This document shows, in pieces, positions 1-64,000 of a stretch of 64,000 bases of DNA (within the stretch, counting starts at the first letter, position 1; each line of letters begins with the position of its first letter). Where the stretch lies: NCBI RefSeq assembly GCF_022869165.1, contig NZ_CP094929.1, positions 2,914,001 through 2,978,000 on the forward strand, written 5' to 3'. The DNA comes from Sphaerochaeta associata. Its GTDB lineage: Bacteria; Spirochaetota; Spirochaetia; Sphaerochaetales; Sphaerochaetaceae. The notes beneath the pieces were generated by a model that was given only the letters and a program-made list of their open reading frames with translations, made no database searches and was not told the origin of the DNA. Both the position numbers and the translations under genes were made by a program.

Positions 1-200
1 TCCATACTGCGGCAGAACTCGCACACAAGGCAAAAGGCAGCACCGGGAGCATCGGGGCATTAGAAGCACAAAAGCTCTGTGCCAATCTGCAACAGACACT
101 ACAGAACGGCAGGATGCCTCCAGAGGAGGCTCTGCTTACCGTATATATTGAACTGGAGAAGGTGCTGCTTGAAGCTAAGGAGTATGTGAGTAAAGCTTGA
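1..200 (+). CDS. Hpt (histidine phosphotransfer) domain protein, C-terminal part
   Basis: The open frame runs in from the left edge and ends with TGA at 198-200, giving 66 visible residues. It contains AHKAKGSTGSIGA, which fits the Hpt signature H-x-x-K-G-x4-I-G; the phospho-accepting His would be encoded at 24-26. A Leu/Ala/Glu-rich helix follows, as in the Hpt four-helix bundle. Known role of the family: relaying phosphate from the receiver domain of a hybrid kinase to a final response regulator. The upstream part is outside the window, so I cannot tell whether this is the tail of a hybrid sensor kinase or a stand-alone phosphotransferase. Confidence 0.7.
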   Translation, partial: HTAAELAHKAKGSTGSIGALEAQKLCANLQQTLQNGRMPPEEALLTVYIELEKVLLEAKEYVSKA

Positions 201-209
201 AGCCCACCG

Positions 210-1181
210 TTACTTTTTTACCATCTCATTCACTATCTCAGCGATTCTATTTACATTCGTCTGGTAAATGAAGTGCGTGCCCTCAAGCACCTCATACTCG
301 GCCTGTGGACCAATTCTCTTGAGATGCTGCATCTGGTACTCCTGTGGTGTCATGGGAAGCTGCTTGTTGGGCTTCTCATAGGTATCTTTGGAGATGACTT
401 TGTAGTAAGGCACACTCTCAGGATAAGCAAGGGCTTTTGTCTGGGCTACGAACTCGGTGCCTTGGGCGATTTGCTCAAGCAGGGTGTCGTTGATCGAGAA
501 ACCTGCAAACAGCAGCATGTGATCGATTTCCTCATCAGTATAGCCCAATTCCAAAGCTTCCTTGCGATTGGTCACCAAGGGGCCCAGAAGCGCTGTTACA
601 CCCAAGGTTTGTTGGAGCTTTGCTATGGGAAGCAGTGCCGCTACAAAACCCGGAGTCTTTGTATAGAAATCCGATGAGGTTCCGTCCAACGAAACAATGG
701 CTTTCACTTCGTCAGGATAGGCAGAAGCGTAATATTCGCTATACAGGCTTGAGATTGAATGTGCCACCAAGACATAGGGAGCGGTGAATCCAGCTGTTCT
801 CAGAGCCGTTCGGATCTCCTCCACATAATTGGCACTGGAGCGTTCCCGGTTGGTTTGGCTGCTGAAGCCCACGCCGAAATACTCGACAACGACCACGGTA
901 TGTTTTTTACCAAGCTCTCTCATCAGGGGCCCGAAGTCAGCTGAGGGGAGAGCGATGCCCATACCGGGCAACAGGACTATGGTCTCTTCGCCCTTCCCCA
1001 TTGTCGTCAGATGCATGGTCCCGTCAAATACGGGAACCATCTGTCCATAAGGCTCAACCTTTTTCCGTTGCTGAGAGAAGTAGGTGAAATGCAGCAACGT
1101 GGTACTACCCAAAAGAAGAATGATAAGCAAGAATGCCCACTTTACAACCCGCTTGAACCAGAGCTTTCTCCGTTTACCCAT
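210..1181 (-). CDS. Membrane-anchored alpha/beta hydrolase
   Basis: A 323-residue protein with one N-terminal membrane segment (about residues 15-35) after a basic stretch, then an alpha/beta-hydrolase domain that probably faces outward. The nucleophile elbow reads VAHSISS with Ser at about 142, a variant of the usual G-x-S-x-G. An oxyanion-type LLPGMG segment lies near 70-76 and a likely catalytic His sits in GTHFI near the C-terminus. I chose the ATG at 1181 because AAGGAG lies 5-6 nt upstream; a longer frame to 1229 has no ribosome site. The substrate is not predictable. It converges on the Hpt gene and is not part of an obvious operon. Confidence 0.8.
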   Translation of the reverse strand: MGKRRKLWFKRVVKWAFLLIILLLGSTTLLHFTYFSQQRKKVEPYGQMVPVFDGTMHLTTMGKGEETIVLLPGMGIALPSADFGPLMRELGKKHTVVVVEYFGVGFSSQTNRERSSANYVEEIRTALRTAGFTAPYVLVAHSISSLYSEYYASAYPDEVKAIVSLDGTSSDFYTKTPGFVAALLPIAKLQQTLGVTALLGPLVTNRKEALELGYTDEEIDHMLLFAGFSINDTLLEQIAQGTEFVAQTKALAYPESVPYYKVISKDTYEKPNKQLPMTPQEYQMQHLKRIGPQAEYEVLEGTHFIYQTNVNRIAEIVNEMVKK

Positions 1182-1401
1182 ACGTACTCCTTGAGCATGA
1201 TTGTATCTACAGTACCTACTCATGAGCAAGCTTTGTATAGGTTTCCGAGCTGAGGAAATACAAAATCATCTATTGTGAATAAACCTTTGCATCTGTATCT
1301 TCACCATCCTCGCCCTATCCTCACTATCGGCCGAACACATTGGTTGGGAAACCACCGCAGAAGCGTATAAAGGTCGATACGGACAGACAATCTCCTTCGA
1401 A

Positions 1402-2019
1402 TTGCCTCCAAATGGAATAGCCAAGCCGGTCTATGGTTTTGGCGAGTTTGACTGGGACTCAAGCATCGGAAGCGCTGCTGTTCAGATGGGACTGCTCACC
1501 TATGAGGACGGTGGAGAGGTGACCATCCTGATCAAGGAGGGTCCCGAGCATATAAAATACGAGGGATGGAATACCACCTTCGTATTTCTCGATGCCAAGG
1601 GAAACGTTGTGAAGCCGGATGAAAGCACCATCCTTTTCATCGATATTCCCGATGAGCCCTTCCAGCCTTCCCGTGACCCCGCCCCGGCCTATTTCACTGT
1701 TTCCAATCAAACAGGCACCACCCTTTCTGTAACCAATGAATGCGAGTACGCCCTTGTTGAGCTCTACATCCTCACCCCGAAGATGGAGGCAGAACTGGAC
1801 TACAGCAAGGAACTGTTGCAAGGAAGTGTACTCGCAAGTGGCGAGAGCGTACCTGTCAAACTATCGAGATGGCCATACTTGCAATCCTTTCTTGAAACAG
1901 AGGAGTTGGGCATCCTTTCCGTAGAGGCCTATGACGAGGACGGGTATCAACTGCTTCAGTATTGGTTGCCTGATAAAGAAAATCTGAAAATTACGCTCAG
2001 TGACTGGGATTATTTATAA
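1402..2019 (+). CDS. Unknown secreted protein with a disrupted start
   Basis: From a TTG at 1402 this frame encodes 205 residues that I do not recognise: acidic, beta-rich sequence with no catalytic motif. The same frame stays open upstream to 1279 and encodes a convincing secretion signal (hydrophobic CICIFTILALSSLSA, then AEHIGWETT), so the true protein is probably longer. No ATG, GTG or TTG exists in that frame after the TGA at 1276-1278. A GTG at 1275 would supply a plausible start (VNKPL) but is one base out of frame. This looks like a frameshift or sequence error at about 1280-1290, or a rare ATA start. Function unknown. Confidence 0.55.
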   Translation: MPPNGIAKPVYGFGEFDWDSSIGSAAVQMGLLTYEDGGEVTILIKEGPEHIKYEGWNTTFVFLDAKGNVVKPDESTILFIDIPDEPFQPSRDPAPAYFTVSNQTGTTLSVTNECEYALVELYILTPKMEAELDYSKELLQGSVLASGESVPVKLSRWPYLQSFLETEELGILSVEAYDEDGYQLLQYWLPDKENLKITLSDWDYL

Positions 2020-2039
2020 CATCCAGGGAAAACTGAGAG

Positions 2040-2105
2040 ATTGTCCAGTAATTACCCAAATATTGTCCATGTATTTCTTCTCCTTCATCCCCAACACTCT
2101 ATAGT
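2040..2105 (+). promoter_or_regulatory. Candidate activator-dependent promoter with direct repeats
   Basis: The octamer ATTGTCCA occurs at 2040-2047 and again at 2062-2069, exactly 22 bp apart, the two-turn spacing typical of AraC-family sites. A -10-like TATAGT lies at 2100-2105 with no good -35, as expected of an activator-dependent promoter. The YesN-type regulator encoded at 7054-8565 is the obvious candidate to bind here; this is inference. Confidence 0.4.
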
Positions 2106-2140
2106 ATCAAGGACGAAGAAGTCCTGAAAAGGAGTAGTAC

Positions 2141-3445
2141 ATGAAGAAGTTTTTGTCCATTGCATTGATTGCATTCGTTGCAGTATCCGTTCTCACTGCT
2201 GCAGGTGCATCCGAAGCCGGGGTAACACCAGAAAAAAAACAGGTTTTACACGTAATGATGAGCTCGGGGGATGCGGGTCCCGGCAACATCCGCAAAGCGC
2301 TCGATTCCGCTGCAGATTTGATGGGAATTACCCTGCAATATGATGTAATTCCTGATGATCAGATGTTGAATGTAACAAATACGCGGTTAGTCACCGGTAA
2401 TGCTGCTGATTTGATTGTGCACAACTTCGGCTTGACAGATGTATCAGCCAAAGACCTTGCTCCCCTCAACGGCCCATGGGTAGCAAAAATCACCACTACC
2501 ACCAAGCCTCTTACCATTGACGAACAAGGCAATGTTTTAAAAGCTCCCCTCGGCGGAGAATCCAACATGGGTCTGTTGTATAATAAGAAAGTCCTTGAGG
2601 CCAGTGGAGTTACACTTCCCCTGCTGAACTATGACCAGTTCATGGTTGCTCTTAAGAAAATCAAAGCGGCTGGGTACACACCGGTATACATTTCCAATAA
2701 AGAGGTCTGGACTGCCCAAATTTTGCTGCTGACCTCAATGACCAGTGTTTTCGCCAACGATCCAGCTCTCATTGAAGGAATTACAACCAACCAAATCAAA
2801 CCTAGAAATGTTCCTGAATTGGTGACACTGTGGAAGAATGCCTCTTCTTTAAAGACAGAAGGCCTCATTAATAGTGACTATATGTCTGCAACCAATGATA
2901 TGGCACTCGAGGCATTGGCCGATGAACAAGTTGGATTCTATGCAATGCTGGACAATGCCTACGGTACCTTGAAAGAATTTTATCCAGACAAAGTAGACAA
3001 TATCGGCATGACATTCACTCCCCTGTGGAATGACGAGAAAGATGGATATGTTTTGTTTGGTACAGCAACCAATTATCTTTCCGTAGTAGCAAAAAGTCCC
3101 CGTGTAGACCTGGCAAAAGAGTTCATCAATACTATGCTTTCTGAAAAACCTCTGAAAACATATTATGACTTGGTTCCTGGTGCTGTTCCGTACACAGACC
3201 TGGGCTTCAGCTTGAATATGAGCCCATTCAATCAAGAGATGAAAGAATATGCAAAAATGCTACCCTCACTCGGGGATTTCAATAACTCCACGTATAATGG
3301 GGCTACACCTCTTGAACCTTTCTATGGGAAATTCAATGAACAGATACAAGGCCTCTTTGCTGGACTTACTGTAGAACAGGCTCTTGACCGCTGGTATGAA
3401 GCGTACGCCGCTGATGCACAGGCACGTAGAGTTACTGGTTTCTAA
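2141..3445 (+). CDS. ABC transporter sugar-binding protein (family 1)
   Basis: A 434-residue periplasmic solute-binding protein of the CUT1 carbohydrate ABC type. The N-terminus has a Lys-Lys start, a hydrophobic core and a TAAGASEAG end, the spirochaete-style export signal. Size and organisation match MalE-type proteins, including a C-terminal helical region ending in WYEAYAADAQ. AAAAGGAG sits 6 nt before the ATG. It is the first gene of an operon with two permeases, a YesM/YesN pair and two glycosidase-like enzymes, so the ligand is probably an oligosaccharide from a plant or algal polymer. No ATP-binding subunit is in the operon; CUT1 systems often borrow a shared MsmK-type ATPase. Confidence 0.9.
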   Translation: MKKFLSIALIAFVAVSVLTAAGASEAGVTPEKKQVLHVMMSSGDAGPGNIRKALDSAADLMGITLQYDVIPDDQMLNVTNTRLVTGNAADLIVHNFGLTDVSAKDLAPLNGPWVAKITTTTKPLTIDEQGNVLKAPLGGESNMGLLYNKKVLEASGVTLPLLNYDQFMVALKKIKAAGYTPVYISNKEVWTAQILLLTSMTSVFANDPALIEGITTNQIKPRNVPELVTLWKNASSLKTEGLINSDYMSATNDMALEALADEQVGFYAMLDNAYGTLKEFYPDKVDNIGMTFTPLWNDEKDGYVLFGTATNYLSVVAKSPRVDLAKEFINTMLSEKPLKTYYDLVPGAVPYTDLGFSLNMSPFNQEMKEYAKMLPSLGDFNNSTYNGATPLEPFYGKFNEQIQGLFAGLTVEQALDRWYEAYAADAQARRVTGF

Positions 3446-3471
3446 TCAATTCAATCGAAGCATACAAGCAC

Positions 3472-3499
3472 CTGTGGCAACTTACAAAAGTTGCCACAG
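3472..3499 (+). promoter_or_regulatory. Strong hairpin between binding-protein and permease genes
   Basis: A perfect 12-bp stem (CTGTGGCAACTT with its complement) closes a four-base ACAA loop in the gap between the binding protein and the first permease. No U-tract follows, so it is more likely an mRNA-stabilising or partial-attenuation element that lowers permease output than a full terminator. The other three importer operons in the window have a comparable hairpin at the same junction. Confidence 0.75.
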
Positions 3500-3521
3500 T
3501 CTCAACAGGGAGCGTCTGCAC

Positions 3522-4403
3522 TTGAAAAGGTACACATCCACCTATTACTCGATCTGGTTCACTATCCCGGCATTGATTCTCTTTTCCATATTTTTTATTA
3601 TCCCAAACATTGCCAATCTCGGGTTAGGGTTCACTGACTGGTCAATATTCTATTTTGATGACATCCACTTCATCGGATTGCAAAATTTCCAACGGCTATT
3701 TACTGAACCTGTGTTCTGGAAAGCCATACAAAATACTTTTTACTTCGCAGTAATAACAGTATTGGGGAAAAATGTAATAGGCTTCATCCTGGCTCTGCTT
3801 GTACAAAGGCAAACTCGATTCAACTATGTGAATCGCGCGATCATCTTCCTGCCGATCACAATCAGCCCGCTGGTCCTTGCCATCATTTTTTTATCAATCT
3901 ACAACCCAACAAACGGACTGCTCAATGCTTTTCTTGATGTACTGCATCTGGGTAATCTGAAGCAGGATTGGCTGTTTGACCCTCGTTTCTCCTTAACTTC
4001 GATCAGCATTATGGAAATTTGGCAGCAGACAGGTTTTAGCATGGCAATTTTCATCGCTGGGCTACAGTCAATACCCAAGGATTTCTACGATGCTGCAAAT
4101 ATCGATGGAGCCACAACGATTCAACAAATTCGCTACATCACCGTCCCCCTGATCATTCAATCGATCAATGTTACACTTATGTTAAGCATAATTTCGGGAA
4201 TCAAGGTATTTGCACAGGTATACGGTACCACCAATGGAGGTCCTGCAGACCAAACACAAGTACTGAGCACCTTCCTCTATAAAAGCTTTGGAAATGGGTA
4301 CCTCGGGTACTCTTCTGCAGTGGGTCTGTTCACAACCTTGCTCATCATGCTGCTTACGTTTGGGATAGTTGGGTATCTCCGTACAAAGGAGATTGAATTA
4401 TGA
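3522..4403 (+). CDS. ABC sugar permease, MalF type
   Basis: A 293-residue inner-membrane permease with about six transmembrane helices and the EAA-loop region around NIDGATTIQQIRYITVPLI, the ATPase contact of binding-protein-dependent permeases. The frame extends upstream into the binding-protein gene, but the TTG at 3522 has AGGGAG 9 nt before it and yields a normal-length MalF-like protein starting LKRYTSTYYSIWF. It pairs with the next gene, which it overlaps by 4 bp (ATGA), to form the channel for the sugar captured by the upstream binding protein. Confidence 0.88.
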   Translation: MKRYTSTYYSIWFTIPALILFSIFFIIPNIANLGLGFTDWSIFYFDDIHFIGLQNFQRLFTEPVFWKAIQNTFYFAVITVLGKNVIGFILALLVQRQTRFNYVNRAIIFLPITISPLVLAIIFLSIYNPTNGLLNAFLDVLHLGNLKQDWLFDPRFSLTSISIMEIWQQTGFSMAIFIAGLQSIPKDFYDAANIDGATTIQQIRYITVPLIIQSINVTLMLSIISGIKVFAQVYGTTNGGPADQTQVLSTFLYKSFGNGYLGYSSAVGLFTTLLIMLLTFGIVGYLRTKEIEL

Positions 4404-5212
4404 AACATATACAAAGAAAAGCATTCTCCTTGATGACTCTGTGTGCGAGCTTCCTATTTCTCGTCCCGCTCTATATGGTTCTCATCAACTCGCTTAAACC
4501 CCGGAGAGAAGCTGCTTTATTTTCAATCAAGCTCCCTACACAATGGCAATGGGATAACTATCGCCAAGTGCTTGAAAGCGCCCATATCCTCCAGGCATTT
4601 GTCAACGGACTAATTATTTCAATCGGATCTGGTATCCTCATCGTTGTTGTTTCCTCCCTATGTGCCTATGTGATAGCCCGTTCAAGACAAAAATGGGCCC
4701 AAACACAGTACTACCTATTTCTCAGTGGGTTGGTTATCCCAGTTGCTTTCATTCCAACCTATCTGGTACTGAATGCATTAAATCTGCTCAATACCTATGC
4801 CGGTCTTATTCTTGTAGCGGCAACCTATGGTTTGCCCATGTCAATATTTCTCTACGCAGGATTTGTGAAAACTATTCCCAGAGAACTTGACGAGGCAGCG
4901 GTTATCGAAGGATGCCCGCCTCTTCAGTTCTTTTTCCAGATAGTGTTTCCACTTATAAAACCGGTTACCATGACTCTAATCATCTTCAACTTTGTCGGAA
5001 GCTGGAACGATATTCAAATTCCTTTGTACTTTTCAAGCAGTGACAAATGGGCGCTTCCTTTGACTGTGTATAATTTCTATGGGGCTCATTCCTCTGCATG
5101 GAATCTGATCTTTGCAGATATCATTATCACCATTTTTCCCTTGCTTATACTCTATGTATTTGCTCAGAAGTATATTACTGAAGGAATGACTGCGGGTGCA
5201 GTAAAAGGCTGA
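4400..5212 (+). CDS. ABC sugar permease, MalG type
   Basis: A 270-residue inner-membrane permease, the second half of the CUT1 channel. It has about six hydrophobic helices and an EAA motif, with DEAAVIEGCPPLQFFFQIVF matching the conserved EAA-G loop that docks the ATPase. The C-terminus EGMTAGAVKG is the usual MalG-type ending. It overlaps the upstream permease by 4 bp, indicating translational coupling. The sensor kinase gene follows 33 bp downstream. Confidence 0.9.
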   Translation: MKHIQRKAFSLMTLCASFLFLVPLYMVLINSLKPRREAALFSIKLPTQWQWDNYRQVLESAHILQAFVNGLIISIGSGILIVVVSSLCAYVIARSRQKWAQTQYYLFLSGLVIPVAFIPTYLVLNALNLLNTYAGLILVAATYGLPMSIFLYAGFVKTIPRELDEAAVIEGCPPLQFFFQIVFPLIKPVTMTLIIFNFVGSWNDIQIPLYFSSSDKWALPLTVYNFYGAHSSAWNLIFADIIITIFPLLILYVFAQKYITEGMTAGAVKG

Positions 5213-5245
5213 GGTTCATAGTATGATTCTTTGTGAGGTACGCAC

Positions 5246-7066
5246 ATGTTCAACAGCATAAGAAACCGACTCCTTTTACTCATCCTTTTGTATCTATTCT
5301 TGGTGATACTTGTGATAACCATCATTATTTCAAATAGCTACATGCAGGATCGAAAGAATCAGTCTATCCGCTATTTTCAGCAACGCATCCATACTTCGAT
5401 TGAGTTGATGGATACGGTGATATACCGCCTCGACACACTTTCGACTCAGTTGCTGGCAAGCAATACACTTCAAGAAATGTTTTCTTATGCAAAAAAATCG
5501 GAATATGCGGGAAAAAACTACTTCGAACACAATTTAGAACAAAAGAAAATTGCACAAGATATCCTGTGGGCATTCAATTCCCCAAAAACACAAGCACAAA
5601 ATGTCAGTATATTCAGTGAAAGCACGTATCTAGGTTTGCGCTATAGTCCGACAGTAAGTAAGATACTCGAGGTATCATCACAACCATTTTTTGCAGTGCC
5701 AGAAGAGCAACCTTACGCTGTGATACCGCCTCACAAAGACTATTGGAGTGATTTCCAGGATTCAATCGTTTTTTCTTTAGTACGACCTTTTATCGCCACC
5801 AACCTCGGGTTCGTACAAATCGGAACCATTGAAGTGATGGAATCCTATGAGGTAATTGAAGATATTTTTAGTATTGGAGAATCTGATGCAGGACTATCGT
5901 TCCTGGTGATTGATGAACAGAATAGAATAATTCATACAACAATGGAACAGGATCAAGACGATTTACAGAGCCTCAAAACAATGATGAACGAGCAGAAAGC
6001 CGGAGACATTATCACAATCTCATTGCATGATGATACGTATATAATGGCGTTCGGCGAGCTCGCTTCGATAGGTTGGAGAATACTGCTTCTTCAACCTAAA
6101 AGCATCTATGATGCACCACTACGGACTTTGACTAAACAATTGATCCTGCTCATTGCGTGCATCACAATCGCCATCTTCTTAGTCATGATTTTTATTGTAC
6201 AAAAGGTCACCAAACCTTTAGAGCAACTCTCCTATGACATCGACCGGTTTTCATTGTACGAAAAGCCAGTCGTTCATCCATGTAATCTTAAGGAAATCAA
6301 GGACATCCAGCAAACATTTCTCCGTTTGGTTGAACGATTGCAAGAATCCACAGACCAATTACTGCTGGCAAATGAGACGGAATTGAATTTGCGCATTATG
6401 AGCCTCCAATCACAAGTCAATCCTCATTTCCTCTTTAACTCCCTCACGGCGATCAGTGCAGCCTCCTATGAGGAAGGATCGGTAAAAGTTCCCGTTATGT
6501 GCAAACAGCTGAGTGAACTCTTCAGATATTCCAGTAGCGGGAGTGACTCTGAGACATCCTTGAAGGACGAGGTGGATAATGTGAGAACGTATATGGATTT
6601 CATGACATGGCGCTATGAAACCCTATTTTCCTACACGATTCATGTGATAGGCGATTTACAATCCATCAGAATCCCACGCCTGATCCTTCAACCGATGGTG
6701 GAGAATTCCTTCACTCATGGATTCAAACACGCATATCCCCCGTATCATCTCGATCTCACCTGTGAAGTATCCCCTGGGGGATGGCATCTTGAAATCAGTG
6801 ATAGTGGAGCTGGATTCTCTAATGCAAGCATTATCGAGCTCTCTTCTCTCTTCAATTCAATCGACCGCATACTTTCGAAGAGAAACAGTTACGAAGAGCT
6901 GAAGGCGCATGATAAAGCCCTGGTAAATCTCTACATTCGTCTGAGGTTGCTCTATAAGGATGCATTCACTTTTCATATATCCAATGGGGATGCATCAAGA
7001 GGGGCAAGGATTGTCATTGATGTACGAGATACTGCTGAAAGGAGAGCATCTGTATGCTCCGAGTAG
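5246..7066 (+). CDS. YesM-type sensor histidine kinase
   Basis: A 606-residue membrane kinase. TM1 spans about 9-29, followed by an extracytoplasmic sensor domain (about 30-290), TM2 (about 297-319), a HAMP-like linker and a His_kinase/HATPase module. The phospho-acceptor His394 lies in SQVNPHFLFNSL, the YesM/LytS-family signature, and the N box reads MVENSFTHGF. Members sense extracellular sugars or a loaded binding protein and phosphorylate a YesN-type regulator, which here starts 13 bp inside the end of this gene. Its position inside the sugar ABC operon suggests it controls that operon. Confidence 0.93.
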   Translation: MFNSIRNRLLLLILLYLFLVILVITIIISNSYMQDRKNQSIRYFQQRIHTSIELMDTVIYRLDTLSTQLLASNTLQEMFSYAKKSEYAGKNYFEHNLEQKKIAQDILWAFNSPKTQAQNVSIFSESTYLGLRYSPTVSKILEVSSQPFFAVPEEQPYAVIPPHKDYWSDFQDSIVFSLVRPFIATNLGFVQIGTIEVMESYEVIEDIFSIGESDAGLSFLVIDEQNRIIHTTMEQDQDDLQSLKTMMNEQKAGDIITISLHDDTYIMAFGELASIGWRILLLQPKSIYDAPLRTLTKQLILLIACITIAIFLVMIFIVQKVTKPLEQLSYDIDRFSLYEKPVVHPCNLKEIKDIQQTFLRLVERLQESTDQLLLANETELNLRIMSLQSQVNPHFLFNSLTAISAASYEEGSVKVPVMCKQLSELFRYSSSGSDSETSLKDEVDNVRTYMDFMTWRYETLFSYTIHVIGDLQSIRIPRLILQPMVENSFTHGFKHAYPPYHLDLTCEVSPGGWHLEISDSGAGFSNASIIELSSLFNSIDRILSKRNSYEELKAHDKALVNLYIRLRLLYKDAFTFHISNGDASRGARIVIDVRDTAERRASVCSE

Positions 7067-8565
7067 TCATAGTAGATGATGAGCCAATCATCATCAGAAA
7101 CATCCAACGCTTGTTCTCGCTTACCGATACAACCTTTTCAGTCGTCGGCACAGCTACGAATGGAGAACAGGGATATCAACTCATTAAAACGCTGAAACCG
7201 GATCTTGCATGTATTGACGTTTCCATGCCGATTCTTGATGGCATGCAAATGACTGAAAGACTCCGGGGGGAAGGAGATACTGTTCCGATTGTAATCATCA
7301 GTGGATACAGTGAGTTTGAAAAGGCTCAACGGGCTCTCCAATTGCAAGTATTAGATTACCTCGTCAAACCTCTCGACGCTGCATCGTTTGCAAAATTTGT
7401 AGAGAACATCAAGCCCAAACTCGTTTGCACACAACATGAGAGGAAACAACGAACAATCCAAGAAATGCTCTCTTCTCTGCCCCCAACAATGCAAGATACA
7501 GTACAAGGGCCCATCTTGGTATCAAATATTTGTTTTGGGCCGTATAGATTCTTTCGTTCGAACCTGTTCGATTCAGCAGAATTCCTGCCGCAATACCAGG
7601 AAGTTCAGACCATTCTTTCCTCTTTACTTCCTCATTCTGATTTCTATGTGGTACCAAAAAACTATCCGAATGAATGTGTACTCGTTATTGAGAATCCAAC
7701 TGAACAGGCTCAGACAATTTTTCCTGCAATTTTCAAGAAACTTGTTTTGATGTACCACTCAACAACGACAATTACCATGGTTTACACTCCCCAACTCTTG
7801 TCGTTCTCCGATATCACCAAGCAAGCCCAGACCCTGGACCAAGAACTCTATCGAAAGAGTATTTTTACACAATCGAGCTTATATGAGTTCCCCTCAAAGG
7901 ATGCGTCGATTGATGTATTTGGACTGCTGCACAAAGAAATGCAGATGCTAGACCATGTTACGCATTCACCCTCTCCAATTACTGAAATCAAGAGATTGCT
8001 CGTATCCATCCTTCACACATGCGAGGAGCATAAGACTACGCAAAGGGACTTGCTGCATGTCATCAGAACACTATTCGCTAAACTCCAGTTTGACGGAATA
8101 AACCCAGATATCAATATGCTGCTCGATGTCATTTTCAGTAATGCCAATAGCTATGATATACTCTACAAACAGCTTCTTGACCTACTCTATCAAGGTTATG
8201 CTAAAAACAACCAGAGTTCGCATACTGACAGCGAAGGGCTGATGATGGAGCTCAAGTCTTACTTGGACGCACACTATTGTGAACGAATTCGCATCCAAGA
8301 CTTGGCCGAGCAATTTGGATTCAACTATTCCTATCTCTGTATTGTATTTAGAAAACTCATGGGAGTTTCTCCGAATGAGTATCTAATCAACAAGCGGATA
8401 CAAGAAGCCCAATATCTGCTTGTGAATCTCGAAACGCTCAATATCAAGAGCATTGCAGCCTCTGTCGGATATGAAGATTCGTTCTATTTCAGCAGAATCT
8501 TCAAGCAAAATACCGGCATGACACCTTCGGAATTCAGGACCAAGAACATATTTGCATCTAAGTAA
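7054..8565 (+). CDS. YesN-type response regulator, receiver plus AraC HTH
   Basis: A 503-residue regulator. The N-terminal receiver has VDDEP at 7-11 and phospho-acceptor Asp55 in CIDVSMP, with a conserved Lys in YLVKPLD. The middle region (about 130-390) is poorly conserved. The C-terminal 100 residues form an AraC double helix-turn-helix (IRIQDLAEQFGFNYSYLCIVF and a second GYEDSFYFSRIFKQNTGMTP). GGAGA lies 8 nt before the ATG, and the gene overlaps the kinase by 13 bp. It probably activates the sugar operon, with candidate direct-repeat sites at 2040-2069. Confidence 0.92.
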   Translation: MLRVVIVDDEPIIIRNIQRLFSLTDTTFSVVGTATNGEQGYQLIKTLKPDLACIDVSMPILDGMQMTERLRGEGDTVPIVIISGYSEFEKAQRALQLQVLDYLVKPLDAASFAKFVENIKPKLVCTQHERKQRTIQEMLSSLPPTMQDTVQGPILVSNICFGPYRFFRSNLFDSAEFLPQYQEVQTILSSLLPHSDFYVVPKNYPNECVLVIENPTEQAQTIFPAIFKKLVLMYHSTTTITMVYTPQLLSFSDITKQAQTLDQELYRKSIFTQSSLYEFPSKDASIDVFGLLHKEMQMLDHVTHSPSPITEIKRLLVSILHTCEEHKTTQRDLLHVIRTLFAKLQFDGINPDINMLLDVIFSNANSYDILYKQLLDLLYQGYAKNNQSSHTDSEGLMMELKSYLDAHYCERIRIQDLAEQFGFNYSYLCIVFRKLMGVSPNEYLINKRIQEAQYLLVNLETLNIKSIAASVGYEDSFYFSRIFKQNTGMTPSEFRTKNIFASK

Positions 8566-8574
8566 GGAGAATGT

Positions 8575-17211: not shown

Positions 17212-17233
17212 GCAGGAGCCTTTCAACCCCTGC
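17212..17233 (-). terminator. Rho-independent terminator after the SDR gene
   Basis: On the minus strand GCAGGGG pairs with CTCCTGC (one G-U pair) around an 8-nt loop and is followed by TTTATTGT. It lies 28 bp beyond the stop of the SDR gene at 17262, separating it from the purine operon leader. Confidence 0.7.
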
Positions 17234-17261
17234 CTCTTGAACAAACGTGTATGGAAAAACA

Positions 17262-18005
17262 TTAGAACCCGTAGGCCAATGCCCCCCCGTCGACTGCATA
17301 ATCAACACCGGTGATATAACGGGCATGCTCGGACAACAGGAAGGCAGCCATGGCACCCAAGTCCTTGGCCTCGCCGAAGGCGTGCATCGGCATGCGGTTG
17401 AGGATCAGACGCTTGCGCTCCTCGTCCATCACCTGCTTGGTCATCTCGGTCGGGAACCAACCCGGAGCAATACTGTTCACCGTAATATTATTCTGCGCCC
17501 ATTCGACGGCCAGACCGCGGGTCAACCCTGCAATACCGCTCTTGCTGGCACTGTAGGGTACCACCTGGGAAAAGCCCAGATGAGCCGCCATGCTGGAAAT
17601 ATTGATAATGCGGCCGGTATGCTTGGAAGCCGAAAGATAGGGGAAACACAACACAGAAAGGTTGAAGGGAGCACACACATTGACCTGTTGCACTTGGGCG
17701 AACTCATCAAAGCTCATCGTTTCCGCCCGCTTCTTGATGGTGATGCCTGCATTGTTGATCAAAAAATCCAAACCGCCGTCTTCAGCTATCCTGTCAATGA
17801 TGGACTTCATCTGGTCGGTATCGCAGATATCTGCGGCAATATGCGTCACTCCCTGAGGGACAACGGTATGCGAATCCTTGGGCTTGCCCGTCCTGCTGAT
17901 ACAGAACACCTGCGCACCACAACCGGCCAACACCTCGGAAATAGCCAAACCAATACCACTCGAAGCCCCGGTAATTATTCCTCGATACCCTTGCAAGTCA
18001 ATCAT
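17262..18005 (-). CDS. SDR-family sugar(-acid) oxidoreductase
   Basis: A 247-residue classical short-chain dehydrogenase. It has the cofactor motif TGASSGIG (12-19), NNAG at 84-87, and the catalytic Ser138, Tyr151, Lys155 triad (ISSMA, PYSASK). It ends with the usual DYAVDGG block. Closest in style to gluconate 5-dehydrogenase and KduD-type enzymes that interconvert keto and hydroxy sugar acids; substrate unproven. AAGGAG lies 7 nt before the ATG. It is transcribed divergently from a GntR regulator, and the shared gap carries TGATATATTA-type sites, suggesting control by that regulator. Confidence 0.88.
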   Translation of the reverse strand: MIDLQGYRGIITGASSGIGLAISEVLAGCGAQVFCISRTGKPKDSHTVVPQGVTHIAADICDTDQMKSIIDRIAEDGGLDFLINNAGITIKKRAETMSFDEFAQVQQVNVCAPFNLSVLCFPYLSASKHTGRIINISSMAAHLGFSQVVPYSASKSGIAGLTRGLAVEWAQNNITVNSIAPGWFPTEMTKQVMDEERKRLILNRMPMHAFGEAKDLGAMAAFLLSEHARYITGVDYAVDGGALAYGF

Positions 18006-18037
18006 ACACCCACTCCTTACGATACATCAAACTCATT

Positions 18038-18066
18038 TGATATATTAGTATATTCCCACTATATCA
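18038..18066. promoter_or_regulatory. Candidate GntR operator upstream of the SDR gene
   Basis: TGATATATTA at 18038-18047 is followed by an inverted TATATCA at 18060-18066. The same decamer occurs at 18159-18168, 18935-18944 (inverted) and 35354-35363, always next to the two paralogous FCD-type GntR genes or their likely targets. Confidence 0.5.
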
Positions 18067-18158
18067 CACGATATAATGCAGTTCAAGCTGAGTTTAATGG
18101 CTTTATCAAGATTTGAATACTTGTATTTCGCCGGCTCTCACCATATGATGGATATTAG

Positions 18159-18168
18159 TGATATATTA
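18159..18168 (+). promoter_or_regulatory. Candidate GntR operator before its own gene
   Basis: An exact TGATATATTA lies 13 bp before the regulator start codon, overlapping the AT-rich promoter and close to the AAGGG ribosome site. This would suit autoregulation. Confidence 0.5.
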
Positions 18169-18181
18169 TAAGGGAAAAACC

Positions 18182-18838
18182 ATGGAACAAAACACTCTTA
18201 AAGAGAGTGCCTACGAGTACTTGAAACGAAGAATCCTGACCGGAGAACTGCTTCCGGGTCAGGTAATCATCGAACGCGACATCATGGACATCCTCACCTT
18301 GGGACGGACTCCGGTTCGGGAAGCGCTTCTATTGCTTCAGAATGAGAACCTGGTGCTGATGTATCCACGCAAACAGACACTGGTCAAACCTTTGGCGATG
18401 CAGGACATCCTGGACCTTTTCTCGTTGCGAAAAATGCTCGAGGCGCAGGTGTTGGTCCAGTATCTGCATCAGATGGATCTCTTGACGCTTTACGAACATG
18501 ACAAAAAACTGCAAGCACTGGTCGAACAAGGAAAAGAGACGGCTCCGCTTACCTTCTACAGTCAGGATATCGCCTTTCATGAGTACCTGATCAGCTGCTC
18601 AAACAACGCCAAGCTCATCAGCGTATGCAAACCACTCTTCCTTGAAGGCCTGAGAATCGGGATGCTGGGAGTGAAAACCTCACACAGCAAAGGTATGGAT
18701 GAGACATACCGTCAACATCACAGGATCCTGGAGGCCATCGTGGGGGAAAATCTTTCCCGGATTCGCCAAGCATGCGTAGAACACCTGAACGCCGCACAAA
18801 TCAGTGCATTGGAAACCTATAGGTCTTTCTCTTTATGA
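18182..18838 (+). CDS. GntR-family regulator, FCD subfamily
   Basis: A 218-residue regulator with an N-terminal winged helix (SAYEYLKRRILTGELLPG, GRTPVREALLLLQNENLV) and an FCD ligand domain containing metal-type His residues (AFHEYL, YRQHHRI). FCD members sense sugar acids or organic acids. I chose ATG 18182 (AGGG 7 nt upstream) because the next gene-family member at 35567 starts the same way (MEQ). The two are clear paralogues sharing long identical stretches. It sits between a divergent SDR and a downstream enolase-superfamily dehydratase, its probable targets. Confidence 0.9.
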   Translation: MEQNTLKESAYEYLKRRILTGELLPGQVIIERDIMDILTLGRTPVREALLLLQNENLVLMYPRKQTLVKPLAMQDILDLFSLRKMLEAQVLVQYLHQMDLLTLYEHDKKLQALVEQGKETAPLTFYSQDIAFHEYLISCSNNAKLISVCKPLFLEGLRIGMLGVKTSHSKGMDETYRQHHRILEAIVGENLSRIRQACVEHLNAAQISALETYRSFSL

Positions 18839-18944
18839 TATATCTGTATTAATCGTCTTTATTTCTTGCATATTTAAGGTATATCATATTTTTATTCATG
18901 ATAATCATGCTTGTATAGAGATTTATCCGTATGCTAATATATCA
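18836..18944. promoter_or_regulatory. AT-rich gap with three candidate GntR half or full sites
   Basis: TGATATATC at 18836-18844 overlaps the GntR stop codon, TATATCA lies at 18880-18886 and TAATATATCA, the exact complement of the decamer, at 18935-18944. The dehydratase gene starts at 18995. The cluster suggests the dehydratase has its own regulated promoter. Confidence 0.45.
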
Positions 18945-18994
18945 ATAATACACAGTAGAGCTTACATGCTCTCAAACTTGAAGGAGTGATCACA

Positions 18995-20113
18995 ATGCAC
19001 ATAGAACGACTTGAAACCTGGTGGGTGGAACGCAACCGCTGTCTGTTTGACAAAAAACGGCAGGGAAGTGCTGCCATGCCTTGGGATGTGGTGGTACTCA
19101 AACTCACCACCGACACCGGCCTTGAAGGCTATGCGACCGCCCTTGCTGCACGTAGCGGAACCATCACAGAAAGCTATTTACATGAGACAATCGCTCCGGT
19201 GGTGCTCGGTCGTGACATCCATGACCGGGAAAAGATATGGCACGAATTCTGGACCATCGACCGTCACTTGACTTTCTTCCCTGTCTATCTGCCTGGGCCA
19301 ATCGATGTAGCCTTGTACGACCTTGCAGCGAAAGAAGCAAACCTGCCTCTGTACAAATACCTTGGCGCCTACAGAAAACAACTTCCCGTCTATGCAAGCG
19401 GAAACTTCCATGCAACCATCGATGAATATGTCGAGGAGGCCCTGAAGTATAAAGAGCGCGGCATCAAGGGCTATAAAGCCCACCCCGCCGGCCCCATCGC
19501 CTTCGACATGAAAGTCCATGAACAACTTCGCAAAGCAGTAGGCGACGACTTTATACTTATGAGCGACCCTGTTGCAGAGTATTCGCTGCACGAGGCTATC
19601 AAGGTAGGGCGACAGCTTGAGGAACTTGGGTATTATTGGCTGGAGGAACCGTTCAGGGACTTTGAGCTGGAGAAGTACTCGCAGCTGTGCAGTGCCCTCG
19701 ACATCCCCATCGCCGCCACCGAAACAACACGCGGATGCCACTGGGGAGTGGCTCAGGTCATCGCCCAGCGTGCCGCAGACATCGTTCGCGCCGATGTAAG
19801 CTGGAAGGACGGTGTTACCGGAACGATGAAGATCGCCCACCTTGCCGAAGCTTTCGGCATGAACTGTGAGATCCATACCACCACCATGAACTACATGGAT
19901 GTTGCAAATCTTCACGTTGGATGCGCCATCAAAAATACCGAATACTTTGAATACTTCGTACCCGAGGAGAACTATCAGCTGCCTATGCAGGGCATGCTGC
20001 CCATCGACGGCAATGGCATGATCACCGTTCCCGAAGGTCCGGGCTTAGGGGTGAATCTCGACTGGGACTTGATCAAGTCCAGTTGCAAGAGCTACCGCGA
20101 AGCAAGGATCTGA
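18995..20113 (+). CDS. Enolase-superfamily sugar-acid dehydratase
   Basis: A 372-residue enzyme of the mandelate racemase subgroup: capping domain (1-125) plus a beta-barrel. The catalytic second-strand motif is Lys-Ala-His (161-163) rather than Lys-x-Lys. Metal ligands are Asp191 (SDP), Glu217 (EEP) and Glu243 (ATE); an acid/base His lies in CEIHTTT. Such enzymes abstract an alpha-proton and dehydrate aldonates or aldarates; the substrate is unknown. The ATG at 18995 has AAGGAG 8 nt upstream; the in-frame GTG at 18986 is too close to that site. A strong terminator follows. Confidence 0.87.
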   Translation: MHIERLETWWVERNRCLFDKKRQGSAAMPWDVVVLKLTTDTGLEGYATALAARSGTITESYLHETIAPVVLGRDIHDREKIWHEFWTIDRHLTFFPVYLPGPIDVALYDLAAKEANLPLYKYLGAYRKQLPVYASGNFHATIDEYVEEALKYKERGIKGYKAHPAGPIAFDMKVHEQLRKAVGDDFILMSDPVAEYSLHEAIKVGRQLEELGYYWLEEPFRDFELEKYSQLCSALDIPIAATETTRGCHWGVAQVIAQRAADIVRADVSWKDGVTGTMKIAHLAEAFGMNCEIHTTTMNYMDVANLHVGCAIKNTEYFEYFVPEENYQLPMQGMLPIDGNGMITVPEGPGLGVNLDWDLIKSSCKSYREARI

Positions 20114-20121
20114 CCATAGAT

Positions 20122-20156
20122 AAGGCGCTCCCTCTTCAAAGGAGCGCCTTATTTTT
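20122..20156 (+). terminator. Rho-independent terminator of the dehydratase gene
   Basis: A perfect 10-bp stem (AAGGCGCTCC with its complement) and a 9-nt loop are followed by ATTTTT. It lies 8 bp after the stop codon and probably also limits the convergent uxaC operon. Confidence 0.9.
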
Positions 20157-20175
20157 CATACTATGGATGCTCAGT

Positions 20176-21582
20176 TTAAACCTGGAATCCGAAGTACTCC
20201 TTCACATTCTTGACGCACAGCTGCTCGATGATTTCTTTCAGATAGCTCTCCCCTCCGAAGTACTCACCCCGCTCGACGAGCTTTGCAAGATACCTGCACA
20301 GCAACCTGCGGTAGAGTTCATGGCGGGGATAACTGAGAAAGCTGCGGCTGTCGGTAAGCATGCCCACACCCAGCGACAAGGGATAGAGATTGGATACACT
20401 CTCGAATTGGTGCTCCATCCCATAAACTTGGTCGTTGAACCACCAAGGGGCACCGAGCTGGACTTTTGCCTTGGCTTCGCTGTCACAGAACCCGGCTGCA
20501 AGCACTGCGAACGTCTCAATCTTGGAAATATCCAACGGATAGAGAATCGTCTTGGGAAGAGTATTCGCCTTGGTCAGTCGATCGAGAAGCAATCCGATGC
20601 TGTGCACGCTGCTGCGGTCGTCGGTACAATCGAAGCCGGTGGACTGTCCAATTGCCGCAACCTTTGAGGTATTGGCATCCAGATAGGTGCCCACATGCAG
20701 CTGCATGACAAAGCCGTGCTTGTGATAGAGCCTGCCCATCTCGGACAGGAATGCAGTCCGATAGACATCAATCTCACGAGAAGTCAAGGGTTTTCCGGCA
20801 AGAGCGTTTGAGAAAACAGCCTCTACCTCTGCCTCGTCGACTTCAACATACTGGAAGTAAGGAATGCCGTCGTCGCTTACCGTGGTACCCAGGCTCTTGA
20901 AGAATATCAGACGCGTTTCCAACGCCTGTACCACATCTGAAAACTTCGAGATGGGTAGAGTGCTTACCTCCTCAAGTTTCTTGAGATATGAGGCAAAACC
21001 TGTCCTCTCGCAGAACATGGCTTGGTCGGGACGGAATGCTGTAAGCACCTTTGTCTTGGTCTTGCCCAACAACTGTTTGTGATAGGAAAGATTGTCAATC
21101 GGGTCTTCGGTGGTGCAGACCAATGCAACGTTGCTCTTTTCCATACACCACCGGGGGGTAATGCGATTGCTCTGGATCAAGGCCTTGGTCTCTGCGTAGA
21201 TTCGCTTTGCATTCTCGCTGCACAGCATCTCATCGATATCAAAGTACCGCTTGAGTTCCAAGGCGCACCAGATATACAAAGGATTGCCGATCAAGTATGG
21301 AACGATGGCGGCAAACTTGTAGAACTTCTCTTCATACGATGCACTCCCGGTAATATAGGTCTCCTCGATGCCGAAAGTCCGCATGGCACGCCACTTGTAG
21401 TGGTCTCCTGCAAGCCACATCTGGCCGATATCCTCGAACTGCTTGTTCTCATAGATCTCCCTTGCCTGCAGATGGCAGTGGTAATCGATGATGGGAAGGT
21501 CCTTTGCATACGTATTGTACAGGTATCGTGAAAGGTCGGTATCGAGATAGAGATCTTCACTGAATGTTGTAGGGATGACCAT
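20176..21582 (-). CDS. uxaC: Glucuronate (uronate) isomerase
   Basis: A 468-residue amidohydrolase-fold isomerase, matching UxaC in length. It interconverts D-glucuronate with D-fructuronate and D-galacturonate with D-tagaturonate. Signatures are IIDYHCHLQAREI near the start, ALELKRYFDI, TTEDPIDNL and FRPDQAM. The start is the ATG at 21582 with AAGGAG 9 nt upstream; the 27 extra residues of the longer frame lie in the upstream SDR gene. It ends the ten-gene hexuronate operon, 13 bp after that SDR. Confidence 0.95.
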   Translation of the reverse strand: MVIPTTFSEDLYLDTDLSRYLYNTYAKDLPIIDYHCHLQAREIYENKQFEDIGQMWLAGDHYKWRAMRTFGIEETYITGSASYEEKFYKFAAIVPYLIGNPLYIWCALELKRYFDIDEMLCSENAKRIYAETKALIQSNRITPRWCMEKSNVALVCTTEDPIDNLSYHKQLLGKTKTKVLTAFRPDQAMFCERTGFASYLKKLEEVSTLPISKFSDVVQALETRLIFFKSLGTTVSDDGIPYFQYVEVDEAEVEAVFSNALAGKPLTSREIDVYRTAFLSEMGRLYHKHGFVMQLHVGTYLDANTSKVAAIGQSTGFDCTDDRSSVHSIGLLLDRLTKANTLPKTILYPLDISKIETFAVLAAGFCDSEAKAKVQLGAPWWFNDQVYGMEHQFESVSNLYPLSLGVGMLTDSRSFLSYPRHELYRRLLCRYLAKLVERGEYFGGESYLKEIIEQLCVKNVKEYFGFQV

Positions 21583-21595
21583 CGTTGCAATCTCC

Positions 21596-22366
21596 TTAGA
21601 AGCCGATGAGGGCGCCGCCGTCGACCGGAAGGCATACACCATTGATATAGCGGGCTGCTTCACTGCTCAAGAATGCAGCGGCCATGCCGACATCCAAACT
21701 CTCTCCCACCTTGTTCATCGGAATCCTTCCCAGGATCTTGGCAAGACGAGGGGGATCATTGTCGGTGGCCTTGTGGAACATCGGGGTGTCGATCCATCCG
21801 GGGGCAATGGCGTTCACACGCACATTGTGAGGTCCGCACTCGGTGGCCAGGGTATGAACCAACCCAAGCAGTCCAGCTTTGGCGGTTGAGTAACCGGCAA
21901 CCGCAGGCTGACCGATGTAGCTGGTCATGCTGGCCATATAGAGAATGCTTCCAAGCTGTTGCTGCTTCATATGCGGCACCAAGGCCTTGGTCAGTGCGAA
22001 AGCACCCACCAAGTGCACATCAAGCACCCGCTGATAATCCTCAACCGTCATTTCCTCGATTGGTTTCTTGCAATGGTTTCCTGCATTGTTCACCAAGATG
22101 GTGATCGGGCCGTGTTCGGCAAGCAATTGGTCAACCAAAGTCTGTGTCTTGTCGGTTTCAGTAATATTGAATTGATAAAATGCTACGGCAGAGCCGAACT
22201 CACAAAGGGCTTCTTCGGCCTGCTCCTTCGGCTCGAAACTCAATACCAATACCTTTGCGCCGCTTGCCACCAGACAGCGGGTGATCGAGAGGCCCAAGCC
22301 GGTCGAGCCACCGGTCACAATCGCCGTTCTCCCCTCCAGGGAGTACATGTTCTGCATATCAACCAT
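21596..22366 (-). CDS. SDR-family oxidoreductase of the hexuronate operon
   Basis: A 256-residue short-chain dehydrogenase with TGGSTGLG cofactor binding, NNAGNH, catalytic Ser/Tyr/Lys (MASMTS, GYSTAKAG) and a VCLPVDGGALIGF end. Because the operon has uxaC and altronate dehydratase but no UxaB- or UxuB-type reductase, this SDR is the likely tagaturonate or fructuronate reductase; alternatives are KduD-like or gluconate 5-dehydrogenase activity. The start is ATG 22366, preceded by AAGGAAGGA. The frame to 22393 has no site and would overlap the upstream stop. Confidence 0.88.
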   Translation of the reverse strand: MVDMQNMYSLEGRTAIVTGGSTGLGLSITRCLVASGAKVLVLSFEPKEQAEEALCEFGSAVAFYQFNITETDKTQTLVDQLLAEHGPITILVNNAGNHCKKPIEEMTVEDYQRVLDVHLVGAFALTKALVPHMKQQQLGSILYMASMTSYIGQPAVAGYSTAKAGLLGLVHTLATECGPHNVRVNAIAPGWIDTPMFHKATDNDPPRLAKILGRIPMNKVGESLDVGMAAAFLSSEAARYINGVCLPVDGGALIGF

Positions 22367-22392
22367 GTTGTTCCTTCCTTCTTCGTTATGCA

Positions 22393-23607
22393 TTATTTCT
22401 CACAAGCCCTTCGAACGACTTCCTTCTCCTGGAATTTGTAAGGAATAAAATACTCCTTGTGTCCGAGCGCTTCACTTTTACTGGGAGTGCCAGCGGCTAC
22501 TTCACACACCATCTCCATCAACTCCTGAGTCAATTCAGCTTGATTGCAAAGTCCATCTAGCACCTTTCCTGCGTCAAAATCCATATCATCGATCATATTC
22601 GCATAGGTCGTACTGTTGCCGGTGATCTTGATGACCGGAGCCACGGCACTGCCCACCACCGTACCTCTTCCTGTAACCAGGAAGGTGATATGGCTGCCGC
22701 AACTGATCAGGTCCATCAAACCCTCGTTGTCGTTGGGGTTGGTAATACCGAATTGCATCCAGTGTGGATCGGGGGTGGAGTCGAGCAGCCAAAGACCCGG
22801 ATGAGGCACTTTCTGGCTTACCTTCAATACCCCCTGGATCGGTCGACTGCCGCTTTTAATGACCGCGCCCATGCTCTTTTCCTCGATCGTCGAAAGGCCT
22901 CCGGCAAAATTGCCAGGACTCACCGAGTACTGGCGAACGCTCTTGCAGTACTGCAGGGCCTTCTCATAGGTGCACTCGATATCCTTTCGTGCCTCTTGTG
23001 TTGCCGCCCGGGCGGACAGAAGATGGCCAAGGCCGATTGCCTCTACAATCTCCTCGAAAATCGCCGTCCCTCCGGCATCGACAAGCTGATCGAAGAAATT
23101 GCCCACCACCACATTGCCTGCCAGGCCGCTGGTGTAATCCGAACCGCCGCACTCAGCCCCGATTACCAAATCAGAGAAGGTCATAGGCACCCGAGAGGTC
23201 TGCTTCAGTTCATCGAGCATGGTATGGACAATCGAAAGGCCCTTCTTGATGGAGGAAACGGTCCCGCCGTTTTGCTGGATATAAAACCAATCAGCAGGTT
23301 TACCCTCCTCCTTGGCAATATCGGCCAACCATTCAGGCTGAATATATTCGCAACCCAATCCCACCGCAAGGACCGCTCCCACGTTCGGATGCCGAATGAG
23401 TGAGATGAGCATGCGTACCGCATACTCATTGTCGGTGCACCCTTCGAATCCGACACACTCGACGTCCAAATTCCCTGATTGTCTGGCAATCTCCTGGGCA
23501 ACGAATGCCGAACACTCCACTGTATAGATTACAAGCACCCGGTTGCGGATTCCCTTGCGGCCGTCTTGGCGCAAGTATCCCGACCACGTACGATTCAATG
23601 CATTCAT
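22393..23607 (-). CDS. Altronate dehydratase large subunit (UxaA C-terminal type)
   Basis: A 404-residue protein matching the catalytic part of the altronate/galactarate dehydratase family. Features are [14 protein letters not shown] near the start, GFEGCTDN, the ECGGSD motif and [23 protein letters not shown]. It would dehydrate D-altronate to 2-keto-3-deoxygluconate with an iron cofactor. The family also contains split sulfolactate sulfo-lyases (SuyB), so context decides: uxaC and SDR genes follow immediately. The small SAF subunit is encoded 11 bp upstream. GAGGAT lies 3 nt before the ATG. Confidence 0.9.
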
Positions 23608-23618
23608 CTGATCCTCGC

Positions 23619-23945
23619 TTACTTGTATTCAATGTCGGTAGGAGCACCGGTATGGATGTCCAGGTGACTTGATCGTTCATCATAACAGCTTTTCATGCAG
23701 TGCAAGTGCACCCAACTCCCTTGCTTGATGGGTTGGGTGGCTTCGCCGATTACCACCGAATATTTGATGATCTTCTCACCCTCGGCGATATCCCGCAAGG
23801 CAATTTTATGCCCTACAGGGATTGTTTCGATTGCTGACAGATCGGAGAGACCGGCATCAGCGTTTAGCTTGACCGCTCCGATGTGCAGCTCAGTCAAGGC
23901 GGTGGCTACATTGTCGTCACGGCCGATCTGAAAAGCTGTTTGCAT
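23619..23945 (-). CDS. Altronate dehydratase small subunit, SAF domain
   Basis: A 108-residue SAF-domain protein equivalent to the N-terminus of full-length UxaA. It contains a [26 protein letters not shown] core with typical Gly/Ala-rich turns and the WVHLHC segment. It pairs with the large subunit 11 bp downstream. I chose the ATG at 23945 (GGAG 6 nt upstream); an ATG two codons earlier is directly against the ribosome site. Confidence 0.88.
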
Positions 23946-23954
23946 GCTCATCTC

Positions 23955-24620
23955 CTACAGGATCCCGAACTTGGCAAAGGCATCGGTTGCACTCATGCCG
24001 TCCTCAATCGCCTTGCGAACCAGTTTTTCCCCACTCGCCTTTTCAAGCGATTTCACCACCACTTCTTCGGCAATGGCCTTGGGAATTACCAACACCCCGT
24101 CGATATCACCGAAGATGATGTCACCGTCCTCAATCGTCACCTGCCCGATTTCAATGGGACAGCGAAAGTCTACGACCTGGGTGCGTACACTGCTGTCCTG
24201 GGCATAACAGCCACAGGAGAAGACCGGCCAATTCTGCTCCAGCACCTGCGGGGTGTCACGATGCCAGCCATCCAGCACAGCCCCTACCGCCTTGCGGGTG
24301 CGTGCGGTGGCGGTAAGCAGCTCACCCCAATAGGCACAGCGCTTGGTGCCGCCGGTTGCAATATAGATTTCGTTTTCCTTGAGCTGATCCAGAGCCTCGG
24401 TCAAAAGACCAAAGGGCTTCTTCTGCGGACCGTATACATCGATCATCAAGACGGTCATTGCCTTACCAGCAAGTTTCATACCTTCTTTAATCGGCCTGAT
24501 GGCCTGAGGAAGGAACTGGTGGGTATAGCCCATCACATCAAGAATATCCCCGACCACAGGGGTATACAACTTCGCTTTCATCAGATCAAACATTTCTGCT
24601 TCAGTATTCCAATCACTCAT
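23955..24620 (-). CDS. RraA-family protein (aldolase-like)
   Basis: A 221-residue member of the RraA/HMG-aldolase fold. Signatures are [10 protein letters not shown], corresponding to the conserved Gly-x-Val-Asp-Gly-x-x-Arg-Asp metal/substrate loop, and [11 protein letters not shown]. Characterised relatives are RNase E inhibitor RraA or divalent-metal aldolases for 4-hydroxy-2-oxo acids. Within a hexuronate operon an aldolase or lyase role on a keto acid is more plausible than RNase control, but this is inference. GAGGA lies 5 nt before the chosen ATG (24620); the ATG at 24623 is adjacent. Confidence 0.82.
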
Positions 24621-24628
24621 CATATTCC

Positions 24629-25366
24629 TCACTTACGGCTGCCAAGTTTCAAAGAGGCAAGCCAGAGTAAACATTGTGAAAACCAGGAAGCGACTTGCTC
24701 ATCGGCATATCGCATTTTTTCCGGTTCCTCCACTTCCTTGGTAGCCAAGGAAAGTCCATGCACCCCATGGGGGTAGATATGCAAGGCGCATACTGCGCCA
24801 GCATCAAGCAATGCTTGGGCGAACAGCAGGCTGTTGTGCACTGGAACCGCCTCATCACTGGCTGTATGCCACAAAAACACCGGCGGGGTATCTTTGTCCA
24901 CCCAGCGTTCCAGGCTGAAGAAGTCTTCACACGGCCCTTTGCCCAAATTCCCAATACTCTGCACATGCGCATACCTTCCTGCACTGATGACCGGGTAGCA
25001 CAGTACCGCTGCATCGACCTTCTCCAGATTCATACGATGCGCATGCACCGCAAGGCTTGCTGCCAGATGACCTCCAGCCGAAAACCCCACAATATAGACA
25101 GGCAGGTATGGAAATGCTTGCCTGAGCACACCCACAGCCCAACCAGCCTCCCGCAAGGGCAGTGTCCCCAAGTCGGTTCCCACCGTGTAGGAGAGAACCG
25201 CTGCACCATAGTCTTGTGCAAGAAAGGCATTACCAACCGGCCACATTTCCCGAGGCGAAAGCCATTGGTAGGCACCTCCAGGGCAAATCAAGACCACAGC
25301 CTTGGGCTGCTCTGCCGGTTGCACCGCCAGCGTTGCCTCGGAGAAGGGACACGAATATTGCTTCAC
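24629..25366 (-). CDS. Alpha/beta hydrolase, acetylesterase-like
   Basis: A 245-residue cytoplasmic hydrolase related to acetyl-xylan/acyl-sugar esterases. It has [13 protein letters not shown] (oxyanion loop), nucleophile Ser96 in GFSAGGH, Asp in ASDEAVPV and His in PHGVHGLSL. These spacings fit the BD-FAE/axe-like group. It may remove acetyl groups from imported uronides, consistent with position directly after the TRAP permease (3-bp gap). The start is GTG at 25366 with only a weak ribosome site, suggesting coupling to the upstream gene. Confidence 0.83.
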
Positions 25367-25369
25367 TGA

Positions 25370-26674
25370 TTATCCCATCACAGGCATGATTAAATTCGGC
25401 AGGAACATGATCAGGCCGGGGACGTAGGTAATCAGAAGCAGGACAATGACCATAACACCGAGGAACGGAACCAAGGTCTTGATCAGCTTCTCAATGGGAA
25501 CACCGGAGACTGCAGAACCCACAAAGAGGGTTCCTCCCACCGGCGGGGTGATCAGTCCGATACCAAGGTTCAGGATCATGACCACACCGAAGTGAACAGG
25601 GTCCATGCCGGCTTGGATGGCAATCGGAAGCAGGATGGGTGTTGCCACCAGGATAATGGCGGACATGTCCATGATGGTTCCCAAAATCAGCATCAGTACG
25701 TTCAGGATGAGCATAATCAACAAGGGATTGCTGGTAAGGCCGAGAATACCGTTGGCAACCATCTCAGGCAGGCGCAGGTAGGTAAGCAGCCAGCCGAACA
25801 CCTGGGAGGTGGAGATGAGGATCATGACGATGGCCAGGGTGCCCAGCGATCGCTCAATCAAATGCCAAATCTTGGGTAAAGTAAGTTCCTTATAGATGAC
25901 CGAACTGACAATGATGGCCCAAATAACCGCCATTGCAGCACTTTCTGTTGCGGTGAATATGCCTGTTACAACACCAAAGACAACTATAAGAACCGTTATC
26001 AAGCCCCACACCGCATCCTTGAGGGTGGTGAGGGCATGCTTGAGACTAAAGGGAGCTCCCTTGGGGTAGTTGCGCTTCACACTGAGCACATAGCTATAAA
26101 TCATCAAAGCGAAACCCAAGAGGAATCCAGGAATTATCCCGCCAAGAAAGAGTCTTCCCACCGATACGCTGCCGGCAACCATGGCGTACATGACCATATT
26201 GTGGCTGGGAGGAATCAGAAGTCCTTCAACTGATGAACACATGGTGACGTTGGTGGAGAACTCGTCATCGTAGCCTTGTTCACGCATCATCGGGATCAGG
26301 ATGGTTCCCAAGCTGGCGGTGTCCGCCGTCGACGATCCGCTGATGCCGCCAAAGAACAGGGAGGCTACAATGTTGACCATCGCAAGGCCGCCACGTATCC
26401 ATCCTACAAGAGCGTCACTTAAGGCGATCAGGCGCTTGGAAATACCGCCGGCACCCATGATTTCGCCTGCGATTATGAAGAAAGGAACAGCCATGAGGGT
26501 GAACACATTCACTCCCTTGACCATCAACTGGGCGATCTGCATCAAGGGCAGGCCCAAAAACATCGTGGTAAGCACACTAGATATACCAATGGCAAAAGCG
26601 ATGGGAAAGCGACATACAAGCATGACTACAAAGCTTCCCACAAGAATCAATACTGCGATAGAGTTGGTGTCCAT
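25370..26674 (-). CDS. TRAP transporter large permease (DctM)
   Basis: A 434-residue inner-membrane protein with about 12 transmembrane helices, the ion-coupled transport subunit of a TRAP system. Typical segments include GGISGSSTADTASLG, EGLLIPPSHNMVMY, FTATESAAMAVIWA and GIGLITPPVGGTLFVG. The start ATG overlaps the stop of the small permease (TGATG). Together with the DctQ and DctP genes it probably imports a hexuronate, given the downstream isomerase and dehydratase. Confidence 0.94.
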   Translation of the reverse strand: MDTNSIAVLILVGSFVVMLVCRFPIAFAIGISSVLTTMFLGLPLMQIAQLMVKGVNVFTLMAVPFFIIAGEIMGAGGISKRLIALSDALVGWIRGGLAMVNIVASLFFGGISGSSTADTASLGTILIPMMREQGYDDEFSTNVTMCSSVEGLLIPPSHNMVMYAMVAGSVSVGRLFLGGIIPGFLLGFALMIYSYVLSVKRNYPKGAPFSLKHALTTLKDAVWGLITVLIVVFGVVTGIFTATESAAMAVIWAIIVSSVIYKELTLPKIWHLIERSLGTLAIVMILISTSQVFGWLLTYLRLPEMVANGILGLTSNPLLIMLILNVLMLILGTIMDMSAIILVATPILLPIAIQAGMDPVHFGVVMILNLGIGLITPPVGGTLFVGSAVSGVPIEKLIKTLVPFLGVMVIVLLLITYVPGLIMFLPNLIMPVMG

Positions 26675-27249
26675 CAGGAATTCTCCCCTTTCTGTGTTGC
26701 AAGCTCTTGCTTGGCTTGCTCAGCCATCTGTTGAGACTGGACTGCCAAGGTTTCCATATCCAGTGTCTGTCCATGGGCAACGCGATAGTAGAAGTTGATG
26801 AAGCGCTCGATTTCCATAAGGACAACGGCAATACCGGCGAACGGGCAGGAAAGGTAGAGCCACATGCTGGTAATGCCGACACCGGTCATCAAATTGCGCT
26901 TTGCCAGCATGGAGAACTGCCAACCATACACAATCATGAAGAGGCCAAAAGTAAAAATGGTGACATGTGCAGCACCCCGCACAAACCGAATGAACTGTTT
27001 AGGGGCAAAGTAATCAATAACCTGCATTCGAATATGGGTATCCTTGCGGATTGCAAGGGCTGCACTGCACAATGACATGTAGACCATGCACATCAACACA
27101 ACCGGTTCACCCCAAACAAGACTGCTTTTGATCACATAACGATTGAAGACTACAATAGCGGTTATTCCGACCATCGCAATAAAGAACAGCTTGCATATGG
27201 TCATGAAAAACCAGTAGACAGCATCGAAGAATTTGGTAACGGTGTTCAC
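26674..27249 (-). CDS. TRAP transporter small permease (DctQ)
   Basis: A 191-residue protein with four predicted transmembrane helices in about the first 160 residues and a charged cytoplasmic tail rich in Gln/Glu. VIDYFAPKQ and WGEPVVLMCMVYMSL fit the DctQ pattern. It bridges binding protein and DctM. It starts with GTG, six nt after GGAGG. A strong hairpin separates it from the binding-protein gene. Confidence 0.9.
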   Translation of the reverse strand: MNTVTKFFDAVYWFFMTICKLFFIAMVGITAIVVFNRYVIKSSLVWGEPVVLMCMVYMSLCSAALAIRKDTHIRMQVIDYFAPKQFIRFVRGAAHVTIFTFGLFMIVYGWQFSMLAKRNLMTGVGITSMWLYLSCPFAGIAVVLMEIERFINFYYRVAHGQTLDMETLAVQSQQMAEQAKQELATQKGENS

Positions 27250-27265
27250 ACAGGACCTCCAAAGG

Positions 27266-27288
27266 TAAGGGGGAACACGTCCCCCTTA
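27266..27288 (-). promoter_or_regulatory. Hairpin between TRAP binding protein and permease genes
   Basis: TAAGGGGG pairs perfectly with CCCCCTTA around a 7-nt loop. There is no U-run. It probably protects the upstream dctP mRNA or lets only part of the transcription continue into the permeases. Confidence 0.72.
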
Positions 27289-27322
27289 TGAAAGCTCATA
27301 CTATAGACAAGAAATATCAGGC

Positions 27323-28339
27323 TTACAGAGCAAGAATTGCATCGTAATACTGCTCATATCCCTTGGCATATTTTCTTACCACATCCTTGGTAGCCTCGAT
27401 GTACGGGGTCTTGTCCTTGACCTCGATGACATTGGCACCGGCAGCCTTGATCTTGGTGAGCAGCTCGTTGTCAAGAACCTCGATGCCCTGGCGGTTCCAC
27501 TCTGCAGTCTCTTTTGCTGCTTCCATCAGGATGGCCTGGGCCTCGGCATCGAGCTTGTCATACACAGAGGCGCTCATGATGACGATCGATGGGCTGTAGG
27601 TATGACCGCTGAGGATGTAGTTCGGAGCAACTTCGTAGAACTTGTTGGAGTAGTAACCGCTGTGGGGCTGCTCTGCACCATCTACAGTACCAGTCTGCAG
27701 TGCGCTGTACAGTTCGCTGAAACTAATCGGAGTGGACTGAACACCAAGAGCAGAAACAGTTTCGGTCATCAGGTCGGTGGTCGGGACCCTGAGCTTCAAA
27801 CCTTTGTAATCGTTGATGCTGTTGATCGTCACCTTCTTGGAGGTGAAGAAATTTCTTGCACCTTCATCAAGGTAGAACAAACCAACGAAACCACTCTTGA
27901 GATCTCTGGGTTCATTGAGGAACTCCTGACCGAGGGGGCTGTTGATGACATTCCACAGGTGGGCGCGATCACGGAAAATGAACGGCAAACCGAACAGGGT
28001 AAGCTTTTTCATTCCAAAGTCACCAAGGCTGTTGGTGTTTGCACGGCAGATGTCGATTGCACCGCCACCCATCTGCAGGGTCTGGTACATGGTCTTCTCG
28101 TCTCCGAGCTGACCGGCCGGATATACCTGGATCTTGATTCTTCCGGCACTCTTCTCTTCCACAAGCTTGGCAAAATGGTCGCCGGCGAGGTCCATGATGT
28201 GACCATCGGGGTTCAATTCTGCATACTTGAGCACATAGCTCTTCTTCTCTGTAGCGGCACCGGCTTCTTTCTCACCTGCAGCAAACAGGAACGAGCCAAG
28301 GACGGCAAGGCACAATACCATTGCAAAAAACTTCTTCAT
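27323..28339 (-). CDS. TRAP transporter binding protein (DctP)
   Basis: A 338-residue periplasmic solute-binding protein. The N-terminal signal ends SFLFAAGEKEAG, the spirochaete pattern. Family landmarks are YPAGQLGDEKTMYQTLQMG, the substrate-carboxylate Arg region LKLRVPTTDL and VDGAEQPHSGYYSNKFYEV. The ligand is probably a uronate, from context. AGGAGG lies 5 nt before the ATG. It follows the LacI gene by 31 bp, so both are likely on one transcript. Confidence 0.93.
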   Translation of the reverse strand: MKKFFAMVLCLAVLGSFLFAAGEKEAGAATEKKSYVLKYAELNPDGHIMDLAGDHFAKLVEEKSAGRIKIQVYPAGQLGDEKTMYQTLQMGGGAIDICRANTNSLGDFGMKKLTLFGLPFIFRDRAHLWNVINSPLGQEFLNEPRDLKSGFVGLFYLDEGARNFFTSKKVTINSINDYKGLKLRVPTTDLMTETVSALGVQSTPISFSELYSALQTGTVDGAEQPHSGYYSNKFYEVAPNYILSGHTYSPSIVIMSASVYDKLDAEAQAILMEAAKETAEWNRQGIEVLDNELLTKIKAAGANVIEVKDKTPYIEATKDVVRKYAKGYEQYYDAILAL

Positions 28340-28370
28340 AAAATCCTCCTGGGAAATGTATCGATTACGG

Positions 28371-29438
28371 CTACATCAACAGCCGGTAATACCCGTTCTC
28401 ATACATGGGCAGATTGCTCTTGAACACCATCTCACTACCGATATGGATGGTCGGCATGACAGGACGAATGTCCTTTATCAGATGTTCGGCAAGAATCTTG
28501 GTAGCCAGATAGGCACTCTTGTAGGGATGATTCTGCACAACATTGCCAAAAACTCCCCTTCTTAAAAAATCCATGGTTTCATCAAAGAGGTCCATTCCGA
28601 TTGAGAAAATCGATTTGTCGGAACAGCATTTTTCCATCAAACGCCCAAGCATCGCGGAGCTTCGTGCCGTTACAGCACAGCATCCTCTGATAGTTTTTTC
28701 CTCAATAAGTCTGCACACACTCTCCGATGGGTCCTCAGAGCTCGAGGAATGCACTTTGTAGACAGGATTGATTGCACCATTTTCGCTCAGATAGCTCTCG
28801 AACCCTTCAACAACCAGATAGTTGGAAGGAATTTGCGCATATCCAGCACAGATGAGAAGAGAATCGGTCGGGCCAACCTGGCGCATCATTTGTTCGGCCA
28901 TCATTCTGCCTACCATCGTATAGTTTGGCAGAACACAACAAAGCCGCCCCGAATCAGGCACATCGTTGCCTACGAGGACCAAAGGAATCTGTTTCTCCTT
29001 CACCGCCTGCAAGCTTATCAGACCTTTTGTAGGTGTATAGCCAACCGATACGATGCCGTGGATATCGTCGCGCTCGATCAGATTCTGCATTTCAATTACT
29101 TGGCTGTTCTGTTCATCATCGTAATAAGGGGAGGACACCAACTCGACGTTGTAGTCTCCGAGTGTATTGATGTAATCGGTGACACCTTCCCAGATCGCCC
29201 GGTAGAAAAACCGGTTCTCACCGGTAAGGGCAGGAATGGCTGCGGCAATGTTCAGCTTCTTTCGCTTCAAGGATGCGGCGATGGCATTAGGACGGTACCC
29301 ATGCTCGGCGGCTACCTGCACAATGCGTTGTCGTGTCGCCTCACTTACTCCGGGTTTGCCGCTCAGCGCACAGTGTACGCTTCCAAGGGATACCCCGGCA
29401 AGTTGTGCAATGTCCTTGATTGTAATTCGCTTGTCCAT
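28371..29438 (-). CDS. LacI-family regulator of the hexuronate operon
   Basis: A 355-residue regulator. The helix-turn-helix at about 3-25 (ITIKDIAQLAGVSLGSVHCAL) is followed by the hinge HGYRPNAIAASLKRKK and a periplasmic-binding-protein-like sugar domain. The start is ATG 29438 with AGGAAA upstream; the 27 preceding codons run through an operator-like palindrome and are unlikely to be translated. It is the first gene of a ten-gene operon ending with uxaC. Palindromes with central CG at 29455-29472 and 29606-29621 suggest autoregulation. Confidence 0.9.
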   Translation of the reverse strand: MDKRITIKDIAQLAGVSLGSVHCALSGKPGVSEATRQRIVQVAAEHGYRPNAIAASLKRKKLNIAAAIPALTGENRFFYRAIWEGVTDYINTLGDYNVELVSSPYYDDEQNSQVIEMQNLIERDDIHGIVSVGYTPTKGLISLQAVKEKQIPLVLVGNDVPDSGRLCCVLPNYTMVGRMMAEQMMRQVGPTDSLLICAGYAQIPSNYLVVEGFESYLSENGAINPVYKVHSSSSEDPSESVCRLIEEKTIRGCCAVTARSSAMLGRLMEKCCSDKSIFSIGMDLFDETMDFLRRGVFGNVVQNHPYKSAYLATKILAEHLIKDIRPVMPTIHIGSEMVFKSNLPMYENGYYRLLM

Positions 29439-29454
29439 TATTTTCCTGCTAACT

Positions 29455-29472
29455 AACCAAAACGTTTTAGTT
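29455..29472. promoter_or_regulatory. LacI-type operator
   Basis: The near-perfect palindrome AACCAAAACGTTTTAGTT (8 of 9 positions paired, central CG) lies 17 bp before the lacI-type start codon and is typical of LacI-family operators. Confidence 0.65.
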
Positions 29473-29605
29473 GATTTTTTAGTAGCATAGGGTGCAAAAT
29501 CACTTCCTGTCAACAACAATTTTCACAATTTTGTAGGTCATGGTCCGATGGATAGGGAATATTTTGCTAAAACCATACAATTTCAGTACCAGTCTCTCTT
29601 GATTT

Positions 29606-29621
29606 ACTAAAACGTTATGGT
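29606..29621. promoter_or_regulatory. Second LacI-type operator half-conserved
   Basis: ACTAAAACGTTATGGT shares the central AAAACGTT with the operator 150 bp away (6 of 8 positions paired). It is 15 bp before the divergent gene at 29637, so it may bring that gene into the regulon or support a DNA loop. Confidence 0.45.
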
Positions 29622-29636
29622 AATCTTGAGGGACTT

Positions 29637-30197
29637 ATGAAAAACTCTACAGCGACCGAACAAAAGCCACAAACCTTTATTGTACACACCCATGTCGATG
29701 CATCGGTGTATAGTGCCTTCAGCACCTTCAATAATTTTATCCTGAACCGCAGAGGACTCACCCTGAAGCTCTTTCCCCTGCTTATGACCGGCATGGGCAT
29801 CGCCCACGTGGCAAGCAGCTATACCGTAATGGGTATCGCATTCATCGCCCTGGGGGCGTTGCTTCCCCTCGCCTACGTGGGATTCCATCGAAGGTCCCTT
29901 GCCAATCAGATCAAGCAATACAAGCTTGAAAGACCACGATTGGCCTACAAGGTGAGTCTGCAACAATCAGGACTGTTCGTTGAAAACGAGAAGGAAAGCA
30001 CCCTGTACCCCTATGAGATGTGCTACGGCGCATACCGGGTTCCTCAGTACTGTTATGTGTACATCACCAAGTCCAAGTGCTTCATCCTGCCCGTAAAAGA
30101 CCTGCAGGACGGAGTCTCGGAAGAAATGTTGTGGGAGTTTCTCCAAGAGAAACTGGGGCAGTGGAAAACAAAATCCTTCATCAAGAAAACAAAGTAG
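29637..30197 (+). CDS. YcxB-like membrane protein
   Basis: A 186-residue protein of unknown function. Two transmembrane helices (about 43-60 and 63-82) follow a soluble N-terminal strand region; the C-terminal half (VSLQQSGLFVENEKES, CYGAYRVPQYCYVYITKSKCFILP) has the beta-sheet pattern of YcxB-type proteins. GAGGGA precedes the ATG. It is divergent from the hexuronate operon and may share the operator at 29606-29621. I cannot assign a function. Confidence 0.7.
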   Translation: MKNSTATEQKPQTFIVHTHVDASVYSAFSTFNNFILNRRGLTLKLFPLLMTGMGIAHVASSYTVMGIAFIALGALLPLAYVGFHRRSLANQIKQYKLERPRLAYKVSLQQSGLFVENEKESTLYPYEMCYGAYRVPQYCYVYITKSKCFILPVKDLQDGVSEEMLWEFLQEKLGQWKTKSFIKKTK

Positions 30198-30198
30198 A

Positions 30199-30219
30199 GG
30201 CAGGGTTGCACGCCCTGCC
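30199..30219. terminator. Hairpin between convergent genes
   Basis: GGCAGGG pairs with CCCTGCC around a 7-nt loop between the stop codons of the YcxB-like gene and the enolase-superfamily gene. The flanks are only moderately T-rich on the minus strand, so it is a probable rather than certain terminator. Confidence 0.55.
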
Positions 30220-30236
30220 CCTTCGGCTTTCGGCTA

Positions 30237-31322
30237 TCAGGAAAGCTCGGTAAGATACTGTTTGAGGAAGCTGAAGCCCCAGCCGCTGCCCTCCCGCTGT
30301 ATGGCATAACCGTTGTCGATAACCATCTTGTTGTCGATGATGCCGTCGATCCAGTCAAAGCTCTCGGCTCCGAACGGATTTGCAACTGTGGCAAGCAGGG
30401 GGACATCATAGTCCTTGTAGTAGTGCGGCAGGCAGGGAAGGTGGTATGCATCAGCTACAATGGCACTCGCCCTCCAAGCTTCCACCCCGCCAAGCCTGAG
30501 TAGGTCGGGCTGCCACAAGTCCAAGGCATTGCGCTTGATAAGTTCCTTGAGTGCGGAGAGGTCATACTCACGCTCACCCATTGCAAGCGAAATGCCGGTC
30601 TTGTTGCGGATGATTTCATACCCGGCAAAGTCGGTATTCGAAACCGGCTCCTCGAACCACTGGATACCCAAGCCCTGCACCAGGTTGGACAGCTTGATCG
30701 CATTGCTCACACTCATGCCCTGATTGGCATCCATCATGATCCTTACCGAACCGCCCAAGGCTTCCCGCACCTTGTGCAGGCGCTGGATGTCCCGTTCCAT
30801 GTCCGGGCTGCCGACCTTGACCTTGACGGCGGTGAATCCCCGTTTCTTGTACCCCAACACCTCTTCAAGCAACTCCGCGTCGGTGTAATTCAACCAACCG
30901 CCGCTGCCATATACAGGAATTTTCTTGCCGTTGGAACCCAAAAGCTTATGAATAGGCTGACCAAGCGTCTTGCCCCATGCATCCCACAAAGCCACATTGA
31001 GGGCGCCATAGGCCCAACGCAACAACCCAAGGTTGCCGAAATATTCACATTCAACCTCATATTCACGTTGAATTCGGAGCGTCTCATTGATGCTGTAAGA
31101 ACGCTCGAGCACAAACGTCCTCAAATCCTTCAACGCACCCTCGATCGCCTTGGGTGAGTAGTGAAAACTCAACAGGTACCCCTGGCCTGTAACACCGGAG
31201 GCGGCAACCACCTCGACGATGTAGAACTTGATCGTTGAGATATCGTGGGTGGAATCGGCTATCGGCCGGCTCATCGTCGACTCGGCGGAGAACAGCCTCA
31301 CATCTACAATTTTATGATCCAT
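30237..31322 (-). CDS. Enolase-superfamily enzyme (mandelate racemase type)
   Basis: A 361-residue enzyme with Lys167-Val-Lys169 (VKVKVG) as the catalytic motif, metal ligands Asp198 (MDANQG), Glu224 (FEEP) and Glu250 (GERE), and a His in LPHYYKDYD that could form the acid/base dyad. This Lys-x-Lys type includes racemases, cycloisomerases and sugar-acid dehydratases. Being last in an operon with a TRAP importer and a zinc dehydrogenase suggests dehydration of an aldonate such as L-galactonate; this is not proven. AGAGGAT lies 6 nt before the ATG. Confidence 0.87.
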   Translation of the reverse strand: MDHKIVDVRLFSAESTMSRPIADSTHDISTIKFYIVEVVAASGVTGQGYLLSFHYSPKAIEGALKDLRTFVLERSYSINETLRIQREYEVECEYFGNLGLLRWAYGALNVALWDAWGKTLGQPIHKLLGSNGKKIPVYGSGGWLNYTDAELLEEVLGYKKRGFTAVKVKVGSPDMERDIQRLHKVREALGGSVRIMMDANQGMSVSNAIKLSNLVQGLGIQWFEEPVSNTDFAGYEIIRNKTGISLAMGEREYDLSALKELIKRNALDLWQPDLLRLGGVEAWRASAIVADAYHLPCLPHYYKDYDVPLLATVANPFGAESFDWIDGIIDNKMVIDNGYAIQREGSGWGFSFLKQYLTELS

Positions 31323-31333
31323 ATATGCATCCT

Positions 31334-32617
31334 CTAATATAAAAGATTTACAAACAGTGTTGAGAAAATCGGAAAGAAGGTCAGAAGCAGCAGGCAGATT
31401 GCCAGCATAATGAAGAAAGGCACTGCTTCCTTGATGAATCGGTCGATCTTACAACCGGTCACCCCACACGTAACGAACATCAATGTTCCCATCGGAGGTG
31501 TTATTGCTCCGATTGACATATTGAAAATGAATACCATGGCGAACTGGATTTCATCAATCCCGAATGCGGCTGCTATAGGAGCAAGCAAGGGGACCAGGAC
31601 TATCATGGCAGCATTGCCTTCAATAAACATTCCGACAAACAACAGGAACAGGTTGACGATGAGCAGGAACACATATTTGTTGTGTACGACCAGGATCATC
31701 ATCTCGGTAAGGGTCTGGGGTATCCTTTCGCGGGTCAATATCCAAGCAAAGCTCGATGCCGCACCTACGATGAGCATGATGCTCGCAGTAGTGACAACTG
31801 TATCCTTCATCGCACTGACAAACCCCTGCAGGGTCATTTCGCGATACGAAATACCCAGCACCAACGCATAGACGATGGCTACAGCCCCGGCTTCGGTGGG
31901 AGTGAATACACCAAGGCGGATTCCACCGATGATGATCACTGGCAGACAAAGAGGAAAGAAGGCCTGCTTGAAGGATTTGAACAGCTCCCCCTTGGGAAGC
32001 GGCTCCGTCCTGATGGGGACATAGGCACGTTTCTTGGAGATCATGCTTACCAGAATCATCATGGCCAGGCACAACAACAGCCCGGGGCCGATACCGGCGA
32101 CAAAGAGTTTCCCAATAGAGACGTTTGCAATGGAACCGTAGAGGATCATGGCGATTCCAGGAGGTATGAGGGGGGTGATCATCGAGGAGACTGCGGTAAC
32201 AACGGTAGAAAACTCCTTGGAATACCCTTGGCGCTCCATCTCGGGACAGAGCATCTTCGCTTCCATGGCCGCATCAGCCAAGGCGGAACCGGACAGGCCG
32301 CCCATCAAAGTCGACAGCAGGACATTGACCTGGGCCAGGCCTCCGGCCATCCTGCCTGTGAGGACTGTACAGAAATGCATGACCCGATTTGTCACACCGC
32401 TGCAGTTCATGAACACACCAGCGGCAACAAAAAACGGTATCGCAAGCAAGGTGGTGTTCTCAATACCTGAGGCAACACGCTGTGCAAAAATCAGCGAAGG
32501 CAAGCCGGGCGATGCAATGAAGTACACCACGCTTCCGGCAAGTACCGAAATAAAAACCGGAGCTTTGAGAAAGAGCAGAACCAACAAGCAAATGGCTGCA
32601 ATAATTACTGGATTCAT
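31334..32617 (-). CDS. TRAP transporter large permease (DctM), second system
   Basis: A 427-residue polytopic membrane protein with the DctM landmarks GGLSGSALADAAMEAK, SSMITPLIPPGIAMILYG, FTPTEAGAVAIVYA and SIGAITPPMGTLMFV. I chose the ATG at 32617 because AAGGAG and AGGAG directly precede it and it overlaps the dctQ stop by 4 bp. The 24 extra codons upstream belong to dctQ. It forms the ion-driven channel for the second sugar-acid operon. Confidence 0.93.
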   Translation of the reverse strand: MNPVIIAAICLLVLLFLKAPVFISVLAGSVVYFIASPGLPSLIFAQRVASGIENTTLLAIPFFVAAGVFMNCSGVTNRVMHFCTVLTGRMAGGLAQVNVLLSTLMGGLSGSALADAAMEAKMLCPEMERQGYSKEFSTVVTAVSSMITPLIPPGIAMILYGSIANVSIGKLFVAGIGPGLLLCLAMMILVSMISKKRAYVPIRTEPLPKGELFKSFKQAFFPLCLPVIIIGGIRLGVFTPTEAGAVAIVYALVLGISYREMTLQGFVSAMKDTVVTTASIMLIVGAASSFAWILTRERIPQTLTEMMILVVHNKYVFLLIVNLFLLFVGMFIEGNAAMIVLVPLLAPIAAAFGIDEIQFAMVFIFNMSIGAITPPMGTLMFVTCGVTGCKIDRFIKEAVPFFIMLAICLLLLTFFPIFSTLFVNLLY

Positions 32618-33117
32618 ACTCCTTCTCCTTTCATTCGGCCAAGGCTTTCTTTCAATCCGGTAAGAAACGGTACAGTATAGTTGATCCACATGAGGGCTGC
32701 GCTGACCGGAATCACCCCGTAGATAAGTGCAGAGGGAATGGAAAGCACCGAGGTTGATTTATTGGTGCGGATGAACATCGCCACCATGTCCGAGCTCTTG
32801 AGTCCCAGATAGAGCAATGAGAAACTGACCACCGCATAGATGAAAAGCGAAAGAAGAATCTGCACCCGTTGGGGAAAACGTTCCACCAACATGCCGATTT
32901 CCACATGTGCCTTAAACCTGAAAGCCGCACTGCTTCCAAGAAAGGCCACCCACAAGAATAATGCTATCTGCACCTCTTCCAACCACACATAGGGGTTTGC
33001 GAATACATACCGCATGACAACGCCCAGGAAGGTGAGCACAATCAACACCATCAGGGCAACGCACGCGATACCGATGTCCAGATTACCCACGATGTCTTTA
33101 ATAATCCGTTTATTCAT
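32614..33117 (-). CDS. TRAP transporter small permease (DctQ), second system
   Basis: A 167-residue four-helix membrane protein with ANPYVWLEEVQIALFLWVAFLGSS, the typical DctQ second-helix region. Two starts are possible. The upstream ATG (33138) is buried in the 3' strand of a hairpin stem, so I prefer ATG 33117, which has TAGGAAA upstream although at 10-nt spacing. Confidence 0.87.
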   Translation of the reverse strand: MNKRIIKDIVGNLDIGIACVALMVLIVLTFLGVVMRYVFANPYVWLEEVQIALFLWVAFLGSSAAFRFKAHVEIGMLVERFPQRVQILLSLFIYAVVSFSLLYLGLKSSDMVAMFIRTNKSTSVLSIPSALIYGVIPVSAALMWINYTVPFLTGLKESLGRMKGEGV

Positions 33118-33136
33118 AATGTATGGATTTCCTAGC

Positions 33137-33164
33137 ATCGGGCTCCCGTCGAAGGAAGCCCGAT
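33137..33164 (-). promoter_or_regulatory. Hairpin between second TRAP binding protein and permease genes
   Basis: ATCGGGCT pairs perfectly with AGCCCGAT around a 12-nt loop directly after the dctP-type stop codon. It is placed like the hairpins at 3472, 27266 and 55512 and occludes the upstream of two possible dctQ starts. Confidence 0.7.
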
Positions 33165-33183
33165 CGATATTCTTTACATGAAA

Positions 33184-34200
33184 TTATTTGTTGATAATTG
33201 CCTTGACCGTCTCATGCAGGCCGGGTGTCCAGTTGCCTGCAATCTCAGGATAGGAATAGAACTGCAAAGCAGCATCCTGGAACATCTTCTTCTCGCTGGC
33301 GGTCGGGGTATAGAAGGTCACGCCGCCGGCTTCCAGCTTGGCGCGGGCCTCAGCTTCCTTGGCAGACTGGATGGAGTTGTTGTACAGACCGGCTTCGCGG
33401 GCGCTCTCCAGCAGAATGTTCTGCTGCTCGGCAGTCAGGCTGTTGAAGAAGGCAGTACCAACCACAAAGGTGGTGAAGTTCTTTATGTGTCCATCCAGGA
33501 TGACGTACTTTGCCACTTCCTGGAACTTACCACCTTCCAAGGTAGTCAGGGGATTCTCAAGACCGTCAACAACGCCCTGCTGCAAGGCAGTATACACTTC
33601 GCCCAAGGCAAGCGGGGTTGGGGTTGCACCAAGGCACTCAAAACCCTTGATGAAAACCATGCTGTTGGCAACACGGATTTTCATACCCTTCAAATCGGCG
33701 GGAACTTTCACAGGCTTCTTCGTCATGGTATGGCGATCGCCGTAAATCCAGTTGGAGGAGATAATCTTCAGCCCATTGGCTTCCAGCTTCTTGCTCTGCT
33801 GGGCATACCAATCACTTTCGGTGAGTTTCCAGCAATCCTCCCAGGTATTGAACAAATACGGTCCGAAGACGATACCAAAATCAGGAACTCCGCGTTCAGC
33901 ATAAAAGGCTCCGTCGGCAAGGGTGCAAACTGCTGCACCGGCCATCATCTGGTCGATCAAGTCGGTTTTCTTCCCCAGCTGGGAGGATGGGAACAACTCT
34001 ATCTTCATGGTTCCATTGCTCTTCTCTTCGATGATTTTCTGCCATTCATGACAAGCCAGGTCGATGGGTTCACCAGGATTGTTCTCATACCCGATCTGCA
34101 GAACCACCGGCTTCGCCACCCCGGCTTTCTCCGATTGTCCTGAAGCAAAAATGCAGGCGGCCAACACCAGCACCAAAGCGAACATACATGCTTTCTTCAT
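33184..34200 (-). CDS. TRAP transporter binding protein (DctP), second system
   Basis: A 338-residue periplasmic binding protein with a signal ending AACIFASGQSEKAG. Family landmarks are FPSSQLGKKTDLIDQMMAG, LKGMKIRVANSMVFIKGF (carboxylate-binding Arg) and VDGLENPLTTLEGGKFQEV. AAGGAG lies 7 nt before the ATG. It is the second gene of an operon that begins with a zinc dehydrogenase, and its ligand is probably an aldonate or related sugar acid. Confidence 0.93.
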   Translation of the reverse strand: MKKACMFALVLVLAACIFASGQSEKAGVAKPVVLQIGYENNPGEPIDLACHEWQKIIEEKSNGTMKIELFPSSQLGKKTDLIDQMMAGAAVCTLADGAFYAERGVPDFGIVFGPYLFNTWEDCWKLTESDWYAQQSKKLEANGLKIISSNWIYGDRHTMTKKPVKVPADLKGMKIRVANSMVFIKGFECLGATPTPLALGEVYTALQQGVVDGLENPLTTLEGGKFQEVAKYVILDGHIKNFTTFVVGTAFFNSLTAEQQNILLESAREAGLYNNSIQSAKEAEARAKLEAGGVTFYTPTASEKKMFQDAALQFYSYPEIAGNWTPGLHETVKAIINK

Positions 34201-34228
34201 ACCAAAACTCCTTTCACTTCAACTCTAA

Positions 34229-35260
34229 TTACTCAGTCATCAACATGACTGCTTTAAACACTTCACCACCCAACTCATTCCACTGCCTGAAGGTATCGAC
34301 TACTTGCCCGTTAAAATGGGTGCAATGCGTGACCAACTGCGAGGGGACAAGCAATCCTTGCTGCACGAGGTCGATAACGTGCTGAAAGTCCTCTATCGTT
34401 GCCGCCCTGCTGTCCAGCAGCTCCGTCTCACGTATATGAAACGCTCGGCCATCGAGGGCGATCGGATCTTTGCTGATTCCTACATAGACCATTCGCCCCC
34501 CATTACTCAGCAAAGATACATTGGAGGCCATCGATACTGCATTTCCCGTCGCATCAATGATGCAGTCCGGACCCTCCTGACTCGTCAATTGAGCAACTTG
34601 TACGGCATAGGAAGGGTCCAACGGGTCAAGAACGGCCAGGAAATCCGGAGCATGCTTACCGGCGAAAGCCCTTCGCTTCTCATGGGTATCGGAAAGAATG
34701 ACACTGCAACCGGCCAATTCGGCCTGCAGGGCAGCCCCCAACCCGATGAATCCAGCTCCACTGACAAGCACCGTATCACCAGGCTTCAGTCCAGCTCTCC
34801 GCACGGCATGTGCGCTGATGGCCAAAGGTTCGATCAAGGCAGCATCGATTGGTTCCATGCAAGGATCCACGACAATAAGCTGGGAAAGTGGAGCCTGCAC
34901 ATAGTCGGCCATTGCACCGTCCCGGTGCACGCCATACACAGAGAGAGAACTGCAGGCATTGCCTTTTCCCTTTCTGCAGGCCTTGCAATGTCCGCAACTA
35001 AGATACGGCATCAGTACAACCTTGTCTCCGACACGGACGGATTCACTGGGACCGCATATCTGCTCCACTACGGCACAGAGCTCATGACCCAGGATTCTTG
35101 GATAGGTCTGCATCGGATTGCCACCACGATAGGCATGGAAGTCCGAGCCGCACACACTGACAGCAACCAGACGCAGAGTCGCCCAGCCTTGCTGAAGAAT
35201 CGGCAACTCAACTTGCTGATATTCCAAATCAAAGGGTTTGTTTAAAGTCAATGCATACAT
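34229..35260 (-). CDS. Zinc-dependent sugar(-acid) dehydrogenase (MDR family)
   Basis: A 343-residue medium-chain dehydrogenase. Catalytic zinc residues are Cys in SVCGSDFH and His/Glu in ILGHE; the structural zinc site is CGHCKACRKGKGNAC. The nucleotide fold shows SGAGFIGLGA. Relatives include sorbitol dehydrogenase and L-galactonate 5-dehydrogenase. Being first in an operon with a TRAP importer and an enolase-superfamily enzyme suggests oxidation of an aldonate. It diverges from the second GntR gene across an AT-rich gap with TGATATATTA sites. Confidence 0.88.
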   Translation of the reverse strand: MYALTLNKPFDLEYQQVELPILQQGWATLRLVAVSVCGSDFHAYRGGNPMQTYPRILGHELCAVVEQICGPSESVRVGDKVVLMPYLSCGHCKACRKGKGNACSSLSVYGVHRDGAMADYVQAPLSQLIVVDPCMEPIDAALIEPLAISAHAVRRAGLKPGDTVLVSGAGFIGLGAALQAELAGCSVILSDTHEKRRAFAGKHAPDFLAVLDPLDPSYAVQVAQLTSQEGPDCIIDATGNAVSMASNVSLLSNGGRMVYVGISKDPIALDGRAFHIRETELLDSRAATIEDFQHVIDLVQQGLLVPSQLVTHCTHFNGQVVDTFRQWNELGGEVFKAVMLMTE

Positions 35261-35566
35261 AGGTGAATATTCCTTTATATATATTTTATTATTTCTTTTA
35301 TTATATTATTTTATTAATTTTTTTGATGCTTTTAATCATATTTATGAGCCATCTGATATATTATACTAGAGCATGAATCGACTCATTGCAAGCAAAATTT
35401 TCAAAATATTCAAAAATCATCAGCATCAAATAGAAATGTTTCCCAGAGTGATATATTGTATAAGGCAAGCATTAATGCACCATTGCTGCAATTAATGCCA
35501 TACAGTACTTGCTGGCACCCTCTTTGGCAGGTATTATGAATTAGCTGATATACAGGAGAGAAATCC
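35261..35566. promoter_or_regulatory. AT-rich divergent promoter region with GntR-type sites
   Basis: This 306-bp gap holds no gene. It contains TGATATATTA at 35354-35363, TGATATATTG at 35449-35458 and TGATATAC at 35546-35553, matching the sites around the paralogous GntR gene at 18182. A separate inverted repeat GCATTAAT/ATTAATGC (35469-35476 and 35491-35498) lies between the second and third sites. The stretch 35275-35330 is almost pure A/T. Both the dehydrogenase operon and the regulator are probably controlled here. Confidence 0.55.
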
Positions 35567-36220
35567 ATGGAACAAAAGTCGAATCTAAAGAGTGATGCAT
35601 ATCAATATATCAAGGATAAAATCCTCACCTGTGAAATCATGCCGGGGCAAGCCATCAGCGAAAAGCAGATCATGGAAACCTTTGGTATCGGGAGAACGCC
35701 GGTACGTGAGGCATTAATCATGCTGCAGAGCGAGAATCTGGTTGAAGCATATCCGCGGAGCGGGACTATAGCAAAGCCAATCACTTTGGAGTCAGTCTAT
35801 GAGTTGTTTGAGCTGAGAAAGTTACTCGAGCCCAATGTAGCAACACAATTTGTCCGCAACATCGGATTGGAAGGCTTGTTGGTAAGGGACAGAAGCCTCA
35901 AATCGTTTTGTAACCCCACAAGCGAGCAAAGTACGCTCGCTTTTTACCAAGAGGACATTGCATTGCATGCCTACCTTATCTCCTGTACGCAGAACACCCA
36001 ACTAATAGCTCTCTGCAAACCCCTGTTCGAGCAGAGCCTTCGAGTGGGCATGCTCGGGGCGAAGAGCCACACCAGCAGCTCCTCCGAGCAAACCTATCGT
36101 GAACACAACAGGATTGTGAAAGCCATCCTTGAGGAAGACACCCAGGAGATCCACAACGCCTTCATCTCCCATCTGAATGCAGCCAAGATGAGCGCCATTC
36201 AGTCTGTTAAGAACCAATAG
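35567..36220 (+). CDS. GntR-family regulator, FCD subfamily, second paralogue
   Basis: A 217-residue FCD-type GntR regulator with winged helix (DAYQYIKDKILTCEIMPG, GRTPVREALIMLQSENLV) and ligand domain (HAYLISCTQN, YREHNRI). It is strongly similar throughout to the regulator at 18182, including GMLG-Lys and HLNAA blocks, indicating a duplication. GGAG lies 8 nt before the ATG. It probably controls the divergent dehydrogenase/TRAP operon through TGATATATTA-like sites. Confidence 0.9.
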   Translation: MEQKSNLKSDAYQYIKDKILTCEIMPGQAISEKQIMETFGIGRTPVREALIMLQSENLVEAYPRSGTIAKPITLESVYELFELRKLLEPNVATQFVRNIGLEGLLVRDRSLKSFCNPTSEQSTLAFYQEDIALHAYLISCTQNTQLIALCKPLFEQSLRVGMLGAKSHTSSSSEQTYREHNRIVKAILEEDTQEIHNAFISHLNAAKMSAIQSVKNQ

Positions 36221-36375
36221 GAAGAGAATTGATATACTAGATGTACGAGACTCTCATAAACCTTACCTTCACTCCCTTTTTGATGCCCTGAGCGTCTGTG
36301 CTGCGCATACCTGCGATTACACCATGAAGAGGGGCCAATCCCTCAGCTCGATATCTGAAAAAGGGTGCACCAGCT

Positions 36376-37164
36376 CTACACCCACCCCTCTTGCTTCAAT
36401 AGCTCATCCAGATGGTCCAAGAGCCGGGTAATAGTCTCAAGCTGGGTTTCCCCCCCGATGCCTTGGGTAAGCTCTTTGATGTCCTCATCAAATTGAGGGG
36501 GAATAAGGGAGCAGGTTGCATGCACCCAGGCCTGTTGACGTTTCTCACCGGGGTGGGTTTGCTTGTTCAAGGCGAAGAGAATATCGAAATAGGACTCCAT
36601 AAGTGCTGCAGTTCGGTGGATCATGCTCAGATGGTCTTTCCTCTGTACAGCATGCTCGATCTGGTCGAAGAAAGAAGCGGTGAGCTTACTCCTGAGCAAG
36701 GGATAATTGTTTCTGATGATCGCCTTCTGCAAAGCTTGCGGATAGTCTGTCTCCAACAACTGCTTGAGTGAAGAGAACTTTCCGTCCTTGTCGATCAATA
36801 CATGCGACGTTTTTATGTTGTGCACAAAGGCGGTGGAGTACCCCACCCTCGCCTGATGGCCCACCCAAACACGCGTAATCTCGTCCTCAACCCAGTCCAG
36901 GTCGCGATACATCAAGTCGACGAACGTCCCATCCTTGAGCTGCATCTCATCCCCTGGACCGAAATAGTCATTCTGCAGCTCAGCTTTTTCAGAAAAAGTG
37001 TCAGCCAACTCCTGGCGAAACGCCAAGGGAAGCGGCTGTTTGCTATAGATGTACAGGTCGTAATCGGACAGTGCATCACAACCCAGGCCGGTCCTGGAGC
37101 CTGCAAGTGCAAGAGCTTGAAGAGCGGGGTGTTCGGACAGTTTGTCAATGAAGGATTCTATCAT
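36376..37164 (-). CDS. Nucleotidyltransferase-fold protein (DUF4037-like)
   Basis: A 262-residue protein with a minimal nucleotidyltransferase motif: AGSRTGLGCDALSDYDLYIY (Gly-Ser, then Ser-Asp-x-Asp) and a third acidic residue in FVDLMYRDLD. The C-terminal half is helical with a His/Arg-rich helix (MIHRTAALMESYFDILFALN). The arrangement resembles aminoglycoside-nucleotidyltransferase-like or DUF4037 proteins; the substrate is unknown. The ribosome site is weak. No partner antitoxin or resistance gene is adjacent. It stands alone between convergent and lipoprotein genes. Confidence 0.75.
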   Translation of the reverse strand: MIESFIDKLSEHPALQALALAGSRTGLGCDALSDYDLYIYSKQPLPLAFRQELADTFSEKAELQNDYFGPGDEMQLKDGTFVDLMYRDLDWVEDEITRVWVGHQARVGYSTAFVHNIKTSHVLIDKDGKFSSLKQLLETDYPQALQKAIIRNNYPLLRSKLTASFFDQIEHAVQRKDHLSMIHRTAALMESYFDILFALNKQTHPGEKRQQAWVHATCSLIPPQFDEDIKELTQGIGGETQLETITRLLDHLDELLKQEGWV

Positions 37165-37231
37165 AGGCCTATAGTGACACAGTTATGAGAAAGTGAGAAG
37201 GTTTGCTTTATGCAGAGAACCATACTTTGCG

Positions 37232-38671
37232 TTAAAGCAGAGAACCAATCGCCTTGGCGATATCAACACCATAGCGATACGTGGGCTCCTTCGTTTTCTC
37301 AGATTCTTCTTTCACCATATCCAAGGCACGTCGAACCTGGGCATTGAAAATCGCACTGTTGCGTGCCGACTCCTCCTTGGCCTCGAATACAGAATTTCCC
37401 AGAATCACATAGTCCTCCGTGCCCCTGATATGAGCCACCTCAATGGCGTAGAAGAGCTCCTGGTTGCTGTGCTCGTTGGCAAAGGTGGCAAAGTCGGTAT
37501 AGGTGTTTCGGTAGTAGGCAAGCCATTGGGTCAAGTCCTTTGGATTGGCCACCTCCATCGGAACAGGAATGTTGTAGTAATCCTTTCTGAGTGTGTTCAC
37601 CACGGCATTCGTACTGTGGAGGTCTAGTGATGATGTCACATACCGCAGGTTTTCTTTTGGCTCACCTTGGAGATGCAGGGTGCGCACCCCTTCGGCGGGG
37701 ACATAGCTGACCGTGTAGGTGTAAGGTCCTTTGGAGAGTGCATGCGAGTCCTCCTTGATTACACGCAGGCTTGCAACATCGAACAACCGGTAGGAGTACT
37801 GCTCCTGCTCGGAGTATCCGATGGTTTTCTTCACCCCGGCGAATCGGGGACTGGCGGTTGGAAGATACACCTGCTGTTCGGTGTTTACGGGCCGCACCTG
37901 GGTGGTGCCGTACACTTCCAGCACATAATCGACATCGTTGTGTCTTGCATAGTCTACAGCCAAATCAGTTGGGCCGAAAAACCCTTCCCTATTGGAGAGA
38001 TTCCCGGCTTCAATAACCTTGACGAACCGATCGGCCTTCAAGCCTTCCCTGATATCGGAATACATGGTTTGCCTAAAGGATGGGCTGCCGATTCCCAGCA
38101 CCATCAAGGTAACGGTAGCCTCATCTACAGCCTTCTGCAGGGAAGCGGTGATCTCAGGATTCTGGGGATCCCTTGCCTTTGCCCGTTCATACATCATCAC
38201 AGCCGCGCGGATATCCAACTTGTCACCGCCTTGCTGCTGGTTTCGTGCAAGGTTGAACCATCGTTGGGCGGCTTTCTGGTTGGCCTGCTTCGCCTCTTCA
38301 CTATAATTGGATGCAGCGAGTGTGGGATACCCACTCTCCCGTGCCAGGCGGTGCAAAGCTTCGAGATCGGTATATGCTTGTGCAATTCGGTCCAGGACTT
38401 CGGGATCATCACCGGGTGCAGCAAGGGCCGCTTGCTTGTATTGCGCATCACCGTCGTTGAACGCCACCGGTATCATGGCCTTGGCCTCGGTGAAATCAGG
38501 ATTCATGGTCCAGGCACGAAGCAGCGAATCCAACGCCTGTACATACGCTTTCTGCTCGAAGGCGGACATGCCTTGACGGTATTCCGAACCGCCTTTCACA
38601 AACAAGGTACCACAGGAAGTGAGGGTAAGACTGACCAGTATGACAAGAACCAAGGACAGCGTTCGTTTCAT
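37232..38671 (-). CDS. TPR-like outer-surface or periplasmic lipoprotein
   Basis: A 479-residue lipoprotein with signal peptide and lipobox LTSC (lipidated Cys20). Residues 30-180 contain TPR-like helical repeats (AFEQKAYVQALDSLLRAWTMNPD, MMYERAKARDPQNPEI). The remainder is a beta-rich region including DVDYVLEVYGTTQVRPV. No enzymatic motif is visible. Length and layout resemble envelope assembly or stress lipoproteins of spirochaetes. AAGGAG lies 6 nt before the ATG. Function unknown. Confidence 0.75.
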   Translation of the reverse strand: MKRTLSLVLVILVSLTLTSCGTLFVKGGSEYRQGMSAFEQKAYVQALDSLLRAWTMNPDFTEAKAMIPVAFNDGDAQYKQAALAAPGDDPEVLDRIAQAYTDLEALHRLARESGYPTLAASNYSEEAKQANQKAAQRWFNLARNQQQGGDKLDIRAAVMMYERAKARDPQNPEITASLQKAVDEATVTLMVLGIGSPSFRQTMYSDIREGLKADRFVKVIEAGNLSNREGFFGPTDLAVDYARHNDVDYVLEVYGTTQVRPVNTEQQVYLPTASPRFAGVKKTIGYSEQEQYSYRLFDVASLRVIKEDSHALSKGPYTYTVSYVPAEGVRTLHLQGEPKENLRYVTSSLDLHSTNAVVNTLRKDYYNIPVPMEVANPKDLTQWLAYYRNTYTDFATFANEHSNQELFYAIEVAHIRGTEDYVILGNSVFEAKEESARNSAIFNAQVRRALDMVKEESEKTKEPTYRYGVDIAKAIGSLL

Positions 38672-38810
38672 TGTTGACTCCTTCTTTTGGTATGAATGCA
38701 GGCATATTGTATTTCTTTTAGTCCATTATTTATGGCAATAAGGTAGCGGTCAAGAAAACCCCTCCGAGAAAACAGGAAAAAATGAAAAATGTTGCCCTTG
38801 GTGTACCCTC

Positions 38811-38859
38811 ATCAGAAATGTTTTGGAGACCTGATTACCTGCCCGCCGCCCGAGGCGGG
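38811..38859 (+). promoter_or_regulatory. Structured segment upstream of the xdh operon
   Basis: ATCAG (38811-38815) can pair with CTGAT (38831-38835), followed by a CCCGCC-GCCCGA-GGCGGG hairpin (38842-38859). No U-run follows. It lies about 250 nt before the molybdenum-subunit gene. I cannot match it to a known riboswitch; it could equally be the terminator-like tail of an unseen small transcript. Confidence 0.3.
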
Positions 38860-38906
38860 GGAGTCGCCACATAGAGATAAAAATGATAAACTAGGAGACA
38901 CAACGA

Positions 38907-38933
38907 ATGACAAGACTGTCCGTCTGTGTATGA
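38907..38933 (+). CDS. Possible leader peptide MTRLSVCV
   Basis: A nine-codon frame (ATG to TGA) has AGGAG 9 nt upstream. A 7-bp inverted repeat, GACAAGA/TCTTGTC (38909-38915 and 38935-38941), spans it. This could be an attenuator-type leader for xdh or chance. A better promoter lies just downstream, which weakens the case. Confidence 0.2.
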   Translation: MTRLSVCV

Positions 38934-38952
38934 ATCTTGTCCAAGTTTTTTC

Positions 38953-38980
38953 TTGTATTTGTTGCAGATTGTTGTATTAT
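38953..38980 (+). promoter_or_regulatory. Candidate promoter of the xdh operon
   Basis: TTGTAT (38953-38958) and TATTAT (38975-38980) are separated by 16 bp. Transcription from here would give a leader of about 115 nt before the xdh start at 39103. I see nothing else definable in the rest of the 38672-39102 gap. Confidence 0.4.
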
Positions 38981-39102
38981 TGACCTACATAGAAGAAAGG
39001 TCACCCTTTCTGGTTACCTACGCTTACCGCCATTACCTTGGTGGATTGTTCAATTCCAGGAAGAGTAGACACACGTTGGTTCCTTATTGGAAGGAGGACT
39101 TC

Positions 39103-41391
39103 ATGGATATAATCGGGACTTCCCTGAAACGAGTCGATGCATTCGACAAAGTAACAGGTAAAGCTAAATACACAGACGATCTGGTTTCAGGGCATGCCCT
39201 GATTGCGAAAGTGCTGCACAGCACCATTGCAAACGGCTGGGTCAAGGAGTTCGACCTCAGTGAAGCGTGGAAGGTCAAAGGCGTAGTGGACATTGTCACC
39301 TGCTTTGACGTACCCGATATCCAGTTCCCCACGGCCGGACACCCTTGGTCCACCGATCCAAAGCATCAGGACATTGCAGATAGAAAGCTGCTCAATGCCA
39401 GGGTCCGTTGTTATGCAGACGACATCGCCGCCGTCATTGCAGAGGATGAGATCGCAGCCGAAGAGGCAGTGAGAAAAATAAAGGTCACCTATGAGGAATA
39501 CACCCCCATCCTTACCGTCGAAGATGCAATGAAGGAAGGGGCCACTGTCATTCACGAAGAACGGCCGAACAACATCGTGGTCAAGTCTCAATACGAGATC
39601 GGCAACTTCGAGGAAGCGATCAAGGAAGAAGGCTTGATCAAGGTGGTCGGAGACTACGAGACCCCGGTGGTCAGTCACTGCCATATCGAGAGTGCAAACT
39701 CCTTTGCCTACATGGAAAGCGACAAGATTGTCGTAGTAAGCTCCACCCAGATTCCCCACATTGTGCGCCGCGTCTGCTCGCAGGCTCTCGGGGTGGGATT
39801 CGGCAAGATCAGGATCATCAAACCGTACATCGGCGGCGGCTTCGGCAACAAGCAGGATGCCCTGACAGAACCTTTGAACGCCTTCCTTACCACAAGAGTG
39901 GGTGGACGGCCGGTAAAGCTTGCCTATACACGGGAAGAGACGTTCGCTTCGACCCGCACACGGCATGCAATGCAGTTCCATATCGAAAGTTATATCCGTA
40001 AGGACGGCAGCTTTGCAGCCCGTACCATCAAAGCCTACTCCAACCAGGGCGGCTATGCATCGCATGCCCACGCCCTCGTCGCCAATGCAGTGAACGGCTT
40101 TCGCATGATGTACCCGGTAGGAGCCATCAAGAGCGAAGCCTATACGGTCTACACCAACCTGCCCACCGCAGGGGCGATGCGAGCATACGGCATTCCACAA
40201 ATCGGCTTCGCGTTGGAAGCCCATGTGGACGACATTGCAAAACAGACCGGGCTCGACCCCATCAGGCTTCGCAAGCAGAATATGATGAAGCTCGGCTATG
40301 TCGACCCGATCACCACGATCACCTGTCACTCTACCGGGCTTGATGAGTGCATCGAACGCGGAGAGAAGTATCTCGATTACACCAAGAAGCGGCTGGCGTA
40401 TGCAAACCAGAGCGGGCCGATCAGAAAGGGTGTGGGTATGGCGATCTTCTGCTACAAGACCGGCGTCTACCCCATCAGCCTGGAGACTTCGGCCTGCCGC
40501 ATGATCCTCAACCAGGACGGTTCGCTGCAGATGCAGATCGGTGCCACCGAGATCGGACAGGGTGCCGATACCGTCTTTGCCATGATGGCGGCCCAGACCA
40601 TCGGGGTAACGGTTGACAAGGTGCATGTAGTCAGCAAGCAGGACACCGATGTAACTCCCTACGACACCGGCGCCTATGCCTCAAGGCAGACCTATGTCTC
40701 GGGCATGGCGGTGAAGAAAACCGCCGAGTCCTTCAGAAAAAAGATTCTCGACTTCGCCGGCTTCATGCTCAAGAAAGATCCGTGGGATTTGGACATCAAG
40801 GACAACAACATCGTACACGTCAACAAGAGTGAGAAGCTGCTCAGCGTAGCCGATGTGGCCATCGAATCCTGCTACAGTCTGACGAACTCCACCCATATTG
40901 CAGCCGAGGAATCCCACCACTGCACCGACAACACCTACTCCTTCGGCGTTTGTTTTACGGAGGTCGAGGTCGACATCCCCATGTGTCAGGTCAAGATCCT
41001 GGACATCATCAATGTCCACGATTCAGGCAGGATCATCAACATGCAAACCGCCCGCGGACAGGTTCACGGAGGTATGAGCATGGGCCTTGGGTACGGACTC
41101 TACGAGTACTTGAAGTTCGACCCGAAGACCGGCCGGATGCTCAACGACAACCTTTTGGACTACAAGCTGATGACGGCCATCGATACCCCGGAGCTGCATG
41201 CAGACTTCGTTGAGACCGATGACCCCACCGGTCCGTATGGAAACAAGTCACTGGGAGAGCCACCCACCATTCCGGTTGCTCCTGCAATCCGAAATGCGGT
41301 GCTCAATGCCACCGGGGTTGCCATCAATGCAGCTCCGTTGCACCCCCAGAGAATGTTCGAAGCCTTCACCGAGGCGGGCCTGATCAAATAA
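39103..41391 (+). CDS. xdhA: Xanthine dehydrogenase-type molybdenum subunit
   Basis: A 762-residue molybdopterin-binding subunit of the xanthine oxidase family. It has the N-terminal TGKAKYTDDL entry motif, GGGFGNKQD and GAMRAYGIPQ cofactor loops, QIGATEIGQGADTVF and the C-terminal GNKSLGEPP, whose Glu is the catalytic base. It would hydroxylate a purine or aromatic heterocycle; AAGGAGG lies 5 nt before the ATG, correcting a frame that is open to 38926. The FAD and iron-sulfur subunits follow. Together with the adenine deaminases this suggests a purine-degradation role; nicotinate- or aldehyde-type substrates remain possible. Confidence 0.9.
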   Translation: MDIIGTSLKRVDAFDKVTGKAKYTDDLVSGHALIAKVLHSTIANGWVKEFDLSEAWKVKGVVDIVTCFDVPDIQFPTAGHPWSTDPKHQDIADRKLLNARVRCYADDIAAVIAEDEIAAEEAVRKIKVTYEEYTPILTVEDAMKEGATVIHEERPNNIVVKSQYEIGNFEEAIKEEGLIKVVGDYETPVVSHCHIESANSFAYMESDKIVVVSSTQIPHIVRRVCSQALGVGFGKIRIIKPYIGGGFGNKQDALTEPLNAFLTTRVGGRPVKLAYTREETFASTRTRHAMQFHIESYIRKDGSFAARTIKAYSNQGGYASHAHALVANAVNGFRMMYPVGAIKSEAYTVYTNLPTAGAMRAYGIPQIGFALEAHVDDIAKQTGLDPIRLRKQNMMKLGYVDPITTITCHSTGLDECIERGEKYLDYTKKRLAYANQSGPIRKGVGMAIFCYKTGVYPISLETSACRMILNQDGSLQMQIGATEIGQGADTVFAMMAAQTIGVTVDKVHVVSKQDTDVTPYDTGAYASRQTYVSGMAVKKTAESFRKKILDFAGFMLKKDPWDLDIKDNNIVHVNKSEKLLSVADVAIESCYSLTNSTHIAAEESHHCTDNTYSFGVCFTEVEVDIPMCQVKILDIINVHDSGRIINMQTARGQVHGGMSMGLGYGLYEYLKFDPKTGRMLNDNLLDYKLMTAIDTPELHADFVETDDPTGPYGNKSLGEPPTIPVAPAIRNAVLNATGVAINAAPLHPQRMFEAFTEAGLIK

Positions 41392-41403
41392 AGGAAAGAG
41401 CGT

Positions 41404-42291
41404 ATGTATAATTTCAACAATCTCTATGAACCAACCTCAGTAGAAGAAGCCTTGCGCTTGAAGAAAGAACATCCCCAAGCGTTGTTCCTCGCCGGTGGAA
41501 GCGACATTCTGATAAAAATCCGAGAGGGCAAGCTCGCCGGTTGCGACCTGATTAATATCTACAATCTGGAGGAACTGAGGGGAATCTGCCTCGAGGACGA
41601 CGGTTCGATTCTCATCAGGCCGCTCACCAGTTTCACCGATGTATCGATGCATCCGGTCATCAGACAGTACGTACCGGTCCTCGGAGAGGCGGTTGACCAA
41701 ATCGGCGGACCGCAGGTGAGAAACATCGGGACCATCGGAGGCAACATCTGCAACGGAGTCACCAGTGCCGACAGCGCCACCACACTGAAGGCCTACGATG
41801 CCACTCTGGAGATTGCAAGCCTCGACGGTATTCGTCTCCTGCCCTACACCGAGTTCAATCTCGGTCCCGGCAAGGTGGACTTGAGAGAGGGAGAACTCTT
41901 GTGCGGCATCCGCATCGCCAAAGAGAGCTATGAGAACACCAGCGGCCACTACATCAAGTATGCAATGCGCAAGGCGATGGATATCGCCACCCTGGGCTGT
42001 TCGGTCAATGTGAGACTTACGAGCGACAAGAAGCATATCGATCGGCTTCGCATCGCCTTCGGCGTTGCAGCCCCGACTCCGATTCGATCCACCACCGTAG
42101 AGTCAAAGGTACAAGGTCATGAGCTGAACGAGCAACTGCTCGATATCGTCTCTGAAGGAGCCTTATCTGATGTGAGTCCAAGAACCAGCTGGCGTGCTTC
42201 CAAAGAGTTCCGCCTGCAGCTGGTCAAGGAAATGGCGAGAAGAACAACGAAGGCTGCAGTTGAGAAAGCAGGAGGCACCATCAATGGCTAA
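41404..42291 (+). CDS. xdhB: Xanthine dehydrogenase-type FAD subunit
   Basis: A 295-residue FAD-binding subunit (CO-dehydrogenase flavoprotein family). Signatures are FLAGGSDILIKIREGK (first FAD loop) and GTIGGNICNGVTSADSATTL (second FAD loop), with a C-terminal CODH-flavoprotein domain. It passes electrons from the iron-sulfur centres to NAD or another acceptor. It lies 12 bp after the molybdenum subunit and overlaps the iron-sulfur subunit by 8 bp. Confidence 0.93.
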   Translation: MYNFNNLYEPTSVEEALRLKKEHPQALFLAGGSDILIKIREGKLAGCDLINIYNLEELRGICLEDDGSILIRPLTSFTDVSMHPVIRQYVPVLGEAVDQIGGPQVRNIGTIGGNICNGVTSADSATTLKAYDATLEIASLDGIRLLPYTEFNLGPGKVDLREGELLCGIRIAKESYENTSGHYIKYAMRKAMDIATLGCSVNVRLTSDKKHIDRLRIAFGVAAPTPIRSTTVESKVQGHELNEQLLDIVSEGALSDVSPRTSWRASKEFRLQLVKEMARRTTKAAVEKAGGTING

Positions 42292-42772
42292 CAAAGACGT
42301 ACACTGTATTGTCAACGGAAAAGAGCGTGTATTCTCAGTGGATGTCCGCTCGTCCTTATCCGATATGCTCAGAGGGAAAGCCGGCTTGGACAGCATCAAG
42401 CACGGCTGTGATGTAGGAGAATGCGGTGCATGTACCATCCTGATCGACGGCAAGCCGTTCAACAGCTGCATCTATATGGCGATTTGGGCTGAGGGAAAAA
42501 CCATCCTGACTCTTGAAGGCCTGAGCAATACCAAGGGAGAGATCAGCGACATCCAACAAGCCTTCATCGATGAAGGTGCCGTCCAGTGCGGTTTCTGCAC
42601 CCCCGGTTTCATCATGGCCTCCATTCCCATCATCGAGAAGGACGAGCCTTCCTCCCGCGAAGAGATCCGCCGCCAGATTTCAGGCAATCTCTGCCGATGC
42701 ACCGGCTATGAACACATTGTCGATGCAATCGAAAAAACGCAGAGGAAGCGGATTGAACAGAAGAAAGGCTGA
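42284..42772 (+). CDS. xdhC: Xanthine dehydrogenase-type [2Fe-2S] subunit
   Basis: A 162-residue protein with two iron-sulfur domains. The plant-ferredoxin-like site is CDVGECGACTILIDGKPFNSC and the second, helical site is CGFCTPGFIM plus CRCTGYEHI. It shuttles electrons from the molybdenum centre to FAD. The ATG at 42284 has GGAGG 8 nt upstream; the frame continues upstream into xdhB but without a ribosome site. A terminator follows directly. Confidence 0.94.
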   Translation: MANKDVHCIVNGKERVFSVDVRSSLSDMLRGKAGLDSIKHGCDVGECGACTILIDGKPFNSCIYMAIWAEGKTILTLEGLSNTKGEISDIQQAFIDEGAVQCGFCTPGFIMASIPIIEKDEPSSREEIRRQISGNLCRCTGYEHIVDAIEKTQRKRIEQKKG

Positions 42773-42789
42773 GATTCATTGAACATGAG

Positions 42790-42820
42790 AAACGGGAATG
42801 CAAGGCATTCCCGTTTTTCT
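42790..42820 (+). terminator. Rho-independent terminator of the xdh operon
   Basis: AAACGGGAATGC pairs with GCATTCCCGTTT (12 bp) around AAG and is followed by TTCTTTTT. It lies 17 bp after the xdhC stop and may also stop the convergent HMA gene. Confidence 0.92.
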
Positions 42821-42840
42821 TTTTCGATCCAAAAATAGTC

Positions 42841-43074
42841 TTAGATTTCTTTGACTTGAGACTTCTTCACCTCATAGCCCAAGGTGGTGACAGCCTTTTC
42901 TATGGCTTCTGCAGTGATGGCCGAATCATCAAAGTCAAGCTTGACCTTGCTGGAGTTGAACAGCACCTTCACACTCTCCTTCTGTACACCTTGCAAGGCT
43001 TTGGTTGCATTCTCAATCTTTTGCATGCAGGACGGACAGGTCAAGGATTCCAGTTGCATGGTAAGTTTCTTCAT
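42841..43074 (-). CDS. Heavy-metal-associated (HMA) chaperone-like protein
   Basis: A 77-residue ferredoxin-fold metal chaperone with metal-binding Cys13 and Cys16 in LESLTCPSCMQKIENA. The usual Met before the first Cys is replaced by Leu-Thr and the spacing CxxC is kept. It would carry Cu(I), Zn(II) or a similar ion to the P-type ATPase encoded just upstream. AAAGGAG lies 8 nt before ATG 43074. Its own FNR-type box lies 62 bp upstream, immediately after the ATPase stop codon. Confidence 0.88.
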   Translation of the reverse strand: MKKLTMQLESLTCPSCMQKIENATKALQGVQKESVKVLFNSSKVKLDFDDSAITAEAIEKAVTTLGYEVKKSQVKEI

Positions 43075-43107
43075 GGGTATCGCTCCTTTCATCGTTGTGG
43101 TATGGGT

Positions 43108-43149
43108 AGCATACCAAGGATCTTTTCGGTCGTAATTGATTCAAATCAA
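43108..43149 (-). promoter_or_regulatory. FNR-type box and -10 element of the HMA gene
   Basis: TTGATTCAAATCAA (43136-43149) is a perfect match to the FNR consensus TTGAT-N4-ATCAA. On the minus strand a TATGCT -10 element (43113-43108) starts exactly 22 nt downstream, placing the box centre near -41, the class II activation position. Confidence 0.75.
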
Positions 43150-43152
43150 CTT

Positions 43153-45012
43153 TCACCGTTCTTTCCGTAATTGGAAGCGCAGCAGCCGCATTCCGTTGAG
43201 AATCACCACGAGAATGCTTGCCTCGTGCACCAGCATGCCGATGGACATATTCATCCACTCACTGAAAAACACGCTTGCCAGGAGGACCAACACCACGCCC
43301 ACTGCAATTGCAATATTCTGACGCATGTTGTTCGCGGTCGCCTTTGCCAATCCCAGGGCATGAGGAAGGCGGCTGAAGTCCGAATTCATCAGCACCACAT
43401 CCGAGGTCTCGATGGCTACATCGGTACCGCTGCCCATGGCGATTCCGATATGGGCCAAGGCGAGCGAGGGGCTGTCGTTCACCCCGTCTCCCACAAAGGC
43501 AACCGTTCTCCCTTCTGCCTGCAGCTTCTTGATATAGGAAGCCTTGTCCTGGGGCAGCATGTGTCCATGGGCCTCCGTCAAACCCAACTCCTTTGACACC
43601 AAGTCCACCGTCCCTTGGTTGTCCCCCGAGAGTACGACCAAGTGCTTCACGCCCAGCCTCTTCAGCTTGCGCAGATGAACCTTCACACCCTCTCGTATTT
43701 GGTCGCGGATTCCCATAAGGATCTGGAGCTCACCGTCCACGGCTGTCAACACAAGTGAGTTTCCACTCGCTTCAAATCGTGCAATATCCCTTAGCGCCTT
43801 CTCAGAGAAGACTACCTTCTCCTGCTCCATCAAACCGACATTACCGACGGCAACCCGATGGCCGTCCACCTCGGCAACGATGCCTCCTCCCGCCACGACA
43901 TTGGTTCTCTGCACGGTATAGGTGTCGAGTACACCCAGATGCTGTACGATTGCTTTAGCCAGGGGATGGTCTGATTCTCGTTCCACGCTGGACAGATACC
44001 CCAGGGTTTGTTGGATATCGGAGACATAGTATTGGGTGTCTGCAACAGTAGGATTGCCCACTGTAAGCGTTCCTGTCTTATCAAAAACGATGGTGTCGAC
44101 CCTGCTGAAATCGTGGATGACCTCGCTGCCCTTGAGCAGCACCCCATGGCGTGCACCGTTGCCGATGCCTGCGACATTGGAGACGGGGACGCCTATTACC
44201 AAGGCGCCGGGACATCCCAGTACAAGAATCGTGATGGCAAGTTCAATATTGCGGGAGACCAACCAGACAAGCAGGGAGAGAACCAGCACTGCAGGTGTGT
44301 AATACTTTGAAAACCGGTCGATGAACCGCTCGGCCTCCGACTTTGAGTCCTGGGCTTCCTCGACCAACTCGATGATCCTTCCAAAGGTGGTATCCTCTCC
44401 GACCCTGTCGGCAACAATCTGCATCGTCCCATTTTCCAAAATGGTGCCGGCAAACACCTGGGAGCCCTTCTTTTTACCTACAGGCACAGCCTCACCGGTG
44501 ATGCTCGCCTCATTGATGTACCCTTCACCGCTGATGACGGTGCCGTCCACGGGAACTTTCGCCCCGGTTTTAACGAGCAGGGTATCGCCGACATCGACAT
44601 CATCAACATCCACCTCTTCAAATTCACCGCTCTCGACCTGCTTCAAGGCACTCTCAGGTGCCATTTGTGTCAATTCCTTGATGGCAGAGCGGGTCTTCTG
44701 CAACGTACGCTGCTCAAGATACGCTCCGAACAGAAACAGGAACGTGACAATTGCCGACTCTTCGAAGTTCTTGATGAAGAAGGCACCTATGACTGCCAGG
44801 GTGACCAGGACATCGATGCTGACGACCTTGACCTTCAGTGCCTGATAGGCTTGGATGGCAATCGGAGCTACTCCAAGCACCGATGCAAGAATGAGCGACC
44901 ACATGGCCGCCTGCTCCTGGTGAAACACCAGCTCGCTGGTGAAGCCGATAATGATCAGAGCCGCGCTGACAACAGTGATATGGTTCTTTTTACCTAAGAT
45001 ATATTTCTGCAT
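43153..45012 (-). CDS. P1B-type metal ATPase with CPG motif
   Basis: A 619-residue metal-translocating P-type ATPase without an N-terminal metal-binding domain. It shows the actuator TGEAVP (172-177), membrane metal site Cys267-Pro-Gly269 in VLGCPGALVIG, phosphorylation site Asp311 in DKTGTLT, His-Pro in SDHPLAKA and the hinge GDGVNDSPSLA. Most P1B pumps have CPC, CPH or SPC; CPG is unusual, so the ion is uncertain. It would export metal across the inner membrane. It lies 17 bp after a short hemerythrin-like gene and is followed by an HMA chaperone. Confidence 0.92.
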   Translation of the reverse strand: MQKYILGKKNHITVVSAALIIIGFTSELVFHQEQAAMWSLILASVLGVAPIAIQAYQALKVKVVSIDVLVTLAVIGAFFIKNFEESAIVTFLFLFGAYLEQRTLQKTRSAIKELTQMAPESALKQVESGEFEEVDVDDVDVGDTLLVKTGAKVPVDGTVISGEGYINEASITGEAVPVGKKKGSQVFAGTILENGTMQIVADRVGEDTTFGRIIELVEEAQDSKSEAERFIDRFSKYYTPAVLVLSLLVWLVSRNIELAITILVLGCPGALVIGVPVSNVAGIGNGARHGVLLKGSEVIHDFSRVDTIVFDKTGTLTVGNPTVADTQYYVSDIQQTLGYLSSVERESDHPLAKAIVQHLGVLDTYTVQRTNVVAGGGIVAEVDGHRVAVGNVGLMEQEKVVFSEKALRDIARFEASGNSLVLTAVDGELQILMGIRDQIREGVKVHLRKLKRLGVKHLVVLSGDNQGTVDLVSKELGLTEAHGHMLPQDKASYIKKLQAEGRTVAFVGDGVNDSPSLALAHIGIAMGSGTDVAIETSDVVLMNSDFSRLPHALGLAKATANNMRQNIAIAVGVVLVLLASVFFSEWMNMSIGMLVHEASILVVILNGMRLLRFQLRKER

Positions 45013-45029
45013 CCTTTGCTCCTTCCAAC

Positions 45030-45338
45030 CTACTGCGTTTGGTGATAGGCTTGGTCGAGTTCACCCAACATGTGATAGACAGCTTCGTAGGTTTCACACA
45101 CGCCCTCAGGAATACGGTACGTGTTTGTAATGGTTCTCAGCTGAGCGAATTCTTGTTGGAGTGCAGGAAGCTTTGCACCTGCCTGCTCGATCTTGTGGAC
45201 CATTGCCTCGAAGGTCCGGCGAACTTCATGGAATTCGGGGTGGTTGGAGCCGTGAACCCGGTCGACGATGGGGACGTATTGTTTCAAAACCTTCAGATAT
45301 TGCTTCTTGGAAGCGGCGAACGTTGTAGTATGTAACAT
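45030..45338 (-). CDS. Short hemerythrin-like protein related to RIC/YtfE
   Basis: A 102-residue helical protein. VDRVHGSNHPEFHEVRRTFE resembles the His-Gly-x-x-His-Pro-Glu segment of the RIC/YtfE di-iron domain, and ITNTYRIPEGVCETYEAVYHMLGELDQAYHQ resembles the following helix. It ends before the final metal-ligand helix of that family, so it has fewer ligands than a complete di-iron site. A metal-binding or redox-sensing role is inferred from this and from its operon with a metal ATPase. AAGGAG precedes the ATG by 8 nt. Confidence 0.65.
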   Translation of the reverse strand: MLHTTTFAASKKQYLKVLKQYVPIVDRVHGSNHPEFHEVRRTFEAMVHKIEQAGAKLPALQQEFAQLRTITNTYRIPEGVCETYEAVYHMLGELDQAYHQTQ

Positions 45339-45373
45339 GGTGGCTTCTCCTTATTTCTCTTGGTTACAGACCA

Positions 45374-45415
45374 AGTGTAGCCGAGATGAAGCTAAGGATA
45401 ATTGATTAGAATCAA
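45374..45415 (-). promoter_or_regulatory. FNR-type box and -10 element of the hemerythrin/ATPase operon
   Basis: TTGATTAGAATCAA (45402-45415) is a perfect FNR consensus, with a TACACT -10 element (45379-45374) starting 22 nt downstream on the minus strand. Spacing and the flanking GAAAG and TTA bases match the box before the HMA gene. Confidence 0.75.
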
Positions 45416-45505
45416 CTTTCGATGAATTCTTTGACGAAAGGGTTGGTGTTACGCTCTTGTCTCACATCCGCCGTCTCGTTACGCTTACTACCAAGAGGAT
45501 TATCT

Positions 45506-46522
45506 ATGCGTACAGCCATCTATGGAGCAGGGTCGCTTGGAACGGTATTGGGAGCGTATTTGACAAGGGCGGGCATCGAGTGCGACCTGATCAGCCGCAA
45601 TAAAGCCCACATTACTGCTTTACAGCAAAAGGGAGCGCACATTGTTGGAAAGGTAGACCTTACCGTAGGGGTGAGTGCGCTGCTGCCTGAGCAGATGCAG
45701 GGGACGTACGACCTGATCTTCCTTTTGACCAAGCAACTGGAGAACCGAAAGGTTGCCACATTCCTTCGCTCCTACCTTGCCAAGGACGGACTCTTGGTCA
45801 CCATGCAGAACGGCCTTCCTGAAAGCGAGCTGGCACAGGTGCTGGGCGCCCAACGGGTGGCAGGCTGTGCAATCGGTTGGGGGGCCACCCTGCAAGCAAG
45901 CGGCGTTGCCGAACTCACCAGTGAACCCGAGGCCCTCGCCTTCAGCCTGGGGATGCTCACTCCTGGAAGGGAGGAGCGACTTCAAGCTGTCGCTTCAGTG
46001 CTCGGCGTCATGGGGCCGGTAACCATCGAAGAGAACTTCATCGGTGCCAGATGGTCAAAGCTCCTCATCAACGCTTCCTTCAGCGGAACGGCTACTGTTC
46101 TGGGCTGCACATTCGGTGAGGTAGCCAAGGACAAGAAGGCCCGTCGTATCGCCCAGCTGATCCTCAAGGAGTGCTTTGACACCGGACACAGCCTCGGCAT
46201 CACATTCGAACCGGTGCAAGGAAAGAACCTGGAAAAACTGTTCGATTACCAAGGTCGTGTGAAACAGAAGCTCAGTTACCTGCTCATCCCCCTGGCTATG
46301 AAAAAACACGCCAGCCTCAAACCTAGTATGCTTCAGGATATCGAGAAAGGGAAAAAGTGCGAGGTGGACAGCATCAACGGCATCCTCTCCAAGGAAGGAA
46401 AAAGGGCCGGTATTGCTACCCCGGTAAACGATTTGGTAGTCCAAATCATCTCCCGTCTTGAGTCCGGACAATTGAAACCCTGCCGGGAAAATTTGGGATT
46501 CTTCAAAGCATTTCTTTCCTAA
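45506..46522 (+). CDS. panE: 2-dehydropantoate 2-reductase (ketopantoate reductase)
   Basis: A 338-residue NADPH-dependent reductase of the ApbA/PanE family. It has IYGAGSLGTVLGAYL at the N-terminus, LLTKQLEN, MQNGLPE and a C-terminal helical domain with RWSKLLINASFSGTATV (catalytic Lys) and KPSMLQDIEKGKKCEVDSING (conserved Ser/Asp substrate loop). The role is ketopantoate to pantoate in coenzyme A synthesis, although paralogues reduce other 2-keto acids. ATG 45506 has AGAGGA 6 nt upstream; the longer frame to 45422 lacks a site. Confidence 0.88.
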   Translation: MRTAIYGAGSLGTVLGAYLTRAGIECDLISRNKAHITALQQKGAHIVGKVDLTVGVSALLPEQMQGTYDLIFLLTKQLENRKVATFLRSYLAKDGLLVTMQNGLPESELAQVLGAQRVAGCAIGWGATLQASGVAELTSEPEALAFSLGMLTPGREERLQAVASVLGVMGPVTIEENFIGARWSKLLINASFSGTATVLGCTFGEVAKDKKARRIAQLILKECFDTGHSLGITFEPVQGKNLEKLFDYQGRVKQKLSYLLIPLAMKKHASLKPSMLQDIEKGKKCEVDSINGILSKEGKRAGIATPVNDLVVQIISRLESGQLKPCRENLGFFKAFLS

Positions 46523-46715
46523 GTCTTGAAAAAATAAATACTTATTTTTACCAATAGCATTGACTCTTTATCCAATACCCCGTAAGCTTAAGGAGCTTAG
46601 ACTTTGTGTTCCTTTCCTGACGATCCTATCTTTGTAGCCATGCTGCTTGACTTCCATGCACTTCTGACGGGTAATCGATTGAAACTGTACCAAACTCCTA
46701 AGACACCCAAAGAAA

Positions 46716-46731
46716 GCAGGCATTGACCTGC
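46716..46731 (+). promoter_or_regulatory. Small hairpin beside the RRM gene ribosome site
   Basis: GCAGG pairs with CCTGC around CATTGA, immediately before the AAGGAAA ribosome site of the RNA-binding protein. A possible -35 (TTGACT, 46560-46565) with a poor -10 suggests a leader of about 150 nt. Temperature- or protein-dependent translation control is possible; nothing else in 46523-46745 is definable. Confidence 0.35.
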
Positions 46732-46745
46732 GCAAGGAAATTATC

Positions 46746-47033
46746 ATGGCAAAAAAAATTTATGTAGGAAACATGAGCTACCAGACCACTGAAGAGGCTT
46801 TGTACTCTTTGTTCGCACAGTACGGCGACGTAATGAGCGCACGCATCATCATGGACCGCGACACCAACCGTCCCAAGGGCTTTGCCTTTGTTGAGATGGA
46901 TGACGACAGCGCAGCTGTTGCAGCAATCAGCCAGCTTGACGGCCGTGAGCTCGATGGAAGAAACCTCAGGGTCAACGAAGCCATCGCAAAAGAAAGAACC
47001 GAACGCAGACCTTCTTACAACAACAGATACTAA
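46746..47033 (+). CDS. RNA-recognition-motif (RRM) protein
   Basis: A 95-residue single-RRM protein with RNP2 (KIYVGNM, 4-10) and RNP1 (KGFAFVEM, 44-51), followed by a short Arg-rich tail (RTERRPSYNNRY). Bacterial RRM proteins of this type bind single-stranded RNA and are often cold- or stress-induced. It is monocistronic, with a long leader and a strong terminator. Confidence 0.93.
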   Translation: MAKKIYVGNMSYQTTEEALYSLFAQYGDVMSARIIMDRDTNRPKGFAFVEMDDDSAAVAAISQLDGRELDGRNLRVNEAIAKERTERRPSYNNRY

Positions 47034-47053
47034 ACTATACATCAAGCAGCATA

Positions 47054-47077
47054 GGGAGCCCGAAAGGGCTCCTTTTT
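47054..47077 (+). terminator. Rho-independent terminator of the RRM gene
   Basis: GGAGCCC pairs with GGGCTCC around a GAAA tetraloop and is followed by TTTTT. It abuts the stop codon of the convergent carrier gene. Confidence 0.92.
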
Positions 47078-48456
47078 CATGCAATAAGACCCAGTGCCTT
47101 CCACCAGAGCGTCTGCACCACTACGGTTATGAAGTAGACCACTGCAATCAAAGGGATGCCGAGTCGAATCGTCTCCTTCTGGGAGTACAGTCCGTTACCC
47201 TCCCCCACACCGACGAGCACATTCATATGGTGAAAGGGAAGGATGTAGTGCGAGCCGATGACCGTATAGGCCCACAGCACGATTACCAGTGGATTGATCG
47301 AAGTGGAAGCGGCAAAAGCCAGCAGTGCCGGAATGGCAACCCCCATCACAGACAACACGCTTCCAAGCAGCAGGTGTACGATCATGGTGAAGGTGGTTAC
47401 CACCGCCGCCAGTGCGAATATGTTGGTAGGGACATGGGTGGGAAGCACCAAGTGCGCAATGTAGGCATTCATTCCGGTCTCTGCACCGACCTTTCCGATA
47501 GCTGTGGCGGCAGTGATGAAGAGAATCATATGCAGCGGGATCTCCTTCCAATGACGGGCCTCCAAAACTTTTCCGATGACAGGAAAACTCATCAAGACGG
47601 TGATCAGAAAGGTTATCCAGCCAATGTCGATCTTATGCAACGAGTCGGTGGCCCAACTCAGGATTGCAATGACAAGCCAGATGAAAATCCGCTTCTCCTT
47701 GCCTGACAAGGGACCGAGCTGCTCATATTTCTCTTGTATGGCCTGCTTGTTGATCGACAGCTTTTCATGCTGCTTGAACAACAGCAAGAAAAGGATGCAG
47801 GTGAGAACGCTGGCAACCATCGAAGGGATTCCCATGACCTTCAGCCAACCGATCCACCCAAGATCCACCTGTGCATACTGCACTGCCAGAGGATTGGTGA
47901 TGCTCGCTCCGGTAAGGAAGATCAGGGAGATGGGGACCGAAGATGCAAAAACCGCAAAGCCGATCTGCCTTGCATCCTGCACCCCGATCTGAGCTGTGTC
48001 GATCACCACCAGCATGACACTCATGATCAAGAGGGCACGAGGCCAGGCATGGGGAATGATCAGGCTCAGTACAAAGGTCAAAAGATAGATGACGATGATC
48101 AAGGAGCGGTAGGAGGAGACAAAGCGCAGCATGAAATAGGCGATTCTCTCCCCGAGTGCGGAGGAGCGAACCGAGGCGGCCAACAGGTAGGCCCCCATGA
48201 TCAGAAAGGTGCTGGAAGTGGCCAGCGGAGCCAGGACGACCGTCGGTTTCGCTACCTTCAGGATAATCAGAAGGACAAGATACAGACCGGCAACGTACCC
48301 GCTGTGACTGACCTGGAATGCCCAGAACACGACGGTCATGACGGTAAGGGCGAGTGCTTTCCTACCCTGGACCGTCAGACCGTCCAACGGGAGGGCGAAA
48401 CACACCAAGGCCAGTATCACTCCAAGAATCAAACCACGTAGTTTTGCTCGATCCAT
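47077..48456 (-). CDS. DASS (SLC13-type) anion symporter
   Basis: A 459-residue membrane protein with about 11-12 helices. It has features of the divalent anion:sodium symporter family: an Ala-Thr-Ser-Ser-Thr segment, TGASITNPLAVQYAQ (Ser-Asn-Pro-type binding loop), and AAVVTTFTMIVHLLLGSVLSVMG with a later Pro-Ala loop. Substrates in the family include dicarboxylates, citrate and sulfate. The promoter region is shared with the divergent SDR gene at 48548. AGGAG lies 6 nt before the ATG. Confidence 0.83.
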   Translation of the reverse strand: MDRAKLRGLILGVILALVCFALPLDGLTVQGRKALALTVMTVVFWAFQVSHSGYVAGLYLVLLIILKVAKPTVVLAPLATSSTFLIMGAYLLAASVRSSALGERIAYFMLRFVSSYRSLIIVIYLLTFVLSLIIPHAWPRALLIMSVMLVVIDTAQIGVQDARQIGFAVFASSVPISLIFLTGASITNPLAVQYAQVDLGWIGWLKVMGIPSMVASVLTCILFLLLFKQHEKLSINKQAIQEKYEQLGPLSGKEKRIFIWLVIAILSWATDSLHKIDIGWITFLITVLMSFPVIGKVLEARHWKEIPLHMILFITAATAIGKVGAETGMNAYIAHLVLPTHVPTNIFALAAVVTTFTMIVHLLLGSVLSVMGVAIPALLAFAASTSINPLVIVLWAYTVIGSHYILPFHHMNVLVGVGEGNGLYSQKETIRLGIPLIAVVYFITVVVQTLWWKALGLIA

Positions 48457-48483
48457 TCACCACTCCTAATGTTCCGAATGCTC

Positions 48484-48536
48484 TTGACAGATGCGGATAA
48501 AGGCTACACAATTCATATTGTTGCATGCAACAATAT
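48484..48536 (+). promoter_or_regulatory. Promoter with a 22-bp palindromic operator
   Basis: Consensus -35 TTGACA (48484-48489), 17-bp spacer and -10 CACAAT (48507-48512) are followed at 48515-48536 by a perfect 22-bp palindrome with core GTTGCATGCAAC. Repressor binding over the start point is implied. The same core occurs twice over the tct promoter at 56599-56631. Confidence 0.75.
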
Positions 48537-48547
48537 GGAGGATTTCT

Positions 48548-49321
48548 ATGGCAAAGACCATTCTTGTTACCGGCGGCGGCAGAGGCATCGGACGAGGCAT
48601 CTGCCTGACCCTCGCTTCCAACGGGTATTCAGTACTTATCAACTATGCAGGAAACGAGGAAGCTGCACGAGAGACGCAGCGGCTTTGCAGCGAGGCTGCC
48701 ATCGGTTCAAACCAGTCCTTTCATATCCTCAAAGCCGATATCTCCGATTCCCGGCAGCGTAACCAGCTCATCGAACAGGCGTTTTTGGCTACCGGCTCAC
48801 TCGATGGCTTGGTAAACAACGCAGGAGTGGCCCCCTTGCAGCGTGCTGACCTTCTGGATATGAGCGAAGAGTCCTTCGACCGCCTTATGCACATCAATCT
48901 TCGAGGTCCTGTCCTGCTTACCCAGCACATTGCAAAGCGCTGGAAGGATGCCGATGCACTGCAGGGAAAAACCATCATCTTCATCACCTCGGTCTCGGCC
49001 ACCATGGTTTCGGTCAATCGAGCTGAATACTGCATCAGCAAGGCAGGCCTCGGCATGGCAGCCTCACTGTTCGCAACCAGACTCGCCGGCGAGGGGGCCT
49101 TGGTGTATGAGATCAGACCGGGCATCATTAAAACCGACATGACCTCGGCCGTACAGCAGAAGTACGATACCCTCTTGGAGCAGGGCATCGTCCCGCAGAT
49201 GCGCTGGGGCCTTCCCGAGGACATCGGCAGAACGGTGAACTCACTGCTTTCAGGAGGACTGCCCTTCTCCACCGGTACGGTAATCACCGTCGATGGAGGG
49301 TTGGCCATCCCAAGGTTATAG
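48548..49321 (+). CDS. SDR-family oxidoreductase (FabG-like)
   Basis: A 257-residue short-chain dehydrogenase with VTGGGRGIGRG cofactor binding, NNAGVAP, Ser in FITSVSAT, Tyr/Lys in YCISKAG and VDGGLAIPRL at the end. ATG 48548 is six nt after GGAGG; the frame open to 48491 contains the operator. Residues resemble 3-oxoacyl-reductase-like sugar dehydrogenases. The shared operator with the tct operon suggests the enzyme works on the same imported acid. It converges on the flavoprotein gene with a 6-bp overlap. Confidence 0.88.
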   Translation: MAKTILVTGGGRGIGRGICLTLASNGYSVLINYAGNEEAARETQRLCSEAAIGSNQSFHILKADISDSRQRNQLIEQAFLATGSLDGLVNNAGVAPLQRADLLDMSEESFDRLMHINLRGPVLLTQHIAKRWKDADALQGKTIIFITSVSATMVSVNRAEYCISKAGLGMAASLFATRLAGEGALVYEIRPGIIKTDMTSAVQQKYDTLLEQGIVPQMRWGLPEDIGRTVNSLLSGGLPFSTGTVITVDGGLAIPRL

Positions 49322-51328
49322 GAGGTGTTGCCCCGCCTGATACTCCCTCCACACCTGCTCAAACCAAAAAGACTCCGAAGGGACGGCTCTGCATCGGTCA
49401 AACCGATGACAGAGCCTTTCTTCATCGTCGACGTAGAGAACCTGCATTACCTCTCGCAGCTGATGCTTCTCCTCCTTGATCGTATATTGGCTGGCGAGCG
49501 GATGAGCCTCCCTGCCTGCCGAATCGACAACAAGATAAGACCCCCTGCTGCCTCCTCCTTGCCCGAGATACCAATCGATTGCAGAGAGGTACCAAACCTG
49601 GGCTATCAGCATGTGGCGCAGCCTCAGCGCCTTTGCCAGGAATTCAGCGGGAACCGATAATTCCTTGCCGAAGGAGTGTTGCTGCGCCTTTGCTTCCAAC
49701 AGGGCTTTTTCCACCAACTCCTTTCTGCGAATCGGACCGCCATAGCTGGACATTCTTCTCTGCAGGCTGAACATTTGCTCATCCAACTGGTGCTTTACTG
49801 ATTGCAAGGTGGTCTGCTTGGTACAAGCCGTCCATCTACATACAGTGTCGACCAGCTTTTCAAGGTCGGCTTGTACGACATTGCGCAGCGAGTCGGCTTG
49901 CAGCATCGGCCTTTCCTTGCTTCCTGCAATACGCTGGGCGGCACGCAGCGCCCCTACTTGGCCGGCATTCAAGGCACTTCCGCCCGGGCGGCTCACCCCA
50001 TGGCTGCCATTGACCTCCCCGATGGGATAGAGCCCTTTGATATTGGTGGACTCCCACCAGATATCACTGTACAGTCCGCCGTTGTTGTGCTGGGCGCATA
50101 CATCGATTTCCAACAATTCGTGCTCAAGATCGATGCCGTGTTTTGCATAAAGCTCCACAGCCGCCGGATTGAGCAGCTTCAGCCGCTCAAAGGGTGTTCC
50201 AGCCCAGGCCTTGGAGGCATCCAGGTATCCAAGGGCGGTGGGATGGATGCACTGCCGATTGAACGAAGACCATGCAGGATTCCCGATGATGTTGCTGGAA
50301 AAATCCAAAAAGACCCTTCGACCCTTTACCTGGGTCTCGTGATAGACCAGAAGATCGATCAATGAGGATCCCTGGTCGGGGACCTTTGCCGCATCGAACG
50401 GCCACTGATACCCCTTGAGAAAAACGGCGTTGGTCAGCTCCTCCCAGTTGTTGAAATACGGAACCAGGAAGTCGACCGGATTGTTCCCCCTTCGGTCGGT
50501 GCTGATGTAGCGGGGAAGCACCTGCTGGTAACTGCCTGAGAGATTCCACCGAAACTTGGTGCTGGCTATACCGAACTGCGATTCAGTCAGGTTGACAGCC
50601 TCCGCCCCGATTTCCATGGCCAATCCAATGCTCCCCACATGAACGCGGGGATAGACCGAAGCGGCATAGAAGCCGGCAGGACCGCCGGTTCCCAGCACCA
50701 CATGCTCGGCAAGGATGACGCACAGGCCGTGGGCTTCGTTGTGCACTTCATCCTTGTTCAGTACCACAGCTCCGACCATGGCATGGGTTTCATCGGTAAG
50801 GAGCTTGACCACATCACAGCGGTCCCACATGGGAATGTTCCATTTTTCAACCTCAGCATGGAGTACACGCACCATTTCTTTGGAGGTATACGGCCCGAGG
50901 CTGATGCCCCGGTTGCTCGGGTCATGGTCGGTCTTGTACCCGGAATACCCGCCGTAGCGGTTGCTGGGAAAGTTCACCCCAAGGCTGACGAGATTGTAAA
51001 AAGCCCTGAGCGAATTCTGGGCTTCAATGAAAGCGATGTCACCATGAACAGAGCCGCCTCGGGTGTACGACTCGACCATGGAGTACGGCGAGTCGGGAAT
51101 GGGACTGGCGTCACTGAGGCGATAGTAGGTCTGCTTGTCGCTGCCGGTGTTGCGGCTGGTGCCGCCTTTGCTGTTGTCCGTAACGATGAGCAAGTCGTCC
51201 ACGCCCATGCGCTTGAGATGTACCGCACACGACAGCGAGGCCGCCCCCGATCCAACTATCAGGGCATTGGTGCGAAAGACAGGGAGGCTGAGCCCCTTAA
51301 CCGACCACTTTGCATGTAAGTGCATCAT
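49316..51328 (-). CDS. Fumarate-reductase-like FAD-binding oxidoreductase
   Basis: A 670-residue flavoprotein resembling the fumarate reductase/succinate dehydrogenase flavoprotein group. It has the dinucleotide motif ALIVGSGAASLSCAVHL near residue 22, GGTSRNTGSDKQ, VVLGTGGPAGFY and the late FAD-binding region YPIGEVNGSHGVSRPGGSALNAGQ. No signal peptide, so cytoplasmic. No haem, quinone or iron-sulfur partner is encoded in the operon; the OYE homologue may donate electrons. The substrate may be an enoate or keto acid brought in by the TTT system. The ATG directly follows the LacI stop. Confidence 0.82.
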   Translation of the reverse strand: MMHLHAKWSVKGLSLPVFRTNALIVGSGAASLSCAVHLKRMGVDDLLIVTDNSKGGTSRNTGSDKQTYYRLSDASPIPDSPYSMVESYTRGGSVHGDIAFIEAQNSLRAFYNLVSLGVNFPSNRYGGYSGYKTDHDPSNRGISLGPYTSKEMVRVLHAEVEKWNIPMWDRCDVVKLLTDETHAMVGAVVLNKDEVHNEAHGLCVILAEHVVLGTGGPAGFYAASVYPRVHVGSIGLAMEIGAEAVNLTESQFGIASTKFRWNLSGSYQQVLPRYISTDRRGNNPVDFLVPYFNNWEELTNAVFLKGYQWPFDAAKVPDQGSSLIDLLVYHETQVKGRRVFLDFSSNIIGNPAWSSFNRQCIHPTALGYLDASKAWAGTPFERLKLLNPAAVELYAKHGIDLEHELLEIDVCAQHNNGGLYSDIWWESTNIKGLYPIGEVNGSHGVSRPGGSALNAGQVGALRAAQRIAGSKERPMLQADSLRNVVQADLEKLVDTVCRWTACTKQTTLQSVKHQLDEQMFSLQRRMSSYGGPIRRKELVEKALLEAKAQQHSFGKELSVPAEFLAKALRLRHMLIAQVWYLSAIDWYLGQGGGSRGSYLVVDSAGREAHPLASQYTIKEEKHQLREVMQVLYVDDEERLCHRFDRCRAVPSESFWFEQVWREYQAGQHLL

Positions 51329-52327
51329 TCAGATTGTTTCTCCTACAATGTACGTACCTTCCAAAGCTTTCTGAATGGGTGCCTGCGAGCGATCGATGAT
51401 GCGTGAACTCAACCAGAGGCCTGCCTCCATTCCCAATCTGCGAAGTGAAAACTCGATGGTATCGATGCGTTGGTCCATCAGCTGGAGCATCGGCGAGTTG
51501 TCGAATCCACAGAGGGAGAAACGGTGGGGAACCTGCCAGTTTTGGTGTAGTGCTGCTTGATACAAGGAGACGGCCATCAGGTCATTGAAACAGAGCACTG
51601 CGTTGTACGAGCGCTCCTTGAGAGCGGGAATTACTTTTGAATTCAGTTCAGTCAGCGAATCGACCATGATTACATCGACTTGCGGATCGAACGGTACATG
51701 GCGCCTTTGACAGGCTTCAACCACACCCTGCTCACGCAGGGCACTGACCGACGGCAGCTGGGAGAAGCCGATGAAACAGGGCTTGAGATCGGCCTTTCGT
51801 TTCTCGTACATCGCCCCTACCAGCTTGTCCATTCCGCTCAGGTTGTCCACCAGAACATAGTTGTGTTCCGGATTGGAGCGATTGAGCATCAAGAAAGGAA
51901 CACCTCGATCTTCCAAAAGTTCTTCCATCTGCTCGGAAGGTTTGGTGAAAGCAAAGATGCATCCATCGATGTCCCCAAGCTTCTTGGAGTCAAAGAGGGA
52001 CAGATCTCCATCGTTGAGACTCGTGATGATATTTACCCGAGTCTCTCCGAAGCCCTGCTGAACTCCCTCCAAGAGCTCTGCTACATCATAAAACAGATGG
52101 ATGTAGCTGAACTTTGCCCTTGGAAGAAAGAGACGAATGGTGATGATGGCCCTACCTTTCTGCTTCTTGATGGAACGCTTCTCGTAGTGCATTTCCTCGG
52201 CCGTACGAAGGATCAGCTCACGCTTCTCCTCACTGATCAGTGAGGAGTTGTTGAGGACCCGTGAAACGGTACTGGGGGAAATATCCAGTGCCTTTGCAAT
52301 GTCGTAGACCGTCACTTTCTTTGCCAT
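51329..52327 (-). CDS. LacI-family regulator of the tct operon
   Basis: A 332-residue LacI-type regulator. The HTH is VTVYDIAKALDISPSTVSRVLNNSS; the effector domain shows the binding-protein fold (GCIFAFTKPSEQ, VLVDNLSGMDKLVGAMYE). It is the best local candidate to bind the GTTGCATGCAAC palindromes at 48515 and 56599-56631, although LacI operators usually have a central CG. I chose the ATG at 52327 (GGAG 5 nt upstream) over adjacent ATG and GTG codons. It sits 12 bp after the OYE gene. Confidence 0.9.
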   Translation of the reverse strand: MAKKVTVYDIAKALDISPSTVSRVLNNSSLISEEKRELILRTAEEMHYEKRSIKKQKGRAIITIRLFLPRAKFSYIHLFYDVAELLEGVQQGFGETRVNIITSLNDGDLSLFDSKKLGDIDGCIFAFTKPSEQMEELLEDRGVPFLMLNRSNPEHNYVLVDNLSGMDKLVGAMYEKRKADLKPCFIGFSQLPSVSALREQGVVEACQRRHVPFDPQVDVIMVDSLTELNSKVIPALKERSYNAVLCFNDLMAVSLYQAALHQNWQVPHRFSLCGFDNSPMLQLMDQRIDTIEFSLRRLGMEAGLWLSSRIIDRSQAPIQKALEGTYIVGETI

Positions 52328-52339
52328 CATCACTCCAAA

Positions 52340-53479
52340 TCAGCTGTGGGAGGGGTAGATTATGCAACCTACTTCCTCTTGCTTGACCATCAGCTTGGAA
52401 CAGCCCGAACACAACTTACAATAATCCACCTCATCGCCGAGGGCAAGCCGCTTCGGCAGCAAAGGATCGGAAAGAGTCTGTCGGCCCCATCCTGCAAAAT
52501 CTGCATAGCCGAGCTCGATATTGCTCTGTGCCTCGTGCACTCCCTCCTCCTGCAATACGGAGTAGGCCGACCCGAATACCTTCATCCTCTCCCCAACCAA
52601 AGCCTTGGCTCTACGGGCATAGCGGAACTGGTGAAGGTAGAACCACTTGGAAGTAGCGGTAGGACGGGTGATTTCACTGGTAACCCCGGGTATTCCCGCC
52701 GATACGTTGACATAGTCCATGCCAAGGTCGGCCATCAGGGAGATGACACGGTCCATCTCACTGAGGTCCTCGACGGCGTCGTCAGACGATGCTGTACCAC
52801 AACCGCCTTTTATGCCTTCCCAGTACGAAATGCGGCTGCCGAGGATGAAATCCTTGTTTACAAGGCGTGCCTTGATCTGGGGAATCGACTCGACAAGAAA
52901 GCGGGTGCGGTTCTCAAAAGAGCCGCCCCACTTGTCGGTGCGTTGGTTTGCAGGCCTGAGCATTTCACAGCCCAGATACCCGTGGCACATCTTGAAATCG
53001 ACACCGTCGGCACCGGCTGCTTCGCTGATCAGCGCCGCCTCGATGAACAGACGCTGGATCTCGTCAATCTCTTCGGTGGTGAGCAAATGTTCCCAACTCT
53101 CAGGATTATACAGGGCGGTGGGACGGGAAAAGTCGCGACCGCTCTTGCGTCCTGAATGAGTAACCTGGAACAGAACCAAGACATTGGGATCGACTGCCTT
53201 CATAGCCTGAACCAACGCCTTGAGACCGGGAAGGTTCTCCTCGTTGATCACCATCTGATTCTTTCGGGCAAGAGCGTTGTCGGCAACAGCCAAGGCTTCG
53301 ATGACGATTACCCCCCACTTTCCCTCTGCAAGCTTTACATATCGCTTGATGGCCCGCTCGGAGACCTTGCCACCAATTGCATCATTGCCTTCCATCGGCT
53401 GGGCTACAAAACGGTTCTGGGCGATGCGGTTGCCGATCTTCTGCGATGAAAGCAGAATACTGTTTGGTTCAAGTTTCAT
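52340..53479 (-). CDS. NADH:flavin oxidoreductase, Old Yellow Enzyme family
   Basis: A 379-residue FMN TIM-barrel protein. It has NRFVAQPMEG (N-terminal FMN loop), HSGRKSG, GADGVDFKMCHGYLGCEMLRPANQRTDKWGG (active-site His and Tyr region) and DYVNVSAG. The C-terminus carries CKLCSGCSK followed by VGC, a four-cysteine cluster as in 2,4-dienoyl-CoA-reductase-type OYEs with a [4Fe-4S] site, but the second flavin domain is absent. Probably reduces an activated C=C bond. The start overlaps the tctA stop (TAATG). Confidence 0.87.
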   Translation of the reverse strand: MKLEPNSILLSSQKIGNRIAQNRFVAQPMEGNDAIGGKVSERAIKRYVKLAEGKWGVIVIEALAVADNALARKNQMVINEENLPGLKALVQAMKAVDPNVLVLFQVTHSGRKSGRDFSRPTALYNPESWEHLLTTEEIDEIQRLFIEAALISEAAGADGVDFKMCHGYLGCEMLRPANQRTDKWGGSFENRTRFLVESIPQIKARLVNKDFILGSRISYWEGIKGGCGTASSDDAVEDLSEMDRVISLMADLGMDYVNVSAGIPGVTSEITRPTATSKWFYLHQFRYARRAKALVGERMKVFGSAYSVLQEEGVHEAQSNIELGYADFAGWGRQTLSDPLLPKRLALGDEVDYCKLCSGCSKLMVKQEEVGCIIYPSHS

Positions 53480-54981
53480 TAGTTACCCCTGATAAGTGTT
53501 TTATTGAATTTTGCCATGATGGCAGGACCAGCCAGGATTACCACGACAATAATCAGGAAAGCCAGGCTGATAGGTCTCTGCACGAATGTCGCCCAGTTGC
53601 CGTTGGAGAGCATAAGAGCTCGACGGAAATTGCTTTCAAAGAGCGGGCCAAGGATCATGCCCAGAATAATGGGGGCGATGGGGAGCCCGATCTTGCGGAA
53701 CAAGAAGCCGACGATACCGCTGATGATCAACACCCAGATATCAAAAATCGAGTTGCTGATCGCATAGGATCCCACCAAGCCGAATACAAGGATTGCCGGG
53801 ATCAGGAACTTCTTGGGGAAGCTGATCAACTTGGCGAACACCGGTGCCCCTAAAAGGCCCAGAATGCACATGAACACCACCGAGAGCAGCAGGCTGATGA
53901 AAATGGAGGAGACAAAGGGCATCTGCTGCTGGAACAACAGCGGACCGGGTCTGAGGCCTTGGATGATCAGGCCCCCCATAAGGACGGCCGTCATTGCATC
54001 ACCGGGAATTCCGAGGGTGAGCATGGGGATGAGTGCACCGCCGGTACTGGCGTTGTTGGCCGCCTCGGGAGCTGCAACACCTTCAATGATGCCGGTTCCC
54101 AAGAGCTCCTTGCGCTTGCCGAAGCGCTTCTCCTGTCCATAGGCCACCAAAGCGGCAATCGAACCGCCGGCGGCAGGAAGGGCACCGATCAGAACACCGA
54201 TGAAGGAGGAGCGGACTACCGTACCGAAAATCCGCTTGATGTCCTTGATCGGAGGAACAAGCTTCGAAAGCTTTTGTTTGACCGTCACCTTGTATTCGGA
54301 GCTGGAAATCTGTACGAGCATCTCGGATAAGCCGTACATGCCGATCATGACGGGAATGGAGTCGATGCCCTCCAACAGCTCTGCCCTGCCCATGATGAAG
54401 CGGGGGTATCCGGTGATGGGATCCATGCCGACAATACCGATGATCAGGCCGATTACGCCGCCGATCAAACCCTTGACGGTGGAGCCCGGGCTGATGATTG
54501 CGATGATGCTCAGGCCGATGAGGGTAATCCCTACATACTCTTCGGCACTGAACTTGAGGGCAACGCTTGCGATGGCGGGGGCGGCGAACATCAGTACGAT
54601 GACGCTGAAGAAGCCTCCCAAGGTGGAGCTGATGGTCGAAATGCCGATGGCTTCGCCGGCTTTTCCCATCTGGCTCATCGGATAGCCGTCAAGACTGGTG
54701 GCTATAGCCGAGGGTGTACCGGGAATATTGATGAGAATTGCAGAGATGGAGCCTCCATATACCGAACCCGAGTAGAGCCCGAGCAGGAAGGCAAAGGCGA
54801 TGGCGGGAGAAAGCCCGAAGGTGAAGGGGATGAAGACTGCGATGGTCATGGTTGAAGTCAACCCGGGGAGTGCACCAAACACAATACCTACAAACACTCC
54901 AAGAATAGAGGCCAGGTATATGACTGGATTGGTGAAGAATTGCAACCCGGAGATGTAGAGATCCATTGAAAACAGTTCCAT
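53479..54981 (-). CDS. tctA: Tripartite tricarboxylate transporter large permease (TctA)
   Basis: A 500-residue polytopic membrane protein, the transport subunit of a TTT system. Signatures are GALPGLTSTMTIAVFIPFTFGLSPAIAFAFL near the N-terminus (split here by loops), YGGSISAILINIPGTPSAIATSLDGYP and the second repeat GVAAPEAANNASTGGALIPMLTLGIPGDAMTAVL. It imports citrate-like or other carboxylated substrates with a cation gradient. AAGGAAA precedes the ATG; TctB is encoded 18 bp upstream. Confidence 0.95.
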   Translation of the reverse strand: MELFSMDLYISGLQFFTNPVIYLASILGVFVGIVFGALPGLTSTMTIAVFIPFTFGLSPAIAFAFLLGLYSGSVYGGSISAILINIPGTPSAIATSLDGYPMSQMGKAGEAIGISTISSTLGGFFSVIVLMFAAPAIASVALKFSAEEYVGITLIGLSIIAIISPGSTVKGLIGGVIGLIIGIVGMDPITGYPRFIMGRAELLEGIDSIPVMIGMYGLSEMLVQISSSEYKVTVKQKLSKLVPPIKDIKRIFGTVVRSSFIGVLIGALPAAGGSIAALVAYGQEKRFGKRKELLGTGIIEGVAAPEAANNASTGGALIPMLTLGIPGDAMTAVLMGGLIIQGLRPGPLLFQQQMPFVSSIFISLLLSVVFMCILGLLGAPVFAKLISFPKKFLIPAILVFGLVGSYAISNSIFDIWVLIISGIVGFLFRKIGLPIAPIILGMILGPLFESNFRRALMLSNGNWATFVQRPISLAFLIIVVVILAGPAIMAKFNKTLIRGN

Positions 54982-54999
54982 GGTGGTTTCCTTATCTGG

Positions 55000-55476
55000 T
55001 TAAATCAAAAGCCCCTGGGGGAAGGGAATCGAGAGAATCATCTTGAAAATGATGTAGATGATGGCGGTGATGCCAACTGAGACGCCAAGAATCAACACAG
55101 GCTTGCGCTCCTGTTTGTCGGTAAGCATCCACATCAGGGAGGTGATGAACAAAAAGCTTGCTGTAGCGAAGCCGAAGATCTTCATAATGAACACATAGAG
55201 CACCAGCATGACCAAGGTGACAAAAAACATCAGAAAGGCTGTCTTGGTGGTCCACCAGGACTGAACGTTCGTGGTGTTTTGGGTGCGTATGGCTTCAATG
55301 ACCATCAACACGGATAGGACGGCCAGCAGGAAGGCAAGAATTCGTGGATAAAAGCCGGTATTGAGGGCGGCAATGCCCCCGGTTCGAGTCGGCATGAAGC
55401 CGGCGGCGATATAAAGCAGGCCTGCAAACGCGAAGAACACGATTCCTGCAATGATATCAGAGTTTTTCTTAGTCAT
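55000..55476 (-). CDS. tctB: Tripartite tricarboxylate transporter small permease (TctB)
   Basis: A 158-residue membrane protein with four hydrophobic helices. It has FYPRILAFLLAVLSVLMVIEA, typical of TctB, and the LMWMLTDKQERKPVLILGVSVGITAIIYIIF C-terminal half. It partners TctA. GGAG lies 6 nt before the ATG. A 30-nt hairpin separates it from the binding-protein gene. Confidence 0.92.
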   Translation of the reverse strand: MTKKNSDIIAGIVFFAFAGLLYIAAGFMPTRTGGIAALNTGFYPRILAFLLAVLSVLMVIEAIRTQNTTNVQSWWTTKTAFLMFFVTLVMLVLYVFIMKIFGFATASFLFITSLMWMLTDKQERKPVLILGVSVGITAIIYIIFKMILSIPFPQGLLI

Positions 55477-55511
55477 TCATTTCTCCAAAAACTTGGTTGA
55501 AAGGCAGTGAA

Positions 55512-55541
55512 TATCGCCCCCAATCCAGATTGGGGACGATA
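55512..55541 (-). promoter_or_regulatory. Long hairpin between tctC and tctB
   Basis: A 13-bp stem (TATCG then CCCCAAT with ATTGGGG then CGATA, one G-U pair on the minus strand) encloses a four-base loop in the 97-bp gap. No U-run follows. It is equivalent in position to the other binding-protein/permease hairpins. Confidence 0.75.
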
Positions 55542-55573
55542 CTCCAGTATACATCAGATAACCGCTTGTGCGA

Positions 55574-56551
55574 TCAGTCGTCGATGAACTTGATGCCAAG
55601 CTCGTTCACCAGGAAGTCAAGCTGCTTCTCAGCGTCCTTGATAACCTCGGCGAACTGGGTTCTGTTCAGATAGACCGGCTGGTAGCCTGCGTCAATGAGG
55701 AACTTCCTGATCGTCTCATCCTGCATTGCACGACCGATTGCCTCGTCGATGATGCGCACTTTCTCGGGATCGGTTCCCTTCGGTGCGACAAAACCGCTGT
55801 AGTTGCCCATCACTGCATCGATGCCCAGTTCCTTGAGGGTCGGTACATCGGGATAGGAGGGGTGGCGTTCTGCAGAGGCGATGGCCAAAAGGCGCAGGGC
55901 GCCGCTGTCAACGTGGGCCGAGAGGTCTGGAAGCGGTATGTTGGTCATATCGACGTGTCCACCAAGGAGGGCTGTTACAGCCTCGGCATAGGCAGGATAC
56001 GGGATGTGGTTGACCTTGATGCCGGCCATGGCTTCAAAATATGCAGCATAGATGTGCGCACTTGCACCGGTGCCGGAGTTGGAGTTGGTCAACTTGCCGG
56101 GGTTTGCCTTTGCATAGTCGATCAAGTCCTGAAGGGTCTTGAAGGGGCTGTTTGCATTGACGGTTACCGTTGCAGGGATGGTAATGACCTGGCTGATGAG
56201 TTCCACGTTGTGGATATCAGGATAGATCGGGGAGACGTACTTTGCAGAGACGGTGGACATGGAAGTGGTTCCAATGACGTATCCATCTTTGGCAGCTTTC
56301 TCAATTTCCAACGAACCGACGACTCCGCCCCCACCGGGCTTGTTCTCTACTACGAACGGTACACCAAACTGTTTCTCCAGATGACTGGCGACCGGTCTGG
56401 TCAACACGTCGGTCATACCACCTACGGACCAGGGAATGATCACCCTGACGTTCCTGGATGGATACTTCTCGATTGTCTCTTCTTGTGCCCCTGCGGCAAA
56501 GAGCGGCAATGCGAGTGCGAGAACGATTGCCAAAACCAAAAGTTTCTTCAT
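55574..56551 (-). CDS. tctC: Tripartite tricarboxylate transporter binding protein (TctC)
   Basis: A 325-residue periplasmic binding protein (Bug family). The signal ends LALPLFAAGAQEE. Typical Bug segments are PSRNVRVIIPWSVGGMTDVL, VENKPGGGGVVGSLEIEKA and KDGYVIGTTSMSTV. It starts at ATG 56551, five nt after AAGGAGG. The frame up to 56605 crosses palindromic operator DNA and is not likely translated. The ligand is an organic acid of unknown identity. Confidence 0.94.
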   Translation of the reverse strand: MKKLLVLAIVLALALPLFAAGAQEETIEKYPSRNVRVIIPWSVGGMTDVLTRPVASHLEKQFGVPFVVENKPGGGGVVGSLEIEKAAKDGYVIGTTSMSTVSAKYVSPIYPDIHNVELISQVITIPATVTVNANSPFKTLQDLIDYAKANPGKLTNSNSGTGASAHIYAAYFEAMAGIKVNHIPYPAYAEAVTALLGGHVDMTNIPLPDLSAHVDSGALRLLAIASAERHPSYPDVPTLKELGIDAVMGNYSGFVAPKGTDPEKVRIIDEAIGRAMQDETIRKFLIDAGYQPVYLNRTQFAEVIKDAEKQLDFLVNELGIKFIDD

Positions 56552-56569
56552 GATCTCCTCCTTAGGAGA

Positions 56570-56591
56570 GTACCAAGCATGCTTGGTACTA
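56570..56591. repeat. Perfect 22-bp palindrome in the tctC leader
   Basis: A perfect 22-bp inverted repeat with core ACCAAGCATGCTTGGT lies at about +32 to +53, just before the ribosome site. It shares GCATGC with the operators upstream but differs in its arms, so it may bind a different regulator or form an RNA hairpin next to the ribosome site, which can itself pair as TCTCCT/AGGAGA. Confidence 0.6.
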
Positions 56592-56598
56592 GAGCATT

Positions 56599-56657
56599 GT
56601 TGCATGCAACTTTTTTATTGCATGCAACAATCTTACCTCATTCATAGAATCTGTCAA
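56599..56657 (-). promoter_or_regulatory. tct operon promoter with two GTTGCATGCAAC-type operators
   Basis: On the minus strand, consensus -35 TTGACA (56657-56652), 16-bp spacer and -10 TAAGAT (56635-56630) are followed by two operator cores 18 bp apart: TTGCATGCAA at 56618-56627 and the longer GTTGCATGCAAC at 56599-56610. The arrangement mirrors the SDR promoter at 48484-48536 and implies joint repression. Confidence 0.72.
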
Positions 56658-56665
56658 GTCTTTTT

Positions 56666-57670
56666 TTACACCAACTGAATCCGCCTTCCCTTTGAGTGCT
56701 GAATCGCCTGTACAAGCTTGATTGCAGCCAATCCGGTATGAGCATCACAGACAAACGGTTCTCCCGTGCTCAGTGTACGATAGAACTCATCAATCAAGAG
56801 ACCGTGCGACAAACCCCACTCGGACTTCTCTCCCGTTGCAACCTCGCTGGCATGAAACTCCATCAGTCCGTCATGCTCGATGGTAAGGCCGCTTTGCTTC
56901 ACCGTCAGGGTCGCCTTCTCCAAATGAATTTCCACCGTGCACTGCTTGCTCATCGGATAGCAGTTGGTGCAGTAGCCGACGGCAACCCCCCCTCCACACA
57001 GCGTTGCATGGAACATGGCACTGTCTTCGACTTCATACGCATCGTCGTCGCGAAGTTTTGCATCGAAGCCTGAAACAGCTGCCACCCCACCGCATAGATA
57101 ATCCAAAAGATCCAGAGTATGGATTGCCTGATTGATGAGCGTCCCCCCTCCTTCGGTCTCGTACCGACCGCGCCAAGGACTTTGCGAGTAATACTTGCCG
57201 CCGCGATCCCAAGCAACCAGCACCATGGCACTGACAATATCTCCGTACTGTTTGCACTCGATCAGGGTTTTTGCCTGAATGGTGGATGCATTCATCCTGT
57301 TTTGGAAACAGACTCCCAATCGCCTTCCTGTTGCTTCAGAAACTGCAATCATCCGCTTCGCATCCTGAGGCAGGATTGCCAACGGCTTCTCGCAAAAAAC
57401 ATGAAGGCCATGCTGCATGCAATCGATGGCGATATGGGGATGGGTATGGTGAGGGGTTACAATATGTACAACATCCACATCAGTGCGGCTGAAAAGCTCG
57501 GTATAGTCGGTAAGAACCATACCTCCATAGGTTTGTGAAAACTGCTTGGCCCGCTCCTCGACACAATCGACTGCATACGCAATCTCAGTGTACGGACACT
57601 GGACCAAAGCCTTCCCATGGTTCTTCGACACCGCCCCGCAACCAACCACGGCAACCCGATATGTTTGCAT
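56666..57670 (-). CDS. Gfo/Idh/MocA-family oxidoreductase (first)
   Basis: A 334-residue NAD(P)-dependent sugar oxidoreductase. It has VAVVGCGAVSKNHGKAL (Rossmann loop), EKPLAILPQDAKRM with catalytic-type Lys in EKP, and GGGTLINQAIHTLDLLDYLCG. ATG 57670 has GAGGAG 5 nt upstream. It lies 2 bp after the AraC-type gene as the last gene of the polyuronate-lyase operon. Substrate unknown; possibly interconversion of a keto-sugar product of the lyase pathway. Confidence 0.88.
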   Translation of the reverse strand: MQTYRVAVVGCGAVSKNHGKALVQCPYTEIAYAVDCVEERAKQFSQTYGGMVLTDYTELFSRTDVDVVHIVTPHHTHPHIAIDCMQHGLHVFCEKPLAILPQDAKRMIAVSEATGRRLGVCFQNRMNASTIQAKTLIECKQYGDIVSAMVLVAWDRGGKYYSQSPWRGRYETEGGGTLINQAIHTLDLLDYLCGGVAAVSGFDAKLRDDDAYEVEDSAMFHATLCGGGVAVGYCTNCYPMSKQCTVEIHLEKATLTVKQSGLTIEHDGLMEFHASEVATGEKSEWGLSHGLLIDEFYRTLSTGEPFVCDAHTGLAAIKLVQAIQHSKGRRIQLV

Positions 57671-57672
57671 GT

Positions 57673-59937
57673 TCACTCCTCTCCCTGCAGGCTTCGATAC
57701 TGTCCGGGGGTAAGCTTCTCGGAATTCTTGAACACTCTCATAAAAGTACGAAGACTTCCAAATCCACACTGCTCGACAACTTCGCTGACCAACACACCTT
57801 CACGCAAAAGCGCTTTGGCAGCTTCAACCCTCACGGAACTTATATAATCTGAAATATTGAACCCATGAAACTTCTTAAATATTCTTGAAAGTAGAACCGT
57901 CGAAATTCCAAGTCGGTCTGCGAGAAGAGCAACATTGAGCATGGGATTTCGGTAATCGGAATGTACCTCGGACAAGGCCCGTTGATACATGCCGTATTGT
58001 GCTCCACCCTCGCCGGCATACTGCTTCTCGATAAGCAACACTGCGTTGCACACATTGCTCACTATCGCCTCAACCACCTTGCATGATTGAGCCAAGTCAT
58101 CAGCCTGCAGGATGGGAGGCAGTGAGATGGTAGGAATCATACCCGGATATCGTTCCTCCAAATGGTTTGCACACCGTATGATCGTCCCGGCAATGTTGAA
58201 GAGAAGGTACCGAAGCCGCTGGGGACTTACCCCAAGTGCCTTGTTGTCATTAATCAAGGCATGTATTGTATGGACCGCCTCAGCTGAATTGCCGGTCTGA
58301 ACAGCCTGGGAAAGTCTCAACTCCTGTTCGGTTGAATAGATGTAATGTATCTTGCTGCTCATTTCCAGCATATCACAGTTCATCATGAACTCTTTGCTTC
58401 CCATGGCGTAACGATACTCCAGCACATTCACAGCCTGCAGATAAGCTTCCCCCAATGAGGCAAGGCCTTCAACCAGGTCTGAGGAAGCAATATCGAGGCA
58501 GTGGAAAATCTCCTCTTCCTTCATCGATTGCATCGTCTGGATATACAGACGATGACTGTCCTGAGACTGGTCATGAATCGGGATATTCAAAATCAGCGCT
58601 ATGCCTTGTGTTGATACAGAGGGAAACACGCCAAAACCACGGCTTTCAAACCAGCGGATGCACTGCTGTTCATCCAACTGCTCTGGAACAGCATTCTCCT
58701 TGCTCAGCAAGACCACCGCAAACGTATCAGAGACCATCTGTATACCGGAGGCCTGCAAGGACTCCTTGCTCACCGTCCCTTTGCTTCCTGCAAGAAGCTT
58801 TGCAATCATATTGCTCTTCAGTGACTGGGTCTGGTCGCTGATGATCCGGCTCATCCCCTCCTTTTCCGCCTTCAAGCGGGAAACCGATGAAACGAAGGGT
58901 GAATAGAGACCCGAGCCGGTGCTTGCCTGGTTTACTACGGTTCCCGTCTCCTGCATCGCTTGTTCATAGAGCTGCCAATCCTTGCCGATACGCCATTTGA
59001 CGATTGCCCAGCCACCGCCGAGCGCCAGCACAAAATAGCCCAAGGATATCAACAGGAAGACCATCAAGGCATGAAAATAAGAGCTCTGTTCGGTCATCAC
59101 AAAATACATCGCATTGGTTTCACTGGAAGCCCCTGCCGTTACAACCTTCCCTTCAATGCGCCGGGTCTGTCCCGAAGGTATGGTATTGAGAATGCCGGCA
59201 TCCTCTCCTACTTTGTAAGTATCGGTAAAGTCATACAGCACAGTACCCGAAAGACGATTGGTAATCAACAAATCCTGTGAATTACTCAAATACCCCGACA
59301 CAATAGGCGAAACATCAACCAGATAGGCGACAGAAAACTCATGGTGCCATCCGCTCTTGGCAAAAGAGAGCGGCCTGATCACCAGAATCCTATTGACAAC
59401 CCCTCCCCCGGCAAGGCAGCAGGAGGCATCCTCCAAGCCCAGTATCCATCGCTGGCGGCCGAATACCGAAGCAAATTTTTCAGCAGTCCATCCGAGGGAA
59501 AAATCATCCATCAAAGGTAAATCTTCCAATGTTCCCCATCGAGTTGTGGAGACATAGAAGTTCAGCGATGGAGAGAAGATCATACTATCCACAATAGCTG
59601 AGCCTTTATTCATCACATGTGATAATGCAACAGAGCTGTCATACAGGTAGAGCGAATCCAATTCCTGGGTGCTGGAAGTCCGGCTCAGTCGTTGGAATTG
59701 AGAACCAACCAATAAATCCTGACTAGCGGCATTCACTTCCGAAAAAATTCGTTCAAATTGATTATGCATAACCTGCACAGACAGAGAGTTTGTCTGTATT
59801 ACTTGTTTATTCATAATCGACAGACTTGTCGCCATCAAGACAAGAAACAGGAGCAAGGGCACAATGAATACCGCCAGATAGGAGTATCTCCATTTTCTGA
59901 GCAACTGATGTTTGAATGACCTTGCTTGCTGCTTCAC
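57673..59937 (-). CDS. Membrane-anchored AraC-family regulator
   Basis: A 754-residue one-component membrane regulator. TM1 at about 18-41, an extracytoplasmic sensor region to about 285, TM2 (about 290-315), a cytoplasmic linker and a C-terminal AraC double helix-turn-helix (NVALLADRLGISTVLLSRIF, QCGFGSLRTFMRVFKNSEKLTPGQY). It differs from the YesM/YesN pair in having no kinase or receiver. The start is a GTG at 59937 five nt after GGGAG; the frame to 59976 overlaps the previous gene. It probably senses an extracellular uronide and activates this operon. Confidence 0.85.
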   Translation of the reverse strand: MKQQARSFKHQLLRKWRYSYLAVFIVPLLLFLVLMATSLSIMNKQVIQTNSLSVQVMHNQFERIFSEVNAASQDLLVGSQFQRLSRTSSTQELDSLYLYDSSVALSHVMNKGSAIVDSMIFSPSLNFYVSTTRWGTLEDLPLMDDFSLGWTAEKFASVFGRQRWILGLEDASCCLAGGGVVNRILVIRPLSFAKSGWHHEFSVAYLVDVSPIVSGYLSNSQDLLITNRLSGTVLYDFTDTYKVGEDAGILNTIPSGQTRRIEGKVVTAGASSETNAMYFVMTEQSSYFHALMVFLLISLGYFVLALGGGWAIVKWRIGKDWQLYEQAMQETGTVVNQASTGSGLYSPFVSSVSRLKAEKEGMSRIISDQTQSLKSNMIAKLLAGSKGTVSKESLQASGIQMVSDTFAVVLLSKENAVPEQLDEQQCIRWFESRGFGVFPSVSTQGIALILNIPIHDQSQDSHRLYIQTMQSMKEEEIFHCLDIASSDLVEGLASLGEAYLQAVNVLEYRYAMGSKEFMMNCDMLEMSSKIHYIYSTEQELRLSQAVQTGNSAEAVHTIHALINDNKALGVSPQRLRYLLFNIAGTIIRCANHLEERYPGMIPTISLPPILQADDLAQSCKVVEAIVSNVCNAVLLIEKQYAGEGGAQYGMYQRALSEVHSDYRNPMLNVALLADRLGISTVLLSRIFKKFHGFNISDYISSVRVEAAKALLREGVLVSEVVEQCGFGSLRTFMRVFKNSEKLTPGQYRSLQGEE

Positions 59938-59951
59938 CGATGCTCCCTCAA

Positions 59952-61070
59952 TCAGACAGGTAACTGTCCACCGCATTTCTGTTCAAGAAATGAACAGAAT
60001 ACCTCATCATCACAAGGAATGTCGACCCAGCTCTCATCGGTCCAAGAGGAGAGATGCATTGCGTTGGAGATGGCCAGACTGGCCAGCCCATCCTCACCCG
60101 GAGCAATGAGTGGTTCCTGCTTGAGAATTGCATTGCAGAAATTCGTGATGATACCCGGGTGGGAGGTATAGACGCCTTCAACTGCAATATGCTGGATTTC
60201 GCTCTTCGGCTGCCCGATCTCACCTTTGAAACGCTCGTTGAAATCGTCTGTATCCTCCTGCAACACATGCAAGGTGAGTGTGTCGTTCTCAACAACAAGC
60301 TTACCCTTGGTTCCCGTTATTTCCAAGCGATTGGTTCCCGGCGAATCGGCGATGGTGGTTGTGTACTGGCCGATGGCCCCATCGGGAAATTCGAACAAGG
60401 CAAATACATCATCCTCTGTCTCGATCGATCGATGCTTTCCATAATACATCGTTGCCTTCACCCTTGATGGCATACCCAGAATCCACTGCCACAAGTCCAG
60501 GTTGTGAGGATTTTGGTTCAAGAGAACACCGCCGCCTTCCCCTTTCCAAGTCGCCCGCCAAGAACTGGAATCATAGTAGCTTTGGGCCCTGAACCAGCTG
60601 GTAATGATCCAATTGGCATGAATGATCCGACCCAGGGTGCCGTCCTGCACCAACTGCCTTGCTCGTATGTAGAGTGGATTGGTCCGTTGATTGAGCATGA
60701 TGCCGAACACTTTCCCGCTTTTCTGGGCCGCAGCCTGCATCTGCTTGGCCTGCTTGACATATACACCGGCAGGTTTTTCACAGAGCACATGCAGGCCTGC
60801 CTCGAATGCCTGTACGGCAAGTACGGGATGATAATAGTGGGGAACAGTAGGTATGATGGCATCACACAAACCACTTGCAAGCAAGGCAGTTGCACTATTG
60901 AAGACTGTGACGGCTGCATCAAGGCTCTCCTTTGCAATGCCGACGCGGACCGGGTCGATATCGGCAACCGCGGTCAGAACCGCATTGGGGATCTTCCCCG
61001 AAGCAAACGCTTTCGCATGCTGCGAGCCCATCTTCCCATACCCGATGATTCCTATTCGCACCTTCTGCAT
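59952..61070 (-). CDS. Gfo/Idh/MocA-family oxidoreductase (second)
   Basis: A 372-residue sugar oxidoreductase. It has RIGIIGYGKMGSQHAKAF (Rossmann loop), EKPAGVYVKQAKQM, GGGVLLNQNPHNLDLWQWILG and a C-terminal alpha/beta substrate domain. Only distantly like the neighbouring homologue at 56666, so probably acts on a different metabolite. It starts 2 bp after the isomerase gene's stop. Confidence 0.89.
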   Translation of the reverse strand: MQKVRIGIIGYGKMGSQHAKAFASGKIPNAVLTAVADIDPVRVGIAKESLDAAVTVFNSATALLASGLCDAIIPTVPHYYHPVLAVQAFEAGLHVLCEKPAGVYVKQAKQMQAAAQKSGKVFGIMLNQRTNPLYIRARQLVQDGTLGRIIHANWIITSWFRAQSYYDSSSWRATWKGEGGGVLLNQNPHNLDLWQWILGMPSRVKATMYYGKHRSIETEDDVFALFEFPDGAIGQYTTTIADSPGTNRLEITGTKGKLVVENDTLTLHVLQEDTDDFNERFKGEIGQPKSEIQHIAVEGVYTSHPGIITNFCNAILKQEPLIAPGEDGLASLAISNAMHLSSWTDESWVDIPCDDEVFCSFLEQKCGGQLPV

Positions 61071-61072
61071 AC

Positions 61073-61843
61073 CTACCTCCTGCCTTCACATGCTTGTTTC
61101 AAAATCGAGAGGGCCGACTTTGCATCGGATTGCCAGTCATCACTCTTGCCCTCGATGCTCATCGAAGCATCATAGCCTGCAGCCTGCAATGCAGTCATGA
61201 ACGAATCAACCTCGTCACACTGCATGGTCGGGTATCGCCTTCCTTCATATAAGGCGATATGGGTATGCATCAGGGGCGCCACCTGTACGATATGGTTCCA
61301 ATCCTCATGTTCCGAGGCCATGTGATAGGAATCGGCGAGCAACCCCACATTGGGCAGACCGACACAGGCTTGCAATGCAGCAGCCTCGGTGAGGGTGTTG
61401 ATCAGGTTGGTCTCCAAGCGGTTGAGCGGCTCGATTGCAATCCTGATGCCATAGTCTGCACCAACCATCCCAATGACCTTCGTAACATCCACCAAGTGCT
61501 TGAATGCCTGCTGCCAACGCATCGAGTCATCGAAGGTCCTGGACTTGCCGCTGCCGAACACCACCAAGTCGGCTCCTATTGCCTGCATCCTGGCATACGC
61601 TGCTTTCAAATAGGCAACCATTTCTGCCTCTTGATATCGGTCTCCTATGACCTGCATGCTCTTTGGGAGCAGCAAACAGCAGCGCTCAACGCAAATCGGA
61701 GAAGCATGGACTTGTTCCACGATTGCAGAAAACGCATCCTCATCCAAGACGGCAATGACGTTGAGCTTGGCTTCGACGTAATCATACCCCAAGGAGGCCA
61801 CCTCATCGATGTTCTGAATATCCGTACATATACCGAACCTCAT
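61073..61843 (-). CDS. Sugar phosphate isomerase/epimerase-like TIM barrel
   Basis: A 256-residue AP-endonuclease-2-like barrel (xylose isomerase-like). It starts MRFGICTDIQNIDEVA; GADLVVFGSGKSRTFD, RIAIEPLNRLETN, LADSYHMASE and GYDASMSIEGKS are the usual metal-site strands with Glu, Asp and His ligands. Members isomerise or epimerise keto-sugars. ATG 61843 lies 7 nt after GGAGG. It overlaps the lyase gene by 4 bp. Confidence 0.87.
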   Translation of the reverse strand: MRFGICTDIQNIDEVASLGYDYVEAKLNVIAVLDEDAFSAIVEQVHASPICVERCCLLLPKSMQVIGDRYQEAEMVAYLKAAYARMQAIGADLVVFGSGKSRTFDDSMRWQQAFKHLVDVTKVIGMVGADYGIRIAIEPLNRLETNLINTLTEAAALQACVGLPNVGLLADSYHMASEHEDWNHIVQVAPLMHTHIALYEGRRYPTMQCDEVDSFMTALQAAGYDASMSIEGKSDDWQSDAKSALSILKQACEGRR

Positions 61844-63894
61844 TGCAAGACCTCCAATGTTGTCATATCTCCGCATATCACCTGTTGTGCCACCTGCAGC
61901 CTGAAGTGCTGTCCTCGTATGTGCATGGAAACAGCCACATCGTCGTTCGCAATGATGGTCGCCATGGTCAGGGGAACGGCCGAAGAGAACACCTCCTGCA
62001 CCTGAGCGATGGGCTCACGCACAGGATACCCATAGGAGACCCATCCGCCCTTCGGCTCTTCCGAACCACAATACAGGTGGCTCTCCCAGTGTGTTGAAGC
62101 GTCTACTGAAAGGGTGTCCTCTTGATCGTGACCCTGGGCGGCAACGCAATATTTTCTGTACCCGGTTCCTTGGGAAGTGGTGAACTTTGCAACATGGTTG
62201 GAAAGAAGCTGGACATCGGTTCCTGCAAAGTTCCAGGTCCAACGCACATCATGCGCTGCTTTTCCCGTCCCTGTCAGATGGTCGATGACAACCATCGACC
62301 GGGAATCGTTGAGGAACACCACCTTCCTTCGATGAAATACAGGGTCCTGCATGTACACATACCCATTGTGGGAGATATCGATCAAGGCATAGTGTTCTGT
62401 TTTCTCGAAAGCATGACACCAAGTCCTTACACCCCTCACCCGATTGACCTTGGGAACACTTCCCATCTCATGGTCATCAATATATACGGTGTTGTGAGCC
62501 AGGGAGCCGGTGAAATAGTGTCTCCAATCCTTCCAACAGGAGCTGTTATAGATGTATCTGCCGCTATCGATGAGGATGTCCTCTCCCCCGATCATCAGCT
62601 CCAGATGTCCCGTGTCGTTATGAGAGTGGGAGCTTTTCTCCCCCCGTTCCAACCGGACACCCAATACATGCCAGTAACTGTCGCCTCTCGTCCAACCGGT
62701 TCGCATGCAGTAGATCCCTGCATCATGCATCTGATAATCGAGCATTGCAGGAGCATTTCCCCTCTTGCCTGCAGTCGCCATGTATAAGAAGTCACTTCTG
62801 CCGGTCAGCTTTGCCATCCACCTGAAGTATGCACGGAGTTCATTCAGGTCATCGGGGAAGAATGACAGGTTCATACCTTCATACAACGACGTATCGGTGA
62901 TACGGGTCAACAGGCTCGTGCGATCGGCATCGCCGATCATCGGTGTGGAAAAATCTGGCTTCACCAGGCGCATCACGAACTCAGCACTCTTCTCTAAAAC
63001 CGGCATGGCATACGGGGCTACCTCCATCCCATTGATTGTGCAGAGCTGTACAGCCTGCATGAATGCAATGGAAGCAACCAGATGATAGATCGGGGTATGT
63101 TCCATATGAGCACCGTCATGGTCGAAGCAATAGACGATTTCATGCATAACCCTTTGATACCCTTGCTCACGCCAAGCCTGAGCATCCTTGAACTCGGGGA
63201 ACATGATGCCCAACTGCAACAGGGCGCTTGCTTCCATCGACAACCAATTGCTTGAGCGTTCGTGATTGCTGTAATGCTTGTGCAGGAAGGTTCCGTGATC
63301 GTGGATCGAACAGAGAAAAATCGCCCAGGTCTCGGCATCAAAGGCCTCACTGGTGCGGAAAATCTCCATGCAGGGCAGCCAGGTGGTATAGATACGGATT
63401 CCTGCTTCGATGGTTCGCCATGCATGCCCGGGGAAAGGAGACTTCTTATCCATCTCGTCCCACTCGATGAACTCCTTGGCAGGCCAGGCCTCATAAAAAC
63501 TTCGCACCTGGTCGCAGAATTCCTTCACATACCGCTCATCCTTGGTCAGTGCATAGGCTCTGGCCAGCGGTTGCCAGTAGATGGTCCTGAAGAGCGACCA
63601 ACTCCATTCATTGTCACGGCTTGTCTCAACGGTAGGATTGAACTTCCAATCAATCGGACCGGCAAAATCATGTCCGAACAGGTGATGATCGAGCACCGTT
63701 TGCGCCTCTTGCAGAATGTGCTCATCCTTGAGTGTTTCACAATCCCGGGCAGTAAAGAGATAGTGAGGACCTTTGCGGGTTCGAAAATGATTGACTATCC
63801 GATCCAGCGCCTGGTCTTCATTACCGCAATCCAGGTCCCCGAGACTTGGATTATTGCAATCAATGAGTGAGAGTAATCGTTGCTTGGTGTTCAT
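61840..63894 (-). CDS. Heparinase II/III-type polysaccharide lyase
   Basis: A 684-residue protein. The N-terminal alpha/alpha toroid (about 60-370) contains NHERSSNWLSMEASALLQLG and GAHMEHTPIYH (catalytic His/Tyr candidates); the C-terminal beta-sandwich has SHSHNDTGHLELMIGGEDILIDSGRYIYN-type sequence, here seen as SHNDTGHLEL and DILIDSGRYIY. Such lyases cleave uronate-containing polymers by beta-elimination (alginate, heparin or ulvan families). No signal peptide, so it may act on imported oligosaccharides. ATG 63894 lies 7 nt after GGAGG. Confidence 0.88.
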   Translation of the reverse strand: MNTKQRLLSLIDCNNPSLGDLDCGNEDQALDRIVNHFRTRKGPHYLFTARDCETLKDEHILQEAQTVLDHHLFGHDFAGPIDWKFNPTVETSRDNEWSWSLFRTIYWQPLARAYALTKDERYVKEFCDQVRSFYEAWPAKEFIEWDEMDKKSPFPGHAWRTIEAGIRIYTTWLPCMEIFRTSEAFDAETWAIFLCSIHDHGTFLHKHYSNHERSSNWLSMEASALLQLGIMFPEFKDAQAWREQGYQRVMHEIVYCFDHDGAHMEHTPIYHLVASIAFMQAVQLCTINGMEVAPYAMPVLEKSAEFVMRLVKPDFSTPMIGDADRTSLLTRITDTSLYEGMNLSFFPDDLNELRAYFRWMAKLTGRSDFLYMATAGKRGNAPAMLDYQMHDAGIYCMRTGWTRGDSYWHVLGVRLERGEKSSHSHNDTGHLELMIGGEDILIDSGRYIYNSSCWKDWRHYFTGSLAHNTVYIDDHEMGSVPKVNRVRGVRTWCHAFEKTEHYALIDISHNGYVYMQDPVFHRRKVVFLNDSRSMVVIDHLTGTGKAAHDVRWTWNFAGTDVQLLSNHVAKFTTSQGTGYRKYCVAAQGHDQEDTLSVDASTHWESHLYCGSEEPKGGWVSYGYPVREPIAQVQEVFSSAVPLTMATIIANDDVAVSMHIRGQHFRLQVAQQVICGDMTTLEVLQ

Positions 63895-63960
63895 TCCATT
63901 TCCTCCAGACAGAATCGGGCGGGCCGTTTCGTGTCGGCCCACCCTTGTAACATACGAGAA

Positions 63961-64000
63961 TTATTTTGCCATATAGCGATCGTAGTTGGCCTGCTTGATG
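63961..64000 (-). CDS. C-terminus of an upstream gene (partial)
   Basis: The last 12 codons of a minus-strand gene enter from the right edge and end IKQANYDRYMAK with TAA. The stop lies 66 bp before the lyase start, so it is probably the previous gene of the same operon. An importer binding protein would fit the context, but these residues do not identify it. Confidence 0.55.
   Translation of the reverse strand, partial: IKQANYDRYMAK

Follow-up and report, generated by a model that had tools for sequence, protein, structure and literature searches.

Conserved FNR-type boxes at two metal-transport promoters of Sphaerochaeta associata and a candidate iron-sulfur regulator

Two promoters of a metal-transport cluster in Sphaerochaeta associata, one serving a CopZ-like HMA metallochaperone gene and the other a gene for a fragment of the RIC (ScdA/YtfE) family together with a P1B-ATPase gene, carry perfect FNR-type boxes in the same promoter geometry, and we consider it likely, judging from comparative sequence analysis, that a four-cysteine CRP/FNR protein (L035) activates both of them within an NO/O2-linked regulon. 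New here are the probable regulator and the NO/O2 genes that accompany it in relatives, as well as the identity of the RIC fragment and the unusual motifs of the pump; FNR- and HcpR-like regulons are of an already known kind.

Results

Promoter geometry

The window (the whole 64,000-nt stretch of DNA that was analysed) comes from a 3.55-Mb single-contig genome, and MAGs named Spirochaetales or Spirochaetia supplied the loci of its nearest relatives. The features of the cluster are as follows:

45402..45415, minus strand: FNR-type box 2 of the mini-RIC/ATPase promoter (TTGATTCTAATCAA on the minus strand), centre at -41.5
45374..45379, minus strand: -10 element TACACT of the mini-RIC/ATPase promoter, 22 nt from box 2
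45030..45338, minus strand: mini-RIC, a fragment of the RIC (ScdA/YtfE) family, 102 aa, 17 nt upstream of the ATPase gene
43153..45012, minus strand: heavy-metal P1B-type ATPase, 619 aa, no N-terminal metal-binding domain, CPG in M4 and HEASI in M6
43136..43149, minus strand: FNR-type box 1 of the HMA promoter (TTGATTTGAATCAA on the minus strand), centre at -41.5 from the predicted start
43108..43113, minus strand: -10 element TATGCT of the HMA promoter, with TGG just before it, 22 nt from box 1
42841..43074, minus strand: CopZ-like HMA metallochaperone gene, CPSC motif

Read along the minus strand, the box 2 promoter is followed by the 102-aa gene, the P1B-ATPase gene, the box 1 promoter and the HMA gene, with box 1 lying 3 nt beyond the ATPase stop codon. 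The coding-strand sequences of the boxes are gaaagTTGATTTGAATCAAtta (43136-43149) and gaaagTTGATTCTAATCAAtta (45402-45415), and both are flanked by gaaag and tta. A preliminary description of this DNA had reported two FNR-type boxes with these shared flanks, each exactly 22 nt from its -10 element, and we recovered all of this; the distance from box to start codon, which it gave as about 62-64 nt, is 61 nt for the HMA gene (ATG at 43074, after AGGAG) and 63 nt for mini-RIC (start at 45338). When the -10 element is counted as -12 to -7, the box lies at -48 to -35 with its centre at -41.5, which is the class II position. A scan of the window found no promoter with a good -35 (sigma-70-like) in the region, as would be expected if the two box promoters are activator-dependent.

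An inverted repeat (TGGTATG-GGTAG-CATACCA, 43098-43116) overlaps the -10 element of the HMA promoter; it is similar in four relatives (G222, G008, G012, G217) and broken in two (G227/G228), and might serve as a further operator or form a hairpin where the transcript starts.

Conservation of box and spacing

Matches to TTGATN4ATCAA with one mismatch were set aside as evidence, as their frequency in the window (4, with 3.7 expected) is at chance level. Perfect copies of TTGATTNNAATCAA, for which the preliminary description had proposed a genome scan, number only 3 in the whole 3.55-Mb genome. Across 26 genomes of the genus there are 40 such copies, half of which (20/40) are the two cluster promoters in ten genomes; the remaining copies that were inspected lie mostly within coding sequence. 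In these cluster promoters TTGATT, AATCAA and the spacing are constant; the variable positions are the two bases at the centre and most of those in the flanks. When the best -10 hexamer was scored with its position left free from 8 to 33 nt downstream of the box, it fell at exactly 22 nt in 19 of the 20 non-redundant cluster promoters. Promoters with this spacing include those of a Clostridial MAG (TTGATTTGTATCAA), of G006 and G224 (TTGACN4GTCAA) and of one Tepidanaerobacter-type genome (GTGACTTAAATCAT), and by inspection two further Tepidanaerobacter-type genomes have the same 22-nt spacing, so that the position of the box is kept across phyla while its sequence changes. This conservation of box and spacing strongly supports the earlier proposal that the HMA gene and the ATPase unit are under class II control of the FNR type.

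Besides the two cluster boxes the genome has one more perfect copy, which precedes an aspA-like gene; it was rejected as a member of the regulon for want of a -10 element at 22 nt. In two species (L032:3000 = genome C1:2894599; L103:1465) an aspA/fumarase-like gene has the palindrome CCTTGATTTCAATCAAGG, or a close form of it, upstream, with no -10 element at that distance.

A candidate regulator

Five Crp/Fnr proteins were read in the window's genome, two of which have the four Fe-S cysteines of FNR:

G000:C1:2535933-2536658: L035, four-cysteine CRP/FNR protein, recognition helix K-E-T-V-N-R
L033 578-1321 (genome C1:1304977-1305717): L033, four-cysteine FNR, recognition helix R-E-T-L-S-R

L035 combines a cNMP-binding fold and a Crp-type HTH (PF00027 + PF13545), and the Fnr profile aligns over nearly its full length with a score far below the cut-off. 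Its cysteines match C20, C23, C29 and C122 of E. coli FNR, with an N-terminal C-x2-C-x6-C and a Cys at the C122 column. Among the five proteins it alone has E181 and R185 without R180. In the residue-base code of the CRP/FNR family, position 3 of the site is G where residue 180 is Arg and T where it is another residue (PMC1274295), and T rather than G is therefore predicted in the box of L035.

A box of this kind adjoins the gene in relatives: after the stop codon of the L035-type gene, TTGATTTGAATCAT or a near variant is found in 16 of 17 genomes, TTGATTTGAATCAT itself being the HMA box with one letter changed. These boxes agree with the HMA box in 12-13 of 14 letters in 15 genomes and in 10 of 14 in G012, and they mostly lie 22 nt from TACACT or TATGCT. 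The genes behind them encode RIC (ScdA_N/DUF542), a flavodiiron protein that resembles the anaerobic NO reductase flavorubredoxin, or both. In the window's own genome the box beside L035 has been lost (best match 9/14). Every one of the ten genomes with a TTGAT-box cluster has the L035 type, against 8 of the other 16 (Fisher p = 0.0095, a guide only, since it ignores kinship and the incompleteness of MAGs). Also in favour of L035, box and helix differ together in G006 and G224, where ATPase or HMA promoters carry TTGACN4GTCAA at the same spacing. G006 has the cluster without an L035 type, its HMA box being TTGACGTAGGTCAA, and encodes a Q-E-T-L-S-R protein; in G224 a Q-E-T-L-S-R CRP/FNR protein adjoins the ATPase relative with the TTGAC boxes. 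L035 thus answers the search for an FNR-type regulator that the preliminary description had proposed: an FNR homologue with four cysteines and a matching, FNR-like recognition helix exists, and the same box stands beside its gene in relatives. We regard it as the best candidate for control of both boxes, and probably the right one on these comparisons.

By eye, no full-length intact RIC was seen beside the L035-type gene in six cluster-bearing genomes (G000, G012, G217, G007, G222, G008; loci L158-L163); some of these six have what look like degraded RIC remains, and four other cluster genomes keep RIC. A 116-aa ORF (L035:1523-1873), with no Pfam or NCBIfam match, lies just upstream of L035, overlaps its start and was also seen in several relatives.

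Pump and RIC fragment

The ATPase scores 552 bits against TIGR01525 (cut-off 346) and has its DKTGT phosphorylation site at 311. P1B-4 ATPases such as sCoaT likewise have no classical N-terminal metal-binding domain and an M6 that begins with HE, but they have SPC in M4 and HEGxT in M6 (PMC8880997), where this protein has CPG and HEASI. The CPG of M4 is kept in all homologues read, and from its sequence the pump is a P1B-type ATPase with unusual metal motifs. Beside the cluster, at 38926-42772 on the plus strand, lies a three-gene molybdopterin hydroxylase (xanthine dehydrogenase-type) set.

The 102-aa protein, which had been labelled a hemerythrin, is instead a RIC fragment without most of the iron ligands. 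Only two blocks align with RIC (ScdA 91-125 and 175-210), and the NCBIfam RIC profile gives a score of 45 against a cut-off of 205. The published di-iron ligands of RIC are H84, H129, E133, H160, H204 and E208 (PMC9268430); relative to this set, mini-RIC is missing the stretch with H-x3-E and the next His, as well as the last Glu. The ScdA_N domain with its Cys pair is absent from the 102 residues. An AlphaFold model has a pLDDT of 91, and its best PDB matches are RIC structures at weak E values (0.003-0.008). Eight homologues show no variation at H29, H33 and E35, which makes it likely that mini-RIC is functional, though not as a standard di-iron protein. A search of 198 genomes of the phylum matched only the window's genome, the sample having been drawn evenly and the genus relatives that have mini-RIC lying outside it.

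Alternative explanations

That the two palindromes arose by chance, or serve another purpose as a hairpin or other operator, is very improbable: short AT-rich palindromes arise readily, and the perfect copy upstream of the aspA-like gene shows that one can occur without a suitably spaced -10 element, but box and spacing are kept in ten genomes despite varying flanks, and the spacing is retained in other lineages with an altered box sequence. L033, with its complete four-cysteine set, was our first choice of regulator and could control the two promoters alone or together with L035. Its gene is divergent from a pyruvate formate-lyase-like gene (pflB, identified by eye from the sequence), and TGTGATTGAAATCACA or TGTGATTCAAATCACA lies between the two in 19 of 21 orthologues; this conserved box has the inner core TGATTNNAATCA in common with the cluster boxes, and two Clostridial MAGs that carry TTGATTTGTATCAA at the right place yielded regulators of the R180 type only, one of them a relative of L033 at 45% identity, with no L035 type, which counts against the assignment to L035. 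However, the box of L033 itself is G-type, in agreement with the residue-base code for its Arg180, whereas the cluster boxes have T at position 3, and L033 was demoted on this account. Moreover, the surroundings of its gene showed no T-type box, and the occurrence of L033 does not follow the cluster (9 of 10 cluster genomes, 12 of 16 others, p = 0.62). Scoring of the -10 element at 22 nt on the pflB side of the L033 box gave no clear signal. On balance, control by L033 appears unlikely.

Somewhat less probable still is that the boxes serve a CRP/FNR protein sensing a metal or a metabolite instead of O2 or NO, which would place the pump under metabolic or metal control. In Tepidanaerobacter-type genomes the boxes of the same cluster are of the TGTGA type, with the spacing unchanged, and the CRP-like proteins found in these genomes (R-E-T-V-T-R helices) are without N-terminal cysteines; in the window's genus, however, the TTGAT-type box adjoins a four-cysteine regulator and RIC/flavodiiron genes.

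Discussion

The geometry of the two boxes suggests that a CRP/FNR-family protein, most likely L035, activates from them in the class II manner. This protein would carry an Fe-S cluster on its four cysteines that senses O2 or NO, and by binding both boxes it would switch on the HMA gene and, separately, the mini-RIC/P1B-ATPase unit. In relatives the regulon appears to hold a full-length RIC and a flavodiiron NO/O2 reductase as well, and these neighbours of the L035-type gene suggest a response to NO or O2; the pump thus probably belongs to an NO/O2-stress regulon. The ATPase would export metal, with the HMA protein as its carrier, and the purpose is most likely to remove metal that NO or O2 sets free by damaging iron-sulfur and thiolate sites, alongside repair and detoxification. 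Mini-RIC may, speculatively, act with the pump and the HMA carrier as a partner. The preliminary description had placed a sensor of oxygen, NO or redox over a metal pump; its FNR-type control is supported, and the putative signal (O2, NO or redox) and the direction of the response are inferred from the cysteines of the regulator and the neighbouring genes in relatives; loss of the cluster may turn the genes on or off.

A more specific and rather doubtful reading is a dedicated NO/O2-stress metal-export module, in which an Fe-S CRP/FNR regulator would co-activate iron-centre repair, NO/O2 reduction and a new P1B subgroup (CPG/HEASI), whose RIC-derived partner, its di-iron site lost, would pass on or gate the metal that damaged iron-sulfur or thiolate sites release. 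Our proposal would link the NO/O2 defence of an anaerobe with its export of metal, by way of a named regulator and a testable box; the layout of the promoters persists from phylum to phylum, with differences in the box sequence and in the helix of the regulator. The pumps, too, stand out as a conserved subgroup whose metal-site motifs are unusual and whose partner derives from a repair protein, so that the cargo and the role of the partner can be tested directly. In the open-access literature we found no close match to an FNR-controlled pump that has a RIC fragment beside it, nor to a P1B motif of the CPG kind, and a possible Thermotogales precedent was not confirmed.

Several known systems share parts of this arrangement. 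E. coli FNR and its class II promoters have the same TTGATN4ATCAA box at -41.5, the four cysteine positions and an E-x-x-[S/N]-R helix, but FNR has V-E-x-x-S-R and C-x2-C-x5-C where L035 has K-E-x-x-N-R and C-x2-C-x6-C, and its targets are respiration genes, whereas here they would be the metal pump, RIC and flavodiiron genes. In HcpR regulons, anaerobe CRP/FNR proteins control NO-defence genes, NO is believed to destroy the Fe-S clusters that some of these proteins carry, and hemerythrin-like genes are often members (PMC1274295, PMC5701242); in Desulfovibrio HcpR2 it has been proposed that NO damages the Fe-S cluster and that DNA binding is then lost (PMC5701242). The targets here differ (RIC/flavodiiron genes and the P1B-ATPase cluster), as does the box, TTGAT in contrast to the HcpR2 motif GTAACN4GTTAC of the group with Treponema denticola (PMC1274295, PMC5701242). 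HcpR controls hcp, often from an adjacent gene; RIC and flavodiiron genes are the neighbours seen for the L035 type. DNR is an NO-responsive FNR-family activator with the box TTGATN4ATCAA and a RIC-family target (PMC1274295, PMC9268430), DnrD controlling ric in Pseudomonas stutzeri, and RIC genes are induced by nitrosative or oxidative stress (PMC9268430). DNR belongs to another lineage and way of life, and here the protein has four cysteines and a metal pump as predicted target. Finally, P1B-5 ATPases that have a hemerythrin-like domain fused at the C-terminus, as in Acidothermus and in Nia of Sinorhizobium meliloti, also join a hemerythrin-family module to a P1B pump (PMC9388753), whereas in our cluster a separate, ligand-poor RIC fragment is encoded beside a pump with CPG in M4 and HEASI in M6.
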